Positions 1-48,019 of a DNA stretch of 48,019 bases are shown in pieces (the first letter of the stretch is position 1; every line of letters starts with the position of its first letter). The DNA is from Chitinophagaceae bacterium (GTDB lineage: Bacteria > Bacteroidota > Bacteroidia > Chitinophagales > Chitinophagaceae). The notes beneath the pieces are model-generated. The model was not told the DNA's origin. It made no database searches and saw only the letters and a list, made by a program, of their open reading frames with translations. Position numbers and translations under genes: made by a program. Location of the stretch: the NCBI GenBank assembly GCA_947379895.1, contig CANCPA010000007.1:1-48019 (forward strand). The letters are read 5' to 3'.

Positions 1-2466
1 ACTCTTTCCAGAAGCATGTCTCCAAGTCAATGTATTTGACGAAGGTGTGGATGATGATACATAAATTAGCAAGGGAGTGGTAGGTACAGGGAAAGAATCA
101 ATATTACTACTTAGATATACTACTGCTGTAGAAGACGGATTGATTGTAACATTTCCATTAATAGTTTGAGCAGAAACGAGTTCGGTTGCAGCTGTAAATC
201 CATGTGGAACATTCAGCGTAAAGTTTTTCTGACGACTACAATTCATGCCTATCAAGAACTTTCCGAAACGAAATGAGTATGCATCACACTTACCCACAAA
301 GGCACCTAATGATGAACTTGAATTCATCCCTGAAGGAAATAACATTAAACCATTTGCCGCAATTGGCAATTTTTCATTGGCATAGGCATTTGTCGGATTA
401 TCGGGTGGCGCATATTCTGTTGCACCCATCCCATCTACATAATTGAGACGGATTACATATTGACCGCTATAGGTAAAAATGGGATTCGTTTCCAAAACAC
501 CATATTGGTCATGGTCGGCCACACTATAATGAAAGCGAGCAATGCCATTGACTGCACTTTGCGACTTTGATTGCCAATAAGGTTCCACCCACAACCTTTC
601 ATTGTTTTTCTTGATTGCGAGGATACCCGACTCTTCATCCGACCAAACAAAATCGGGTTGTCCTTCGGTCATTGGCAAGCGTTTTCCATTGTCATACGCA
701 TTCGTGATAGTATTATATTCATCAAAGGCATCTAAGCCAGGCACTGTTGCAGCATAACTTGTAGTTAATTGACTGAAAAACCAATTATCATTCAAAGCCT
801 GTTTAGCATAAGCAATTATAGTACTATCCAACGTAGTGGCCGCAACCTGCAATAAACCAAAGTTTCCTGACCGGTCGCCATAAGCAATTTCATTACCAAA
901 ATCACCATCCACTTCTGCCCGTCCACGCCATGCCAATAACCCGATACCTTCCATTCCATTGTAATAACTACTTCCATTTACCTGTACGGCAGGTCGTCGG
1001 AAGGGAGCCCTTGCTTTTAGCATCTTTATTGCTTGTTGCCGAAACTTTTCACTGCCTGTCAACTTATAAAACAATGCCGCATGTTGTTGCATTTCTCCAT
1101 AAGACAAGCCTACATAGCCAAACTCCCTAGACAATCCTTTTTGAGTTACTTCGTAATAATTGGAAGACGCAGAAAGAGAACTAGTACCCGACCCTATTAT
1201 ATCCGAACCAAGCCATGGAGAGAGTCCAATACTTTCCATTAAATACCGTTGAGCGAGAGGTTCTGCCATTGCCCTATTATCGCCGAGCGCCAACAATGCC
1301 TTATTTGCCTTATAGATATTTGCATTTGCCAACAGGCATTGATTGGTAATAAACCGACCATCCCGATAGGTCCTTCCAGAATCCCGACTACCTACCAACA
1401 TGTCACCCCACGCTTTTCGCCTAGTCATATAACCAATACCCGAACCATAATTTATCTGTACATCAAGAGAACTAGCCAACTGATTCCGCAACAGATAAAT
1501 GGCATATCCCAAGTATCCGTATCGCCCACCCCAACCTTCATTTCCTCCACCAAAAACGGCAGTGTTATCATTGTAATATTCAGTAGCAAAGGCATCTATC
1601 ACGGCAATGACCTTGTTTACTACATTTATATTCTGATAGCCTGCCATATTCTTTATGCTGTATGACTTTGCTAAATATTCAACATTCTCGGTGCCAAAGT
1701 TGGTTACGTTAGCAGCTTTACTCAACATGTTATTGATGGTACTGTTTACTGCATTATAGTAAGTACCTCCTACATTCATCACCGAAACAGTTGGAGATGG
1801 ATTCGTGGTGGTGGCAGGTGCGGTTCCTTGTGTTTCTGAACTTACATCCAAGAAAGGCGAAATATGTGTATAAGCCTTATAGAAAGCCCTAGAGGGCTGT
1901 GTCATATAGAATTGATAGTTGCCATTTGGAGGGCCTCCATTACCCAATCCATACAATCGTCCTGTAGATATTATTTGCAGGGTAATCGAAGTCTTACCTC
2001 TAGTCATAGACAAAGGAAGTAAGGTAGTGGAATAAACAAACCTTCCTGGCAGGGCAGGCTTGTCAATCATGATTCCCATTGGCGTGTAATCTCCTTCGTG
2101 GCGATAGCCAACTTGATAAGTGACTCCATTCTGCACAACATATAAGTATAGTCTTCCAAAAGCAGCGGTTGAACCAAAATCTCCTCCCCACATCTTTAAA
2201 GAAACATAATTCCGATTGACAGAATCGACAGTCATAGTAAAAGTTACATTTCCACCATAAATGTTTGGGGTTGCAGGAGCAAGTGCTTGACGGGCAGGTT
2301 GCCCTAGGTTACCCGTAATGATTTGGGTGTTGCTTTGAATGAATGAATGATTCGACTCGGAAGATGTATTGCCAAAAGTAATGGTGTCTTTTATTTGTGC
2401 ATGGATAATGCCTGTAATAAAAAGCAAAGAAATCAGTAAATATAAATGGAGGATGTTTTTCTTCAT
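1..2466 (-). CDS. large secreted protein, partial (C-terminus beyond window), family not recognised
   Basis: The minus frame is open for 822 codons from an ATG at 2466 to the window edge with no stop. It begins with a clear signal peptide: MKKN, a hydrophobic stretch, then a likely cut after IIHA before Q. Residues about 30-200 look beta-rich, with many aromatic and Gly residues. The middle (about 230-560) has helical segments rich in aromatic residues and Gly-Trp-Gly, such as GNEGWGGRYGYLGYA, which resembles an alpha/alpha-toroid carbohydrate-active enzyme. The last visible residues, with TLTW near the edge, look like the start of a fibronectin type III domain. I do not recognise the family. 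A secreted polysaccharide lyase or hydrolase is an inference from composition and the nearby GH127 and sulfatase genes. A C-terminal sorting domain could lie outside the window. Confidence 0.85.
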   Translation of the reverse strand, partial: MKKNILHLYLLISLLFITGIIHAQIKDTITFGNTSSESNHSFIQSNTQIITGNLGQPARQALAPATPNIYGGNVTFTMTVDSVNRNYVSLKMWGGDFGSTAAFGRLYLYVVQNGVTYQVGYRHEGDYTPMGIMIDKPALPGRFVYSTTLLPLSMTRGKTSITLQIISTGRLYGLGNGGPPNGNYQFYMTQPSRAFYKAYTHISPFLDVSSETQGTAPATTTNPSPTVSVMNVGGTYYNAVNSTINNMLSKAANVTNFGTENVEYLAKSYSIKNMAGYQNINVVNKVIAVIDAFATEYYNDNTAVFGGGNEGWGGRYGYLGYAIYLLRNQLASSLDVQINYGSGIGYMTRRKAWGDMLVGSRDSGRTYRDGRFITNQCLLANANIYKANKALLALGDNRAMAEPLAQRYLMESIGLSPWLGSDIIGSGTSSLSASSNYYEVTQKGLSREFGYVGLSYGEMQQHAALFYKLTGSEKFRQQAIKMLKARAPFRRPAVQVNGSSYYNGMEGIGLLAWRGRAEVDGDFGNEIAYGDRSGNFGLLQVAATTLDSTIIAYAKQALNDNWFFSQLTTSYAATVPGLDAFDEYNTITNAYDNGKRLPMTEGQPDFVWSDEESGILAIKKNNERLWVEPYWQSKSQSAVNGIARFHYSVADHDQYGVLETNPIFTYSGQYVIRLNYVDGMGATEYAPPDNPTNAYANEKLPIAANGLMLFPSGMNSSSSLGAFVGKCDAYSFRFGKFLIGMNCSRQKNFTLNVPHGFTAATELVSAQTINGNVTINPSSTAVVYLSSNIDSFPVPTTPLLIYVSSSTPSSNTLTWRHASGKS

Positions 2467-2816
2467 ATATAAATTAGCCTAACAAAAGGTGGCAATTAAA
2501 ATTAGATAAATACAACGGTATATGTCTTATTTGAAAGAATGGAATAATTTTATCTATTATCAAACTAACATTAAATTAAAACACTGAACCGAATAAGCAA
2601 ATTAATAAGTGACAAAGTTAAATTAACCTGATGTGGGAGAAGGGTGGGAAAATGTCCAATTAAAGGGGGCAAACAGGTCAATAATGATAATTAGCGTTTA
2701 AAATCCTTATAATGTAGTTACGCTAAAGTAACATATTATGGCTTTTGTGAAAAAGCTCTTGCTATGTATTAAAAATAAAACATAGAAGATATAGTTGAGA
2801 TTATTTACAGAAGAAA
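2467..2816. other. intergenic, no gene seen
   Basis: This AT-rich stretch lies between two minus-strand genes and must hold the promoter of the large secreted gene. I found no convincing TAnnTTTG box. A short inverted repeat (GTTAC, 6-nt loop, GTAAC) lies near 2714-2730. No coding potential was seen on either strand. Confidence 0.5.
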
Positions 2817-3416
2817 CTAACTTTTAGTGTAAGTATTAGCATCGTATTTAAGTACAAATTCAAGTAGTTCGGGAAAAAATATATTGTAGCAAGTATTTAG
2901 TATTTCGTAGTGACTTTCGAACAATTGAAAACACTTATCAGAGGAAGTCAGGTAAGTTGCACGCCTTGAAAGACTTTCAAAACTATTTTTAATTCCTTCT
3001 CTATATTTATAATTAAATAACCAATTATGATGCTTCATAGATGGAAACCTCATTTTAAATCCTTCGGGAAAACAAGGTTCAAACTTTTCAAGAATAGCAT
3101 AAGTTTCTTCTGCAAAATGTGCTAAAGAATGATTCTGATTAAAAATGCTAGTATCGTTAGCTAGAAAATGATCAAATGCAATATCAATAAATGCGCCCGA
3201 ATAGGCCCCTACGGCCGGCTTTAGATATTGACTAGCTTCCTTTGTGGTTAAATGGCTATCCGTGAAAATATCTATTGCCCGATGTAATCGTATTCCTTTT
3301 TGAATGGCTAGAGAATAATCAAATTGCTTTTTCCCTTTTATATAGTCACTTATAATATTGCCAACTAATACCTCTGGCTGACTAAAAGAAAGGTATGCAT
3401 GGGCAAGATAGTTCAT
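2817..3416 (-). CDS. acpH: acyl carrier protein phosphodiesterase (AcpH family)
   Basis: The product has 199 residues, close to E. coli AcpH (193). The N-terminus MNYLAHAYLSF matches the hallmark start of the family (MNFLAH-like). Further conserved features are GNIISDYIKG, LHRAIDIFTDSH with its HR and DxH residues, and FIDIAFDHFLA, which belong to an HD-like helical metal-site fold. The family removes the 4'-phosphopantetheine arm from holo-ACP in the cytosol, turning over fatty-acid synthesis carriers. The ATG at 3416 is supported because the conserved motif begins at residue 1. It lies downstream of frr but is separated from it by a strong terminator, so it is probably transcribed on its own. 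Confidence 0.88.
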   Translation of the reverse strand: MNYLAHAYLSFSQPEVLVGNIISDYIKGKKQFDYSLAIQKGIRLHRAIDIFTDSHLTTKEASQYLKPAVGAYSGAFIDIAFDHFLANDTSIFNQNHSLAHFAEETYAILEKFEPCFPEGFKMRFPSMKHHNWLFNYKYREGIKNSFESLSRRATYLTSSDKCFQLFESHYEILNTCYNIFFPELLEFVLKYDANTYTKS

Positions 3417-3552
3417 GATTAAAATATAATTGGTGAGTAAGTATGTTATAATTTGCAGGTTATAATTGAATGGTTTTACGTATTAATTATTCCTTTTTCA
3501 ATTAAGCGATTGGATCCTTATATATTACTACCATAATCTTATTTACTCTCAC

Positions 3553-3605
3553 TAAATAAAAAACAAGTGTGATGAATGAAATAAAAAATTTGCATTCATC
3601 ACACT
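3553..3605 (-). terminator. intrinsic terminator of frr
   Basis: A perfect 13-bp stem (AGTGTGATGAATG at 3566-3578 with its complement at 3593-3605) closes a 14-nt loop. Read on the minus strand, it is followed by a T-rich run (complement of 3554-3563). It lies between the frr stop and acpH. Confidence 0.8.
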
Positions 3606-3676
3606 AAAGGAAGTTATACGTTAACAAGTACCTTCAAATCCTTACATTCAAATAATTTTCAATGATGGCTATTTGC

Positions 3677-4240
3677 TTAAATAGTCATCATTTCCTTTTC
3701 CTTTGAAGCGAGGTGCTTTTCCACCAACAAAATAAACTTATCTGTTAAATCCTGAATTTCTTTTTCAGATCCTTTTGCGATGTCTTCACTGAGTCCGTCC
3801 TTTTGCAATTTCTTTATTTGCTCAATTCCATCACGGCGAATATTACGAATAGCCACTTTGGCTTGTTCTCCTTCCCCACTTGCTTTTTTAAACAATTCCT
3901 TACGCCTTTCTTCTGTAAGTGGGGGCATAAATAAACGAATTTGCACACCGTCATTTTGAGGAGTAACGCCAATATTCGCACCCATAATTGCGCGATCTAT
4001 TTGTGCAAGCATTTTCTTCTCCCAAGGTTGAATTGTTAGGGTTCTAGCATCTTGAACAGTAACGTTTGCCACTTGATTAATTGGTGTGGGTGCATCATAA
4101 TACTCAACTGTAATACCATCTAACATAGTAGGGCTCACTTTACCTGCACGAATCTTTGTCAATTCGGACTCCAAGTGATTAATTGCCTTTTTCATACTAT
4201 CCTCTGTATCTTCCAATATAAAATCTAAATCTTCTTGCAT
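3677..4240 (-). CDS. frr: ribosome recycling factor
   Basis: The product has 187 residues from the ATG at 4240; the family norm is about 185. Conserved features include LTKIRAGKVSPTMLDGI near the N-terminus, NVTVQDARTLTIQPWEK in domain II, GVTPQNDGVQIRL with the family's NDG, and PPLTEERRKEL. RRF works with EF-G to split the post-termination ribosome in the cytosol. An in-frame upstream ATG at 4291 would add 17 residues not seen in the family and would overlap the promoter-like box at 4266-4273, so 4240 is preferred. The usual neighbour pyrH is not adjacent here. Confidence 0.96.
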   Translation of the reverse strand: MQEDLDFILEDTEDSMKKAINHLESELTKIRAGKVSPTMLDGITVEYYDAPTPINQVANVTVQDARTLTIQPWEKKMLAQIDRAIMGANIGVTPQNDGVQIRLFMPPLTEERRKELFKKASGEGEQAKVAIRNIRRDGIEQIKKLQKDGLSEDIAKGSEKEIQDLTDKFILLVEKHLASKEKEMMTI

Positions 4241-4265
4241 AATATTATGTATTATTTTTCCGTGG

Positions 4266-4273
4266 CGAAAATA
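4266..4273 (-). promoter_or_regulatory. -7 promoter box of frr
   Basis: The minus strand reads TATTTTCG, one mismatch from the Bacteroidota TAnnTTTG -7 consensus. It would place the transcript start about 20 nt upstream of the ATG at 4240. The -33 part is weak. Confidence 0.4.
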
Positions 4274-4412
4274 AGGAATGAAACGTAACAATATTTAATC
4301 AGTACCCAATATTGAAATAGATATTTCTCCTCTGTTTCTAATTAAAACAAATCTCAGCCTTCTCGTTTTAATTACACTCAACAATTATATATCCTCTCAA
4401 TATTGACTTAAA

Positions 4413-5654
4413 TTAAATTTTTGTTTCTAGCGTTTTTAATGATTTCCTGATTATTTCCACACATTCTATTATTTGTTCCTTAGTGATACAAAGAGGTGGC
4501 GCAAAACGAATTTTATCTCCGTGAGTGGGTTTTGCTAACAAGCCATTATCACGTAATGCCAAACATAAATCCCATGAAGCATCTGGATTTTCATGTCCAA
4601 TTACAATTGCATTTAATAATCCTTTACCCCTAATTGACTTTATTAAAGGAGAATTTAGTTTTGCTAGTTCTTCTCTTAGAAGTACACCTAAAGTTTCGGC
4701 ATTTTCAGCCATTTTCTCGTCCTTCAATACATTCAAAGAAGCAATAGCCACTGCACAAGCGAGTGGATTACCTCCATAAGTACTTCCATGTTCGCCGGGC
4801 TTTATTGTTAGCATAATTTCATCGTCAGCTAAAATTGCTGCAACTGGCATTGTTCCTCCACTTAATGCTTTGCCCAAAATCAAAATATCAGGACGCACAT
4901 TCTCATGGTCACATGCCAACAATTTACCTGTACGACAAAGACCTGTTTGAATTTCATCAGCAATAAACAAGACATTGTATTTATCACATAATTCCCTTAC
5001 AGTTTTCAAATACCCTTCTACAGGAATTACAACCCCTGCTTCTCCTTGAATAGGTTCTACCATGAAAGCAGCAACATTTGTATCCTGAAACGCCTTTTCT
5101 AAGGCAATAGTATCATCATAAGGGACAGTTTCAAAACCTGGCATAAATGGACCAAAGTTTTTAAAACTACTTGGGTCAGTAGATGCTGAAATCGCAGCTA
5201 ATGTTCTACCCCAAAAGTTTCCTTCAGCAAAAATAATCTTCGCCTTATTTTCAGGAACACCTTTTACTACATATGCCCATCTTCTAGCTAACTTAATAGC
5301 AGTTTCTCCTCCTTCGACGCCTGTATTCATAGGCAATACTTTATCATATCCAAAATATTCAGTAATGAATTTTTCATATTCCCCTAGTATATTATTATGA
5401 AAAGCCCGTGAAGTAAGAGTAAGTTTTTGTGCTTGTTTAATAAGTGCCTCGATGATTAAGGGATGACAATGCCCTTGATTGACTGCAGAATAACCACTCA
5501 GGAAATCGAAATATTTTTTCCCATCAACATCAGTCAGATAAACTCCTTTACCTTCCTTTAAAACTACTGGAAGTGGATGATAATTGTGTGCACCGTAATG
5601 TTCTTCTAATTCTAAATAGTGAGTACCAAGCTCAGATAAATTGTGTATCGACAT
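4413..5654 (-). CDS. rocD: ornithine--oxo-acid aminotransferase
   Basis: This 413-residue class III PLP aminotransferase converts ornithine and 2-oxoglutarate to glutamate-5-semialdehyde and glutamate. Visible features are the substrate-binding N-terminus [32 protein letters not shown] (110-126), [14 protein letters not shown] around D233, and the PLP lysine K262 in LGKALSGG. These residues and the length (family about 400) separate it from acetylornithine or GABA aminotransferases. It is probably monocistronic, with a long upstream gap. Functionally it can consume ornithine made by the arginine deiminase and CtlX homologues at 29.2-31.7 kb in this window. Confidence 0.95.
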
Positions 5655-6073
5655 TATTTTTATTAATAATTTTTAATGCTTTAAAGCCAATAAGATTCCA
5701 AACCCTGAAAGAGTAACAAAAATTATAAAGCAAAAGCTTGTTGAAATAAAAAACTTAGAATGTTGTTTCAATAATATACGCTTCAATTTTAAATATAAAA
5801 AGTATAAATTGAACAACGCTTTTTGAAAGATTTCTAACTAATATCTAAAGGAATAAGACATCAATCAAATAATATTATATATAACTTTTCGGATGATCGA
5901 GAAAGTCTAAATTGCCAAGAAGAAACTTCATATTAGTGTAATTCGGGTGCAATATAATTGATTGTTATTAAAAACTTAATAAAGTAATCAAATTCAAATC
6001 AATTGGTTGTTCTGATAATAATCTGATTAAACGAATAAGAAACAATAAAAGGTTCATTTAAAAAAACATTTAA
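5655..6073. other. intergenic, no gene seen
   Basis: A 419-bp AT-rich spacer between ribBA and rocD, both minus. It should contain the rocD promoter. I saw no open frame with coding character, no repeat shared with the rest of the window, and no clear riboswitch or terminator. Confidence 0.5.
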
Positions 6074-7276
6074 TTAATGGTGAAGTATTTCATGCCCCAT
6101 CTTATCTCTTTTTGTTTCAAGATACCTTTCATTAAATTGGTTAGGTACAATTTCGATAGGAACTATTTCAACAATTTCTAATCCATAACCTTTCAAAGCA
6201 GCCCTTTTCTTTGGGTTATTGCTCATCAATTTCAACTTTGCAGCGCCAAGCTTCTTTAACATTTGCGCACCCACACCATAATCCCTTTCATCCATAGCAA
6301 AGCCAAGATGCAAGTTAGCTTCTACTGTATCCATGCCCTCTTCCTGTAATTTATAGGCTTTTAATTTATTCAAGAGTCCTATACCTCTCCCTTCCTGATT
6401 CATATAAAGGATGATACCCTTTCCTTCGGCTTCAATCATTCTCATCGCTTTATGCAATTGTTCGCCACAATCACATCTAAAACTTGCCAAAATATCTCCT
6501 GTAAAACAACTGCTATGAACACGAGTCAAAACAGGTTCATTTTCATCCCACTCCCCTTTTATCATCGCCAAATGTTCAGCTGAACTATCTTTATCTTTAA
6601 AAGCAACCAATTTAAAGTGACCATACTTTGTTGGCATATCAACTCTTACTACTTCCTCAACTAAGCAATCAATCTCTAAGCGATAAGCGATAAGATCTTT
6701 AATTGAAATTATTTTCAAATCTAATCTTTTTGCAATCTTAGTTAGTGCCGGAAGTCGAGCCATTGTACCATCTTCATTCATTACTTCTACAAGCACTCCT
6801 GCAGGTTCCAATCCGGCTAATCTAGCTAAGTCTACAGTAGCTTCAGTATGTCCGGTACGCCTTAGTACTCCTCCTTTTTTTGCTATCAAAGGGAATATAT
6901 GTCCCGGTCTACCTAAATCCGAGGGCGATGTGGAGGGGGCAATCAAAGCTTTTATTGTTTTTGAACGGTCTTGTGCAGAAATGCCTGTGGTAGTGTCAGG
7001 GGCAATCAAATCAACAGAAACTGTAAACGCCGTTTCATGTAAGGAAGTATTCGAACTTACCATTGGTGACAATTGTAATTCTTTACACCGTTCTTCAGTA
7101 AGGGCTACACAAATCAACCCCCTACCCTCTTTGGCCATAAAATTTATGGCTTCTGGTGTTGCAAAATGAGCAGCCATCACAAAATCGCCTTCATTTTCTC
7201 TATCCTCATCATCCACAACAATAATCATTTCGCCACGCTTTATTGCTGCTATTCCATCCTCAATTGTATTTAACAT
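6074..7276 (-). CDS. ribBA: bifunctional DHBP synthase / GTP cyclohydrolase II
   Basis: The product has 400 residues. The N-terminal RibB half (about 1-200) shows [27 protein letters not shown] and the [11 protein letters not shown] loop, and makes 3,4-dihydroxy-2-butanone 4-phosphate. The C-terminal RibA half shows [22 protein letters not shown], with the three zinc cysteines C-x10-C-x-C, and [12 protein letters not shown], and opens GTP for riboflavin synthesis. A longer start at 7294 would use TTG and overlap the -7 box at 7292-7299, so the ATG at 7276 is chosen. No FMN riboswitch was found upstream. Confidence 0.95.
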
Positions 7277-7291
7277 GCCATCATTTTTTTG

Positions 7292-7324
7292 CAAAAGTAA
7301 GCCTGAGGCACTTACATAGTCGAA
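7292..7324 (-). promoter_or_regulatory. promoter of ribBA
   Basis: The minus strand has a perfect -7 box TACTTTTG (complement of 7292-7299). A TTCG (complement of 7321-7324) lies 21 nt upstream, one mismatch from the TTTG -33 box. The predicted start is about 10 nt before the ATG at 7276, giving a very short leader. Confidence 0.6.
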
Positions 7325-7457
7325 TTAAAGTGCATCAATTCCACTATTCGTTATAATATTACTTGCTTTTTTAACTAAACCTTAGTTAAGCAATAACAAA
7401 ACCAATTAAGAAACATTACAATATTTAAATTGGCTTATTATATAAAAATATATTGCC

Positions 7458-7467
7458 TAAACGTTTA
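7458..7467. promoter_or_regulatory. candidate operator palindrome TAAACGTTTA
   Basis: A perfect 10-bp palindrome with a central CG lies in the divergent ribBA/GH127 spacer, 68 bp before the GH127 start. LacI-family regulators of sugar genes often bind CG-centred palindromes. No regulator gene is adjacent, so assignment is speculative. Confidence 0.25.
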
Positions 7468-7534
7468 AAGTGATATATTCTATCTGTACATTCGCAACCG
7501 CATTTTTGCATTCACATTATTAATTATCAGCTTA

Positions 7535-9505
7535 ATGACAAATGCTTTCTCATTAATAAATAGAAAAAATAACTTACAGAAATTAAATATTACCAAATTA
7601 ACTTTCTGCTTAGCTCTCATCACTACCACTTCATTTGGGCAATATATTGGACAACATAAGGATGTTGTGACAGTTCAAACAAAAATTGAAGCGAAGGCTA
7701 GTAGTTTCGATTTGAGTGATGTTCGTTTATTGCCTAGTCGATTCAAAGACAATGCAGATAGAGAAGGGGCGTGGATGCTTTCTTTACCTGTAGAAAGGCT
7801 GATGCAAAGCTTTAAAGTAAATGCAGGCATGTTGACCGACAATAAGAAAAACGTTCGCAAAATGCCTATTCCCCTCGGAGGATGGGAGGGTTTGGATATG
7901 GAATTGAGGGGACATAGTATTGGACACTTATTATCCGGACTATCGTTGCAATATGCTTCAACAGGTGATGAGGCTTTCAAGAAAAAGAGTGACAGTATTG
8001 TTAATGTATTGGCACAAGTGCAACAAGTATTGAATCAGGATGGCTACCTAAGTGCATTCCCACAAAATTATATTGACAGGAATATTGCAGGTACTGGTGT
8101 TTGGGCACCGTGGTATACCCTGCATAAAATATTGGCAGGATTGACAGATGTTTATTGGCAAACTGGGAATAAACAAGCATTGGATGTGGTGAACAAAATG
8201 GCAGGATGGACTTTTAAAAAGATAGGTACGCTGCCTAATGATGTATTAGCTAGGATGCTGCGGAATGAATTTGGAGGTATGAACGATGCCTTTTATAACC
8301 TTTATTCTATTACTGGAAATCCTGACCATTTGAAACTAGCTCAACTATTTTATCATCATGCAGCATTAGACCCGTTACTTAGAAAAAAAGATACTTTAGA
8401 TAAAGCACATGCTAATACCATTATTCCAAAAGTGGTAGGCGAGGCAAGGTCTTATGAATTGGGTGGGGATGAAAAGGATAAAGAAATTGCAACCTTCTTT
8501 TGGAATACAATCATTAAAGACCATACCTATGTAAATGGTAGTAATAGTGATAAAGAACATCTGTTTAAGGATGGAAAAATATCTGAACATCTCACAGGTA
8601 ATACAGGTGAAACATGTAATACCTATAATATGCTAAAACTCACCAAGCATTTATTTACCTGGAATGCCGAAGAAAAGTATGCAGACTATTATGAACAAGC
8701 TTTATATAATCATATTCTCGGTCAACAAGATCCAAAGACGGGCATGGTATGTTATTTTACCCCATTGCAATCGGGTTCTTATAGACTCTATAGTACGCCT
8801 GACCAATCATTTTGGTGTTGTGTGGGAAGTGGGTTTGAGAGTCATTCAAAGTTTGGTGAATCCATCTATTTTCATGATGACAAAGGAATTTATATCAACC
8901 TGTTTATTCCTTCGGAGTTAAATTGGAATGCAAAGTCTTTTAAGGTAAAACAAGAGACGCAATACCCCGAAGAGGCAAGCACTAAATTTACCATTGAAAC
9001 TACTAATAAAGAAAATGTAGTCTTGCATATCCGTTATCCTTCATGGGCTACGAATGGGGCAATCGTATTGGTAAATGGAAAGAAACAGAACATTAAACAA
9101 TCAGCAGGTAGTTATATTACAATAGATAGAAAATGGATTACGGGAGATAAGGTTGAGGTTACTTATCCTATGTCATTGAGGGTTATTTCTACGAATGATA
9201 ATGCAAAAATTGCAGCAATTACTTATGGACCAATTGTATTAGCTGCACCGATGGGAACAGAGGGCATGACAGGCACAAGGCCTTATCATGACGCTCAAGA
9301 CCCTTATGAATATTATGGTTTCGACTACCATATTCCTAATAACTTTCTACACTCAATAGATACAAAGGGTAAGGATTTGACATCAATGATTCATCCTGTA
9401 GAAGGGAAAAAGCTAACTTTTTCGATTGATGGAACGCCTATTATCTTAGTTCCTTTTTATAATCTTCATCGAGAAAGATATGTAGTGTATTGGGACTTGA
9501 AATAG
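7535..9505 (+). CDS. secreted GH127-type beta-L-arabinofuranosidase (DUF1680)
   Basis: The product has 656 residues. An N-terminal signal-like segment (about 18-36, ending TSFG before Q) points to export. The (alpha/alpha)6 catalytic region is evident from LPVERLMQSF, GGWEGLDMELRGHSIGHLL, FGGMNDAFYNLY and GETCNTYNMLKL. The Cys3-Glu zinc site known from HypBA1 is present: E359, C361 and the pair C428-C429 in FWCCVGSG. C428 matches the catalytic nucleophile. The family removes beta-L-arabinofuranose from plant glycoproteins or arabinans; the related GH146 cannot be excluded. The gene stands alone, divergent from ribBA, without SusC/SusD neighbours in the window. An internal start nearer the signal sequence is possible. 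Confidence 0.9.
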   Translation: MTNAFSLINRKNNLQKLNITKLTFCLALITTTSFGQYIGQHKDVVTVQTKIEAKASSFDLSDVRLLPSRFKDNADREGAWMLSLPVERLMQSFKVNAGMLTDNKKNVRKMPIPLGGWEGLDMELRGHSIGHLLSGLSLQYASTGDEAFKKKSDSIVNVLAQVQQVLNQDGYLSAFPQNYIDRNIAGTGVWAPWYTLHKILAGLTDVYWQTGNKQALDVVNKMAGWTFKKIGTLPNDVLARMLRNEFGGMNDAFYNLYSITGNPDHLKLAQLFYHHAALDPLLRKKDTLDKAHANTIIPKVVGEARSYELGGDEKDKEIATFFWNTIIKDHTYVNGSNSDKEHLFKDGKISEHLTGNTGETCNTYNMLKLTKHLFTWNAEEKYADYYEQALYNHILGQQDPKTGMVCYFTPLQSGSYRLYSTPDQSFWCCVGSGFESHSKFGESIYFHDDKGIYINLFIPSELNWNAKSFKVKQETQYPEEASTKFTIETTNKENVVLHIRYPSWATNGAIVLVNGKKQNIKQSAGSYITIDRKWITGDKVEVTYPMSLRVISTNDNAKIAAITYGPIVLAAPMGTEGMTGTRPYHDAQDPYEYYGFDYHIPNNFLHSIDTKGKDLTSMIHPVEGKKLTFSIDGTPIILVPFYNLHRERYVVYWDLK

Positions 9506-9534
9506 AGATAAAATATGAGTATGTGACTATATAA

Positions 9535-9574
9535 AAAAGTGAGCCCCTCTGCACAATCAGATGGGCTCACTTTT
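9535..9574. terminator. bidirectional terminator between GH127 and alaS
   Basis: An A-rich then GTGAGCCC left arm pairs with GGGCTCAC and a T-tract on the right, with an inner TCTG/CAGA extension around a 6-nt loop. A-tract and T-tract flank the stem, so it can act in both directions on these convergent genes. Confidence 0.85.
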
Positions 9575-9600
9575 ATTTATAACAATTTTCAAATAAAATA

Positions 9601-12207
9601 TTAATTATTCAATAGACTTTTTACTTTCTCAATCACACTTGAAAGATTACTTGCATCTTGTCCGCCAGCAGTAGCTAATAGCTTTTGACCACCGCCACCA
9701 CCTTTGATTAGAGGGGCAACAATTTCTTTAATTATCTTTTGAGCATCTAATCCTTTACTCGCATTGATTCCTTCATCAATACCAATTGCAACAGATGCTT
9801 TTCCTTCAATGTTTGCAGTTAATACAACTACTAAATTATTGATATCTGTTTTCAAGTCGTTTGCCAATTTCTTTAATGAATCACCATTACTTACTTCTAC
9901 TGAACAGCCAATAAAAGAAATGCCATTGATAGTTTGAACCGTTTGTGCCAATTCTTTTTTTGTAATTGTCAATTGTTTGGCTTCAAAGCTTTCTATCTTC
10001 TTGCGTAGCTCATTATTTTCTGCCAACAGATTTTCCAATGCCTTTACAATATCCTTTGGATTCTTTAAAGTACTCTTCACTGTACTTAAAATAGTGGATT
10101 CCTCCTTTGCCAAAGCCTCGGCTATAGCACCACTAACCGCTTCAATACGACGGACACCCGCGGCAACTGCTGTCTCGTGTTTTATTCTGAATGAACCTAA
10201 TTGCCCCGTATACCCTACATGTGTTCCTCCACAAAGTTCTATCGAATAATTTGCATCCATGATAACTACTCGCACGATATCTCCATACTTTTCTCCAAAC
10301 AAAGCCATTGCACCCAACTTTACCGCTTCGTCCTTATTCATTTCCTTGATGACAACAGGCACATTCTCCCTTATCTTATCATTTACAATTGCCTCAATAT
10401 TATCAATCTCTTCATCAGTCACTTTAGCAAAATGAGAGAAATCGAAGCGTAGTTGCTCTTCATTTACCAAACTACCTTTCTGTGCAACATGCGTTCCTAA
10501 AACAGATCTTAATGCGGCATGTAGTAAGTGTGTGGCACTATGATGAATAGAAGTTGCAGCCCTGAGATGAGAATAAACTTTTGCTACAACAGGGGCATCA
10601 ATATTTTCGGGTAATACATCTGTAAAATGAATGGTAAGGTTATTTTCCTTCTTTGTATCATTTACAATAATATGTTCTCCATCAAAGTTCAGTGTTCCCT
10701 TATCGCCCACTTGACCACCACTCTCGGCATAAAAGGGAGTTTCTGCCAATACAATCTGAAATCCTTCCTTCCCTTTTGCTTTTACCTTTCTATATTTAAT
10801 GACACTCGTTACAGAATCCAAATCATTGTAACCTACAAACTTTGAGGTTGCATTTTCTTGTAGGTTAATCCAATCTTCCGTATCAACAACTGCAGCGGCA
10901 CGAGAACGGGTCTTTTGCTTTTGCATTTCTACAGCAAAACCAGTTTCGTCAACTTTTAAACCTTTTTCTGATGCTACTAGGATCGTTAAGTCTAATGGAA
11001 AACCAAAAGTATCATAGAGTTTAAAGGCTTCTTCTCCAGAAATATCAGCAATAGCTTCATTTAACATGGAAAGGCCTTTATCAACAGTTCTTAAAAATGC
11101 ATCTTCCTCTTCTTTAACCACCTTTCCAACAAAATCTAATTGACTCGTTAATTCAGGGAAAACAGTTTCGAATTGCTTAGCCAAAGTGGGCAACAGTTGA
11201 AATAATAGCGGTTGTTTATAATCTAAATAGGAATAATAATAGCGCACAGCCCTGCGAAGGATACGACGGATTACATAGCCTGCACCATTGTTACTAGGCA
11301 ATTGTCCGTCGGCAATTGTGAAGGAAATAGCACGGATATGATCGGCTAACACTCTAAATGCAATTGCTTGTTTGCTATCTCCAAAGTCATATTGTTTACC
11401 TGTGATTTGTTCAATCACCGCAATAGTTCCTGTAAATACATCGGTATCATAATTAGAAGTCTTCTTTTGAATTACTCTAACCAAACGTTCGAAGCCCATT
11501 CCTGTATCCACATGTTGAGCGGGTAATAATTGTAAGGAACCATCCTTCAAACGATTGAACTGCATGAATACATTGTTCCAAATCTCAATGACTTGAGGGT
11601 GGTCATTATTTACCAATGTTTTTCCATCTACTAGTTTCCTTTCTTCATCGGGACGGCAATCCACATGGATTTCGGTACAAGGACCACAAGGGCCAGTATC
11701 TCCCATTTCCCAAAAATTATCTTTCTTATTTCCCAATAAAATTCTATCTTCTTTAATCACTTTCTTCCATTCGTTATAGGCTTCTTCATCTTTAGGCAAG
11801 CCTTCTTTTTCATCTCCTTGAAAGATTGTCACATACAAACGGTCTTTATCTAGCTTGAATACTTCGGTTAATAATTCCCAACTCCAAGCAATTGCTTCTA
11901 CTTTAAAGTAGTCACCGAAACTCCAATTGCCCAACATTTCAAACATGGTATGATGGTAAGTATCAACGCCCACTTCCTCAAGGTCATTATGCTTACCACT
12001 TACCCGCAAACACTTTTGCGTATCGGCAATACGGTTGTGAACGGGCACTCCATTTCCCAAAAAAAGGTCTTTAAATTGGTTCATCCCTGCGTTAGTAAAT
12101 AATAATGTCGGGTCGTTTTTTATTACTATCGGGGCAGAAGGAACTATCTGATGTTGTTTACTTTTGAAGAAGTCTAAGTACTGTTGACGAATCTCTGCGC
12201 TTGTCAT
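9601..12207 (-). CDS. alaS: alanyl-tRNA synthetase
   Basis: The product has 868 residues (E. coli 875). It begins MTSAEIRQQYLDFFKSKQH, typical of AlaRS. Class II aminoacylation motifs include TNAGMNQFKDLFLG and GDTGPCGPCTEIHVD. The editing domain carries the HxxxH zinc site in HHSATHLLHAAL and the CGGTHVGYTG motif. The C-terminal DHHA1 domain ends with GGGGGQKLLATAGGQ. The enzyme charges tRNA-Ala and deacylates mischarged tRNA. It faces an M23 peptidase gene divergently across a repeat-rich spacer. Confidence 0.98.
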   Translation of the reverse strand: MTSAEIRQQYLDFFKSKQHQIVPSAPIVIKNDPTLLFTNAGMNQFKDLFLGNGVPVHNRIADTQKCLRVSGKHNDLEEVGVDTYHHTMFEMLGNWSFGDYFKVEAIAWSWELLTEVFKLDKDRLYVTIFQGDEKEGLPKDEEAYNEWKKVIKEDRILLGNKKDNFWEMGDTGPCGPCTEIHVDCRPDEERKLVDGKTLVNNDHPQVIEIWNNVFMQFNRLKDGSLQLLPAQHVDTGMGFERLVRVIQKKTSNYDTDVFTGTIAVIEQITGKQYDFGDSKQAIAFRVLADHIRAISFTIADGQLPSNNGAGYVIRRILRRAVRYYYSYLDYKQPLLFQLLPTLAKQFETVFPELTSQLDFVGKVVKEEEDAFLRTVDKGLSMLNEAIADISGEEAFKLYDTFGFPLDLTILVASEKGLKVDETGFAVEMQKQKTRSRAAAVVDTEDWINLQENATSKFVGYNDLDSVTSVIKYRKVKAKGKEGFQIVLAETPFYAESGGQVGDKGTLNFDGEHIIVNDTKKENNLTIHFTDVLPENIDAPVVAKVYSHLRAATSIHHSATHLLHAALRSVLGTHVAQKGSLVNEEQLRFDFSHFAKVTDEEIDNIEAIVNDKIRENVPVVIKEMNKDEAVKLGAMALFGEKYGDIVRVVIMDANYSIELCGGTHVGYTGQLGSFRIKHETAVAAGVRRIEAVSGAIAEALAKEESTILSTVKSTLKNPKDIVKALENLLAENNELRKKIESFEAKQLTITKKELAQTVQTINGISFIGCSVEVSNGDSLKKLANDLKTDINNLVVVLTANIEGKASVAIGIDEGINASKGLDAQKIIKEIVAPLIKGGGGGQKLLATAGGQDASNLSSVIEKVKSLLNN

Positions 12208-12270
12208 TATTTAAGCCTGTTTATTTTAAATTATAAGTAAGTGAGTAAAAAAAAATATCTTTGACGGCTG

Positions 12271-12278
12271 CGAAGGTA
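12271..12278 (-). promoter_or_regulatory. -7 promoter box of alaS
   Basis: The minus strand reads TACCTTCG followed by CAGC, one mismatch from TAnnTTTG. It predicts a leader of roughly 60 nt before the ATG at 12207. No clear -33 box was seen. Confidence 0.35.
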
Positions 12279-12355
12279 ATTGTCTGAACTTAAACTTAGA
12301 TAGTTGTTATAAAAGTTGTAGGAAATAGGTAATAAGTTGTAGGTGTTAGGTAATA

Positions 12356-12467
12356 GGTTTAGGGTTTAAGGTTTAAGGTTTAAGGTTTAAGGTTTAGGGT
12401 TTAAGGTTTAAGGTTTAGGGTGTAGGGTTTAGGGTTTAGGGTGTAGGGTGTAAGGTGTAAAGTTTAT
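12356..12467 (+). repeat. GGTTTAA/GGTTTAG heptamer tandem array
   Basis: Sixteen contiguous 7-bp units run from 12356: GGTTTAG, then mostly GGTTTAA, later GGTTTAG, GGTGTAG and GGTGTAA, ending in a decayed AGTTTAT. The sequence upstream (12315-12355) has looser GTAGG/TTAGG echoes. A purer copy of the same array lies at 15029-15098. It sits in the alaS/M23 divergent spacer and has no coding potential. Confidence 0.95.
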
Positions 12468-12492
12468 GGTGAGAGTGTGAGGAGTGAGAAGA

Positions 12493-12806
12493 TTAAAAGA
12501 AATGGGGTTAGACCCAAAAGTTACGAGATTATCACTTAATAGTATGGGGTAGTACTAAAATTATGAGGTTAGAATATTAAGAAATGAGGTACGAACTTAA
12601 AGAAAAGTGGTTAGCACTTAAAGAAAAGAGATTGAACCCTTAAGAAATGGGGTACGAACTTAAAGAAATGAGGTTGGAATCTTACGAAATGCGGTTGAAA
12701 CCTTTAGAAATGGGGTACGAACTTAAAGAAAAGTGGTTAGCACTTAAAGAAATGCGGTTGGTATTTAAAGAAAAGTGGTTAACACTTAAAGAAATGAGGT
12801 CTATAA
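12493..12806 (+). repeat. degenerate tandem array, 20-22-bp unit (about 15 copies)
   Basis: Units such as TTAAAGAAATGAGGTTGGAA, TTAAAGAAAAGTGGTTAGCA and TTAAGAAATGGGGTACGAAC follow each other for about 310 bp, each 20-22 bp long. The period is close to 21 bp, two helical turns. Because 21 bp is seven codons, a 71-codon frame with a heptad-like pattern appears inside (12647-12862), but it is best explained by the repeat. The remaining spacer up to 13088 shows no gene. Confidence 0.9.
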
Positions 12807-13088
12807 ATGGAGAAATTGATACAAGTAGATTGAAATTAGACACTTTTCAAATCAACTCGTAGTCGGCTTTGAAGTTTAAGAAAATTAGTTTTAAGTTAAA
12901 TCCGTTTAGGTCATAATATATTTGCCTTCATAATTTATAGTTGTTCATCATTAGAAATTAGGGAAATGTTTAAACAGCAAAGAGGCTATTAACTTTTAGC
13001 TGGAAAGTTTGAAAAAGAGAATTTGAATTAATTGTTGAAAATATTTATAGTTTACATAAATCAGACAGCGATAGAATAAAAAAGGAGA

Positions 13089-14060
13089 ATGAAAAAAATA
13101 AAATATTTCTACAATACAAACACCCTTCGGTTCGAGAAGATTGAAGTACCATTTCGGGTACGTATGTTAAGAATATTTGGGTTTGTTGCCGCTTCGTTGG
13201 TGACAGCATTTATTATCGTAAATATCATTTATCGCTATTTCCCTTCGGCAAATGAAAAGCAATTGATGCAACAAAATCATTCCTTAAAAGACGATTATAC
13301 GGTATTGCAGGATAGGGTTTTACAGTTGCAGATGCAAATGGAAGAATTGGAAAACAGAGATAACACAGTATACCGAGCCATTTTTGAGGCAGTTCCTATT
13401 CCTGATAGTGTTCGGGTTAAGAAGATGGAGAAATCGAAAGAGGTATCGCTTGTTTCGGGGTTGAGTGAAAATGAATTGATAAAAGGTATTAAGGATCAGT
13501 TGAATAATTTGTCACTCCGTTCGGCATATATGGATAAGAGTTACAATGAGATAGCCGGTATGGTTAAAAATAAAGAAAAACTATTGTTGGCAATTCCTGC
13601 TATTCAACCTGTAAGCAACAAAGATTTAAGTAAGATAGCAAGTGGATTTGGCAATCGGATTGACCCTGTTTATAAAGTTAGAAAATTTCATGCAGGCTTA
13701 GATTTCACTGCTTCGCAAGGCACACCTATTTATGCCACAGCAGATGGCAGGGTTAAGGAATCTGGTTTTAACACGAGTGGATTTGGTAATCATGTGGTTA
13801 TAAATCATGGCTATGGATATGAGACATTGTATGGACACATGGTGCGTGTGAAGGCGAGGGAAGGACAGACAGTTAAACGAGGTGAAGTGATTGGGTACGT
13901 AGGCAGTACTGGTAAGAGTACAGGACCACATTGCCATTATGAAGTACATCGAAACGGTCAGCCTGTAGATCCTGTTTACTATTTTTACAATGATATTGAC
14001 CCTGCACAATTCGATAGGCTTTTGAAACAAGCCGCAAGTTCGAATCAAAGCTTTGACTAA
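13089..14060 (+). CDS. M23 family peptidoglycan endopeptidase, membrane-anchored
   Basis: The product has 323 residues. An N-terminal transmembrane segment lies at about 29-50, followed by a coiled-coil stretch (about 58-95), then a C-terminal LytM/M23 domain from about 180. The zinc and catalytic motifs are complete: HAGLDF (HxxxD), LYGHM and HCHYEVH (HxH). Such proteins cleave peptide crosslinks of peptidoglycan in the periplasm. GGAG lies just before the ATG at 13089, too close to be an ideal ribosome site. An alaS/M23 neighbourhood is common in Bacteroidota. The ATG is supported by MKKIKYFYNTNTLRFEKIE, a typical N-terminus for this subgroup. Confidence 0.92.
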   Translation: MKKIKYFYNTNTLRFEKIEVPFRVRMLRIFGFVAASLVTAFIIVNIIYRYFPSANEKQLMQQNHSLKDDYTVLQDRVLQLQMQMEELENRDNTVYRAIFEAVPIPDSVRVKKMEKSKEVSLVSGLSENELIKGIKDQLNNLSLRSAYMDKSYNEIAGMVKNKEKLLLAIPAIQPVSNKDLSKIASGFGNRIDPVYKVRKFHAGLDFTASQGTPIYATADGRVKESGFNTSGFGNHVVINHGYGYETLYGHMVRVKAREGQTVKRGEVIGYVGSTGKSTGPHCHYEVHRNGQPVDPVYYFYNDIDPAQFDRLLKQAASSNQSFD

Positions 14061-14063
14061 TTT

Positions 14064-14166
14064 AGTTATGAGTTATGAAATATGAGTTATGAGTGTTTTA
14101 CATTTTACAGACTCAAACTTATTTCAAAACTTATAACTTAAAACTCAAAACTCATAACTCATAACT
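14064..14166. repeat. inverted AGTTATGAGTTATGA / TCATAACTCATAACT repeat
   Basis: A 15-bp arm at 14064-14078 is perfectly complementary to 14152-14166, and the inner sequence also pairs partly. It starts 4 nt after the M23 stop and ends 8 nt before the panB ATG. It belongs to a simple repeat family also seen near 41991-42019, 44538-44556 and 47265-47297. It could fold in the transcript between the two genes. Confidence 0.8.
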
Positions 14167-14173
14167 CTGAAAG

Positions 14174-14977
14174 ATGGCTATTAAAAAGATTACAACGAGT
14201 ACACTACAAAAGATGAAACTTAACGGAGAGAAAATCTCTATGCTTACTGCTTATGATTTTTCATTTGCTAGAATATTTGATGCTGCAGGTATCGATATTT
14301 TGTTAGTTGGCGATAGTGCAAGTAATGTGATGGCGGGGAATGAAACTACATTGCCAATTACTCTTGAACAAATGATTTATCATGCTCAGTGTGTGATGAA
14401 GGGGGTGAATAGGAGTTTTGTAGTTGTGGATCTTCCCTTTGGAAGTTATCAATCAAATTCGGAGATTGCCTTAGCATCATCTATTAGGATTATGAAAGAA
14501 ACGGGGGCACATGCTATTAAATTGGAAGGGGGTGAGGAAGTAGCGGAGAGTATTAAAAGAATTGTAAGTGCAGGAATTCCTGTTATGGGGCACCTTGGAT
14601 TAACCCCACAGAGTATTAATAAATTCGGTTCCTATATTGTAAGGGCGAAGGAAGATGCTGAGGCTGAAAAGCTAAAGAGGGATATTAAAATTATAGAAGA
14701 AGCAGGTTGTTTTAGTGTTGTTTTAGAAAAAATACCTGCCTTATTGGCTAAAGTAGTAACAGAATCGGTTCATATTCCTACGATTGGTATTGGTGCAGGA
14801 AAATATTGTGATGGTCAAGTACTTGTTATGCATGACATGTTGGGCATCAATAGCGAATTCAAACCCCGCTTTATAAGGCAATATCAAGAATTGGAGACGC
14901 TAATTTCGGGAGCTGCTAAAGAATATATTGCAAATGTAAAAAGCAATGACTTTCCAAGTGATGGCGAATCATATTAA
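14174..14977 (+). CDS. panB: 3-methyl-2-oxobutanoate hydroxymethyltransferase
   Basis: The product has 267 residues, matching the family (about 264). PanB transfers a hydroxymethyl group from methylene-tetrahydrofolate to 2-oxoisovalerate, making ketopantoate for pantothenate and CoA. Visible are [18 protein letters not shown], the magnesium ligands D47 (VGDSASNV), D86 (VVDLPFG) and E118 (KLEGGE), the catalytic E185 in VLEKIP, and [15 protein letters not shown]. It follows the M23 gene by 113 bp filled by an inverted repeat and may be co-transcribed. panC and panD are not in this window. Confidence 0.97.
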
Positions 14978-15028
14978 GCTATTTTTGTTACAGGTTATAA
15001 GTTTTAGGTTACAAGTTGCTGGGTATTG

Positions 15029-15098
15029 GGTTTAAGGTTTAAGGTTTAAGGTTTAAGGTTTAAGGTTTAAGGTTTAAGGTTTAAGGATTAAGGATTAA
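15029..15098 (+). repeat. GGTTTAA heptamer tandem array
   Basis: Eight identical GGTTTAA units (15029-15084) are followed by two GGATTAA units (15085-15098). The unit matches the array at 12356-12467 in the same orientation. The purity suggests recent expansion. It lies between panB and the LytS-type kinase gene. Confidence 0.97.
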
Positions 15099-15224
15099 GG
15101 TTTTGAGTTTTGTATATTCCTATTTATTTGCATTTTTAAGCAGTAAATATTCTATGAAATCACATTTCACCGATAATGCATTTCAGTCTACCATGATAAT
15201 GAGTGTGTCAAATATTAAGAATTG

Positions 15225-15232
15225 TACATTTG
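15225..15232 (+). promoter_or_regulatory. -7 box upstream of the LytS-type kinase
   Basis: TACATTTG matches TAnnTTTG exactly and lies 14 nt before the ATG at 15247, which would give a leader of under 10 nt. The -33 box is not obvious. Confidence 0.4.
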
Positions 15233-15246
15233 AAAAAAAGTTTTAA

Positions 15247-16371
15247 ATGACAGGCTCTAAAAACAAAAAATTATTAACAAGCATCGTTCATATAGCAGTA
15301 TGGACATGTTTTTTGATGATACCATTCGTTTTTCAGCCACACTCACGCGAGTCGCCTTCCCCTATTGCAATTAGTAATCATTTCAGGGCAGTATTAATAT
15401 CGAGTAGCCTCTTTCTGATTTTGTTTTACTATATAAATACGCTTTTTCTTATACCGCAATTTTTGTTTTCAAAAAAGTGGATTATATATATATCTAGCGT
15501 AGTGCTTTTATTCATTGCATTTTTGTATTTACCCGACTGGATAGCCTCTTTTTTTTCGGACCCTTTTAGTGAATCAAATCATAGATATTTTGAAGCAGAA
15601 AAATATAGAAAGCAATTTTCTGATTCATTTCCTCCCGGACCACATCGACCACGTTTTGGTGGTCCTAGAAAACACTTTCACTTCTTTCCGGGGTCATACC
15701 TGATATTTATTCTTGTATTTGCCATTAGTACATGCATTTCTTTAATACAACAATGGTTAAAGATTGAAGAAAATAAAAAGGAAATAGAACGTGATAAATT
15801 AAATACAGAACTTTCTTTTTTAAAGTCGCAGATTAATCCACACTTCTTTTTCAATACACTAAATAATATTTATTCACTTGCAGTAACGGGTAGTGAACAT
15901 ACAGCTTCTGCAATTTTGAAGCTTTCTTCAATTATGAGATATATCATTTCTGACACTCAGGTAGACTTTGTGCCGTTGGAAAACGAAGTTACTTTTATTA
16001 AAAATTTTATTGATTTACAATTGGTGAGGCTTACTGACAAGGTATCTGTAAATTTTACTATTGAGGGAGATATAGATTCGAAGATGATTGCTCCTTTAAT
16101 ATTTATTTGTTTTGTAGAGAATGCTTTTAAATATGGCGTTAGCACAAAGGAAAATTCAGTCATTACTTTTCAACTAAGAACAAGTAATAAAAAAATTATT
16201 TTTTCTTCGTCCAATAAAATTATAAAGACAGAAAACTTTAATAAAGAAGGTACTGGAATTGGGATTTCTAATGTAAAGAGAAGATTAGACTTGCTATACC
16301 CTGAAAGATATAATCTTAATATATTTGATACTGAAGATATTTTTTCAGTAAAACTTGAAATTTCATTATAA
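15247..16371 (+). CDS. LytS-family sensor histidine kinase
   Basis: The product has 374 residues. Four hydrophobic segments (about 10-30, 47-70, 77-100, 150-168) form the membrane part, without a recognised extracellular sensor. A linker helix leads to the PF06580-type kinase core, with phospho-acceptor H199 in SQINPHFFFNTLNNIYSL. The ATPase part has FVENAFKYGVS (N box) and EGTGIGISNVKRRL (G box). The stop overlaps the start of the next gene by one base (TAATG), so the two form an operon. The signal sensed cannot be told from sequence. Confidence 0.92.
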   Translation: MTGSKNKKLLTSIVHIAVWTCFLMIPFVFQPHSRESPSPIAISNHFRAVLISSSLFLILFYYINTLFLIPQFLFSKKWIIYISSVVLLFIAFLYLPDWIASFFSDPFSESNHRYFEAEKYRKQFSDSFPPGPHRPRFGGPRKHFHFFPGSYLIFILVFAISTCISLIQQWLKIEENKKEIERDKLNTELSFLKSQINPHFFFNTLNNIYSLAVTGSEHTASAILKLSSIMRYIISDTQVDFVPLENEVTFIKNFIDLQLVRLTDKVSVNFTIEGDIDSKMIAPLIFICFVENAFKYGVSTKENSVITFQLRTSNKKIIFSSSNKIIKTENFNKEGTGIGISNVKRRLDLLYPERYNLNIFDTEDIFSVKLEISL

Positions 16372-17072
16372 TGATAACAGCAATTGCAATAGATGATGAG
16401 CCTTTGGCATTGAAACTTATTACTCAACATTGTGAAAAGATTGAGTTTCTGAACCTTAAAAAAGTTTTTACAAATCCCGATGAAGCATTAACCTATCTAA
16501 AAGAGAATAAGATTGATCTTATTTTTCTGGATATTCAAATGCCTGACATTAACGGATTACAGTTATACAAAAAGCTTTCGTCACCTGCTCCACAAGTTAT
16601 ATTCACAACTGCTTATAAAGACTTTGCAGTAGAAGGTTTTAATGTTGATGCCATTGACTATTTATTAAAACCCTTTGATTTTGACCGCTTTAATAAAGCG
16701 ATTAATAAAGCGAAAGAATATATCGAGTTCCTTTCTATTCAAGAAGTTAGTCATAATGCTTTATTTGTCAAGGTCAATTATGAGATGTTGAAAATCAATC
16801 TGAAGGACATAGAATTTATTGAGGCGCTTGATGATTACATAAAAATCCATATAAAACCTATTCCAATATTAACACTAATGACATTAAAAAATGTATTGGA
16901 AAAATTACCCTCACAGGAATTTATCAGGATTCATCGCTCCTACATAGTTCCTATATCTAAGATTAAAAAGTTTTCGAAGAATAAGGTCATTATTGGAGGC
17001 AAGGAATTACCTGTTGGATCGAGTTATGGAGATATTTATGAATTATTGATGTCGAGGAATAATATTCTTTAA
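16371..17072 (+). CDS. LytTR-family response regulator
   Basis: The product has 233 residues. The receiver domain (1-120) has acidic residues IDDEP, the phosphorylated D54 in IFLDIQMPD, TTAYKDFAVEGF and K101-P102 in LLKPFD. The C-terminal LytTR DNA-binding domain (about 135-230) shows IEFIEALDDYIKIH and FIRIHRSYIVPISKIKKF. It is the partner of the LytS-type kinase immediately upstream. Known LytTR regulators bind direct repeats upstream of their targets; no target can be identified here. Confidence 0.95.
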   Translation: MITAIAIDDEPLALKLITQHCEKIEFLNLKKVFTNPDEALTYLKENKIDLIFLDIQMPDINGLQLYKKLSSPAPQVIFTTAYKDFAVEGFNVDAIDYLLKPFDFDRFNKAINKAKEYIEFLSIQEVSHNALFVKVNYEMLKINLKDIEFIEALDDYIKIHIKPIPILTLMTLKNVLEKLPSQEFIRIHRSYIVPISKIKKFSKNKVIIGGKELPVGSSYGDIYELLMSRNNIL

Positions 17073-17216
17073 TTGAAAGAAGAAGGCAGTTAGAATAGAT
17101 TTCATGCAACTCACTTTTAGAATATATATTTAAAGTAAATTCAGGCTATTGATATTTAACCCACATTATCAAATTGTGTTATGATTCGTTTTGCATTTGA
17201 CTTATCAAGTACGTTC

Positions 17217-17392
17217 AACCCAGATTACGCAATAGGACTCTATTACAATTCAGAACCACTTCAAACACGGCTTTTACTTGATTTGTTTGACTTCAACGTA
17301 ATTTATTATGTCTTTCATTCAAAAAATCTGTATAAAAATTTGTCTTTTTTTATTTGTGAATTTCATAACGTGTCTATTGCGTAATCTGGGTT
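17217..17392 (-). mobile_element. family A MITE-like element, copy 1 (176 bp)
   Basis: Both ends carry a perfect 19-bp inverted repeat, AACCCAGATTACGCAATAG at 17217-17235 and its complement at 17374-17392. The interior is clearly the reverse complement of copies 2 (36269-36445) and 3 (39534-39710). No transposase is encoded and no clear target duplication is seen. An open frame runs through the element and stops inside the right repeat. It lies 78 bp upstream of the -7 box of the PUR gene. A decayed end-like sequence (AACCCACATTATC) lies near 17158. Confidence 0.88.
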
Positions 17393-17469
17393 AAAGAAAT
17401 GTTTTTTCCAGCTCTCAAAATATTTTTCATAAAAAAATGCTGATAATAACAAAATATCAACACAGCCAC

Positions 17470-17477
17470 TATATTTG
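17470..17477 (+). promoter_or_regulatory. -7 promoter box of the PUR-family gene
   Basis: TATATTTG is a perfect TAnnTTTG match. It predicts a transcript start about 30 nt before the GTG at 17516. The -33 box is weak. Confidence 0.45.
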
Positions 17478-17515
17478 TAATGTCTTTTTGAACAAAAAAA
17501 ATAAAATTGTAAATT

Positions 17516-17968
17516 GTGGGATACGAGAATAACGACAAGAAAATGGTAACTGCTTACAGTCAGAAAGTTAGGGCGGGAAAGAAGAGGACTTATTTCTTTG
17601 ACATTAAGGAAACCCGTAACAACACTTATTCTTTAATCATTACAGAAAGTCGTAAGAGATTTGATGATAGAGGATTTGACAGGTCGAGTATTTATGTTTA
17701 TCAGGAGGATATTAATAAATTTGTAAAGGGTTTAGAAGAAGCTGTTGTTTATATTAAAACAGAATTATTGCCTAACTATGATTTTGATGAGTATAGCAAT
17801 GATTATGATGAACATGAGAATGTTGCTCCTACACAAACACCTGTAGTTACAACGGTACAGGAAGTAGAAGTTATTACAGAAAGAGTTGAGCCTACTATTG
17901 AAACAAAAGAGGAGGACAAGCCTGACAATCAAGCTCCTATTCATCATGAAGAAGTAGATAAGTGGTAA
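17516..17968 (+). CDS. PUR-family nucleic-acid-binding protein (DUF3276)
   Basis: The product has 150 residues with a GTG start at 17516. A single PUR repeat occupies about 12-85: YSQKVRAGKKRTYFFDIKET, followed by YSLIITESRKRF and YVYQEDINKFVKGLEE. This is the Bacteroidota DUF3276 family, related to Borrelia BpuR, which binds single-stranded DNA or RNA. The C-terminal 55 residues are acidic and rich in Thr, Val and Glu, probably disordered. An ATG ten codons later (17543) is an alternative start. Its targets are unknown. Confidence 0.9.
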   Translation: MGYENNDKKMVTAYSQKVRAGKKRTYFFDIKETRNNTYSLIITESRKRFDDRGFDRSSIYVYQEDINKFVKGLEEAVVYIKTELLPNYDFDEYSNDYDEHENVAPTQTPVVTTVQEVEVITERVEPTIETKEEDKPDNQAPIHHEEVDKW

Positions 17969-17990
17969 TTAAATTTTAATCTACCGCTTT

Positions 17991-18044
17991 TAAAATAAAA
18001 AGGGATTAGCTAATTAATTAATTGGTTAATCCCTTTTTATTTTA
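17991..18044. terminator. intrinsic terminator after the PUR-family gene
   Basis: An A-rich arm ending in AAAAAGGGATTA pairs with TTAATCCCTTTTT and a further T-rich run. The loop is short and AT-rich. It starts about 20 nt after the PUR stop at 17968. Confidence 0.85.
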
Positions 18045-18583
18045 GCTATTGATGGAATATTACAATGTACCAAGAAATAAGAGACACAAGGATTGAAAAT
18101 GAAACAACAGGGAATTAATCACAACGTTAAGAAGTTTTCAGAAATCTGGGTACTCGCTTTAGTATATAAAAGCGCTTTACGATTAGTTATGATGCACCTA
18201 GAAAAATTACTGTTAGAACTACCCTAACGTAACCTCTAAAATAAGGAAATAGTCACCGGAACGACAGAAATTCACATTAATGCTGTTAAACCACCCTAAT
18301 ATAAAATGCGAAGGGTGCAGAAAAGTTTTTCGCTTAATGAGTTTCTTGGAGACACAAAACTCGGAAGTCTGCCTTGCGGCGAGTTCTCACGCAGCGAAAA
18401 AATTTTATGCAACAATGCGAAATACAATGAATTTATTAAAACTAATTACACTCTTAAGTGAAGGCACCCTAGATTTTTAGAGCGCATGATTTTATCCTTC
18501 AAAAATTTCAAGAAAATCAAATATCATTCTGTCAAATAAAGCCAAACAAATGAAAGTGCAGAACATTGAATCATGTAACCAAA
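18045..18583. other. intergenic, contains one mobile element and no convincing gene
   Basis: About 540 bp between the PUR terminator and the 3' end of the flippase gene. Apart from the family B element at 18313-18413 I see no conserved coding region. The 66-codon frame at 18280-18480 runs through that element and is not supported. Confidence 0.6.
18313..18413. mobile_element. family B MITE-like element, short copy (101 bp, 8-bp target duplication)
   Basis: The left end GGGTGCAGAAAAGTTTTTC continues GCTTA and is nearly complementary to the right end (AGCGAAAAAATTTTATGCAAC). Perfect 8-bp direct repeats AATGCGAA flank it at 18305-18312 and 18414-18421. The ends match those of the 370-bp element at 35804-36173. 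The 55-bp interior holds small self-complementary stretches (GAGTTT/AAACTC, AACTCG/CGAGTT) and no coding sequence. Confidence 0.85.
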
Positions 18584-19933
18584 TTATGCTTTGTACCCAA
18601 AAAAAGGAGTTAAAATCTTTTGTATTATCAAATCCATACATTCCTTAAACCCAATAGTAAAAACATCTCGGAAAGAGTAATCTATATGTTTTTTTAATGC
18701 TACATATCCCACTAAGATACCTGTTAATAAAGTAATTGGAGAGGCAAAAGCAATACCATAAATACTCTTTGATATTGAAATTCCTACTAAATCGCTGACA
18801 ACACAAGCAAAAAGCATGATTAAAACCTTATAAAAGTTCATTTTTGGCATATGAATGATATCGAGTGTAACACCGTTAAACCTATCAATTGGATAAAATA
18901 TTGCCATCAACATAAAGAGTCTATATACATTTGGTGCCTCTGTATGAATGTATTTACCACCACCAAGCAAGCCAATTGCTAAATCGGCGAAGATGAACGC
19001 AAGGATTGCAATTGGAACAAAGACCCACGTAAGCATTCCTGAGTATTTTTTGAAAATTGCTGCCACCTTTCCCATGTCATTATTATTAAATGCTGCAGCC
19101 ATTCCCGACATTCCGGTTCCAACAAAACTACGGAGTGGTATTTCAATGATTTCCATCAATCTAGTTGGTAAAGTATAAACTGCTACCGCTGCAGGACCAA
19201 GAAAAAAATTGAGAATGAACGTATTTGTACTACTCAATAAATTAGAGCTTAAATTAGTTGCTAGACTATACTTTCCAAAGTTGGCAATTTCGATGATGGA
19301 TTTCCAACTACGATGAAAGAAAGTTTTATTTTTAGTTAGTCGAGCCGAATAAGCGGCGATACTAGTTAGACAATTGGTAAAGAAGTTAAAAAGCAAGAGG
19401 GTATGAAGGCTCATCTTGTTTAAATACATGAGTACAAGCACAATTAGAATCATTGAGCCACTGTTGATTAAACGAAGCCATAAAATGGGGATATAGCGCT
19501 CGTCGGCAACAAGAATCCAATATGCAATAGTGTATGGTAATGCACTAAATAAGGTGGGAGCAAACCAATGAATAGTAGCGATGGTGCTTGGATTAGCAAA
19601 ATAACCAACAAAAGGCAAGAAACATAAATCTATTAAAGTGAGTAAAGCGGTTACAGCTATTGCAAGAAACCAAATTGAACCTAAGACCTCTCTAGCCCTT
19701 TCTTGACCGGTGCCACTGTAAAACTTTACAGTAGCAGTAGAGAGAAAACCGTTTCGAATAGCATCGGCTAATCCATACACAGTTAAAAAGAAAAACCAAC
19801 TGCCTACTTGTACTTTATCAAGTGCTCGATAGATAAGTGACATCATCACAACACTAAATACTGATATGATGCCGTTTCCAACTAGTGCTAGAAAGTGTTT
19901 GTTTCGTAAAAGAGTTATATCCAAAATCCCCAT
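18584..19933 (-). CDS. Wzx-like polysaccharide flippase (MOP superfamily)
   Basis: The product has 449 residues with about 12 hydrophobic segments spread over its whole length, as in O-antigen or capsule flippases. LVGNGIISVFSVVMMSLIYR at the N-terminus and FGKYSLATNLSSNLLSSTNT in the middle follow the MOP pattern, in which the two halves resemble each other. Such proteins move undecaprenyl-linked sugar units across the inner membrane. It is divergent from an ATP-grasp gene 176 bp away. The exact substrate, and whether the protein is Wzx or a related oligosaccharide exporter, cannot be told. Confidence 0.85.
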   Translation of the reverse strand: MGILDITLLRNKHFLALVGNGIISVFSVVMMSLIYRALDKVQVGSWFFFLTVYGLADAIRNGFLSTATVKFYSGTGQERAREVLGSIWFLAIAVTALLTLIDLCFLPFVGYFANPSTIATIHWFAPTLFSALPYTIAYWILVADERYIPILWLRLINSGSMILIVLVLMYLNKMSLHTLLLFNFFTNCLTSIAAYSARLTKNKTFFHRSWKSIIEIANFGKYSLATNLSSNLLSSTNTFILNFFLGPAAVAVYTLPTRLMEIIEIPLRSFVGTGMSGMAAAFNNNDMGKVAAIFKKYSGMLTWVFVPIAILAFIFADLAIGLLGGGKYIHTEAPNVYRLFMLMAIFYPIDRFNGVTLDIIHMPKMNFYKVLIMLFACVVSDLVGISISKSIYGIAFASPITLLTGILVGYVALKKHIDYSFRDVFTIGFKECMDLIIQKILTPFFGYKA

Positions 19934-20030
19934 TTGATTTAATTATGCAATCGCAAAGTAAATAAATAAAATAAATGCAATGATAAGTATTCATTTAAAG
20001 ATAAATTCTTATAATTGCTTTTTTATTTTG

Positions 20031-20061
20031 TTTGATACCAATAAAGGCTTTTTTATTTTTG
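20031..20061 (+). promoter_or_regulatory. promoter of the ATP-grasp gene
   Basis: TTTG (20031-20034), a 19-bp gap and TATTTTTG (20054-20061) match both boxes of the Bacteroidota primary sigma promoter exactly. The leader before the ATG at 20110 would be about 43 nt. Confidence 0.65.
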
Positions 20062-20109
20062 ATTGTCTTGTTTAAATGTTATCAAAATTAACTCACTTAT
20101 TAAATCAAC

Positions 20110-21246
20110 ATGTACACAGTATTATTAGCTTCTTTTTCAGATTTTTTCGACACGCCTGGCGAAGTGCCCTTTATGTACAAAAAAGCAGGATATAAAGTTG
20201 TAGTATTTTGTTGTGATACCTGTTGGCTTCGTTCTAATAGTTTTTTTGACGAATGGATTGATGTAAATAAGGACAAGGAAACATTTGCTAATTCACTGAT
20301 TCAACTAATAAAAGAAAAAGGCAATCAATTTGACAAGGTGGTTTTACTAGATGATGAAACTATTAAATTGATGAATGAACACATTACAGATGAATCGTTG
20401 TTTGTAAAAATTATGCCGTTGAATAAAATTGAGAACAGAGGGATGCTTTCATCGAAGATTGGCATGAGTACTGTTTTTGAGAAGTATAATATTACGACAC
20501 CTCGTTATCTCAATTTTGCAGAAGAAAATAATTTTGATATCATTGGTAGTAAATTGGATTTTCCTGTACTATTAAAGGTAGATTTTAGCTTTTCAGGAAC
20601 TGGAATTAGAAAATGCGACGCCCCAAATGAATTAGAAGAAAAAATAAATGAATTGCACGATTCGAAAAATGTTGTTATTCAGGAGTTTATTGAGGGAGAA
20701 GATATTGGTGTAGAAGCATTGTTTTCGGATGGGGAGTTGATTTGTTATCAAGCTGCGAAAGTATTGTCGTATATGAATAATAAATTTTCGTTTACTACAA
20801 GAAGAACCTATTTCAGGAATGAAAAAATTGAGCAATCGTTACAACAACTTGGTCGAAGTGTAGGACTGAATAGTTTTGCAAGTATTGGTTACATATATCA
20901 TAAAGAAAGAGATGCATATTATTTGATTGAAGTTGACCCGAGAACAAATTCTTGGATGCCTTACAGCCGGTTTACTAATCACAGTTTCATTGATGGGTTA
21001 AATCAAATTGCATTTGGCAACAACAATAAGTTAACAAGAAAAATAAAGGATGAAAATAGAGAAACAGAAATTGCAATTTTCGACAGAGATTTGCGTCGTT
21101 GCATGAAAACTAAGGATTTAAAAGGATTTATGAGATGGATATTTAACTATAAAGGTTATTGGCGATTTATTCCACTTTATGATAGAAAATATTTTTCAAG
21201 AATTATGAATAAGATGGTAGTTGATTTATTTAAGTTGAAGAAATAA
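20110..21246 (+). CDS. ATP-grasp domain enzyme, substrate unknown
   Basis: The product has 378 residues. An N-terminal Rossmann-like part (MYTVLLASFSDFFDTPGEVPF) precedes an ATP-grasp fold (about 115-300). Visible elements are NRGMLSSKIGMSTVFEKYNI, FPVLLKVDFSFSGTGIRKC (ATP-binding lysine and glycine loop), VVIQEFIEGEDIGVEALFSD, and YLIEVDPRTNSWMPYSRF with the E and N metal ligands. ATP-grasp enzymes ligate carboxylates to amines or thiols. The nearby divergent flippase hints at cell-surface material, but this is inference. No partner enzyme adjoins it. The C-terminal 60 residues are basic and aromatic. Confidence 0.82.
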   Translation: MYTVLLASFSDFFDTPGEVPFMYKKAGYKVVVFCCDTCWLRSNSFFDEWIDVNKDKETFANSLIQLIKEKGNQFDKVVLLDDETIKLMNEHITDESLFVKIMPLNKIENRGMLSSKIGMSTVFEKYNITTPRYLNFAEENNFDIIGSKLDFPVLLKVDFSFSGTGIRKCDAPNELEEKINELHDSKNVVIQEFIEGEDIGVEALFSDGELICYQAAKVLSYMNNKFSFTTRRTYFRNEKIEQSLQQLGRSVGLNSFASIGYIYHKERDAYYLIEVDPRTNSWMPYSRFTNHSFIDGLNQIAFGNNNKLTRKIKDENRETEIAIFDRDLRRCMKTKDLKGFMRWIFNYKGYWRFIPLYDRKYFSRIMNKMVVDLFKLKK

Positions 21247-21261
21247 TTAGCTAAATAGGGA

Positions 21262-21648
21262 TTAAAAACAGTGAAAACTAAGACGTTGGGGAGGTATATT
21301 GTGTTCTTTAAACTTATTGAGCCATTCTTCTCCTTTAGATTCATCTTTTTTTATTCCCTCTCCACTCAAATACATTTGTGCTAACAGATATTGTGCTTGC
21401 GGATGATTTTGCTTAGCGCCACTTTCAACAAGTTCAAAAGCCCTAGCATAGTTTCGGGCTACTCCCCGACCCTTTAAATATAGATATCCACAATAAAATT
21501 GTGCTTTAGCAAGACCTAACTCAGCAGATTTCTCATAATAACTAGCAGCCTTTTTGTAGTTATGGAAAACAGTTTCTTCCTCAAATGCCATTTCAAAGTA
21601 CTTATCAGCACTTTTACCTCCTGAGAATAATTTGTTTAAAAAGTTCAT
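21262..21648 (-). CDS. Sel1-repeat protein
   Basis: The product has 128 residues. At least two Sel1/TPR-like repeats are visible: KAQFYCGYLYLKGRGVARNYARAFE written in two pieces is KAQFYCGYLYLKGRGV then ARNYARAFELVESGAK, followed by PQAQYLLAQMYLSGEGIKKD. An earlier partial repeat covers YKKAASYYEKSAELG. There is no signal peptide, so it is probably cytosolic. Sel1 repeats mediate protein contacts and the partner is unknown. It is convergent with the ATP-grasp gene, with 15 bp between stops. Confidence 0.85.
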   Translation of the reverse strand: MNFLNKLFSGGKSADKYFEMAFEEETVFHNYKKAASYYEKSAELGLAKAQFYCGYLYLKGRGVARNYARAFELVESGAKQNHPQAQYLLAQMYLSGEGIKKDESKGEEWLNKFKEHNIPPQRLSFHCF

Positions 21649-21819
21649 GCTTGCTGGAATTAATTTAATGGGTTATTGTAAACTCAAACAACTATCCCTA
21701 AGTATTCGTCTTTTTCAAATAAGTTGAACGATAGATGATAAGTATTGTTATTTCGCTGCCTTTGTGTCGTAAAATATTGACAAACATAAACTATTAGCTT
21801 AAAAAAATCAACACATCAC

Positions 21820-23376
21820 TCAAATTTCTAATTCGGGAAGTTGAATGCTCACAGAAGTTCCTTTTTCTATCACGCTATGCAGTGATACAGAACCTTGTAA
21901 TATATCAGTATATCTTTTTACGATATGTAAACCGAGTCCTGTTCCTTGAATATTAACGGCATTACTTGCTCTGTAAAAACTGCTAAACAAATGTTCCTGA
22001 TCTTGTTTTGAGATACCAATACCACTGTCTTTGATTGTAATATTCAAGGCGTCATTTTTTATGAAGACAGATAAAAGAATAATACCATCTTCTGGAGAGA
22101 ACTTAATTGCATTACTCAATAGGTTAAGTAAAATATTTTTCAAGAGTCGCTTATCTGTTTTAAAAGTAGTGGAAATTGAACATTCCAGTTCAATAACCTG
22201 ATCTTTCTTTTTTACAGCACTTATTTCATCTAAAATTTCTTCAATAAATTCTTTCACTTCAAATAATGTAATTTCAGCTTGAACACGGCCTTCTTCCAAT
22301 TTTCCAAGTGAAAGAAAGTCTTCTAGAAGGTCGTTCAGATGCTTTACTGAATCTTTTATTTTCTTGATATGCTTATCTCTATTTGTTTGTTCTTCCTCTT
22401 TCTTATACCTACTCAAAAGAGAAGCTGAAGATAAAACCGTACTTAATGGGGTTCTAAATTCATGAGAAGCCATTGATACAAATCTAGATTTGATTTCGCT
22501 TAAATCTTTTTCTTTCTGAAGGGCTTCGCTAAGTTCCTGTTGTGAAATTTCTAATTGTTGCAAGGCTTCTTTTAATATAAGTGTACGCTGCTCAACTTTA
22601 TCTTCTAATTCAGTATTGAGTTTTTTTATGGTAGCAGTTACTTGTTCTAGTTTATTTTTTTGTTCTAATAAGATCTCCTCTGATATTTTCCTTTGAGTAA
22701 TATCCACAATGAAAGCTATTACAAAGAAATCATTTTTTTCTTTATAATGGCTGAGACTAACCTCCACGGGAATTTCGTTCCCTGACCTTGTAATTCCAAA
22801 CAAATCCCTTCCTTTTCCCATTGTTCGATTAGAAGGCTTGTTATAAAAAGATTCTCTGTAATGACCGTGATTTGCATGTACCCGTTGAGGAATCAAAACT
22901 TCTATTGGCTGACCTATCAATTGAAATCTATCATACTCAAAAAGTCGCAAAACAGCAGGATTCGCCAAAACAATCTTTCCTTCTTTATTTGTAAGAATTA
23001 TTCCTTCGGTAGCAAACTCAAATAATGCATTTAACTGACGCTCTTCCGATTCAACTGACTGATAAAGTTTTTTGATATATAAAACAGAAATACTAGTTAC
23101 AATTACAATGACTATTGGAAATAAATGTTCGAGTATAATTTGTCCTTTTGAAGCAGTTTCATTTGGATAAAAGGCAGTGCCTATAATAAAAAAAACACTA
23201 ATCCCCCCAAATATTTTAGTATAAATATCTTCCTTTACCAAAACGGTTAACATAATTGCGGTAATCAGACCACCATCAAGAAACCCTTGTGAGGGATTTA
23301 AGTATTGCAAAACAACACTTGACAATGTGAGTATTGAACAAAACAATACGACAATAAAAGTTTTTTCTTTAAACAT
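21820..23376 (-). CDS. PAS-domain sensor histidine kinase (orphan)
   Basis: The product has 518 residues. Three hydrophobic segments (about 6-25, 36-70, 82-103) precede a PAS domain (about 112-230), with EGIILTNKEGKIVLANPA and GNEIPVEVSLS. A coiled-coil linker (230-293) leads to HisKA with H305 in SMASHEFRTPLS. The ATPase domain has NLLSNAIKFSPE (N box), DSGIGISKQDQ (G1) and GTGLGLHIVKRY (G2). No response regulator adjoins it, so its partner must lie elsewhere. The C-terminus is complete at LPELEI. Confidence 0.93.
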   Translation of the reverse strand: MFKEKTFIVVLFCSILTLSSVVLQYLNPSQGFLDGGLITAIMLTVLVKEDIYTKIFGGISVFFIIGTAFYPNETASKGQIILEHLFPIVIVIVTSISVLYIKKLYQSVESEERQLNALFEFATEGIILTNKEGKIVLANPAVLRLFEYDRFQLIGQPIEVLIPQRVHANHGHYRESFYNKPSNRTMGKGRDLFGITRSGNEIPVEVSLSHYKEKNDFFVIAFIVDITQRKISEEILLEQKNKLEQVTATIKKLNTELEDKVEQRTLILKEALQQLEISQQELSEALQKEKDLSEIKSRFVSMASHEFRTPLSTVLSSASLLSRYKKEEEQTNRDKHIKKIKDSVKHLNDLLEDFLSLGKLEEGRVQAEITLFEVKEFIEEILDEISAVKKKDQVIELECSISTTFKTDKRLLKNILLNLLSNAIKFSPEDGIILLSVFIKNDALNITIKDSGIGISKQDQEHLFSSFYRASNAVNIQGTGLGLHIVKRYTDILQGSVSLHSVIEKGTSVSIQLPELEI

Positions 23377-23540
23377 TAAAGCAAAGTTTTGACCAAAGTA
23401 AGGAGTTTCTATTTATTATGTGAGAAAAAATATAAAAGATTTTAGTCTTGTCTATCCATATCTTTTACACACTATCAAAATTTTACTGATTCAAATTAAT
23501 TGATATTTTATCAAATCTTTATACACACTTCTACTTTACA

Positions 23541-23572
23541 TTTATTACAAATAGACCTAAAGCTTACTTTTG
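23541..23572 (+). promoter_or_regulatory. promoter of holA, near-leaderless
   Basis: TACTTTTG at 23565-23572 is a perfect -7 box, with TTTA (one mismatch to TTTG) 20 nt upstream. The ATG at 23578 begins 5 nt after the box, so the transcript would start at or next to the start codon. Confidence 0.55.
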
Positions 23573-23577
23573 TCGAC

Positions 23578-24588
23578 ATGGCATCGGAAAATATTTTAGT
23601 TGATCTAAAGAATAAAATCTATAAACCTGTTTATTGGTTAGAAGGTGAGGAGTCTTATTTTATTGATGAAATTATAAATTATGCTGAAAACAAGATACTT
23701 TCAGAAAGTGAAGCAAGTTTTAACTTGACTATCTTTTATGGCAAAGATGCGGATTGGGCAGAAGTAATCAATGCCTGTAAACAATATCCAATGTTTTCTG
23801 ATAAGAAAGTGGTGTTGTTGAAAGAAGCTCAAAGTATGAAAGAAAAAGAATTAGAGCGTCTTGAGTCATACATAAATAACCCTCTTTCATCAACAATGCT
23901 ATTTGTAAGTCATAAAGACAAAAAAATTGATGGAAAAACTAAATTTGCAAAATTATTAAAAGCTAAAACTGAATTATTATCTACAAAAAAGCTGTATCCA
24001 AATCAGCTCCCTGATTGGTCGAGGGGGATGATTCAGAAATTGGGGTTAAGTATTGAACAAAAAGCCTTAATGTTACTTGTTGATCATATAGGCAACGATT
24101 TAAGTAGGATACATAATGAAATTGAAAAGTTAGCCGTTAATCTGAAAGGAAGAACCACAATTACTGAAGATGACATTGAAAAATATATCGGCATAAGCAA
24201 GGAGTTTAATGTGTTTGAACTGCAAGATGCAATAGGGAAAAAAAATTTTGAAAAAGCAATACGAATCAATCAGTATTTTGCTGCTAACCCAAAGGCAGCC
24301 CCTATACAAATGGTATTACCTGCTCTTTACAACTTTTTTAGTAAAGTATATATGGTATTTGGAGCAGGAACATATGATGAAAGAGAAATCGCATCAGTAT
24401 TAGGCATGGGTAATAACACTTATTTTGTTAAGGATTATCTTGCTGCTGCTAAAAATTTTGGACAACAGGGAATAGAAAGAATATTATTGTTATTACATGA
24501 ATATAATTTAAAGGGAATTGGGATAAACGATAAAGGAACAGAAGATGCAGACTTGATTAAAGAACTATTAGTAAAAATGATGTCCTAA
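23578..24588 (+). CDS. holA: DNA polymerase III delta subunit
   Basis: The product has 336 residues from the ATG at 23578 (family about 340). MASENILVDLKNKIYKPVYW starts the family-typical N-terminus, then LEGEESYFIDEII, FSDKKVVLLKEAQSM and the RIHNEIEKLAVNL helix region of the AAA-like clamp-loader fold, and KEFNVFELQDAIGKKNFEKA. Delta opens the sliding clamp within the clamp loader. A longer frame from 23500 would add 26 residues that span the promoter, so it is not used. It is convergent with the Nudix gene. Confidence 0.92.
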   Translation: MASENILVDLKNKIYKPVYWLEGEESYFIDEIINYAENKILSESEASFNLTIFYGKDADWAEVINACKQYPMFSDKKVVLLKEAQSMKEKELERLESYINNPLSSTMLFVSHKDKKIDGKTKFAKLLKAKTELLSTKKLYPNQLPDWSRGMIQKLGLSIEQKALMLLVDHIGNDLSRIHNEIEKLAVNLKGRTTITEDDIEKYIGISKEFNVFELQDAIGKKNFEKAIRINQYFAANPKAAPIQMVLPALYNFFSKVYMVFGAGTYDEREIASVLGMGNNTYFVKDYLAAAKNFGQQGIERILLLLHEYNLKGIGINDKGTEDADLIKELLVKMMS

Positions 24589-24650
24589 TTTGAAGTGAAT
24601 AAGGACATCATTAGTCATATTAAATTCATGATGAGAAGAAATATCGAAAG

Positions 24651-25070
24651 TTAGCTTTTATCAAAATAACGCTTTATAATCAATTCTATATTTAGATAGC
24701 TATTTTTTAAAAGAGAATCAATTAAGTATTCTGGCACCCACCTTATTTCTGTTATTTGTTCTTCTGTTTGAGGTATAAGAGTTTCATAACTATTTGTATA
24801 CATTATGTACCAATGACTTTCTTTAATTACTTCTTCTTGAAGATATTTATCAAAGTATTCATGTTGGGTGATACCTAGAAATTCACCTAAAACAACTTCT
24901 TTCAATCCAGTTTCTTCTCTTACTTCTCTCAAAGCACAGGCATCCAAAGTTTCTCCTTGATCTAATTTACCTTTTGGCAGATCCCATTTATCTTGTCTGA
25001 AAATCATCAACAATTCTTTTTTTTCATTCCAAACTAAGCCACCTGCAGCTCTAATAATAGGTTTACTCAT
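24651..25070 (-). CDS. Nudix hydrolase
   Basis: The product has 139 residues. A perfect Nudix box Gx5Ex7REUxEExGU spans G34 to L56: GKLDQGE followed by REVREETGL. The N-terminus IIRAAGGLVWNEKKELLMI and the phrase QDKWDLPKGKLDQGE are typical of MutT-like or diadenosine-polyphosphate hydrolases. The enzyme cleaves a nucleoside diphosphate linked to another group, with magnesium at the box glutamates. The exact substrate is unknown. It is divergent from pyrE, with 78 bp between starts. Confidence 0.93.
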   Translation of the reverse strand: MSKPIIRAAGGLVWNEKKELLMIFRQDKWDLPKGKLDQGETLDACALREVREETGLKEVVLGEFLGITQHEYFDKYLQEEVIKESHWYIMYTNSYETLIPQTEEQITEIRWVPEYLIDSLLKNSYLNIELIIKRYFDKS

Positions 25071-25136
25071 AATGTAAAAATAAACAAAAAAAAAATCAAA
25101 AAGATCAAAAAGTAGGTGTAATAATGAAATAGGTCA

Positions 25137-25144
25137 TACTTTCG
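25137..25144 (+). promoter_or_regulatory. -7 promoter box of pyrE, near-leaderless
   Basis: TACTTTCG is one mismatch from TAnnTTTG and lies 4 nt before the ATG at 25149, which suggests a leaderless or almost leaderless message. There is no clear -33 box. Confidence 0.4.
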
Positions 25145-25148
25145 TAAA

Positions 25149-25778
25149 ATGACAAATAAAAAGGCAGTAGCAGAGAAGTTGCTACAGATAAATGCGGTGA
25201 AATTGAGTCCTGAAAACCCGTTCACTTGGGCAAGTGGTTGGAAAAGTCCGATATATTGTGATAACAGAAGAGTTTTGTCTTTTCCATTTGTGAGAGAGTT
25301 TATAAAAAGCGAATTATGCAGTATCATTTTTTCTGAATATCCTGATGCAGATGTGTTAGCTGGTGTTGCCACTGCTGGAATACCTTGGGGAGCAATGGTT
25401 GCAGATCAATTGAAGTTACCTTATATATATGTACGACCAAAGCCAAAAGAACATGGGTTAGGAAACCAAATAGAGGGAGCCTTTACTGTAGGTCAAAAAG
25501 TTGTAGTTATAGAAGATTTAATTTCTACTGGCAAGAGTAGTTTACAAGTAGTAGATGTATTAAGAGAGGCTGGAGTAGAGGTCATTGCTATGGTTTCAAT
25601 ATTTAACTATGGTTTTAAAATAGCGTCTGATGCATTTGAAAAAGCAAAGGTCCCATACATTTCACTGAGCGATTATAAAACACTTTTAAGTCTTGCTGTT
25701 GAGAAAGGATCCATAAATGAAGATTCTGAAAGGATATTACTAGAATGGAGTAATAATCCTTCCGCTTGGGGTAAATAA
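25149..25778 (+). CDS. pyrE: orotate phosphoribosyltransferase
   Basis: The product has 209 residues, as in the family. It converts orotate and PRPP to orotidine monophosphate in pyrimidine synthesis. Visible are FTWASGWKSPIYCDNR, ADVLAGVATAGIPWGA, the KPKEHG loop (YVRPKPKEHGLGNQIEG) and the PRPP-binding motif VVVIEDLISTGKSS. It is followed after 52 bp by a secreted HMA-domain protein and may be co-transcribed with it. Confidence 0.96.
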   Translation: MTNKKAVAEKLLQINAVKLSPENPFTWASGWKSPIYCDNRRVLSFPFVREFIKSELCSIIFSEYPDADVLAGVATAGIPWGAMVADQLKLPYIYVRPKPKEHGLGNQIEGAFTVGQKVVVIEDLISTGKSSLQVVDVLREAGVEVIAMVSIFNYGFKIASDAFEKAKVPYISLSDYKTLLSLAVEKGSINEDSERILLEWSNNPSAWGK

Positions 25779-25830
25779 TTATTTTTTCAATTATAAATTT
25801 ATTCATCAACAAAAAAAATAGTAAAAGAAT

Positions 25831-26244
25831 ATGAAAAAAGCAATTGTTATATTTTTAATGTTAATTATAGGCTTTTTCAAAGAAGGAAAATCACAGGTGA
25901 TGGCAGCAAAACCTCAATGGATTGTAATAAAGTCATCAAATTTACATTGTTGGGATTGCAGAGAATTATTGGATAAATATTTAGTGGGGGAAAATGATCA
26001 AAATTGGCAAAACGGAATGCTAAAAAGATCATACAATTTAATTGCAGGAGAAATCAAAATTCAATTTATCCCAGACAGGGTTTCAATTGATGAAATTCGT
26101 ACGGCATTGAACAATGCAGGATTTGACGCTGATAGTACAAAAGCAGAACCATCTGTATATGCAAAACTTCCGCCTTCATGCAAATATATAACCGAAGGTG
26201 GTGGCCCTAAAAAAGGTCAACCTTGTCATTTACAGCCCATGTAA
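25831..26244 (+). CDS. secreted heavy-metal-associated (HMA-like) domain protein
   Basis: The product has 137 residues. A signal peptide (about 1-21, MKKAIVIFLML onward, ending GKSQ) is followed by an HMA-like beta-alpha-beta-beta-alpha-beta fold. The metal-binding loop is HCWDC, a CxxC variant, and the fold ends with IDEIRTALNNAGFDAD. The tail PPSCKYITEGGGPKKGQPC carries two more cysteines, typical of a Bacteroidota subgroup of exported HMA proteins. It may carry copper or another soft metal in the periplasm, which is an inference. No transporter adjoins it. Confidence 0.8.
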   Translation: MKKAIVIFLMLIIGFFKEGKSQVMAAKPQWIVIKSSNLHCWDCRELLDKYLVGENDQNWQNGMLKRSYNLIAGEIKIQFIPDRVSIDEIRTALNNAGFDADSTKAEPSVYAKLPPSCKYITEGGGPKKGQPCHLQPM

Positions 26245-26429
26245 AAATTTATCAAGACTAACATGTTTAATCAATCTTTATAATTATAAAAATGCTATTA
26301 TTTTGCTAAAATAATACTTTATTTTGGTTGGCTCGAATTTTGCTAATTAAGAAAAATTAAAAATAGATTAAAGAAAAATTATCTATTATAAAGAAATATT
26401 ACTAATTTGCGAACAATAATTGGAAGCTT

Positions 26430-27818
26430 ATGAACAATAATAATACTTATCTACTCAAACTCTCCCTTTTATTCAGCGATTTTGTAATAATTAATGTTAC
26501 ATATTTTGTTGCGTATTTACTTACAACTTGGGGATTTAATTTGACAGATCAGTTTTTCCTGTCAAACATTATTTTTTTTAATTTCAGCTGGCTTTCATCA
26601 GGCTTAATAACTCATTTGTACCATAATAATACTATGCGGTTTATTGAAACTGTTTTACGTGGTACAATTAAAACTTGTTTACTTCATTTCTTGTTTTTCA
26701 CAACATTCATTTTCTTTTTTTACACAAATCCACTTAGGTATAATTTATTGATTGTATGCTACGTTTTAATGTTTTTCCTACTTTCAATTAGTAGGGTCTA
26801 CTTGACCTATATAACTGAGTTTATTGCAAAGAGATCAAATTTAAATAAACGAATTGCAATTGTTGGTCATAATGAAATTGGAATCAAGCTTGCAAACTAT
26901 TTTATTGACCATACAACTATGTATTCTTTTCAAGGTTTTCTTGATGTTAACAAGTCAAGTAATGAAAGTTTACATGCAAGCGTTGTTAGAAAACTTGATG
27001 ATTGTGTTGATTACGCAGTTGAAAATAATATTAATGAAATTTACTCTACAATTTTACCAGAACAAAATGATGAAATTCATGAACTTATTGAAAATGCAGA
27101 AAAAAATTGTGTTCGTGTAAAATTTGTTACACCGCACACTACACTTAGTTCAAACTTTTATCAGTTAGAATATTTTGACAATATTCCGATTGTTAGTCAT
27201 CGTCCTGAACCATTGCATGATTTAAAGAATAGATTGAAAAAAAGAATTTTTGATATACTTTTCAGTCTTATGGCAATTGTATTCATTCTTTGGTGGTTAA
27301 TACCCTTAATTGGCATTTTGATTAAAATAAACTCAAAAGGGCCTGTTTTTTTCAGACAATTAAGAAGTGGTAGAGACAATATGCCTTTTTGGTGTTTTAA
27401 GTTTAGGAGTATGTCTGTAAATTCAAATAGTAATACTTTGCAAGCTACAAAAAACGACTCAAGAATTACTTCTATTGGTAGAATATTAAGAAAGACTAGT
27501 TTGGATGAATTCCCTCAATTTTTTAATGTTTTGATTGGCAATATGAGTATAGTAGGCCCAAGACCACATATGTTGAAACATACAGAAGAATACAGTGAAT
27601 TAGTTGATAAATTCATGTTACGTCAATTTATGAAGCCAGGTATAACGGGATGGGCACAAGTTAGTGGATATAGAGGTGAGACTTCTGAGACATCAATGAT
27701 GGAAAAAAGAGTCGAGTTTGATATCTGGTATATGGAAAACTGGTCTTTAATGCTAGACGTCAAAATTATATTTATGACAATTATCAATATATTTAAGGGT
27801 GAACCTGCTGCTTATTAA
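26430..27818 (+). CDS. WcaJ-type polyprenyl-phosphate sugar phosphotransferase
   Basis: The product has 462 residues. Four N-terminal membrane segments (about 7-110) and a central nucleotide-binding-like domain (about 140-230, RIAIVGHNEIG) precede another membrane segment (about 272-295) and the catalytic domain. That domain shows GPVFFRQLRSGRDN, FWCFKFRSM, ILRKTSLDEFPQFFNVLIG, MSIVGPRPHM and KPGITGWAQVSGYRGE, all hallmarks of the PF02397 family. It loads the first sugar phosphate onto undecaprenyl phosphate at the inner membrane for exopolysaccharide synthesis. No other polysaccharide genes adjoin it, which is unusual. A strong terminator follows. Confidence 0.93.
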   Translation: MNNNNTYLLKLSLLFSDFVIINVTYFVAYLLTTWGFNLTDQFFLSNIIFFNFSWLSSGLITHLYHNNTMRFIETVLRGTIKTCLLHFLFFTTFIFFFYTNPLRYNLLIVCYVLMFFLLSISRVYLTYITEFIAKRSNLNKRIAIVGHNEIGIKLANYFIDHTTMYSFQGFLDVNKSSNESLHASVVRKLDDCVDYAVENNINEIYSTILPEQNDEIHELIENAEKNCVRVKFVTPHTTLSSNFYQLEYFDNIPIVSHRPEPLHDLKNRLKKRIFDILFSLMAIVFILWWLIPLIGILIKINSKGPVFFRQLRSGRDNMPFWCFKFRSMSVNSNSNTLQATKNDSRITSIGRILRKTSLDEFPQFFNVLIGNMSIVGPRPHMLKHTEEYSELVDKFMLRQFMKPGITGWAQVSGYRGETSETSMMEKRVEFDIWYMENWSLMLDVKIIFMTIINIFKGEPAAY

Positions 27819-27844
27819 TTAACAATTTCTGAAAATAACTAACT

Positions 27845-27888
27845 AAATAAAAAACCCCATTTGTCAAAACAAATGGGGTTTTTTATTT
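27845..27888. terminator. bidirectional terminator between wcaJ-like gene and sucC
   Basis: A perfect 19-bp stem with a 6-nt loop (TCAAAA): the A-rich AAATAAAAAACCCCATTTG arm at 27845-27863 pairs with 27870-27888. A-tract and T-tract flank the GC core, serving both convergent genes. Confidence 0.93.
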
Positions 27889-27902
27889 CTATTTTGAAAC
27901 TT

Positions 27903-29114
27903 TTAAGCAACTGCTTTCTTTACTAAATCTGCGGCTTCGCTTAATAAAATAGCTGATTGAACTTTCAAGCCACTTTCATCTATCAATTTTTTAGCTTCTA
28001 CTGCATTTGTTCCTTGTAAACGAACAATGATTGGAATTGGAATATCCCCTAATTTATTATACGCCTCAATAACACCTGCAGCTACTCTATCACAACGTAC
28101 AATCCCTCCAAAAATGTTAATAAGGATTGCTTTTACATTTGGATCCTTCATGATAATTCTAAATCCTGCTTCAACAGTTTGAGCATTTGCAGTACCACCT
28201 ACATCCAAGAAATTTGCAGGTTCTCCGCCACTCAATTTAATCATATCCATTGTAGCCATTGCTAATCCTGCACCATTCACCATACAACCCACATTACCAT
28301 CCAGTTTCACAAAGTTCAAATTGAATTCTCCTGCCTCAACCTCAGTTGGATCTTCCTCTGTAATATCTCTAAGTGCTGCAACATCCTTATGACGAATTAA
28401 AGCATTATCATCAATATTCATTTTGCAATCTACTGCAATTAGTTTATCATCACTAGTTTTGAAGAACGGATTAATTTCAATCATACTTGCATCTAAACCA
28501 ACATATGCATTATAGAGGTTTGTTACAAACTTTACACAATTCTTAAATGCTTCTCCAGACAAACCAAAGTTGAATGCAATTTTACGTGCTTGAAATGGTA
28601 GCAAGCCCCCTGCTGGATGTACTAATTCTTTGAATATTTTTTCCGGAGTATTATGAGCAACTTCTTCTATATCCATACCACCTTCGGTACTGTACATGAT
28701 TACATTTTGCCCTTTAGACCTATCTAATAAAATGCTTAGATAAAATTCTTTAGTTGGAGTTGGTCCTTCATAATAAACATCTTGTGCAACTAATATTTTG
28801 CTAACTAGTTTACCTGCTTCACCTGTTTGAATAGTTACAAGTGTTCCTCCAAGTATACCTTTTGCAAAGCTTGCAATATCTTCTACACTCTTGCCTACTT
28901 TGACACCATTCATTCCAGTCTCCTTCACTTTACCTTTTCCACGACCACCTGCATGAATTTGTGCTTTAACAACAGCAAACTTATTATTTGTTTCAGTCTT
29001 AATCTTAAGATAGGCTTCCTCTGCAGCAGCAACAGTTTCCACTGCAATACCTTCTTGAACTGGAACATTGTATTTCTTCAAAAGTTCCTTTGCTTGATAC
29101 TCGTGTAAATTCAT
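27903..29114 (-). CDS. sucC: succinate--CoA ligase (ADP-forming) subunit beta
   Basis: The product has 403 residues from the ATG at 29114 (family about 390). The N-terminus MNLHEYQAKELLKKYNVPVQ is canonical. The ATP-grasp part shows VVKAQIHAGGRGKGK, and the CoA-ligase part shows FLDVGGTANAQTV, ILINIFGGIVRCDRVA and IPIIVRLQGTNA. With SucD it makes ATP from succinyl-CoA in the TCA cycle. sucD is not adjacent, which is common in Bacteroidota. A longer start at 29186 would add 24 residues across the promoter and is rejected. Confidence 0.96.
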   Translation of the reverse strand: MNLHEYQAKELLKKYNVPVQEGIAVETVAAAEEAYLKIKTETNNKFAVVKAQIHAGGRGKGKVKETGMNGVKVGKSVEDIASFAKGILGGTLVTIQTGEAGKLVSKILVAQDVYYEGPTPTKEFYLSILLDRSKGQNVIMYSTEGGMDIEEVAHNTPEKIFKELVHPAGGLLPFQARKIAFNFGLSGEAFKNCVKFVTNLYNAYVGLDASMIEINPFFKTSDDKLIAVDCKMNIDDNALIRHKDVAALRDITEEDPTEVEAGEFNLNFVKLDGNVGCMVNGAGLAMATMDMIKLSGGEPANFLDVGGTANAQTVEAGFRIIMKDPNVKAILINIFGGIVRCDRVAAGVIEAYNKLGDIPIPIIVRLQGTNAVEAKKLIDESGLKVQSAILLSEAADLVKKAVA

Positions 29115-29134
29115 ATACTTTTTTAAAATTTTGA

Positions 29135-29163
29135 CGAAGATAAGAGAATCTGTAATTGACAAA
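29135..29163 (-). promoter_or_regulatory. promoter of sucC
   Basis: On the minus strand, TTTG (complement of 29160-29163), a 17-nt gap and TATCTTCG (complement of 29135-29142) resemble the Bacteroidota promoter with one mismatch. The leader before the ATG at 29114 would be about 15 nt. Confidence 0.4.
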
Positions 29164-29254
29164 AATGAATTAATGATAAAAATCAACTATTAATCTAAAA
29201 AATCGTTTGAGTAACTAATAAAATATTGATTTTTTACTCTTTTTAGCCTGACTT

Positions 29255-30163
29255 TTATTTTCTTGGCAAAAAAACTTCTGCCATCATGCATCTTGCACTT
29301 CCTCCTCCATTTGATTCGATAGTCGAAATATCACTATGTATGATTGGGTTGTAACTTTCGAGTTTTATAATTTGTTCAGTCAACAAACTTTTGTACGCCT
29401 GTGTACTCATTACTAAAAAATGTTGATTATCGCTATTTTTTACCTGAAGCATATTGCCTGCAAATTGGTTTAGTTGGTTAAAGGAAATTTCAATAATTTC
29501 TTTACCACTAGACTCCAAAGCTTTTATTAAATAGTTACGCTCAAATTGTTCGGACACTGATTCCAAACAAATTACTGCAAATTTATCTGCAATGCACATC
29601 ATCACATTTGTATGATAAATTGGATTTCCATTCTCATCATATGCTGAAAATGTAATTGGCGTAAAATTCATTGATTTACAAAACTCTTTCAATACAACTT
29701 TATTTGTTCTTTGCGAAAGACACGCATAAGCTAATTTATTTGTTCTGTCAAGAACCATGCTTCCTGTTCCCTCCAAATAAAGTTTATTATCTTCGTAAAC
29801 AGAGTAATCGATAGAATAATTAATTTTAAACTTCTTTTCTAAAGCATCAATAACATGCAATTTCCTTTCTTTCCTCCTATTCTCTGCAAACATCGGATAT
29901 AGAATAATTGATCCATCACTATGAAAAGAAATCCAATTGTTTGGAAAAATAGAATCGGGCGTATGCGGTTCAGAAGTATCCTGAACTACTGTCAAATCTA
30001 TACCATGAGCAGTCAGTTTTGCTACAAATGCATCAAATTCAATTATTGCCTTATTATGAACATCTTCGGTTTCAGCTGATTCAACTTGAAAAAGGTTATT
30101 AACTGCAGTCTCCGCATTATAACCAAACTTGGCTGGACGAATCATTAATATGTGTGAAGTCAC
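29255..30163 (-). CDS. ctlX: citrulline utilization hydrolase, CtlX-like (guanidino-group-modifying superfamily)
   Basis: The product has 302 residues. HILMIRPAKFGYN at the N-terminus, DSIFPNNWISFH, EGTGSMVLDR, YHTNVMMCIAD and the C-terminal catalytic C292 in GGGSARCMMAEV match the CtlX branch. The Francisella member is a citrulline ureidase that makes ornithine, CO2 and ammonia. The start is GTG at 30163; the ATG at 30145 would cut the conserved HIL residues. It lies 85 bp downstream of, and in the same direction as, the arginine deiminase homologue, so they probably form an operon. Dimethylarginine hydrolase activity is an alternative. Confidence 0.85.
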   Translation of the reverse strand: MTSHILMIRPAKFGYNAETAVNNLFQVESAETEDVHNKAIIEFDAFVAKLTAHGIDLTVVQDTSEPHTPDSIFPNNWISFHSDGSIILYPMFAENRRKERKLHVIDALEKKFKINYSIDYSVYEDNKLYLEGTGSMVLDRTNKLAYACLSQRTNKVVLKEFCKSMNFTPITFSAYDENGNPIYHTNVMMCIADKFAVICLESVSEQFERNYLIKALESSGKEIIEISFNQLNQFAGNMLQVKNSDNQHFLVMSTQAYKSLLTEQIIKLESYNPIIHSDISTIESNGGGSARCMMAEVFLPRK

Positions 30164-30248
30164 GCTATTTTATTATAAGTTAAGAGTTTTAAAAATTGGT
30201 TATACATTAAACATGCAATTGACACACTTATAAAATAATAACCATTTA

Positions 30249-31691
30249 TTACTCAAAAGTAAGTTCATCTCTTAAAAGTGGCATACTCATACAATGAAAT
30301 CCCCCTCTAGCCCTTGACAATTCGGCCGAAGGCATCAGAATTAATGTATCAGTAATAGTTTCTGTATCTATTGATCCATTCTCTAATCCTACAATTAGGT
30401 CTCTTGCCGTTATTATATTGAACCCATTCTCAGCAAAAGCTTCTGTTGTTTTGTCATTACGGTCATAAGCTAATACGACTCCTTCCTTTAGTGCTAATAA
30501 ATTGCAGCTATCAGTCCATTGTTCTCTAGCACTATAAGGAAACTCATTATTCCCACTAAAGATTATTTTTATTTCTCCTTTACATTGCAGATCTGTTTTG
30601 CTAATATCAACTAATAAATCCTCAAGACTTTCAAAAGAAGTTGGATTTTCAGGATTGCTTTTATGAAATTGCAATATCTTAATCTTTTCTTCCTTTTTAA
30701 TTTCTAAAATACGTTCTATGATATTCTCGTCTTCATGCTTGACTGCTTTACGAGAGAAAATACCTAGCATCACCCACACATCCCTTCTTACCTGAGTGAA
30801 TACTGTATCTATGTGCATGTAATCACGCTTTTTAGGAATCTTAACAATTGTAACCTTATCTACAATTCCTTTTTCAAACATTGTGTTTGTAATCTTTACC
30901 GCCGCTTCAGGACTAGTCCTTTCACTTACTCCTACTAATAAATGATTGGCACTAACAACCATAATATCCCCTCCTTCCAAGGTCACTTTCTTTTCGTCCT
31001 CTTCTTTTGGCAATAAAAAACTATATTGACTATCTGAAAGTTCAATAATATTATTGCTGTATTCAGCAAATAATGGATGATTGTAGAAAATATATTTTGC
31101 CAATAAAGCTTCTCTAGTTCTCGCTTTTTTTGCAGGCTTATTCAGCAATACAAAATTTTTGATAGTAATCCCTATATCTCTTGTAAAAATAAAATTGGGT
31201 ATTGGTGCAAACAATAATTCTTTGTCCTTTGATGTTCCCGATACAAAAGTTCTGGCTAACTCTTTTGAGGTGTAGCGCAATAAATCTTTATGGATTAAAT
31301 AGGTGCATCCTTCAATAGCGCAAACAGAGGAAACTAACTCCGTTTTAATATTTGCATCTTCTAATACTTCAGCAAGTAACCACTGTAATTCAATAACCTT
31401 ATCACTTTTAAAAAAGCTTTCATTTTCAGGCTTATAAAATGAGCGATTATTTTCATCGGCATCCACTTTTTTTAGTCTGCCTTTTATTTTTTCAGGATCG
31501 AGAAAGTACAATAATATTTTAGTGTAGTAGTCATATTCATCTTTGCGGATTGTTTGCAAATGAACGATATCTTCAAATAACCAATCTTGTGCTTTTGAAG
31601 GCACCACTTTTCCTAACCCGCTATCAGGACTATGAACTAAAAGTCGTTTAAGTCTTCCTACTTCCGATGTAACTGATACCTTGTTATTCAT
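30249..31691 (-). CDS. arcA: arginine deiminase family protein
   Basis: The product has 480 residues, longer than classical ArcA (about 410). It starts VTSEVGRLKRLLVHSPDSGL, a typical ADI opening. Active-site signatures are NFIFTRDIG, LEGGDIMVV, MHIDTVFTQV and the nucleophile C467 in RARGGFHCMSMPLLRDE. ADI hydrolyses arginine to citrulline and ammonia in the cytosol. The extra length lies in the first 150 residues and around 330-380. It precedes ctlX in a probable operon; no carbamate kinase or ornithine transcarbamylase gene is nearby, which suits a citrulline-hydrolysing rather than an ATP-yielding route. Confidence 0.85.
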   Translation of the reverse strand: MNNKVSVTSEVGRLKRLLVHSPDSGLGKVVPSKAQDWLFEDIVHLQTIRKDEYDYYTKILLYFLDPEKIKGRLKKVDADENNRSFYKPENESFFKSDKVIELQWLLAEVLEDANIKTELVSSVCAIEGCTYLIHKDLLRYTSKELARTFVSGTSKDKELLFAPIPNFIFTRDIGITIKNFVLLNKPAKKARTREALLAKYIFYNHPLFAEYSNNIIELSDSQYSFLLPKEEDEKKVTLEGGDIMVVSANHLLVGVSERTSPEAAVKITNTMFEKGIVDKVTIVKIPKKRDYMHIDTVFTQVRRDVWVMLGIFSRKAVKHEDENIIERILEIKKEEKIKILQFHKSNPENPTSFESLEDLLVDISKTDLQCKGEIKIIFSGNNEFPYSAREQWTDSCNLLALKEGVVLAYDRNDKTTEAFAENGFNIITARDLIVGLENGSIDTETITDTLILMPSAELSRARGGFHCMSMPLLRDELTFE

Positions 31692-31850
31692 TTGTATATT
31701 TGTTATTTTGACTAATTTTTATAAAACAATTCTAATTTGTCAAAACTAAGGTTTTCATTTCAATAAGATGCTTTTGAAATTGTACATATGATTTTGGAAA
31801 TAGTGCCTTTATTTTATCTGTTCTCATTATAATTCATTGCACCTGTTGCA

Positions 31851-32396
31851 TTATTTATTCCACATCGGCTTGTCTTGCAATATTTGCTGATGAATTAAGC
31901 AATCCTCGTCGTGTGCTCCTTTTAAATAACCGATACTCATCAAGAACTCATTTACTATCTCACCCCCTGTAAATTTGAAAGTCTTCTTAAATAATTTAAC
32001 CCATTCTTCTTTTGTTTTTGGATGGTTAATTTTTAACCATTTTTCAAAAGAGCCATACTGATCTTTAATTTCAAGTATTGTCTTTGCATTTTCAATAGCT
32101 GCATTTACCTTTAACCTATTTCTAATTATTCCTGCATCATTCAATAATCTTTCTCTATCTGATTCAGTATAAGCAGCAACCTTCTCTATTGAGTAATTAT
32201 GATAGGCAATTCTAAAACCCGCTTCTTTCTTTAAAATCGTTTCCCAACTTAAACCTGCTTGATTAATTTCTAAAATCAGACGTCCAAACAATTCATTATC
32301 ATCATGTATTGGAAATCCGTAGAGTTTGTCGTGATAAGCTTTATGGATTGCCTTTTTTTCCTCTGACATATTTACGATTGCTTTGCAGTAAGACAT
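31851..32396 (-). CDS. tag: DNA-3-methyladenine glycosylase I
   Basis: The product has 181 residues (E. coli Tag 187). It removes 3-methyladenine from DNA. The zinc site is visible as C4 (MSYC), H18 (KAYHDK), and H and C in the C-terminal GAHDEDCLIH. Other signatures are DDNELFGRLILEINQAGLSWETIL and FKFTGGEIVNEFLMSIGYL. The start at 32396 is supported because C4 is a zinc ligand. An internal ATG at residue 10 would lose it. It is probably monocistronic. Confidence 0.94.
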   Translation of the reverse strand: MSYCKAIVNMSEEKKAIHKAYHDKLYGFPIHDDNELFGRLILEINQAGLSWETILKKEAGFRIAYHNYSIEKVAAYTESDRERLLNDAGIIRNRLKVNAAIENAKTILEIKDQYGSFEKWLKINHPKTKEEWVKLFKKTFKFTGGEIVNEFLMSIGYLKGAHDEDCLIHQQILQDKPMWNK

Positions 32397-32423
32397 GTAT
32401 TTTAAACTTTTAATTTTTTCTAA

Positions 32424-32609
32424 ATTGCTTATTTAACAACAAATAATAAAGTTGCATATAAACTTGATGCAGATCGAGTATTTTATACTTTTTTGCGCAA
32501 AAAAGAATTAGTGCAGGATAAATTGCTGAACCATTATTTCAATGCCTATAACTTGCAAGTTTACGAGTCCGAATTTCATGGCATCTTTATCTTTCCTAAA
32601 AAGTCATAA
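32424..32609 (+). pseudogene. possible gene relic, C-terminal fragment without start
   Basis: A 61-codon open stretch has no ATG but reads like protein: YKLDADRVFYTFLRKKELVQ, then DKLLNHYFNAYNLQVYESEF and a TAA after FPKKS. It is bounded by an in-frame stop at 32421. Codon and residue composition look coding. The only other starts would be internal TTG or GTG. I do not recognise the family. It lies in the 315-bp gap between two minus-strand genes. Confidence 0.3.
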
Positions 32610-32711
32610 TTTAAATGGCTACTTTCTCTTAAGCGTAACTATATAAAATATAGAACTGCTTATAAAGATTAATCTCATAAAATTGATATAGGCTTAATTT
32701 CATTAAACCCA

Positions 32712-32942
32712 TTATTTTTTCTTCTGTGACTCTTCAGCATATTTAATTATGGCATCAACCGTACTCTTTTTGGGAGATTTTTTTTCCAGCTTACTTAGTT
32801 GCTTTATAGTACGCTTTAATTCCTTTACTTCCTTCTGTAAAGCACTGTCCTCAAGCATTGCTTTTTCGATAGCAAGCTTTAAAATTGGTGAACACTCTGA
32901 ATAAACATACTGTATTAGTTGTTCTTGCGAAAATCTTAGCAT
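32712..32942 (-). CDS. small conserved-looking cytosolic protein, function unknown
   Basis: The product has 76 residues. It starts MLRFSQEQLIQYVYSECSPI and continues with a helical, charged segment (EDSALQKEVKELKRTIKQ) predicted to form a coiled coil, ending in a lysine-rich tail. There is no signal or membrane segment. The layout (short N-terminal helix, then LEDSALQ) resembles small Bacteroidota proteins sometimes compared to anti-sigma N-termini, but key zinc residues are missing and I do not assign a function. It lies 93 bp downstream of ftsB on the same strand. Confidence 0.65.
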   Translation of the reverse strand: MLRFSQEQLIQYVYSECSPILKLAIEKAMLEDSALQKEVKELKRTIKQLSKLEKKSPKKSTVDAIIKYAEESQKKK

Positions 32943-33035
32943 AATAATAATAACATCAAAAAATGAAACAAATATTGCTTCAATAAGGTGGGATATTATT
33001 AAAACGTAGAAATAACAATTTTATTGTGTTACCCC

Positions 33036-33338
33036 CTACTTTTTTATCAAATTAGAGTCTTCAATGATATAAATATCCTCACCATTTTTTTTCATCAGAT
33101 ATTTTTCCCTAGCGAATTTTTCCAAAGCAGCTGAATTATTTTGCAAATCTGTCAATTCTTTTTGGGCTGTAGCAATTTCCTGTTCATAATAGCGCTTCTT
33201 ATTCATCAATTCCTTGAGCTTACTCTTTTGTTCAATAGTATTAAAAATATCTCTTTGATCAAAAAAACACATCCAAACAGTAAAGCAAAGCAGTGTAAGT
33301 ATATATTTATTTGTAAGAATTTTTAATGTCTTTTTCAT
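33036..33338 (-). CDS. ftsB: septum formation initiator (FtsB/DivIC family)
   Basis: The product has 100 residues from the ATG at 33338. A transmembrane segment (about 11-27) is followed by a coiled coil (33-70) with KLKELMNKKRYYEQEIA and ending EKFAREKYLMKKNGEDIYII, the family signature for FtsB/DivIC. The protein joins the divisome with FtsL-like partners at the inner membrane. It lies just downstream of eno, the arrangement known in E. coli and Bacteroidota. An in-frame start three codons upstream is less likely. A terminator separates it from eno. Confidence 0.9.
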   Translation of the reverse strand: MKKTLKILTNKYILTLLCFTVWMCFFDQRDIFNTIEQKSKLKELMNKKRYYEQEIATAQKELTDLQNNSAALEKFAREKYLMKKNGEDIYIIEDSNLIKK

Positions 33339-33350
33339 GATGACCATACT

Positions 33351-33405
33351 AAATAAAAAAAGGTTGGTAGTAAAATTATTAGAATAATTTCAAACTACCA
33401 ACCTT
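33351..33405 (-). terminator. intrinsic terminator of eno
   Basis: A perfect 12-bp stem (AAGGTTGGTAGT at 33360-33371 with 33394-33405) is followed on the minus strand by a T-run (complement of 33351-33359). It lies 16 bp after the eno stop. Read-through could still reach ftsB. Confidence 0.85.
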
Positions 33406-33420
33406 AAATATCAACAAATG

Positions 33421-34728
<1,308 letters not shown>

Positions 34729-34770
34729 TTATAAAAATATTTTGTAAAACTCTGTTTATAATTGTCGCTG

Positions 34771-34778
34771 CAAAAGTA
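34771..34778 (-). promoter_or_regulatory. -7 promoter box of eno
   Basis: The minus strand reads TACTTTTG followed by CAGC, a perfect TAnnTTTG match. It lies just beyond the gldA stop and predicts a leader of about 55 nt before the eno ATG. Confidence 0.5.
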
Positions 34779-34782
34779 AGTA

Positions 34783-35685
34783 CTATTTCGATGCCGTAAC
34801 CTGTCTAAAAACAGCTTCAAGGTTGACATTGCTTTGGTTTTTCAAAGAAATTACGTTTAAACTCTTCTTAAATACCAATTCCATCAATTGTTTCCTCACC
34901 AAATCAGGGTTTTCAGTTGTAAATATCCATGTATTAGAAGAAACCTTAATTGGATTTGATATCCCCTCAAAAATACTTTCATCAACAGACTCTTGAAACT
35001 CAATAACAATACTTTCTGTCAATTTATTACCGGTTAAATTAGTAATTAAATTATCTTCTACTATTTCACCTTTATTAATGATAATAACCCGATTGCAAAT
35101 AGCCTCTACTTCTTGTAGTATATGCGACGAAAACAATACAGTTTTATTTATTCCTTGCTCTTTAATTACATTTCTTATTTCAACAATTTGATTAGGGTCT
35201 AATCCGCTAGTAGGCTCATCAAGTATAAGTACTTCAGGATCATGAATCAACGCTGCGGCAAGCCCAACTCTTTGCTTGTATCCTTTTGAAAGTTGTCCTG
35301 TTTTCTTCTTACTTTCTATTGCAAGTCCTGTCAATCCAATGACCCTCTCCACAGCACTTTTTATATCGCTTACTTCGTGTACTCCTGCAACGAACGAAAG
35401 ATATTCTCTAACATACATATCGTAATACAAAGGATTTGCTTCAGCTAGATAACCCACTTTCTTTTTTGTAGCAATAGGATTTTTAGAAACATCAATACCA
35501 CCCACTAAAACAGTGCCTTTATCGGCAGGCAGATATCCCGTTATGATCTTCATTGTAGTACTTTTCCCTGCACCATTCGGGCCTAAGAAACCAACAATTT
35601 CGCCTTTATTTATAGAGAATGTAATATTATTTACTGCCCTCTGTATTCCGTATATTTTAGTTAACCCACTAATTGTAATCGACAT
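34783..35685 (-). CDS. gldA: gliding-motility ABC transporter ATPase GldA
   Basis: The product has 300 residues from the ATG at 35685 (GldA about 301). Walker A is GPNGAGKST, the Q-loop region GYLAEANPLYYDMYVREYL is characteristic of GldA, the signature is LSKGYKQR, Walker B is VLILDEP, and the switch histidine lies in LFSSHILQEVE. GldA works with GldF and GldG in gliding Bacteroidota, but homologues occur in non-gliders. gldF and gldG are not adjacent here. A start four codons upstream (35697) is less conserved. A perfect -7 box lies upstream. Confidence 0.88.
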   Translation of the reverse strand: MSITISGLTKIYGIQRAVNNITFSINKGEIVGFLGPNGAGKSTTMKIITGYLPADKGTVLVGGIDVSKNPIATKKKVGYLAEANPLYYDMYVREYLSFVAGVHEVSDIKSAVERVIGLTGLAIESKKKTGQLSKGYKQRVGLAAALIHDPEVLILDEPTSGLDPNQIVEIRNVIKEQGINKTVLFSSHILQEVEAICNRVIIINKGEIVEDNLITNLTGNKLTESIVIEFQESVDESIFEGISNPIKVSSNTWIFTTENPDLVRKQLMELVFKKSLNVISLKNQSNVNLEAVFRQVTASK

Positions 35686-35737
35686 AATTTTAATCAATTT
35701 CTTCTATACACCCAATGTATATCTAAATACAATGCGG

Positions 35738-35769
35738 CAAAAGTAACTAAATTCAACTCTCATGCTTAA
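35738..35769 (-). promoter_or_regulatory. promoter of gldA
   Basis: On the minus strand, TACTTTTG (complement of 35738-35745) is a perfect -7 box, with TTTA (complement of 35766-35769) about 20 nt upstream. The leader before 35685 would be about 45 nt. Confidence 0.5.
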
Positions 35770-35830
35770 ATTGAAATTAATGTTGTATGTATTAAATAAA
35801 AAGGGGTGTATAAAAGTTTTTCGCTTACCA

Positions 35831-35866
35831 TTACTAAAATACATTATCACCAATGTATTTTAGTAA
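35831..35866. other. perfect 15-bp hairpin inside the family B element
   Basis: TTACTAAAATACATT (35831-35845) and its exact complement (35852-35866) enclose a 6-nt loop ATCACC. It begins 3 bp inside the left terminal repeat. Confidence 0.9.
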
Positions 35867-35938
35867 TAATTTCCACACAGCTAAATTTATAAAATAGCAT
35901 TTTTTAAAATTGTTTTTCTAGTACTCGCTTTCTCACCA

Positions 35939-36048
35939 GTCCTTACATAAGCCACCTTAGGGCAATCTGCTTTCAGCGAAGCTGAAATTGAGAAAAATTC
36001 GTAGAATATTTTTTCTCAAAAGGTTGAACGGAGTGGCGTTGTAAGGAC
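35939..36048. other. multibranched (cloverleaf-like) fold inside the family B element
   Basis: The outer stem GTCCTTACA (35939-35947) pairs perfectly with TGTAAGGAC (36040-36048) and continues after a small bulge as GCCAC/GTGGC (35951-35955 with 36033-36037). Inside are two hairpins: TTTCAGC-GAA-GCTGAAA (35971-35987), which contains the very stable GCGAAGC mini-hairpin, and a long TTGAGAAAAA.../...TTTTTTCTCAA hairpin (35988-36019). Whether it acts as DNA or RNA is unknown. Confidence 0.7.
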
Positions 36049-36268
36049 GAAGCCTGCCGGCTAAGAGGCAAAAAAATCGAATAAATCCATATTCTAATCG
36101 GTTTGAACTTTTAGCTTTCATAAATCGAATTTATTTAGGGCTAATATTTTAAGCGAAAAACTATTATGCACCCATAAAAAGTGATATGTTATACGTTTTA
36201 AACGTAGTGAGGTGCTTTCTAAATTTATAAAAGATGTCCACAGAGTTTCGTGTCCCAATAAACCTTTT

Positions 36269-36445
36269 AACCCAGATTACGCAATTGACACGTTTTGAAA
36301 TTCATAAATACAAAAAAAACAAGTTTTTATACAATTTTTTTGACTGAAGACATAATAAATTACGTTGAAGTCAAACAAATCAAGTAAAAGCCATGTTTGA
36401 AGTGGTTGTGAATTGTAATAATATCCTTTTGCGTAATCTATGCTT
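36269..36445 (+). mobile_element. family A MITE-like element, copy 2 (177 bp)
   Basis: The left end AACCCAGATTACGCAATTG is almost identical to copy 1. The right end is decayed (GCGTAATCTATGCTT). The interior aligns with copy 3 in the same orientation and with copy 1 in the opposite one. Its right edge directly meets a family B end (36445-36468). Confidence 0.85.
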
Positions 36446-36468
36446 AATTGAAAAACTTTTCTACACTC
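36445..36468 (-). repeat. solitary family B terminal repeat
   Basis: The minus strand reads GAGTGTAGAAAAGTTTTTC followed by AATTA, matching 20 of 24 positions of the family B end. No partner end was found to the left, so this is a relic or a broken element invaded by family A copy 2. Confidence 0.65.
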
Positions 36469-36521
36469 TTCAAACACATCTTATTATCAGTTTCCCTATC
36501 CTTCATTGTTAAGACTAACCA

Positions 36522-36561
36522 ATACAGCTGCTGCTTTTATAAATAAAAACAGCAGCTGTAT
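36522..36561. terminator. hairpin after the 937-residue protein gene
   Basis: ATACAGCTGCTG (36522-36533) pairs perfectly with 36550-36561, and the inner TTTTAT/ATAAAA can extend the stem. It lies 26 bp past the stop at 36587. There is no T-run on the minus strand after the stem, so termination is less certain. Confidence 0.5.
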
Positions 36562-36586
36562 GATTGTTTAAAGTCATAATTAATGT

Positions 36587-39400
36587 TTACCTACGTTTAA
36601 AATCACCTTTTCCTGCATCACCGTTTGCCTTGTGAGGTTCTTGTTGAACTTTTGGAGCAGGAGGCGGTGCACTTTGTTCGCGGGGTGGAGTAGGTGCTGC
36701 AGGTTTCCAAATATTGTTACTCCTTTCTTGACCATTTCCACCATTGTTAGTATTTCCTCTTTCGGGCGTTACATTATTTTCTCGTGTAAAAGGTCTTGAT
36801 AAAGGCCTATCTACATTAGGGTTTGTTTGAGGCCTGCCAATTACATGATTTGAAGGTGTACTCTCCGCCTTTGGAACATTTGGAGTAGTTGTTGTATTAT
36901 TTTGTGGTGAACTTGTATTATTTGGGGCTGAAGCCTCAGGTTGAATTATTGGTCTACCAAAACCATTATGATTCATATTATTCCCATCATTATTTCTTGG
37001 ACGGCCAATAATAATAGGCGAGGCCCCCTCTTGTTGTTTAGGCTTGCTGATACTATTATCTACATTATTTGCGCCATTATTATTTTGATTTGAACCTGAA
37101 TTATTTGGAGCCGAAGCTTCGGGTTGAATTGGTCTACCAAAACCATTATGATTCGTATTATTCCCATCATTATTTCTCGGACGTCCAATAATAATTGAAG
37201 AAGAACCTTCTTGTTGCTTTGGCTTTCCAATACTATTATCTACATTATTTGAGCCATTGTTATGTTGAGGATGATTAATGTTTCCCGAAGAAGGAACTCC
37301 TGTTTGGCTTGCAGGCTTTCCGCTACCATTATAGTTTCCATTCATCCCATTTCCAGTATTATTATCAGGGTGCCAGGTATTATTTGGTGCACTCGGATTC
37401 GGCTTAGTAATTGGCTTTCCATACACATCATTCGAATGGTTGTTACTATGTGGGTAACCTACTCCCCCACCCTTTATAATTCCATTATAATGTGTAGGTG
37501 TCGAAGAATTCCAATGACCAATATTATGATCAACATCATGCGTAGACGCACCAGTAACATGATGATATAAATTACCATTATGATTGTTGTGTTCGAATGA
37601 TTGATGATTATTGACTCTTCCAGGATAGTTAACAGAAAAACCAGAAGGTCTGCCATAGTTCAACCTAGGATGATTAATCTCAATATCTCTTCTGCCATAA
37701 TATCCACCATTATACCCCCAATGTCTGTAATTTGGATGATATGAACGAGGACCAAACCATCCATGTGCATAAGGATTGTGATTGTAATAATTCCAACCTA
37801 GACCATATCCCGACTCATACCCTATACTCCACCCTGTCCAAGGATTATAGGTCATACCAAATCCCCATGTATATGGACGGGCATAATAATGGTTTCTATA
37901 CCAAGAATGATAATGCCATCCCGTTCCCCAAACTATTGTAGGGCCATAAACATAACAGCCAAGATAGCCGGGTGTATACCCTGCATATACATACTCATCG
38001 TTATAATCATATACATTTACATACTTTACATTATAAGCAATATTATCAGCAGGTATATTATTTACGTCGGTTGGACGCTCAATAGAAACTTTCCATGGAC
38101 CGTCATAATGATGACTAATATACCAAACGCCATTATCAACCGCATAATACATTCCATTTATATTCGATTTGATAACCGTAATATTACTATTCTCAGCCAC
38201 CAATAAATTTGTGCCACTGATTGGATTAAAAATGGGCGAGCCATCATAAATAACAGTAGTTGTGGCAGTTCTCCTATCAATCTTTGCTGTTTGTGGTATT
38301 TGCGCATCCATCAAGGCTTCATTTGCAGCACTAGTACCTGCAACACTCGATAATACTCCATCCTTTTCATTTCCTTCTGGAATTTTAGCAAAATCAGCAG
38401 GTAATTGATCAGCAGGAACATAAGTCCATCCAAATCCTAAAGAAGTAGAGGTATACCATCTTCCCGAAATCAAGATGTAATTTTGCTGCGTATTAATATC
38501 TTTAAAAATGTCATTTAAACTATTATCAACGTATAATAAATTAGTCCCTTCAACAGTTTGATAGGTAGGTGAACCCTCAGTTTGAATCAGTTCTGCGGGT
38601 GATGTACTTACTATGATATCAGTAGGAGTAGCGCGCGTATCTTGTTTAAAATTCTCTTGATTATTTTTCTCGACATTTTTATTAACTTGTTGTTGAATCT
38701 TTTCATTCAATTGTTGAATTCGCAAGGGTAGGTTTGCAGCATACGACCACCCTGAAAGAACACTAAGTGAACTGTACCAAAGCCCACCTCCATACAGATA
38801 ATAACGATTATCGTTAGGATTCAACACAATTGTTGAAGGTGTATTGACTACCTTCTGAAGGTTTAACTGTTCATCCATTTGAACTTTAGGTGAGCCATCA
38901 ATAACAATTAAAGTTGTTGGTTTACTTCGATATATGATATTAGGTGCATCATTTTTCAGGTTAGGGTCATTCAACTTCTTAGTTTGTTCTACCGAATAAG
39001 TTAATTGATCCATCGAAAACTGCATATTCCACTTTGGCACCTCATATTGAATGGCATTTGTATATTGGCGAAGCTGATCTAAATCCTTAATTGCAGGAAA
39101 TCTTGCTTCTTTAATTTGCAAACCAATAATAGTGACTGTTCGAGCCAACTTATCTGTTGATAAATTAGCATCAAACCATATAGATCCAAATGTTTGTTCA
39201 GCATTGATAGCTTCCGCTATTGATACTGCTGCCCTTGCCGATAGTAAATTATTGTCAAAACGCTCAGGTTGAGGCTGATAAATCACAATTTTACCACCAT
39301 TATCTAATGGTATTTCTCTAGGCCAATTATTTTGTGCATTGGATTGTCCAAGCCATAAAGTCAATATTATAAGACTCAAATTGGTTAAAATCTTTTTCAT
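36587..39400 (-). CDS. large secreted repeat protein, function unknown
   Basis: The product has 937 residues from the ATG at 39400, which places a signal peptide at 1-22 (ending SNA before Q). Three related blocks (about 161-224, 268-333, 381-443) each read GSP... GTNLL-like then YY...G.WY.S...G.W, resembling proteins labelled carbohydrate-binding family V/XII. Residues about 455-570 are rich in Tyr, Trp, Gly and His. The rest is low-complexity Asn/Pro/Gly with a tandem duplication of about 60 residues (NNVDNSIGKPKQQEG and GRPRNNDGNN occur twice; DNA about 36905-37265). Likely exported and possibly surface-bound. Direct copies of a MITE-like element lie on both sides. A start 13 codons upstream (39439) would precede the signal peptide and is not used. 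Confidence 0.82.
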   Translation of the reverse strand: MKKILTNLSLIILTLWLGQSNAQNNWPREIPLDNGGKIVIYQPQPERFDNNLLSARAAVSIAEAINAEQTFGSIWFDANLSTDKLARTVTIIGLQIKEARFPAIKDLDQLRQYTNAIQYEVPKWNMQFSMDQLTYSVEQTKKLNDPNLKNDAPNIIYRSKPTTLIVIDGSPKVQMDEQLNLQKVVNTPSTIVLNPNDNRYYLYGGGLWYSSLSVLSGWSYAANLPLRIQQLNEKIQQQVNKNVEKNNQENFKQDTRATPTDIIVSTSPAELIQTEGSPTYQTVEGTNLLYVDNSLNDIFKDINTQQNYILISGRWYTSTSLGFGWTYVPADQLPADFAKIPEGNEKDGVLSSVAGTSAANEALMDAQIPQTAKIDRRTATTTVIYDGSPIFNPISGTNLLVAENSNITVIKSNINGMYYAVDNGVWYISHHYDGPWKVSIERPTDVNNIPADNIAYNVKYVNVYDYNDEYVYAGYTPGYLGCYVYGPTIVWGTGWHYHSWYRNHYYARPYTWGFGMTYNPWTGWSIGYESGYGLGWNYYNHNPYAHGWFGPRSYHPNYRHWGYNGGYYGRRDIEINHPRLNYGRPSGFSVNYPGRVNNHQSFEHNNHNGNLYHHVTGASTHDVDHNIGHWNSSTPTHYNGIIKGGGVGYPHSNNHSNDVYGKPITKPNPSAPNNTWHPDNNTGNGMNGNYNGSGKPASQTGVPSSGNINHPQHNNGSNNVDNSIGKPKQQEGSSSIIIGRPRNNDGNNTNHNGFGRPIQPEASAPNNSGSNQNNNGANNVDNSISKPKQQEGASPIIIGRPRNNDGNNMNHNGFGRPIIQPEASAPNNTSSPQNNTTTTPNVPKAESTPSNHVIGRPQTNPNVDRPLSRPFTRENNVTPERGNTNNGGNGQERSNNIWKPAAPTPPREQSAPPPAPKVQQEPHKANGDAGKGDFKRR

Positions 39401-39533
39401 AACACTTATTTTAGTTGGCTTATGCAAATGGTGTTCCAAAAATTAAATTCTTCCACCGTTTGTAATAATTTATGCATTTCCTTTTGAATTCACGGCCTTT
39501 GAATTTTATTTATAACTCAATTTCGTTGAGTTA

Positions 39534-39710
39534 AACCCAGATTACTCAATAGACACGTTATGAAATTCAGAAATACAAAAAAGACAAGTTTTTATACAGA
39601 TTTTTTGGCTGATGACATAATAAATTACGTAGAAGTCAAACAAATCAAGTAAAAGCTTGTGTTTGAAGTAGTTGTGAATTGTAATAGTGTCCTTTTGCTT
39701 AATATGGGTT
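39534..39710 (+). mobile_element. family A MITE-like element, copy 3 (177 bp)
   Basis: The left end is AACCCAGATTACTCAATAG, one change from copy 1. The right end is decayed (TTGCTTAATATGGGTT). The interior matches copies 1 and 2. It has the same orientation as copy 2, on the other side of the 937-residue protein gene. Confidence 0.87.
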
Positions 39711-40415
39711 AAACTCACTAAACCCAAAATATAAAGTTGTAAACCCAAAGCCTGTCAAAGTCGTAAAAAGAAGGAACGAACAATGATTTATTCCTACTTC
39801 GATAAGATGACTATGAAATTCCCTGATATTCTCCGTTACTAACTTCGAGTTCCACTCCTCGAATGAGGGGAGGGGGGCTTAGAAATGACATGTTTATATA
39901 TTCTTGATTTTGAACAAAAAAAATTATACAAGTATAGTTTTCTCACAACATTCTTGTCATTCCGCAGGAATCTCATTCCCCCACAAAAATGCCCATCCCA
40001 TTTTTACTCAAATAACTAAACACTAATAACTTCCCGCGTTTCTTACACCATAATATAGCGAATTTATATAATTCCCACCTTTCTAAAATAAATCACCTAT
40101 TATCCAAATGTATCCACTACTTTCTCAGTTCCCCACAAATAAATAAGCACAATCTTAATTATAGGTGCAGCACAGGGATGGATCAATAGCAGATCATGTA
40201 TCATTATTAATTCATCTTTAATTGCTTGCAAAATGTCATTTATTTTCAAAACATTCACTATTCATATTTCATCACACATCACTTCTCTTGATTGTATTCC
40301 TACAAAACACGTCACAAATCACTCAAAAATCATCACTTACTCCTCCTCCCACTGTCCACCGTCTTGTCGCTAAGAATCAATAACCCTATCTCAGGAACAT
40401 CGTCTCAGGAACTTC
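39711..40415. other. intergenic, no gene seen
   Basis: About 700 bp of pyrimidine-rich, AT-rich sequence between family A copy 3 and the 21-bp tandem array. It contains short repeat-like pieces such as GTCATTCCGCAGGAATCTC near 39956 and runs of ATCAC/TCATC, but no credible frame or RNA. Confidence 0.5.
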
Positions 40416-40666
40416 CATATAAAGTCTCACTCCGAGCATGCAAAGTTTTACTCCGAGCAAACTACATTTCAGTGAGAGCATTCAAAGGTTCAGAATCTGC
40501 CCTTTAAAGTCTCAGGAATAGGCTGTAAAGTTCAATCCGAGCATACAAAGTTTCGATAAATGCATGTAAAGATTCAGTAATAGGGTACAAAAGTTCAGTA
40601 CTAGTATGCCAAGCTCAGTATTACCATACAAAGGTTCAATCCGGGCATACAAAGGTTCAGTTTTAA
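40416..40666 (+). repeat. degenerate tandem array, 20-22-bp unit (12 copies)
   Basis: Consecutive units begin at 40416, 40437, 40458, 40479, 40500, 40522, 40542, 40563, 40584, 40605, 40625 and 40646. Examples are CATATAAAGTCTCACTCCG, CATACAAAGGTTCAATCCGG and CATGTAAAGATTCAGTAATA. The core is (C)AAAGnTTCA. It ends about 125 bp before the GT2 promoter. Confidence 0.9.
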
Positions 40667-40790
40667 CGTACCACTTTAGAGGCATTTATAGATAGTTTTG
40701 AGAATTACGTATTTAAAATCAAGTTTTTTTCAAATAACTAAAATTGTTTTCCACTCATGTTAGCAATGAATCCATCTATTTTGACGCTTT

Positions 40791-40824
40791 TTTGGCATAT
40801 TCTTTCTCATAAACATTATTTTTG
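40791..40824 (+). promoter_or_regulatory. promoter of the GT2 gene, near-leaderless
   Basis: TTTG (40791-40794) and TATTTTTG (40817-40824) match both promoter boxes, with a 22-nt gap. The ATG at 40829 follows the -7 box by 4 nt, so the message would begin about at the start codon. Confidence 0.5.
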
Positions 40825-40828
40825 CCAC

Positions 40829-41959
40829 ATGCAGTTATATTTAGATCAGATTGGACTAGGGGTTTTCATCGTATTTTGTACTGTTGCTGCCATACAAGTA
40901 TCTTACTATATTTTTCTTTTTAGAAGGTTAGCAGTTTATAAACCGAAAAATGCTGTTGACAATACAAATGAACCAATTTCAGTTATAATTTGTGCGAGAG
41001 ACGAAGCAGATAACTTAATTAATAATCTGCCGGGTGTAATGTTTCAAGAGTATCCTTCAAAACACGAAATCATTGTTGTAAACGACAATTCGACAGATCA
41101 AAGCAAATACATTATTGAAGAATTTCAAAAAGCATTTACCGATAAATTGAAACATCTTGAGCTTAAACAAGAAGCTAAGATGATTATTGGAAAAAAGTTT
41201 CCTTTATCAATGGGACTTAAAAGTGCTAAGTTCGAGACAGTGCTGCTTACTGACGCGGATTGTGTGCCTGCAACCGAGTTTTGGGTTCGTCAATTTCAAA
41301 ATACATATACAGAAGGGATAGAAATTGTATTGGGTTACGGTGCTTTTCATAAAAGACCCGGTGTGCTTAATAAATTAATTCGATTCGAAACATTTCACTC
41401 TGCTTTACAATATTTTTCTTATGCTTTGGCAGGGATACCCTATATGGGCGTGGGCAGAAATTTGAGTTATAAGAGAGAGTTATTTATGAAGAACAAAGGA
41501 TTCTCTTCTATTAATATGATTCCTAGCGGAGATGATGATTTGTTTATTAATAAAGTGGCTACCAAAAAAAATACGGCCATTGTTGTTGATCCTGCCTCAC
41601 ATACTTTAAGTAAGGCAAAGGAAACGTGGAAAGATTGGATGCGACAAAAGTATCGACACTATACTACCACAAAATATTATAAGCCAAAGCATAAGTTTTG
41701 GTTAGGGTTATATTCTTTCAGTTTTGGCTTGTTATTTCCAACCTTTATAGTTGCTGCGATTTTATTTAATTGGTGGATTGCCCTTTCAGTACTTGCCTTC
41801 AGATGGTTAATACAAGGTATCATCTATTTCAAAAGCATGAAGAAGCTTAATGAATCAGATTTATTTCCATTTTATATACTTTTAGACTTATGGATGTTTG
41901 TTTATTATATCGTTGCATTCCCTTCTTTCTTCAAGAAGCCCAAACAGAAATGGGACTAG
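40829..41959 (+). CDS. family 2 glycosyltransferase, membrane-bound
   Basis: The product has 376 residues from the ATG at 40829. An N-terminal membrane segment (about 8-30) precedes a GT-A domain: ISVIICARDEADNL, HEIIVVNDNSTDQS, and LLTDADCVPATEFW with the DxD-type metal site; SGDDDLFINKVA and the KDWMRQKYRHYTTTKYY segment fit processive-type GT2 acceptor motifs. Two or three C-terminal membrane segments follow (about 293-365). A start at 40757 would add 24 residues that overlap the promoter. The donor sugar is unknown. rsmG follows after 61 bp in the same direction. Confidence 0.9.
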   Translation: MQLYLDQIGLGVFIVFCTVAAIQVSYYIFLFRRLAVYKPKNAVDNTNEPISVIICARDEADNLINNLPGVMFQEYPSKHEIIVVNDNSTDQSKYIIEEFQKAFTDKLKHLELKQEAKMIIGKKFPLSMGLKSAKFETVLLTDADCVPATEFWVRQFQNTYTEGIEIVLGYGAFHKRPGVLNKLIRFETFHSALQYFSYALAGIPYMGVGRNLSYKRELFMKNKGFSSINMIPSGDDDLFINKVATKKNTAIVVDPASHTLSKAKETWKDWMRQKYRHYTTTKYYKPKHKFWLGLYSFSFGLLFPTFIVAAILFNWWIALSVLAFRWLIQGIIYFKSMKKLNESDLFPFYILLDLWMFVYYIVAFPSFFKKPKQKWD

Positions 41960-41990
41960 ATGCTCGATTAATAGTTGACAATTGATAATT

Positions 41991-42019
41991 CATTACTCAT
42001 AACTCATAACTCACAACTC
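41991..42019 (+). repeat. ATAACTC simple repeat directly upstream of rsmG
   Basis: CATTACTCATAACTCATAAC continues as TCACAACTC and ends 1 nt before the rsmG TTG start. The same motif precedes panB (14152-14166). Confidence 0.8.
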
Positions 42020-42020
42020 T

Positions 42021-42647
42021 TTGGACATTCTTTATAAATATTTTGCAGATTTCACCCCTAATCAAATCACTCAATTAGAAACCTTAAAGGGGCTCTACAC
42101 GGAATGGAATGAAAAGATTAATGTTATTTCCCGCAAAGACATTGACTCTATTTATACACATCATGTATTGCATAGCCTAAGCATTGCAGCAGTAGCAGAT
42201 TTTCAACCCGGCATGGAGATTATTGACATCGGTTGTGGAGGTGGTTTTCCAGGTGTTCCTTTAGCCATATTTTTCCCTGATGTTCAATTCCACTTAGTAG
42301 ATAGCATTGGCAAAAAACTGAAGGTGGTAGAAGCTGTCATAACGGGAGCGGGGATACCAAATGTGACTACACAACATATTCGTGCAGAAGAGATAAAAGG
42401 TCGAAAATTTCACTTTGCTGTTAGCAGGGCCGTTGCGCCTTTGAAAGACCTATGGAAATGGTCAAGTCCACTTTTGCGTAAAGGAAATTCAGCTTCACTT
42501 CCAAATGGACTTATTTGCTTAAAAGGAGGAGACCTACATCAGGAGATATCAGACAGTCCGACTAGACCCAAATTATTGAGTATCTATGATATTTTTACAG
42601 AAGAATATTTCAAAGAAAAATACTTATTACACGTCACTAAGCCATAG
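42021..42647 (+). CDS. rsmG: 16S rRNA (guanine527-N7)-methyltransferase
   Basis: The product has 208 residues, with a TTG start at 42021. The family signatures are all present: LYTEWNEKINVISRKD, HHVLHSLSIA, the SAM motif IIDIGCGGGFPGVPLAI, HLVDSIGKKLKVVE and FAVSRAVAPL. It methylates G527 of 16S rRNA, affecting streptomycin sensitivity. No ATG is available near the N-terminus, so the TTG is accepted. A simple repeat occupies the leader, which could affect its translation. Confidence 0.94.
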   Translation: MDILYKYFADFTPNQITQLETLKGLYTEWNEKINVISRKDIDSIYTHHVLHSLSIAAVADFQPGMEIIDIGCGGGFPGVPLAIFFPDVQFHLVDSIGKKLKVVEAVITGAGIPNVTTQHIRAEEIKGRKFHFAVSRAVAPLKDLWKWSSPLLRKGNSASLPNGLICLKGGDLHQEISDSPTRPKLLSIYDIFTEEYFKEKYLLHVTKP

Positions 42648-42763
42648 ATAACATTTTCTGTGTAAGGACAAGAAACATTGCCAATAAGCCTGTAAAACAA
42701 TGCTTGTACGAACTCTACTTACATGCAGAATATTGGTTTCAATTTAGGAGATTTTACCACTAG

Positions 42764-42777
42764 GAACACTTGTGTTC
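42764..42777. promoter_or_regulatory. candidate operator GAACAC-TT-GTGTTC
   Basis: Perfect 6-bp arms around TT lie 108 bp upstream of the CoA-disulfide reductase start in a gene-free spacer. It may be a regulator site for the sulfur operon; no regulator gene is adjacent. Confidence 0.3.
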
Positions 42778-42885
42778 ACAAAGAAACTGAAGGATCACGA
42801 ACATTGCTTCAAATTATTCCAAAGTAACAAAAGTTACAAACCTTCCTTAGCAAAGAGCATTTCTTTGCTGCAAACAAAAAATACC

Positions 42886-44547
42886 ATGAAATATATTGTA
42901 ATAGGAGCTGTTGCGGGGGGAGCGAGTACCGCCGCTAGATTGAGAAGAATGGATGAGAAAGCAGAGATTGTAATGTTTGAAAAAGGCGAATATGTGTCTT
43001 ATGCAAACTGTGGATTGCCTTATTATATTGGCAATGTAATTAAGGAACGGGATAAACTCTTTGTTCAGACTGCGTCAGGATTCAATAACCGTTTCAATAT
43101 TGATGTTCGGGTTCGTAATGAAGTGATAGCAATTGATGCAGAACAAAAGAAAGTTTCCGTAAAAGACCTAAATACAGGTAGGGAATATGTGGAATATTAC
43201 GACAAGCTAGTGCTTTCTCCGGGTGCTGAACCGGTACGTCCTCCCCTACCGGGCATTCAGTTAGAAGGAATTTTTACTCTTCGCAATGTTGCCGACACCG
43301 ATTATATAAAAAGTTATTCGCAGAAACATACTACCAAAAAAGCAGTGGTAATTGGTGCAGGTTTCATTGGATTGGAGATGGCGGAAAACCTACATAACCT
43401 AGGCATTGAAGTGACAATCATTGAAATGGGTAATCAGATTCTAGCCCCTGTTGATTATCCGATTGCCGCAATCATACAACAACATATCCGTTCTAAAGGC
43501 GTAATCCTTCGGTTAAATACAACCGTTGCAGGTTTTGAGAATACGAATGGTCAATTGAAGGTTTTATTAAAAGATTCGGCAGCATTAAATGCAGACATTG
43601 TCATCCTTTCAATTGGCGTGCGTCCTGATACTAAATTGGCCGTTGCGGCAGGTTTGAAACTCGGCACTGCAAAAGGTATTTGGGTGAATGAATTTATGCA
43701 AACCTCTAATCCCGACATCTATGCAGTAGGTGATGCAATTGAGTTTATGAATCCTATTACAAAGCAATCAATGATTACTTATTTGGCAGGTCCTGCGAAT
43801 AAACAAGGGCGAATCTGTGCTGACAATATAGTCTTGGGTAATGTTCGGAAGTATGGTGGTTCAATTAATACGGCCATAGTAAAGGTATTTGATATGGTGG
43901 TGGGCACTACAGGTGTGGCATCAAAACACATGACTGCATTATCTATGGAACATCGCATTTCAACTACACATAGTGGTTCTCATGCCGGCTATTACCCCGA
44001 TGCCAATCAAATGAGTATTCAAATTGCCTTTTCTCCAAAAGATGGACGGCTATATTCGGCTCAGATTGCTGGAGTTGACGGAGTGGATAAGCGCCTAGAT
44101 GTGTTTGCATCAATTATTCAAAACAAGGGTACTATTTACGATCTGTTGGAATTTGAACATGCTTATGCACCACCTTTTTCTTCAGCAAAAGACCCGATTA
44201 ATATGTCAGGATTTGTTGCAGAAAATATCCTCAACAGTGTGTTAAAAGTGGCTCATTGGGATGGAATGAATAAAGCAGAAATTGACGACCTACTAATAGA
44301 TGTTCGGACTGCAAAAGAATTTGAAGCAGGAACTATCGAAGGGGCGATTAATATTCCTGTTGATGAATTGAGGAGTCGATTGAATGAAATACCTAAGGAT
44401 AGAAAAATATACATCTTTTGTCAAATAGGATTGAGAGGCTACTTAGCGCAACGGATTTTGGTGCAGAATGACTATCAAAATGTATTAAACATTTCCGGAG
44501 GATTTTTCTTATGGGATACGATTAGGAGGGAGAAATATGAGTTATGA
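42886..44547 (+). CDS. CoA-disulfide reductase / rhodanese fusion (CoADR-Rhd)
   Basis: The product has 553 residues from the ATG at 42886. The N-terminal flavoprotein part shows the FAD motif KYIVIGAVAGGASTAARLRR, the active-site C42 in SYANCGLPYY, the NAD motif AVVIGAGFIGLEMAENL, and NPDIYAVGDAIEF. The C-terminal rhodanese domain (about 458-553) has LLIDVRTAKEFEAGTIEGA and C512 in IFCQIGLRGY. Such fusions reduce CoA disulfide, CoA persulfide or polysulfide with NAD(P)H. A longer start at 42772 (GTG) would add 38 unconserved residues. It heads a probable operon with the next two genes. Confidence 0.92.
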   Translation: MKYIVIGAVAGGASTAARLRRMDEKAEIVMFEKGEYVSYANCGLPYYIGNVIKERDKLFVQTASGFNNRFNIDVRVRNEVIAIDAEQKKVSVKDLNTGREYVEYYDKLVLSPGAEPVRPPLPGIQLEGIFTLRNVADTDYIKSYSQKHTTKKAVVIGAGFIGLEMAENLHNLGIEVTIIEMGNQILAPVDYPIAAIIQQHIRSKGVILRLNTTVAGFENTNGQLKVLLKDSAALNADIVILSIGVRPDTKLAVAAGLKLGTAKGIWVNEFMQTSNPDIYAVGDAIEFMNPITKQSMITYLAGPANKQGRICADNIVLGNVRKYGGSINTAIVKVFDMVVGTTGVASKHMTALSMEHRISTTHSGSHAGYYPDANQMSIQIAFSPKDGRLYSAQIAGVDGVDKRLDVFASIIQNKGTIYDLLEFEHAYAPPFSSAKDPINMSGFVAENILNSVLKVAHWDGMNKAEIDDLLIDVRTAKEFEAGTIEGAINIPVDELRSRLNEIPKDRKIYIFCQIGLRGYLAQRILVQNDYQNVLNISGGFFLWDTIRREKYEL

Positions 44548-44622
44548 GTGATAAGTAGGTTACTAGTTTCTGGTTTCAGGGAGAATGATTTGTAAAATTG
44601 ATTGATTGATAAAATATAAAGC

Positions 44623-44913
44623 ATGGAAAAGATAAAATCGTTGCTGAATAATCCTAAAGTAAGTATTATTGATGTCAGGAATACATGGGAGTATCAGTTA
44701 GACAGTATCGAGGGGGCAATCAATATTCCTTTGGGTGAAGTGGCAAGTAGAATTGATGAAATTAAACTATTACCTAAACCCATTATTATTCATTGTCTAT
44801 CAGGTGGAAGAAGTGCAGCCGCTGTTAAACTGCTTATTAAGTCGGGTATTGAAGAGGTATATAACGGTGGAGGTATTGAAATGATGAAAAATTTGATATA
44901 TGAAAAGGTTTAG
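44623..44913 (+). CDS. single-domain rhodanese
   Basis: The product has 96 residues. VSIIDVRNTWEYQLDSIEGA and INIPLGEVASRIDE are typical rhodanese elements. The active-site loop is C58-LSGGR (HCLSGGRSA), and YNGGGIEMMK closes the fold. It transfers sulfane sulfur between carriers. It is cytosolic, with no signal peptide. It lies 75 bp after the CoADR-Rhd gene and overlaps the next gene by 14 bp. Confidence 0.93.
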   Translation: MEKIKSLLNNPKVSIIDVRNTWEYQLDSIEGAINIPLGEVASRIDEIKLLPKPIIIHCLSGGRSAAAVKLLIKSGIEEVYNGGGIEMMKNLIYEKV

Positions 44914-45112
44914 TCTTTCAAAATGGTTAATTAACAACCGAGAATACTTCATAGGTGCTATTTTAGGTGCAGTAGCAGGCTATTTCTATTGGAAGTTTGT
45001 GGGTTGTACTTCAGGTCAATGTATGATTAGTTCAAAGCCTCTGAACAGTATGGTTTATTTTGCCATTTCGGGGATAATTGTTACGAGTGCATTTAGGAAG
45101 GAAAAAGTTTAG
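44900..45112 (+). CDS. small membrane protein, DUF6132-like
   Basis: The product has 70 residues with two membrane segments (about 16-33 and 50-63). YFIGAILGAVAGYFYWKFVGC followed by TSGQC shows the glycine-rich helix and the C-x5-C pair characteristic of the DUF6132 family. It overlaps the rhodanese gene by 14 bp, so the two are translationally coupled. The association with rhodanese genes suggests a role in sulfur handling at the membrane, which is inference. Confidence 0.85.
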   Translation: MKRFSLSKWLINNREYFIGAILGAVAGYFYWKFVGCTSGQCMISSKPLNSMVYFAISGIIVTSAFRKEKV

Positions 45113-45158
45113 GGTTCATCATTTACTATAGATTCAAAAGAAACAAGAAAAGGCATAG

Positions 45159-45365
45159 AGGAAAATAAGTCAGTCCGAAGCATTGATTACTGTAGCCCGA
45201 CAAGCAGTGACTTATCGAAAAGAAGCACTAAAGGTTCAATTAGACAAACAAGTGGCAGGATTGAATTTAAAAGAAGATTTATTGAACACTCAATCCCAAC
45301 TGGCTAAATCGGAAGCAGATTTGTATGCACATAATTATTTTATAGGATTACTCTTTCAGATTTAA
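45159..45365 (+). pseudogene. relic of a TolC-family outer-membrane efflux protein (C-terminal fragment)
   Basis: A 68-codon open stretch without an ATG encodes SQSEALITVARQAVTYRKEA, then VQLDKQVAGLNLKEDLLNTQ and SQLAKSEADLYAHNYFIGLL. This is the typical helix-turn-helix near the end of OEP/TolC proteins (AG...DLL.AQ..L). The stop is at 45363. An in-frame TAG at 45156 bounds it, and the first roughly 350 residues are absent. It lies just after the DUF6132 gene, facing the convergent PstS-like gene. Confidence 0.6.
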
Positions 45366-45418
45366 GGATATTAAATGGAAAAAAGTAAAAGAATAAATAT
45401 GATAATAAGAGAATGAGA

Positions 45419-46273
45419 TTATAACTTTAGAAACCCAAAAGCATGATTATATTGTTGCCCTTTTGATAATACCCATTGTAAAAAGGACGCCACTTCTTTT
45501 TTAGGATTACCTTTATTAAATAACACATGTACATTCTCAATCCATAATTTAGGGCTGTTTGTTTTCTCAGCATATACAATCACATTATCAAGAGAACCAT
45601 AAATCTTTTCGTCATCATCAATCTTGCCATTTTCATTGAAATCAATCGGAATAATAGCAATGCTGTCCACCAATTTTCTCGTATTAATATCATAGATAAA
45701 CCCAAGGTTATTATAAGAGATGCCATTCTTATCCTGCTTTACAGCTGTCAATAAATCCTTATCATCGCCCACAACACCGATACCCTTAATGTCATTTTGT
45801 TGGCTATTAAAATGATTGGCAAATGACTGAGAAGCACAGGCAGGTTGCTTGCGTTTATAAGCCGTAAAGATGGCATCAGAAGCAAGGGATGTATTGACAT
45901 TATCTCCAAAATAGACTTTTTTGAATTGGGCATTATCAAACCCCTTTTCTTGCAATTCAGCTATATCAGGTCGATTGCTATTCACAACAGGAAGTTGTAA
46001 ATACCGACTAACCACTAATTCTGTTTTACTTAGTTTAATATCTTTAGGGGCAAGAATATGTGATACAATGGCAATATCCACACTATCAGAAGGTTGTTTG
46101 CTATTCAGGATGAAATGAATTGAAGGGTTTTCCTTCATGTACTCGTCAATCCATTTTTGAAATAAGGGATAAGTGAATCTAGTTCCTGAAATTCGGATAG
46201 TTTGTGCAAAAGCTTCTTTTCCAATTGTGAGAAATCCTATTAAGGCAATTACAATAAAGATTGTTTTTTTCAT
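45419..46273 (-). CDS. PstS-like periplasmic binding protein
   Basis: The product has 284 residues from the ATG at 46273 (a TTG three codons upstream is possible). A signal peptide (1-23, ending EAFA before Q) is followed by RISGTRFTYPLFQKWIDEYM, the opening of phosphate-binding PstS-type proteins. GDDKDLLTAVKQDKNGISYN fits the G-I-S-Y ligand loop. Unusually, residues about 205-220 (DFNENGKIDDDE) form a perfect EF-hand-like calcium loop. No pstCAB genes adjoin it. The ligand could be phosphate or another oxyanion. Confidence 0.82.
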   Translation of the reverse strand: MKKTIFIVIALIGFLTIGKEAFAQTIRISGTRFTYPLFQKWIDEYMKENPSIHFILNSKQPSDSVDIAIVSHILAPKDIKLSKTELVVSRYLQLPVVNSNRPDIAELQEKGFDNAQFKKVYFGDNVNTSLASDAIFTAYKRKQPACASQSFANHFNSQQNDIKGIGVVGDDKDLLTAVKQDKNGISYNNLGFIYDINTRKLVDSIAIIPIDFNENGKIDDDEKIYGSLDNVIVYAEKTNSPKLWIENVHVLFNKGNPKKEVASFLQWVLSKGQQYNHAFGFLKL

Positions 46274-46349
46274 GTTGTTCAATTTAGCTGACTAATTAAA
46301 AAAAGGCATTAAAAATATAAAGCATAGATTTGTAATCTAAAAAAAAGAA

Positions 46350-46571
46350 ATGTTTACTCAAATTAGCGGTATCTATAACAATGGCAGTATTATTTTGGAT
46401 GAAAAGCCCTCATTATCCAAACCAGTTAAGGTGATTGTCACCTTCATGGAAGATGAAGAAGTTACTATAAAAAAGAAAAAGCCACTTGTAGCAGGGTTTG
46501 GCAAGGGAACTGTCTCTTATATGTCACCTGATTTCAATGAGCCTCTTGATGAACTTAAAGATTATATGTAA
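46350..46571 (+). CDS. vapB: VapB-type antitoxin
   Basis: The product has 73 residues. The N-terminal beta-strand part QISGIYNNGSIILDEKP resembles DUF2281-type antitoxins (..G.Y.NG.I.L.E.P), and the C-terminal MSPDFNEPLDELKDYM is the usual toxin-binding tail of this class. The stop overlaps the toxin start by one base (TAATG). The pair would be autoregulated by the antitoxin; no operator could be marked with confidence. Confidence 0.82.
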   Translation: MFTQISGIYNNGSIILDEKPSLSKPVKVIVTFMEDEEVTIKKKKPLVAGFGKGTVSYMSPDFNEPLDELKDYM

Positions 46572-46966
46572 TGAACCTCCTTTTAGATACCCACGCCTTC
46601 ATTTGGTTCATGGAAGACAATCCTTTTCTTTCAAGTAAGGCAAAACAAGCCATCGAAAACCCAGAAAACGAAATATTCATAAGTGTCGCTTCACTTTTTG
46701 AGATTGCTATCAAACTTAAAAGTAGCAAGATTGGGTTTGATAAACCAGTTTCCGAATTTTTCCATGATATAACAGAATATAATCTTAACCTCTTACCTAT
46801 TTCAGAAAACCATCTGATTGCTTATGATACCATTCCCCTTCTTTCCACACACAAAGACCCTTTTGATAGACTCATAATTGCTACAGCATTAGTTGATAAT
46901 CTCTCACTCATATCAATTGATAAGCAATTGGACAATTACAAAGAATTTATAACCATATTTTGGTAA
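46571..46966 (+). CDS. vapC: VapC-type PIN-domain ribonuclease toxin
   Basis: The product has 131 residues. The acidic PIN-domain residues are complete: D6 (LLLDTHAFIW), E44 (SLFEIAIK), D96/D99 (HKDPFDRL) and D117 (SIDKQL). VapC toxins cleave RNA, often tRNA or the sarcin-ricin loop of 23S rRNA; this one's target is unknown. It overlaps the antitoxin gene by one base. The intact catalytic set suggests an active toxin. Confidence 0.9.
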   Translation: MNLLLDTHAFIWFMEDNPFLSSKAKQAIENPENEIFISVASLFEIAIKLKSSKIGFDKPVSEFFHDITEYNLNLLPISENHLIAYDTIPLLSTHKDPFDRLIIATALVDNLSLISIDKQLDNYKEFITIFW

Positions 46967-47002
46967 TACTTTTTGGTTATCTCAATTGCAAATAAAAAGA
47001 CA

Positions 47003-47260
47003 AGTTGCAAGTAAGAATTAATTACTTACTCACCTTACGCAACAATTAATAAAGGATATTAAGTCTAATTTACATTCTTCAACACAAAGACACAAATACT
47101 CAAAGTAGCTCAAAGAAAAAATGAAGTATTGATACTTATGAAGTGCAGTAAAGAACTTAGTGCCTTTGCGACTTAGTTTCTTTGTGGCAATAGAAATAAA
47201 AAAAGACAAAAAAAAATTTGATTCAATCTATGCGTAAAGTGAGTTACTTACTTGCAACTC
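47003..47260. repeat. inverted repeat flanking a 190-bp gene-free spacer
   Basis: AGTTGCAAGTAAG...ACTCACCTTACGCA (47003-47041) is matched in inverted form by 47232-47260 (TGCGTAAAGTGAG...CTTACTTGCAACT), the left copy having about 10 extra bases. The interior has CACAAAGACACAAA and its inverted echo TTAGTTTCTTTGTGGC, a simple repeat common in Bacteroidota spacers. It lies between the vapC and sulfatase 3' ends. Confidence 0.65.
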
Positions 47261-47293
47261 ATCAGTTATCATTCATAACTCATCGTTCATCAC

Positions 47294-48019
47294 TTATTTA
47301 GTTGCTGCCGCCTTCTTAGCTAACTCCTTTCGTTTGTTAGCAACATCCACCCAATCGATGAATGGATACAAATCAAATTTCTTAGCCTGAACTTCAAATA
47401 ATGCCTTTAATTCTGCCAATTTCTTTGGATACTTGGCTGCCAAATCATTATTCTCGGTATAATCTTCTTTTAAGTTATACAATTCCCAAGTATCCTTACT
47501 GAAATCTCCGTGAGGTTGAGGTTTGCCAAAATTGAAATTGCCTAATTCTACATTGTCAGGATAGTGTGCTGCACCTGCTTTCCAGCCATCATTGTAGATC
47601 GCCCTTGCACCAAAGATGTAGTAATGCTGAACCTTGTGGGTAGAAGCTGCATTCGCATTATTGATAGAATAAAACAAAGACTTTCCTTGCAAAGTGTCCT
47701 GCTTGATACCACGGATTTGGGTAGGTGCTTTTACACCCGCAACATCTAATGTAGTAGGTAAAATATCTATTATGTGACCGTATTGAGTACGGATACCACC
47801 CTTTTCTTTCACTCCATTTGGATAGAAAACAATCAAAGGATTATGTGTTCCTCCTTCAGCATTTGCATCCTGTTTCCAAAACTTAAAGGGAGTGTTACAG
47901 GCCTGTGCCCAACCGAGTGGGTAGTTCGCAGAACCTTCAGGCGTCCCAATCTCTCCTATTTCTTCAATATTCTTTTTAATATAATCCTCTTCTTTCGACG
48001 TAGATGGGTTATTCTTCTT
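47294..48019 (-). CDS. sulfatase (S1 family), C-terminal part; gene continues past the window
   Basis: The minus frame is open for 241 codons from the right edge to the stop at 47294. NYPLGWAQACNTPFKFWKQD, then EGGTHNPLIVFYPNGVK, is the conserved substrate-pocket segment of arylsulfatase-type enzymes. YGHIIDILPTTLDVAGV and ELYNLKEDYTENNDLAAKYP are the usual C-terminal subdomain. The active-site CxPSR region and any signal peptide lie outside. Such Bacteroidota enzymes remove sulfate from polysaccharides, but the substrate cannot be judged. No internal start is used; an apparent start at 47836 (TTG) falls within a conserved segment. Confidence 0.92.
   Translation of the reverse strand, partial: KKNNPSTSKEEDYIKKNIEEIGEIGTPEGSANYPLGWAQACNTPFKFWKQDANAEGGTHNPLIVFYPNGVKEKGGIRTQYGHIIDILPTTLDVAGVKAPTQIRGIKQDTLQGKSLFYSINNANAASTHKVQHYYIFGARAIYNDGWKAGAAHYPDNVELGNFNFGKPQPHGDFSKDTWELYNLKEDYTENNDLAAKYPKKLAELKALFEVQAKKFDLYPFIDWVDVANKRKELAKKAAATK

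What the first reader, a model, noticed from the sequence alone, without database searches (positions are those of the whole stretch)
35796..36181. New MITE-like family B: GGGTG-ended inverted repeats with perfect 8-bp target duplications at two sites
Seen directly: the 370-bp element (35804-36173) is flanked by ATAAAAAG on both sides, and the 101-bp element (18313-18413) by AATGCGAA on both sides. Both share the end GGGTGYA...AAAAGTTTTTC. Different target duplications, the same ends and different interiors are strong evidence for movement in trans by an unseen transposase. Several known IS families make 8-bp duplications, but I do not assign one.
Basis: seen in the sequence. Interest (0 to 1): 0.75.

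Follow-up and report, generated by a model that had tools for sequence, protein, structure and literature searches.

The report
ISKra4-type MITEs, one carrying structured cargo
Two short DNA parasites in this bacterium share their ends with a transposon that probably moves them, and the larger one carries a folded sequence that sister species carry on a quite different transposon.

Summary
Both elements have GGGTG-type inverted ends and perfect 8-bp duplications (one right end is a base short). The end motif occurs 82 times in the genome, 0 in the reversed control. Of 43 paired elements 11 have exact 8-mers at both edges, against 0 of 1806 swapped pairs; samples from two sister species agree (7 of 18, 8 of 18). 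The 'unseen transposase' can be named: contigs C3 and C372 appear to flank one IS copy (duplication TTCCATAT) with the same ends and ISKra4-like coding sequence. So these are MITEs served in trans by an ISKra4-like IS, a new member of a known kind. The unexpected part is the 370-bp element's interior: a ~155-bp folded module (43 of 50 pairs with double-sided changes over 36 sequences, no relevant Rfam match), dispersed between genes in 18 of 149 genomes searched (own included), 10 genera, up to 16 copies. In sister species it often sits in another vehicle, with CAGGGCAAACGCAT ends, imperfect 9-10-bp duplications and an ISAs1-family parent (24 of 36 copies have such an end nearby). So one structured module has ridden two unrelated transposon chassis. 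Its function is unknown.

The parts
35796..35803 (.). target-site duplication, left copy (ATAAAAAG)
   Evidence: same 8-mer at 36174-36181; 0 of 1806 swapped pairs match
35804..35827 (+). left terminal inverted repeat GGGTGTATAAAAGTTTTTCGCTTA (ISKra4-type)
35830..35867 (.). perfect 16-bp stem with 6-nt loop inside the left arm
35875..35910 (+). left-arm stretch with weak similarity to the inner arm of ISAs1-type elements of sister species (approximate limits, from the alignment to L129)
   Evidence: shuffles reaching the score 0/200 (L129) and 1/200 (L146); the other five comparisons 7 to 106 of 200
35922..36080 (+). structured module ('core'), 159-position covariance model R1
36150..36173 (-). 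right terminal inverted repeat
36174..36181 (.). target-site duplication, right copy (ATAAAAAG)
18305..18312 (.). target-site duplication, left copy (AATGCGAA)
18313..18413 (+). 101-bp element of the ~102-bp MITE class, left end GGGTGCAGAAAAGTTTTTCGCTTA, right end one base short
18414..18421 (.). target-site duplication, right copy (AATGCGAA)

Best explanation
Both features are non-autonomous MITEs mobilised in trans by an ISKra4-like (Mutator-superfamily, 'p-MULT 4') insertion sequence of the same genome. The transposase is inferred to bind the shared GGGTGCATAAAAGTTTTTCGC ends and to insert with an 8-bp stagger, giving the 8-bp duplications (duplications shown; binding and catalysis inferred). 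The 370-bp class is a composite. Its centre derives from an element of a second MITE lineage that in sister species has CAGGGCAAACGCAT ends and 9-10-bp duplications and shares its ends with an ISAs1-family IS. That centre holds a ~155-bp module whose fold is kept by compensatory changes and which is scattered between genes in Chitinophagaceae. In this lineage it acquired ISKra4-type ends and spread again under the other transposase. Capture by insertion into a short ISKra4-type MITE is the simplest route; this is inferred, not shown.
For: Copies: 82 end matches, reversed control 0. Duplications: 11 of 43 exact at width 8, 0 to 2 of 43 at each other width from 2 to 12, swapped control 0 of 1806; G009 7 of 18 and G011 8 of 18 in the samples taken, swapped 0 of 306 each. 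Parent: C3 ends with TTCCATAT + the end + a 26-aa transposase N-terminus; C372 begins with a 41-aa transposase C-terminus + the end + TTCCATAT, each breaking 149 bp inside; C28 and C91 carry a related C-terminus (83% identical to C372's) beside the same end. Family: NF033572 E 3.3e-54 for the 346-aa frame of the G011 IS. Second vehicle; inverted ends above shuffles in 7 of 10 same-genus copies tested; 24 of 36 sister-genome module places have such an end (up to 3 mismatches) within 150 bp, 12 on both sides; complete IS with those ends, 1189 bp, 10-bp duplication TGGGGGCAAG, NF033564 ISAs1 E 9.1e-118. Module. The seven own-genome modules used, one of them at C97 with CAGGG/CCCTG remnants, form one clade, support 0.997.
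Against: The middle of the parental IS is not in the held contigs, and the C28 and C91 copies lack query residues 310-362, which in the G011 protein hold GSGAIES, so an active transposase in this genome is not shown. The ISKra4 model score (184.6 bits) is below its curated cut-off (205). 32 of 43 paired elements show no exact 8-mer at the unshifted edges (five of them match at 7 of 8). Second-vehicle duplications by eye: one exact at 9 bp, five with 8 or 9 of 10, one without. Remnants of ISAs1-type ends inside the 370-bp element are weak: six of seven right-arm comparisons scored no better than 44 or more of 200 shuffles. No copy of the ISKra4-type MITE with the same left arm but without the module was seen. 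The C97 branch is long and shares a replaced block with the 382-bp copy, so gene conversion is possible.
Confidence: 0.85

Rival explanations
1. The elements are ERIC/BOX-like intergenic palindromes kept for a regulatory role, not products of transposition.
For: Both lie between ORFs of 80 aa or more; both strands of the 370-bp element fold far better than shuffles, z -8.2 and -7.9.
Against: 8-bp duplications differing by site, width-specific, in three genomes; an IS with the same ends and duplication length; both insertions absent at the matching sites of G009.
Confidence: 0.04
2. The MITEs are moved by a transposase of another 8-bp family (IS1595, IS256, IS66 types) and only resemble the ISKra4-like ends.
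For: Several families give 8-bp duplications (recalled); MITEs share only about 22 terminal bases with the IS (by eye).
Against: The 21-base consensus is matched without mismatch at the IS ends of C3, C372, C28 and of G011 C7 and C75, with one mismatch in C91, each next to ISKra4-like coding sequence.
Confidence: 0.06
3. The module was captured from a free-standing copy (as seen in other genera) rather than from an ISAs1-type MITE.
For: No inverted vehicle ends above shuffles in 15 copies outside the main same-genus set, 13 of them from other genera; 12 of 36 sister-genome copies have no ISAs1-type end nearby; right-arm similarity is weak.
Against: Left-arm similarity (0/200 and 1/200 shuffles for two of seven comparisons); 76.5% identity over 243 bp with G002 L131, reaching beyond the module; the C97 copy of the same clade carries CAGGG/CCCTG-like ends.
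Confidence: 0.25
4. The covarying module is a single-stranded-DNA hairpin element (REP/PATE style, moved by a HUH transposase) rather than an RNA.
For: Few wobble pairs: 32 G-T against 1520 Watson-Crick cells after leaving out 3 pairs (98 against 1539 with them); either orientation to genes; no gene shared by more than two separate loci of 30.
Against: G-T exceeds A-C mispairs on the given strand (98 to 17, or 32 to 16), which leans to RNA; no recurrent partner gene of any kind was seen, and no search for HUH genes was made.
Confidence: 0.35

Closest known systems
ISKra4 / ISMich2 / ISAzba1 elements (p-MULT 4, PMC3942029; passages and section 11 read)
   Same: DDE transposase most like ISKra4; ends within the reported 18-39 bp with a terminal C; 8-bp duplications (reported 8 or 9).
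   Different: Score below NCBIfam's cut-off; in G011 two frames in a +1 relation, not the -1 reported for ISMich2; here mostly MITEs. The word MITE has 0 occurrences in that paper's main text.
ISAs1-family IS and its MITE-like derivatives in sister species
   Same: Transposase well above cut-off, CAGGG ends, 10-bp duplication at G001:C270.
   Different: Carries the same module in a different vehicle; in the window's genome I saw only one degenerate module copy with such ends (C97) and one weak end match elsewhere.
BrickBuilt and other MITEs of Porphyromonas gingivalis (PMC4596501; passages seen)
   Same: MITEs sharing ends with resident ISs but not interiors.
   Different: IS5-family ends; BrickBuilt's cargo is a minisatellite, not a covarying fold.
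ERIC, BOX and REP repeats
   Same: Short, folded, between genes, multi-copy (recalled; review PMC10969869 passages seen).
   Different: No sequence relation was tested; here a branched fold of about 155 nt.

Membership tests
MITE | short, non-coding, inverted ends, multi-copy | tested here: met
   101 and 370 bp; no ORF of 80 aa or more overlaps 35804-36173; 43 paired elements, 35 of 91-104 bp, 6 of 369-382 bp, one 148, one 688
MITE | target-site duplication | tested here: met
   11 of 43 exact 8-mers, swapped 0 of 1806
MITE | parental IS with the same ends | tested here: met
   contig pair C3/C372, middle missing; G011 C7/C75
MITE | mobilised by that transposase | not testable with these tools
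   needs an assay
ISKra4 family (parent) | transposase above NF033572 cut-off of 205 bits | tested here: not met
   184.6 bits, E 3.3e-54, for the 346-aa frame alone; own-genome 97-aa piece 23.8 bits, E 2.2e-5; 0 of 13 genus genomes over the cut-off
ISKra4 family (parent) | duplications of 8 or 9 bp, inverted ends of 18-39 bp with terminal C | tested here: met
   criteria from PMC3942029
ISMich2 subgroup | two ORFs joined by a -1 frameshift | tested here: not met
   two frames, relation +1, A9 run at the junction, one copy in G011
ISAs1 family (second vehicle's parent) | ISAs1 transposase over cut-off | tested here: met
   393 bits against 70
known structured RNA family | match to an Rfam model | tested here: not met
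   no match at gathering over the window; 8 matches up to E 10 on the element, all far below their gathering scores; none up to E 1 on 11 loci
structured RNA | compensatory base changes | tested here: met
   43 of 50 pairs, 279 cells, 0 of 500 shuffles, slid controls 22-54 cells (alignment fitted to the model); 10 of 50 pairs on the 11-sequence MAFFT alignment
structured RNA | transcribed | not testable with these tools
   no expression data

The most novel reading that the evidence does not exclude
The module is an undescribed functional nucleic-acid family of Chitinophagaceae (small RNA or single-strand hairpin) that persists by passing from one transposon vehicle to another: without visible vehicle ends in several genera, on ISAs1-type MITEs in sister species, on ISKra4-type MITEs here.
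Probability: 0.35. Interest if true: 0.75.

Novelty: new variant of a known kind. Interest (0 to 1): 0.5.

Why it matters
MITEs named with their parent IS are ordinary. A folded module kept by selection and found on two unrelated transposon chassis would show that MITEs can be interchangeable vehicles for a structured cargo. It makes a testable case of why some MITE interiors are conserved, and offers a candidate RNA family with a covariance model at hand.

Tried and rejected
Considered and rejected: parents of other 8-bp families (ISKra4-like C-termini lie beside the ends instead). The 688-bp C220 element as a full IS: no frame longer than 101 aa touches it (no homology search made). A conserved partner gene for the module: comparing ORFs of 30 loci with each other, two pairs of separate loci share a related ORF (L128/L152 and L133/L153) and none is shared by more, apart from frames inside the module and the overlapping loci L138/L154. 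Duplications around 26 module copies: no clear excess at any width from 3 to 9. Vehicle ends outside the main same-genus set: 0 of 15 above shuffles, one tie; but of these 15 the G011 copy does have one ISAs1-type end 54 bp to its left, so that test misses single ends. Exact empty sites: relatives are too diverged. Transposase piece in plasmids: no match. The genome-contig scan gave only two loci of one record set, that of G011. An exact overlap joining C323 to C91 was looked for and not found.

Literature: ISKra4+MITE gave 4 papers, one opened at passages (PMC9208149), three seen as listing only; Chitinophagaceae+structured RNA+covariation gave 0; the MITE review PMC10969869 has 0 occurrences of ISKra4 and ISAs1; PMC9769881 was seen as outline and abstract, PMC3281130 at passages. 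Other searches: (listings). Within these I saw no ISKra4-derived MITE and no description of the module; most subscription papers and ISfinder were not searched.

Full report
The observation. Element B1 (35804-36173) has 24-nt ends, 92% complementary, and ATAAAAAG on both sides. Element B2 (18313-18413) has AATGCGAA on both sides; its right end is one base shorter than the consensus. In the window the 21-nt end gives 5 matches with up to 3 mismatches against 0.02 expected. The fifth, at 36448-36468, is a degenerate extra end.

Copies and duplications. The window is contig C7 of a 5.32-Mb draft in 401 contigs; contig C401 has 3005 bp. The end occurs 39 times forward and 43 reverse, reversed control 0. 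I read 61 loci of the genome and paired ends 60-720 bp apart, one end with at most 3 and the other with at most 7 mismatches: 43 elements, and 18 unpaired ends with up to 3 mismatches, many at contig edges. Of the 43, 35 are 91-104 bp, 6 are 369-382 bp, one is 148 and one 688. Exact matches of the flanks at the unshifted edges: 11 of 43 at width 8; 0, 1, 2, 0, 1, 2 at widths 2 to 7; 1 at width 9 and 0 at 10 to 12. Left flanks set against right flanks of other elements: 0 of 1806. Five more match at 7 of 8. B2 is not among the 11, because its right edge is shifted by one. From G009 I took 20 places of the 102-bp class: 18 pairs, 7 exact. From G011, which has 222 end matches, I took 18 places: 18 pairs, 8 exact. 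Swapped controls are 0 of 306 each; widths 5-7 and 10-11 gave none, width 9 one in G009.

The parent. Contig C3 ends with flank TTCCATAT, the end, and 26 codons of a transposase N-terminus. Contig C372 starts with a transposase C-terminus, the end and TTCCATAT. Both break 149 bp inside. I read this as one IS copy whose repeated middle was lost from the assembly. C28 and C91 hold a related C-terminus beside the same end (one mismatch in C91), but their aligned stretches jump from query residue 309 to 363. The missing part holds GSGAIES in the G011 protein, by recall the catalytic glutamate motif. G011 is of the same genus and its contig is titled Chitinophagaceae bacterium C1_MAG_00011; that is the basis for naming the host's family. 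It has a 71-aa and a 346-aa frame, both ends, and an inferred IS length of 1291 bp from two contigs that overlap by 119 bp; their flanks differ, so they are not shown to be one copy. The 346-aa frame matches ISKra4 at E 3.3e-54, 184.6 bits, under the 205-bit cut-off; ISLre2 is second at 110.7. The reported features of p-MULT elements (PMC3942029, section 11), ends of 18-39 bp with a terminal C and duplications of 8 or 9 bp, are met. The -1 frameshift of the ISMich2 group is not: the two frames stand in a +1 relation.

Sister-species sites. In G009 the gene pair around B1 is kept (ABC ATPase 88%, the 950-aa protein 70-79% by stretch). Between the aligned flanks the window has 762 bp (35759-36520) and G009 59 bp; the right-hand match is weak, 66% over 97 bp, E 0.001. 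Around B2 the window has 556 bp (18043-18598) and G009 49 bp (alignment). Both elements are absent there, but so is other sequence, so these are not clean empty sites.

The cargo. Apart from matches to the ends alone, the B1 sequence matched sister genomes only within positions 115-287 (9 of 59 genomes had a match, its own included; G009 and G011 matched only at the ends). Eleven copies aligned at 91% mean identity fold into one consensus with 10 of 50 pairs showing double-sided change. The model R1 found it in 18 of 149 genomes, own included, 10 of 121 genera, 1 to 16 matches each, all in the same family. On 38 matches (36 distinct) from 36 loci that I chose, 94.9% of cells pair, 43 of 50 pairs have double-sided changes, 0 of 500 shuffles reach this, and slid partners give 16-21 such pairs. 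That alignment was fitted to the model and leans to it. In 30 loci the module lies between ORFs of 80 aa or more, in either orientation; in two of them a frame of 84-88 aa overlaps it. Related neighbour ORFs were shared by two pairs of separate loci only. Rfam gave nothing relevant. Wobble pairs are few, so RNA and single-strand DNA remain open.

The second vehicle. In sister genomes the module is often framed by CAGGGCAAACGCATATAAATTTA and its complement, about 264-276 bp in all (one measured 283 with some flank), with duplications that by eye are exact at 9 bp once, 8 or 9 of 10 five times, and absent once. Inverted ends exceed shuffles in 7 of 10 same-genus copies tested and 0 of 15 others, 2 of them also of the genus. 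These ends occur in 11 of 13 genus genomes, with one weak match in the window's genome. Setting the two lists side by side, 24 of 36 sister-genome module places have such an end within 150 bp, 12 on both sides. G001:C270 has a complete IS with these ends, 1189 bp, duplication TGGGGGCAAG, ISAs1 family. In the window's genome the copy at C97 keeps CAGGG- and CCCTG-like ends; the seven own-genome modules used form one clade, support 0.997. The 370-bp class is therefore best read as an ISAs1-lineage element that gained ISKra4-type ends. Arm remnants are weak.

Verdict. The travelling, covarying module on two unrelated vehicles is the part worth following.

Noticed in passing
window 36448-36468 (-): A third, degenerate copy of the end (3 mismatches) about 275 bp right of the 370-bp element; its partner was not found.
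   Followed up: partly
window 17991-18044: A long near-palindrome between genes, terminator-like, matching its own reverse complement at 93%.
   Followed up: no
G000 contigs C42, C61, C237, C312, C386, C252, C194: 102-103-bp elements whose inner flank is shared for 280 to 413 bp at about 96-98% identity while the outer flank varies: the MITE end is the outer border of a longer, unresolved repeat.
   Followed up: partly
G000 contigs C240, C363, C267: 104-bp elements next to a shared repeat that in C240 and C363 reaches a frame looking by recall like an IS200/IS605 Y1 transposase.
   Followed up: no
L015 837-1524 (G000:C220): 688-bp element with the same ends, a ~100-bp MITE at one end and an internal direct repeat seen by eye.
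   Followed up: no
G011 (222 end matches at up to 2 mismatches): A heavy load of these ends in one sister MAG, with size classes of about 92 and 215 bp among the 18 places taken.
   Followed up: partly
G040 loci L176-L191: Sixteen module copies, some sharing longer left flanks, and several with a replaced 3' helix: perhaps a third vehicle or subfamily.
   Followed up: partly
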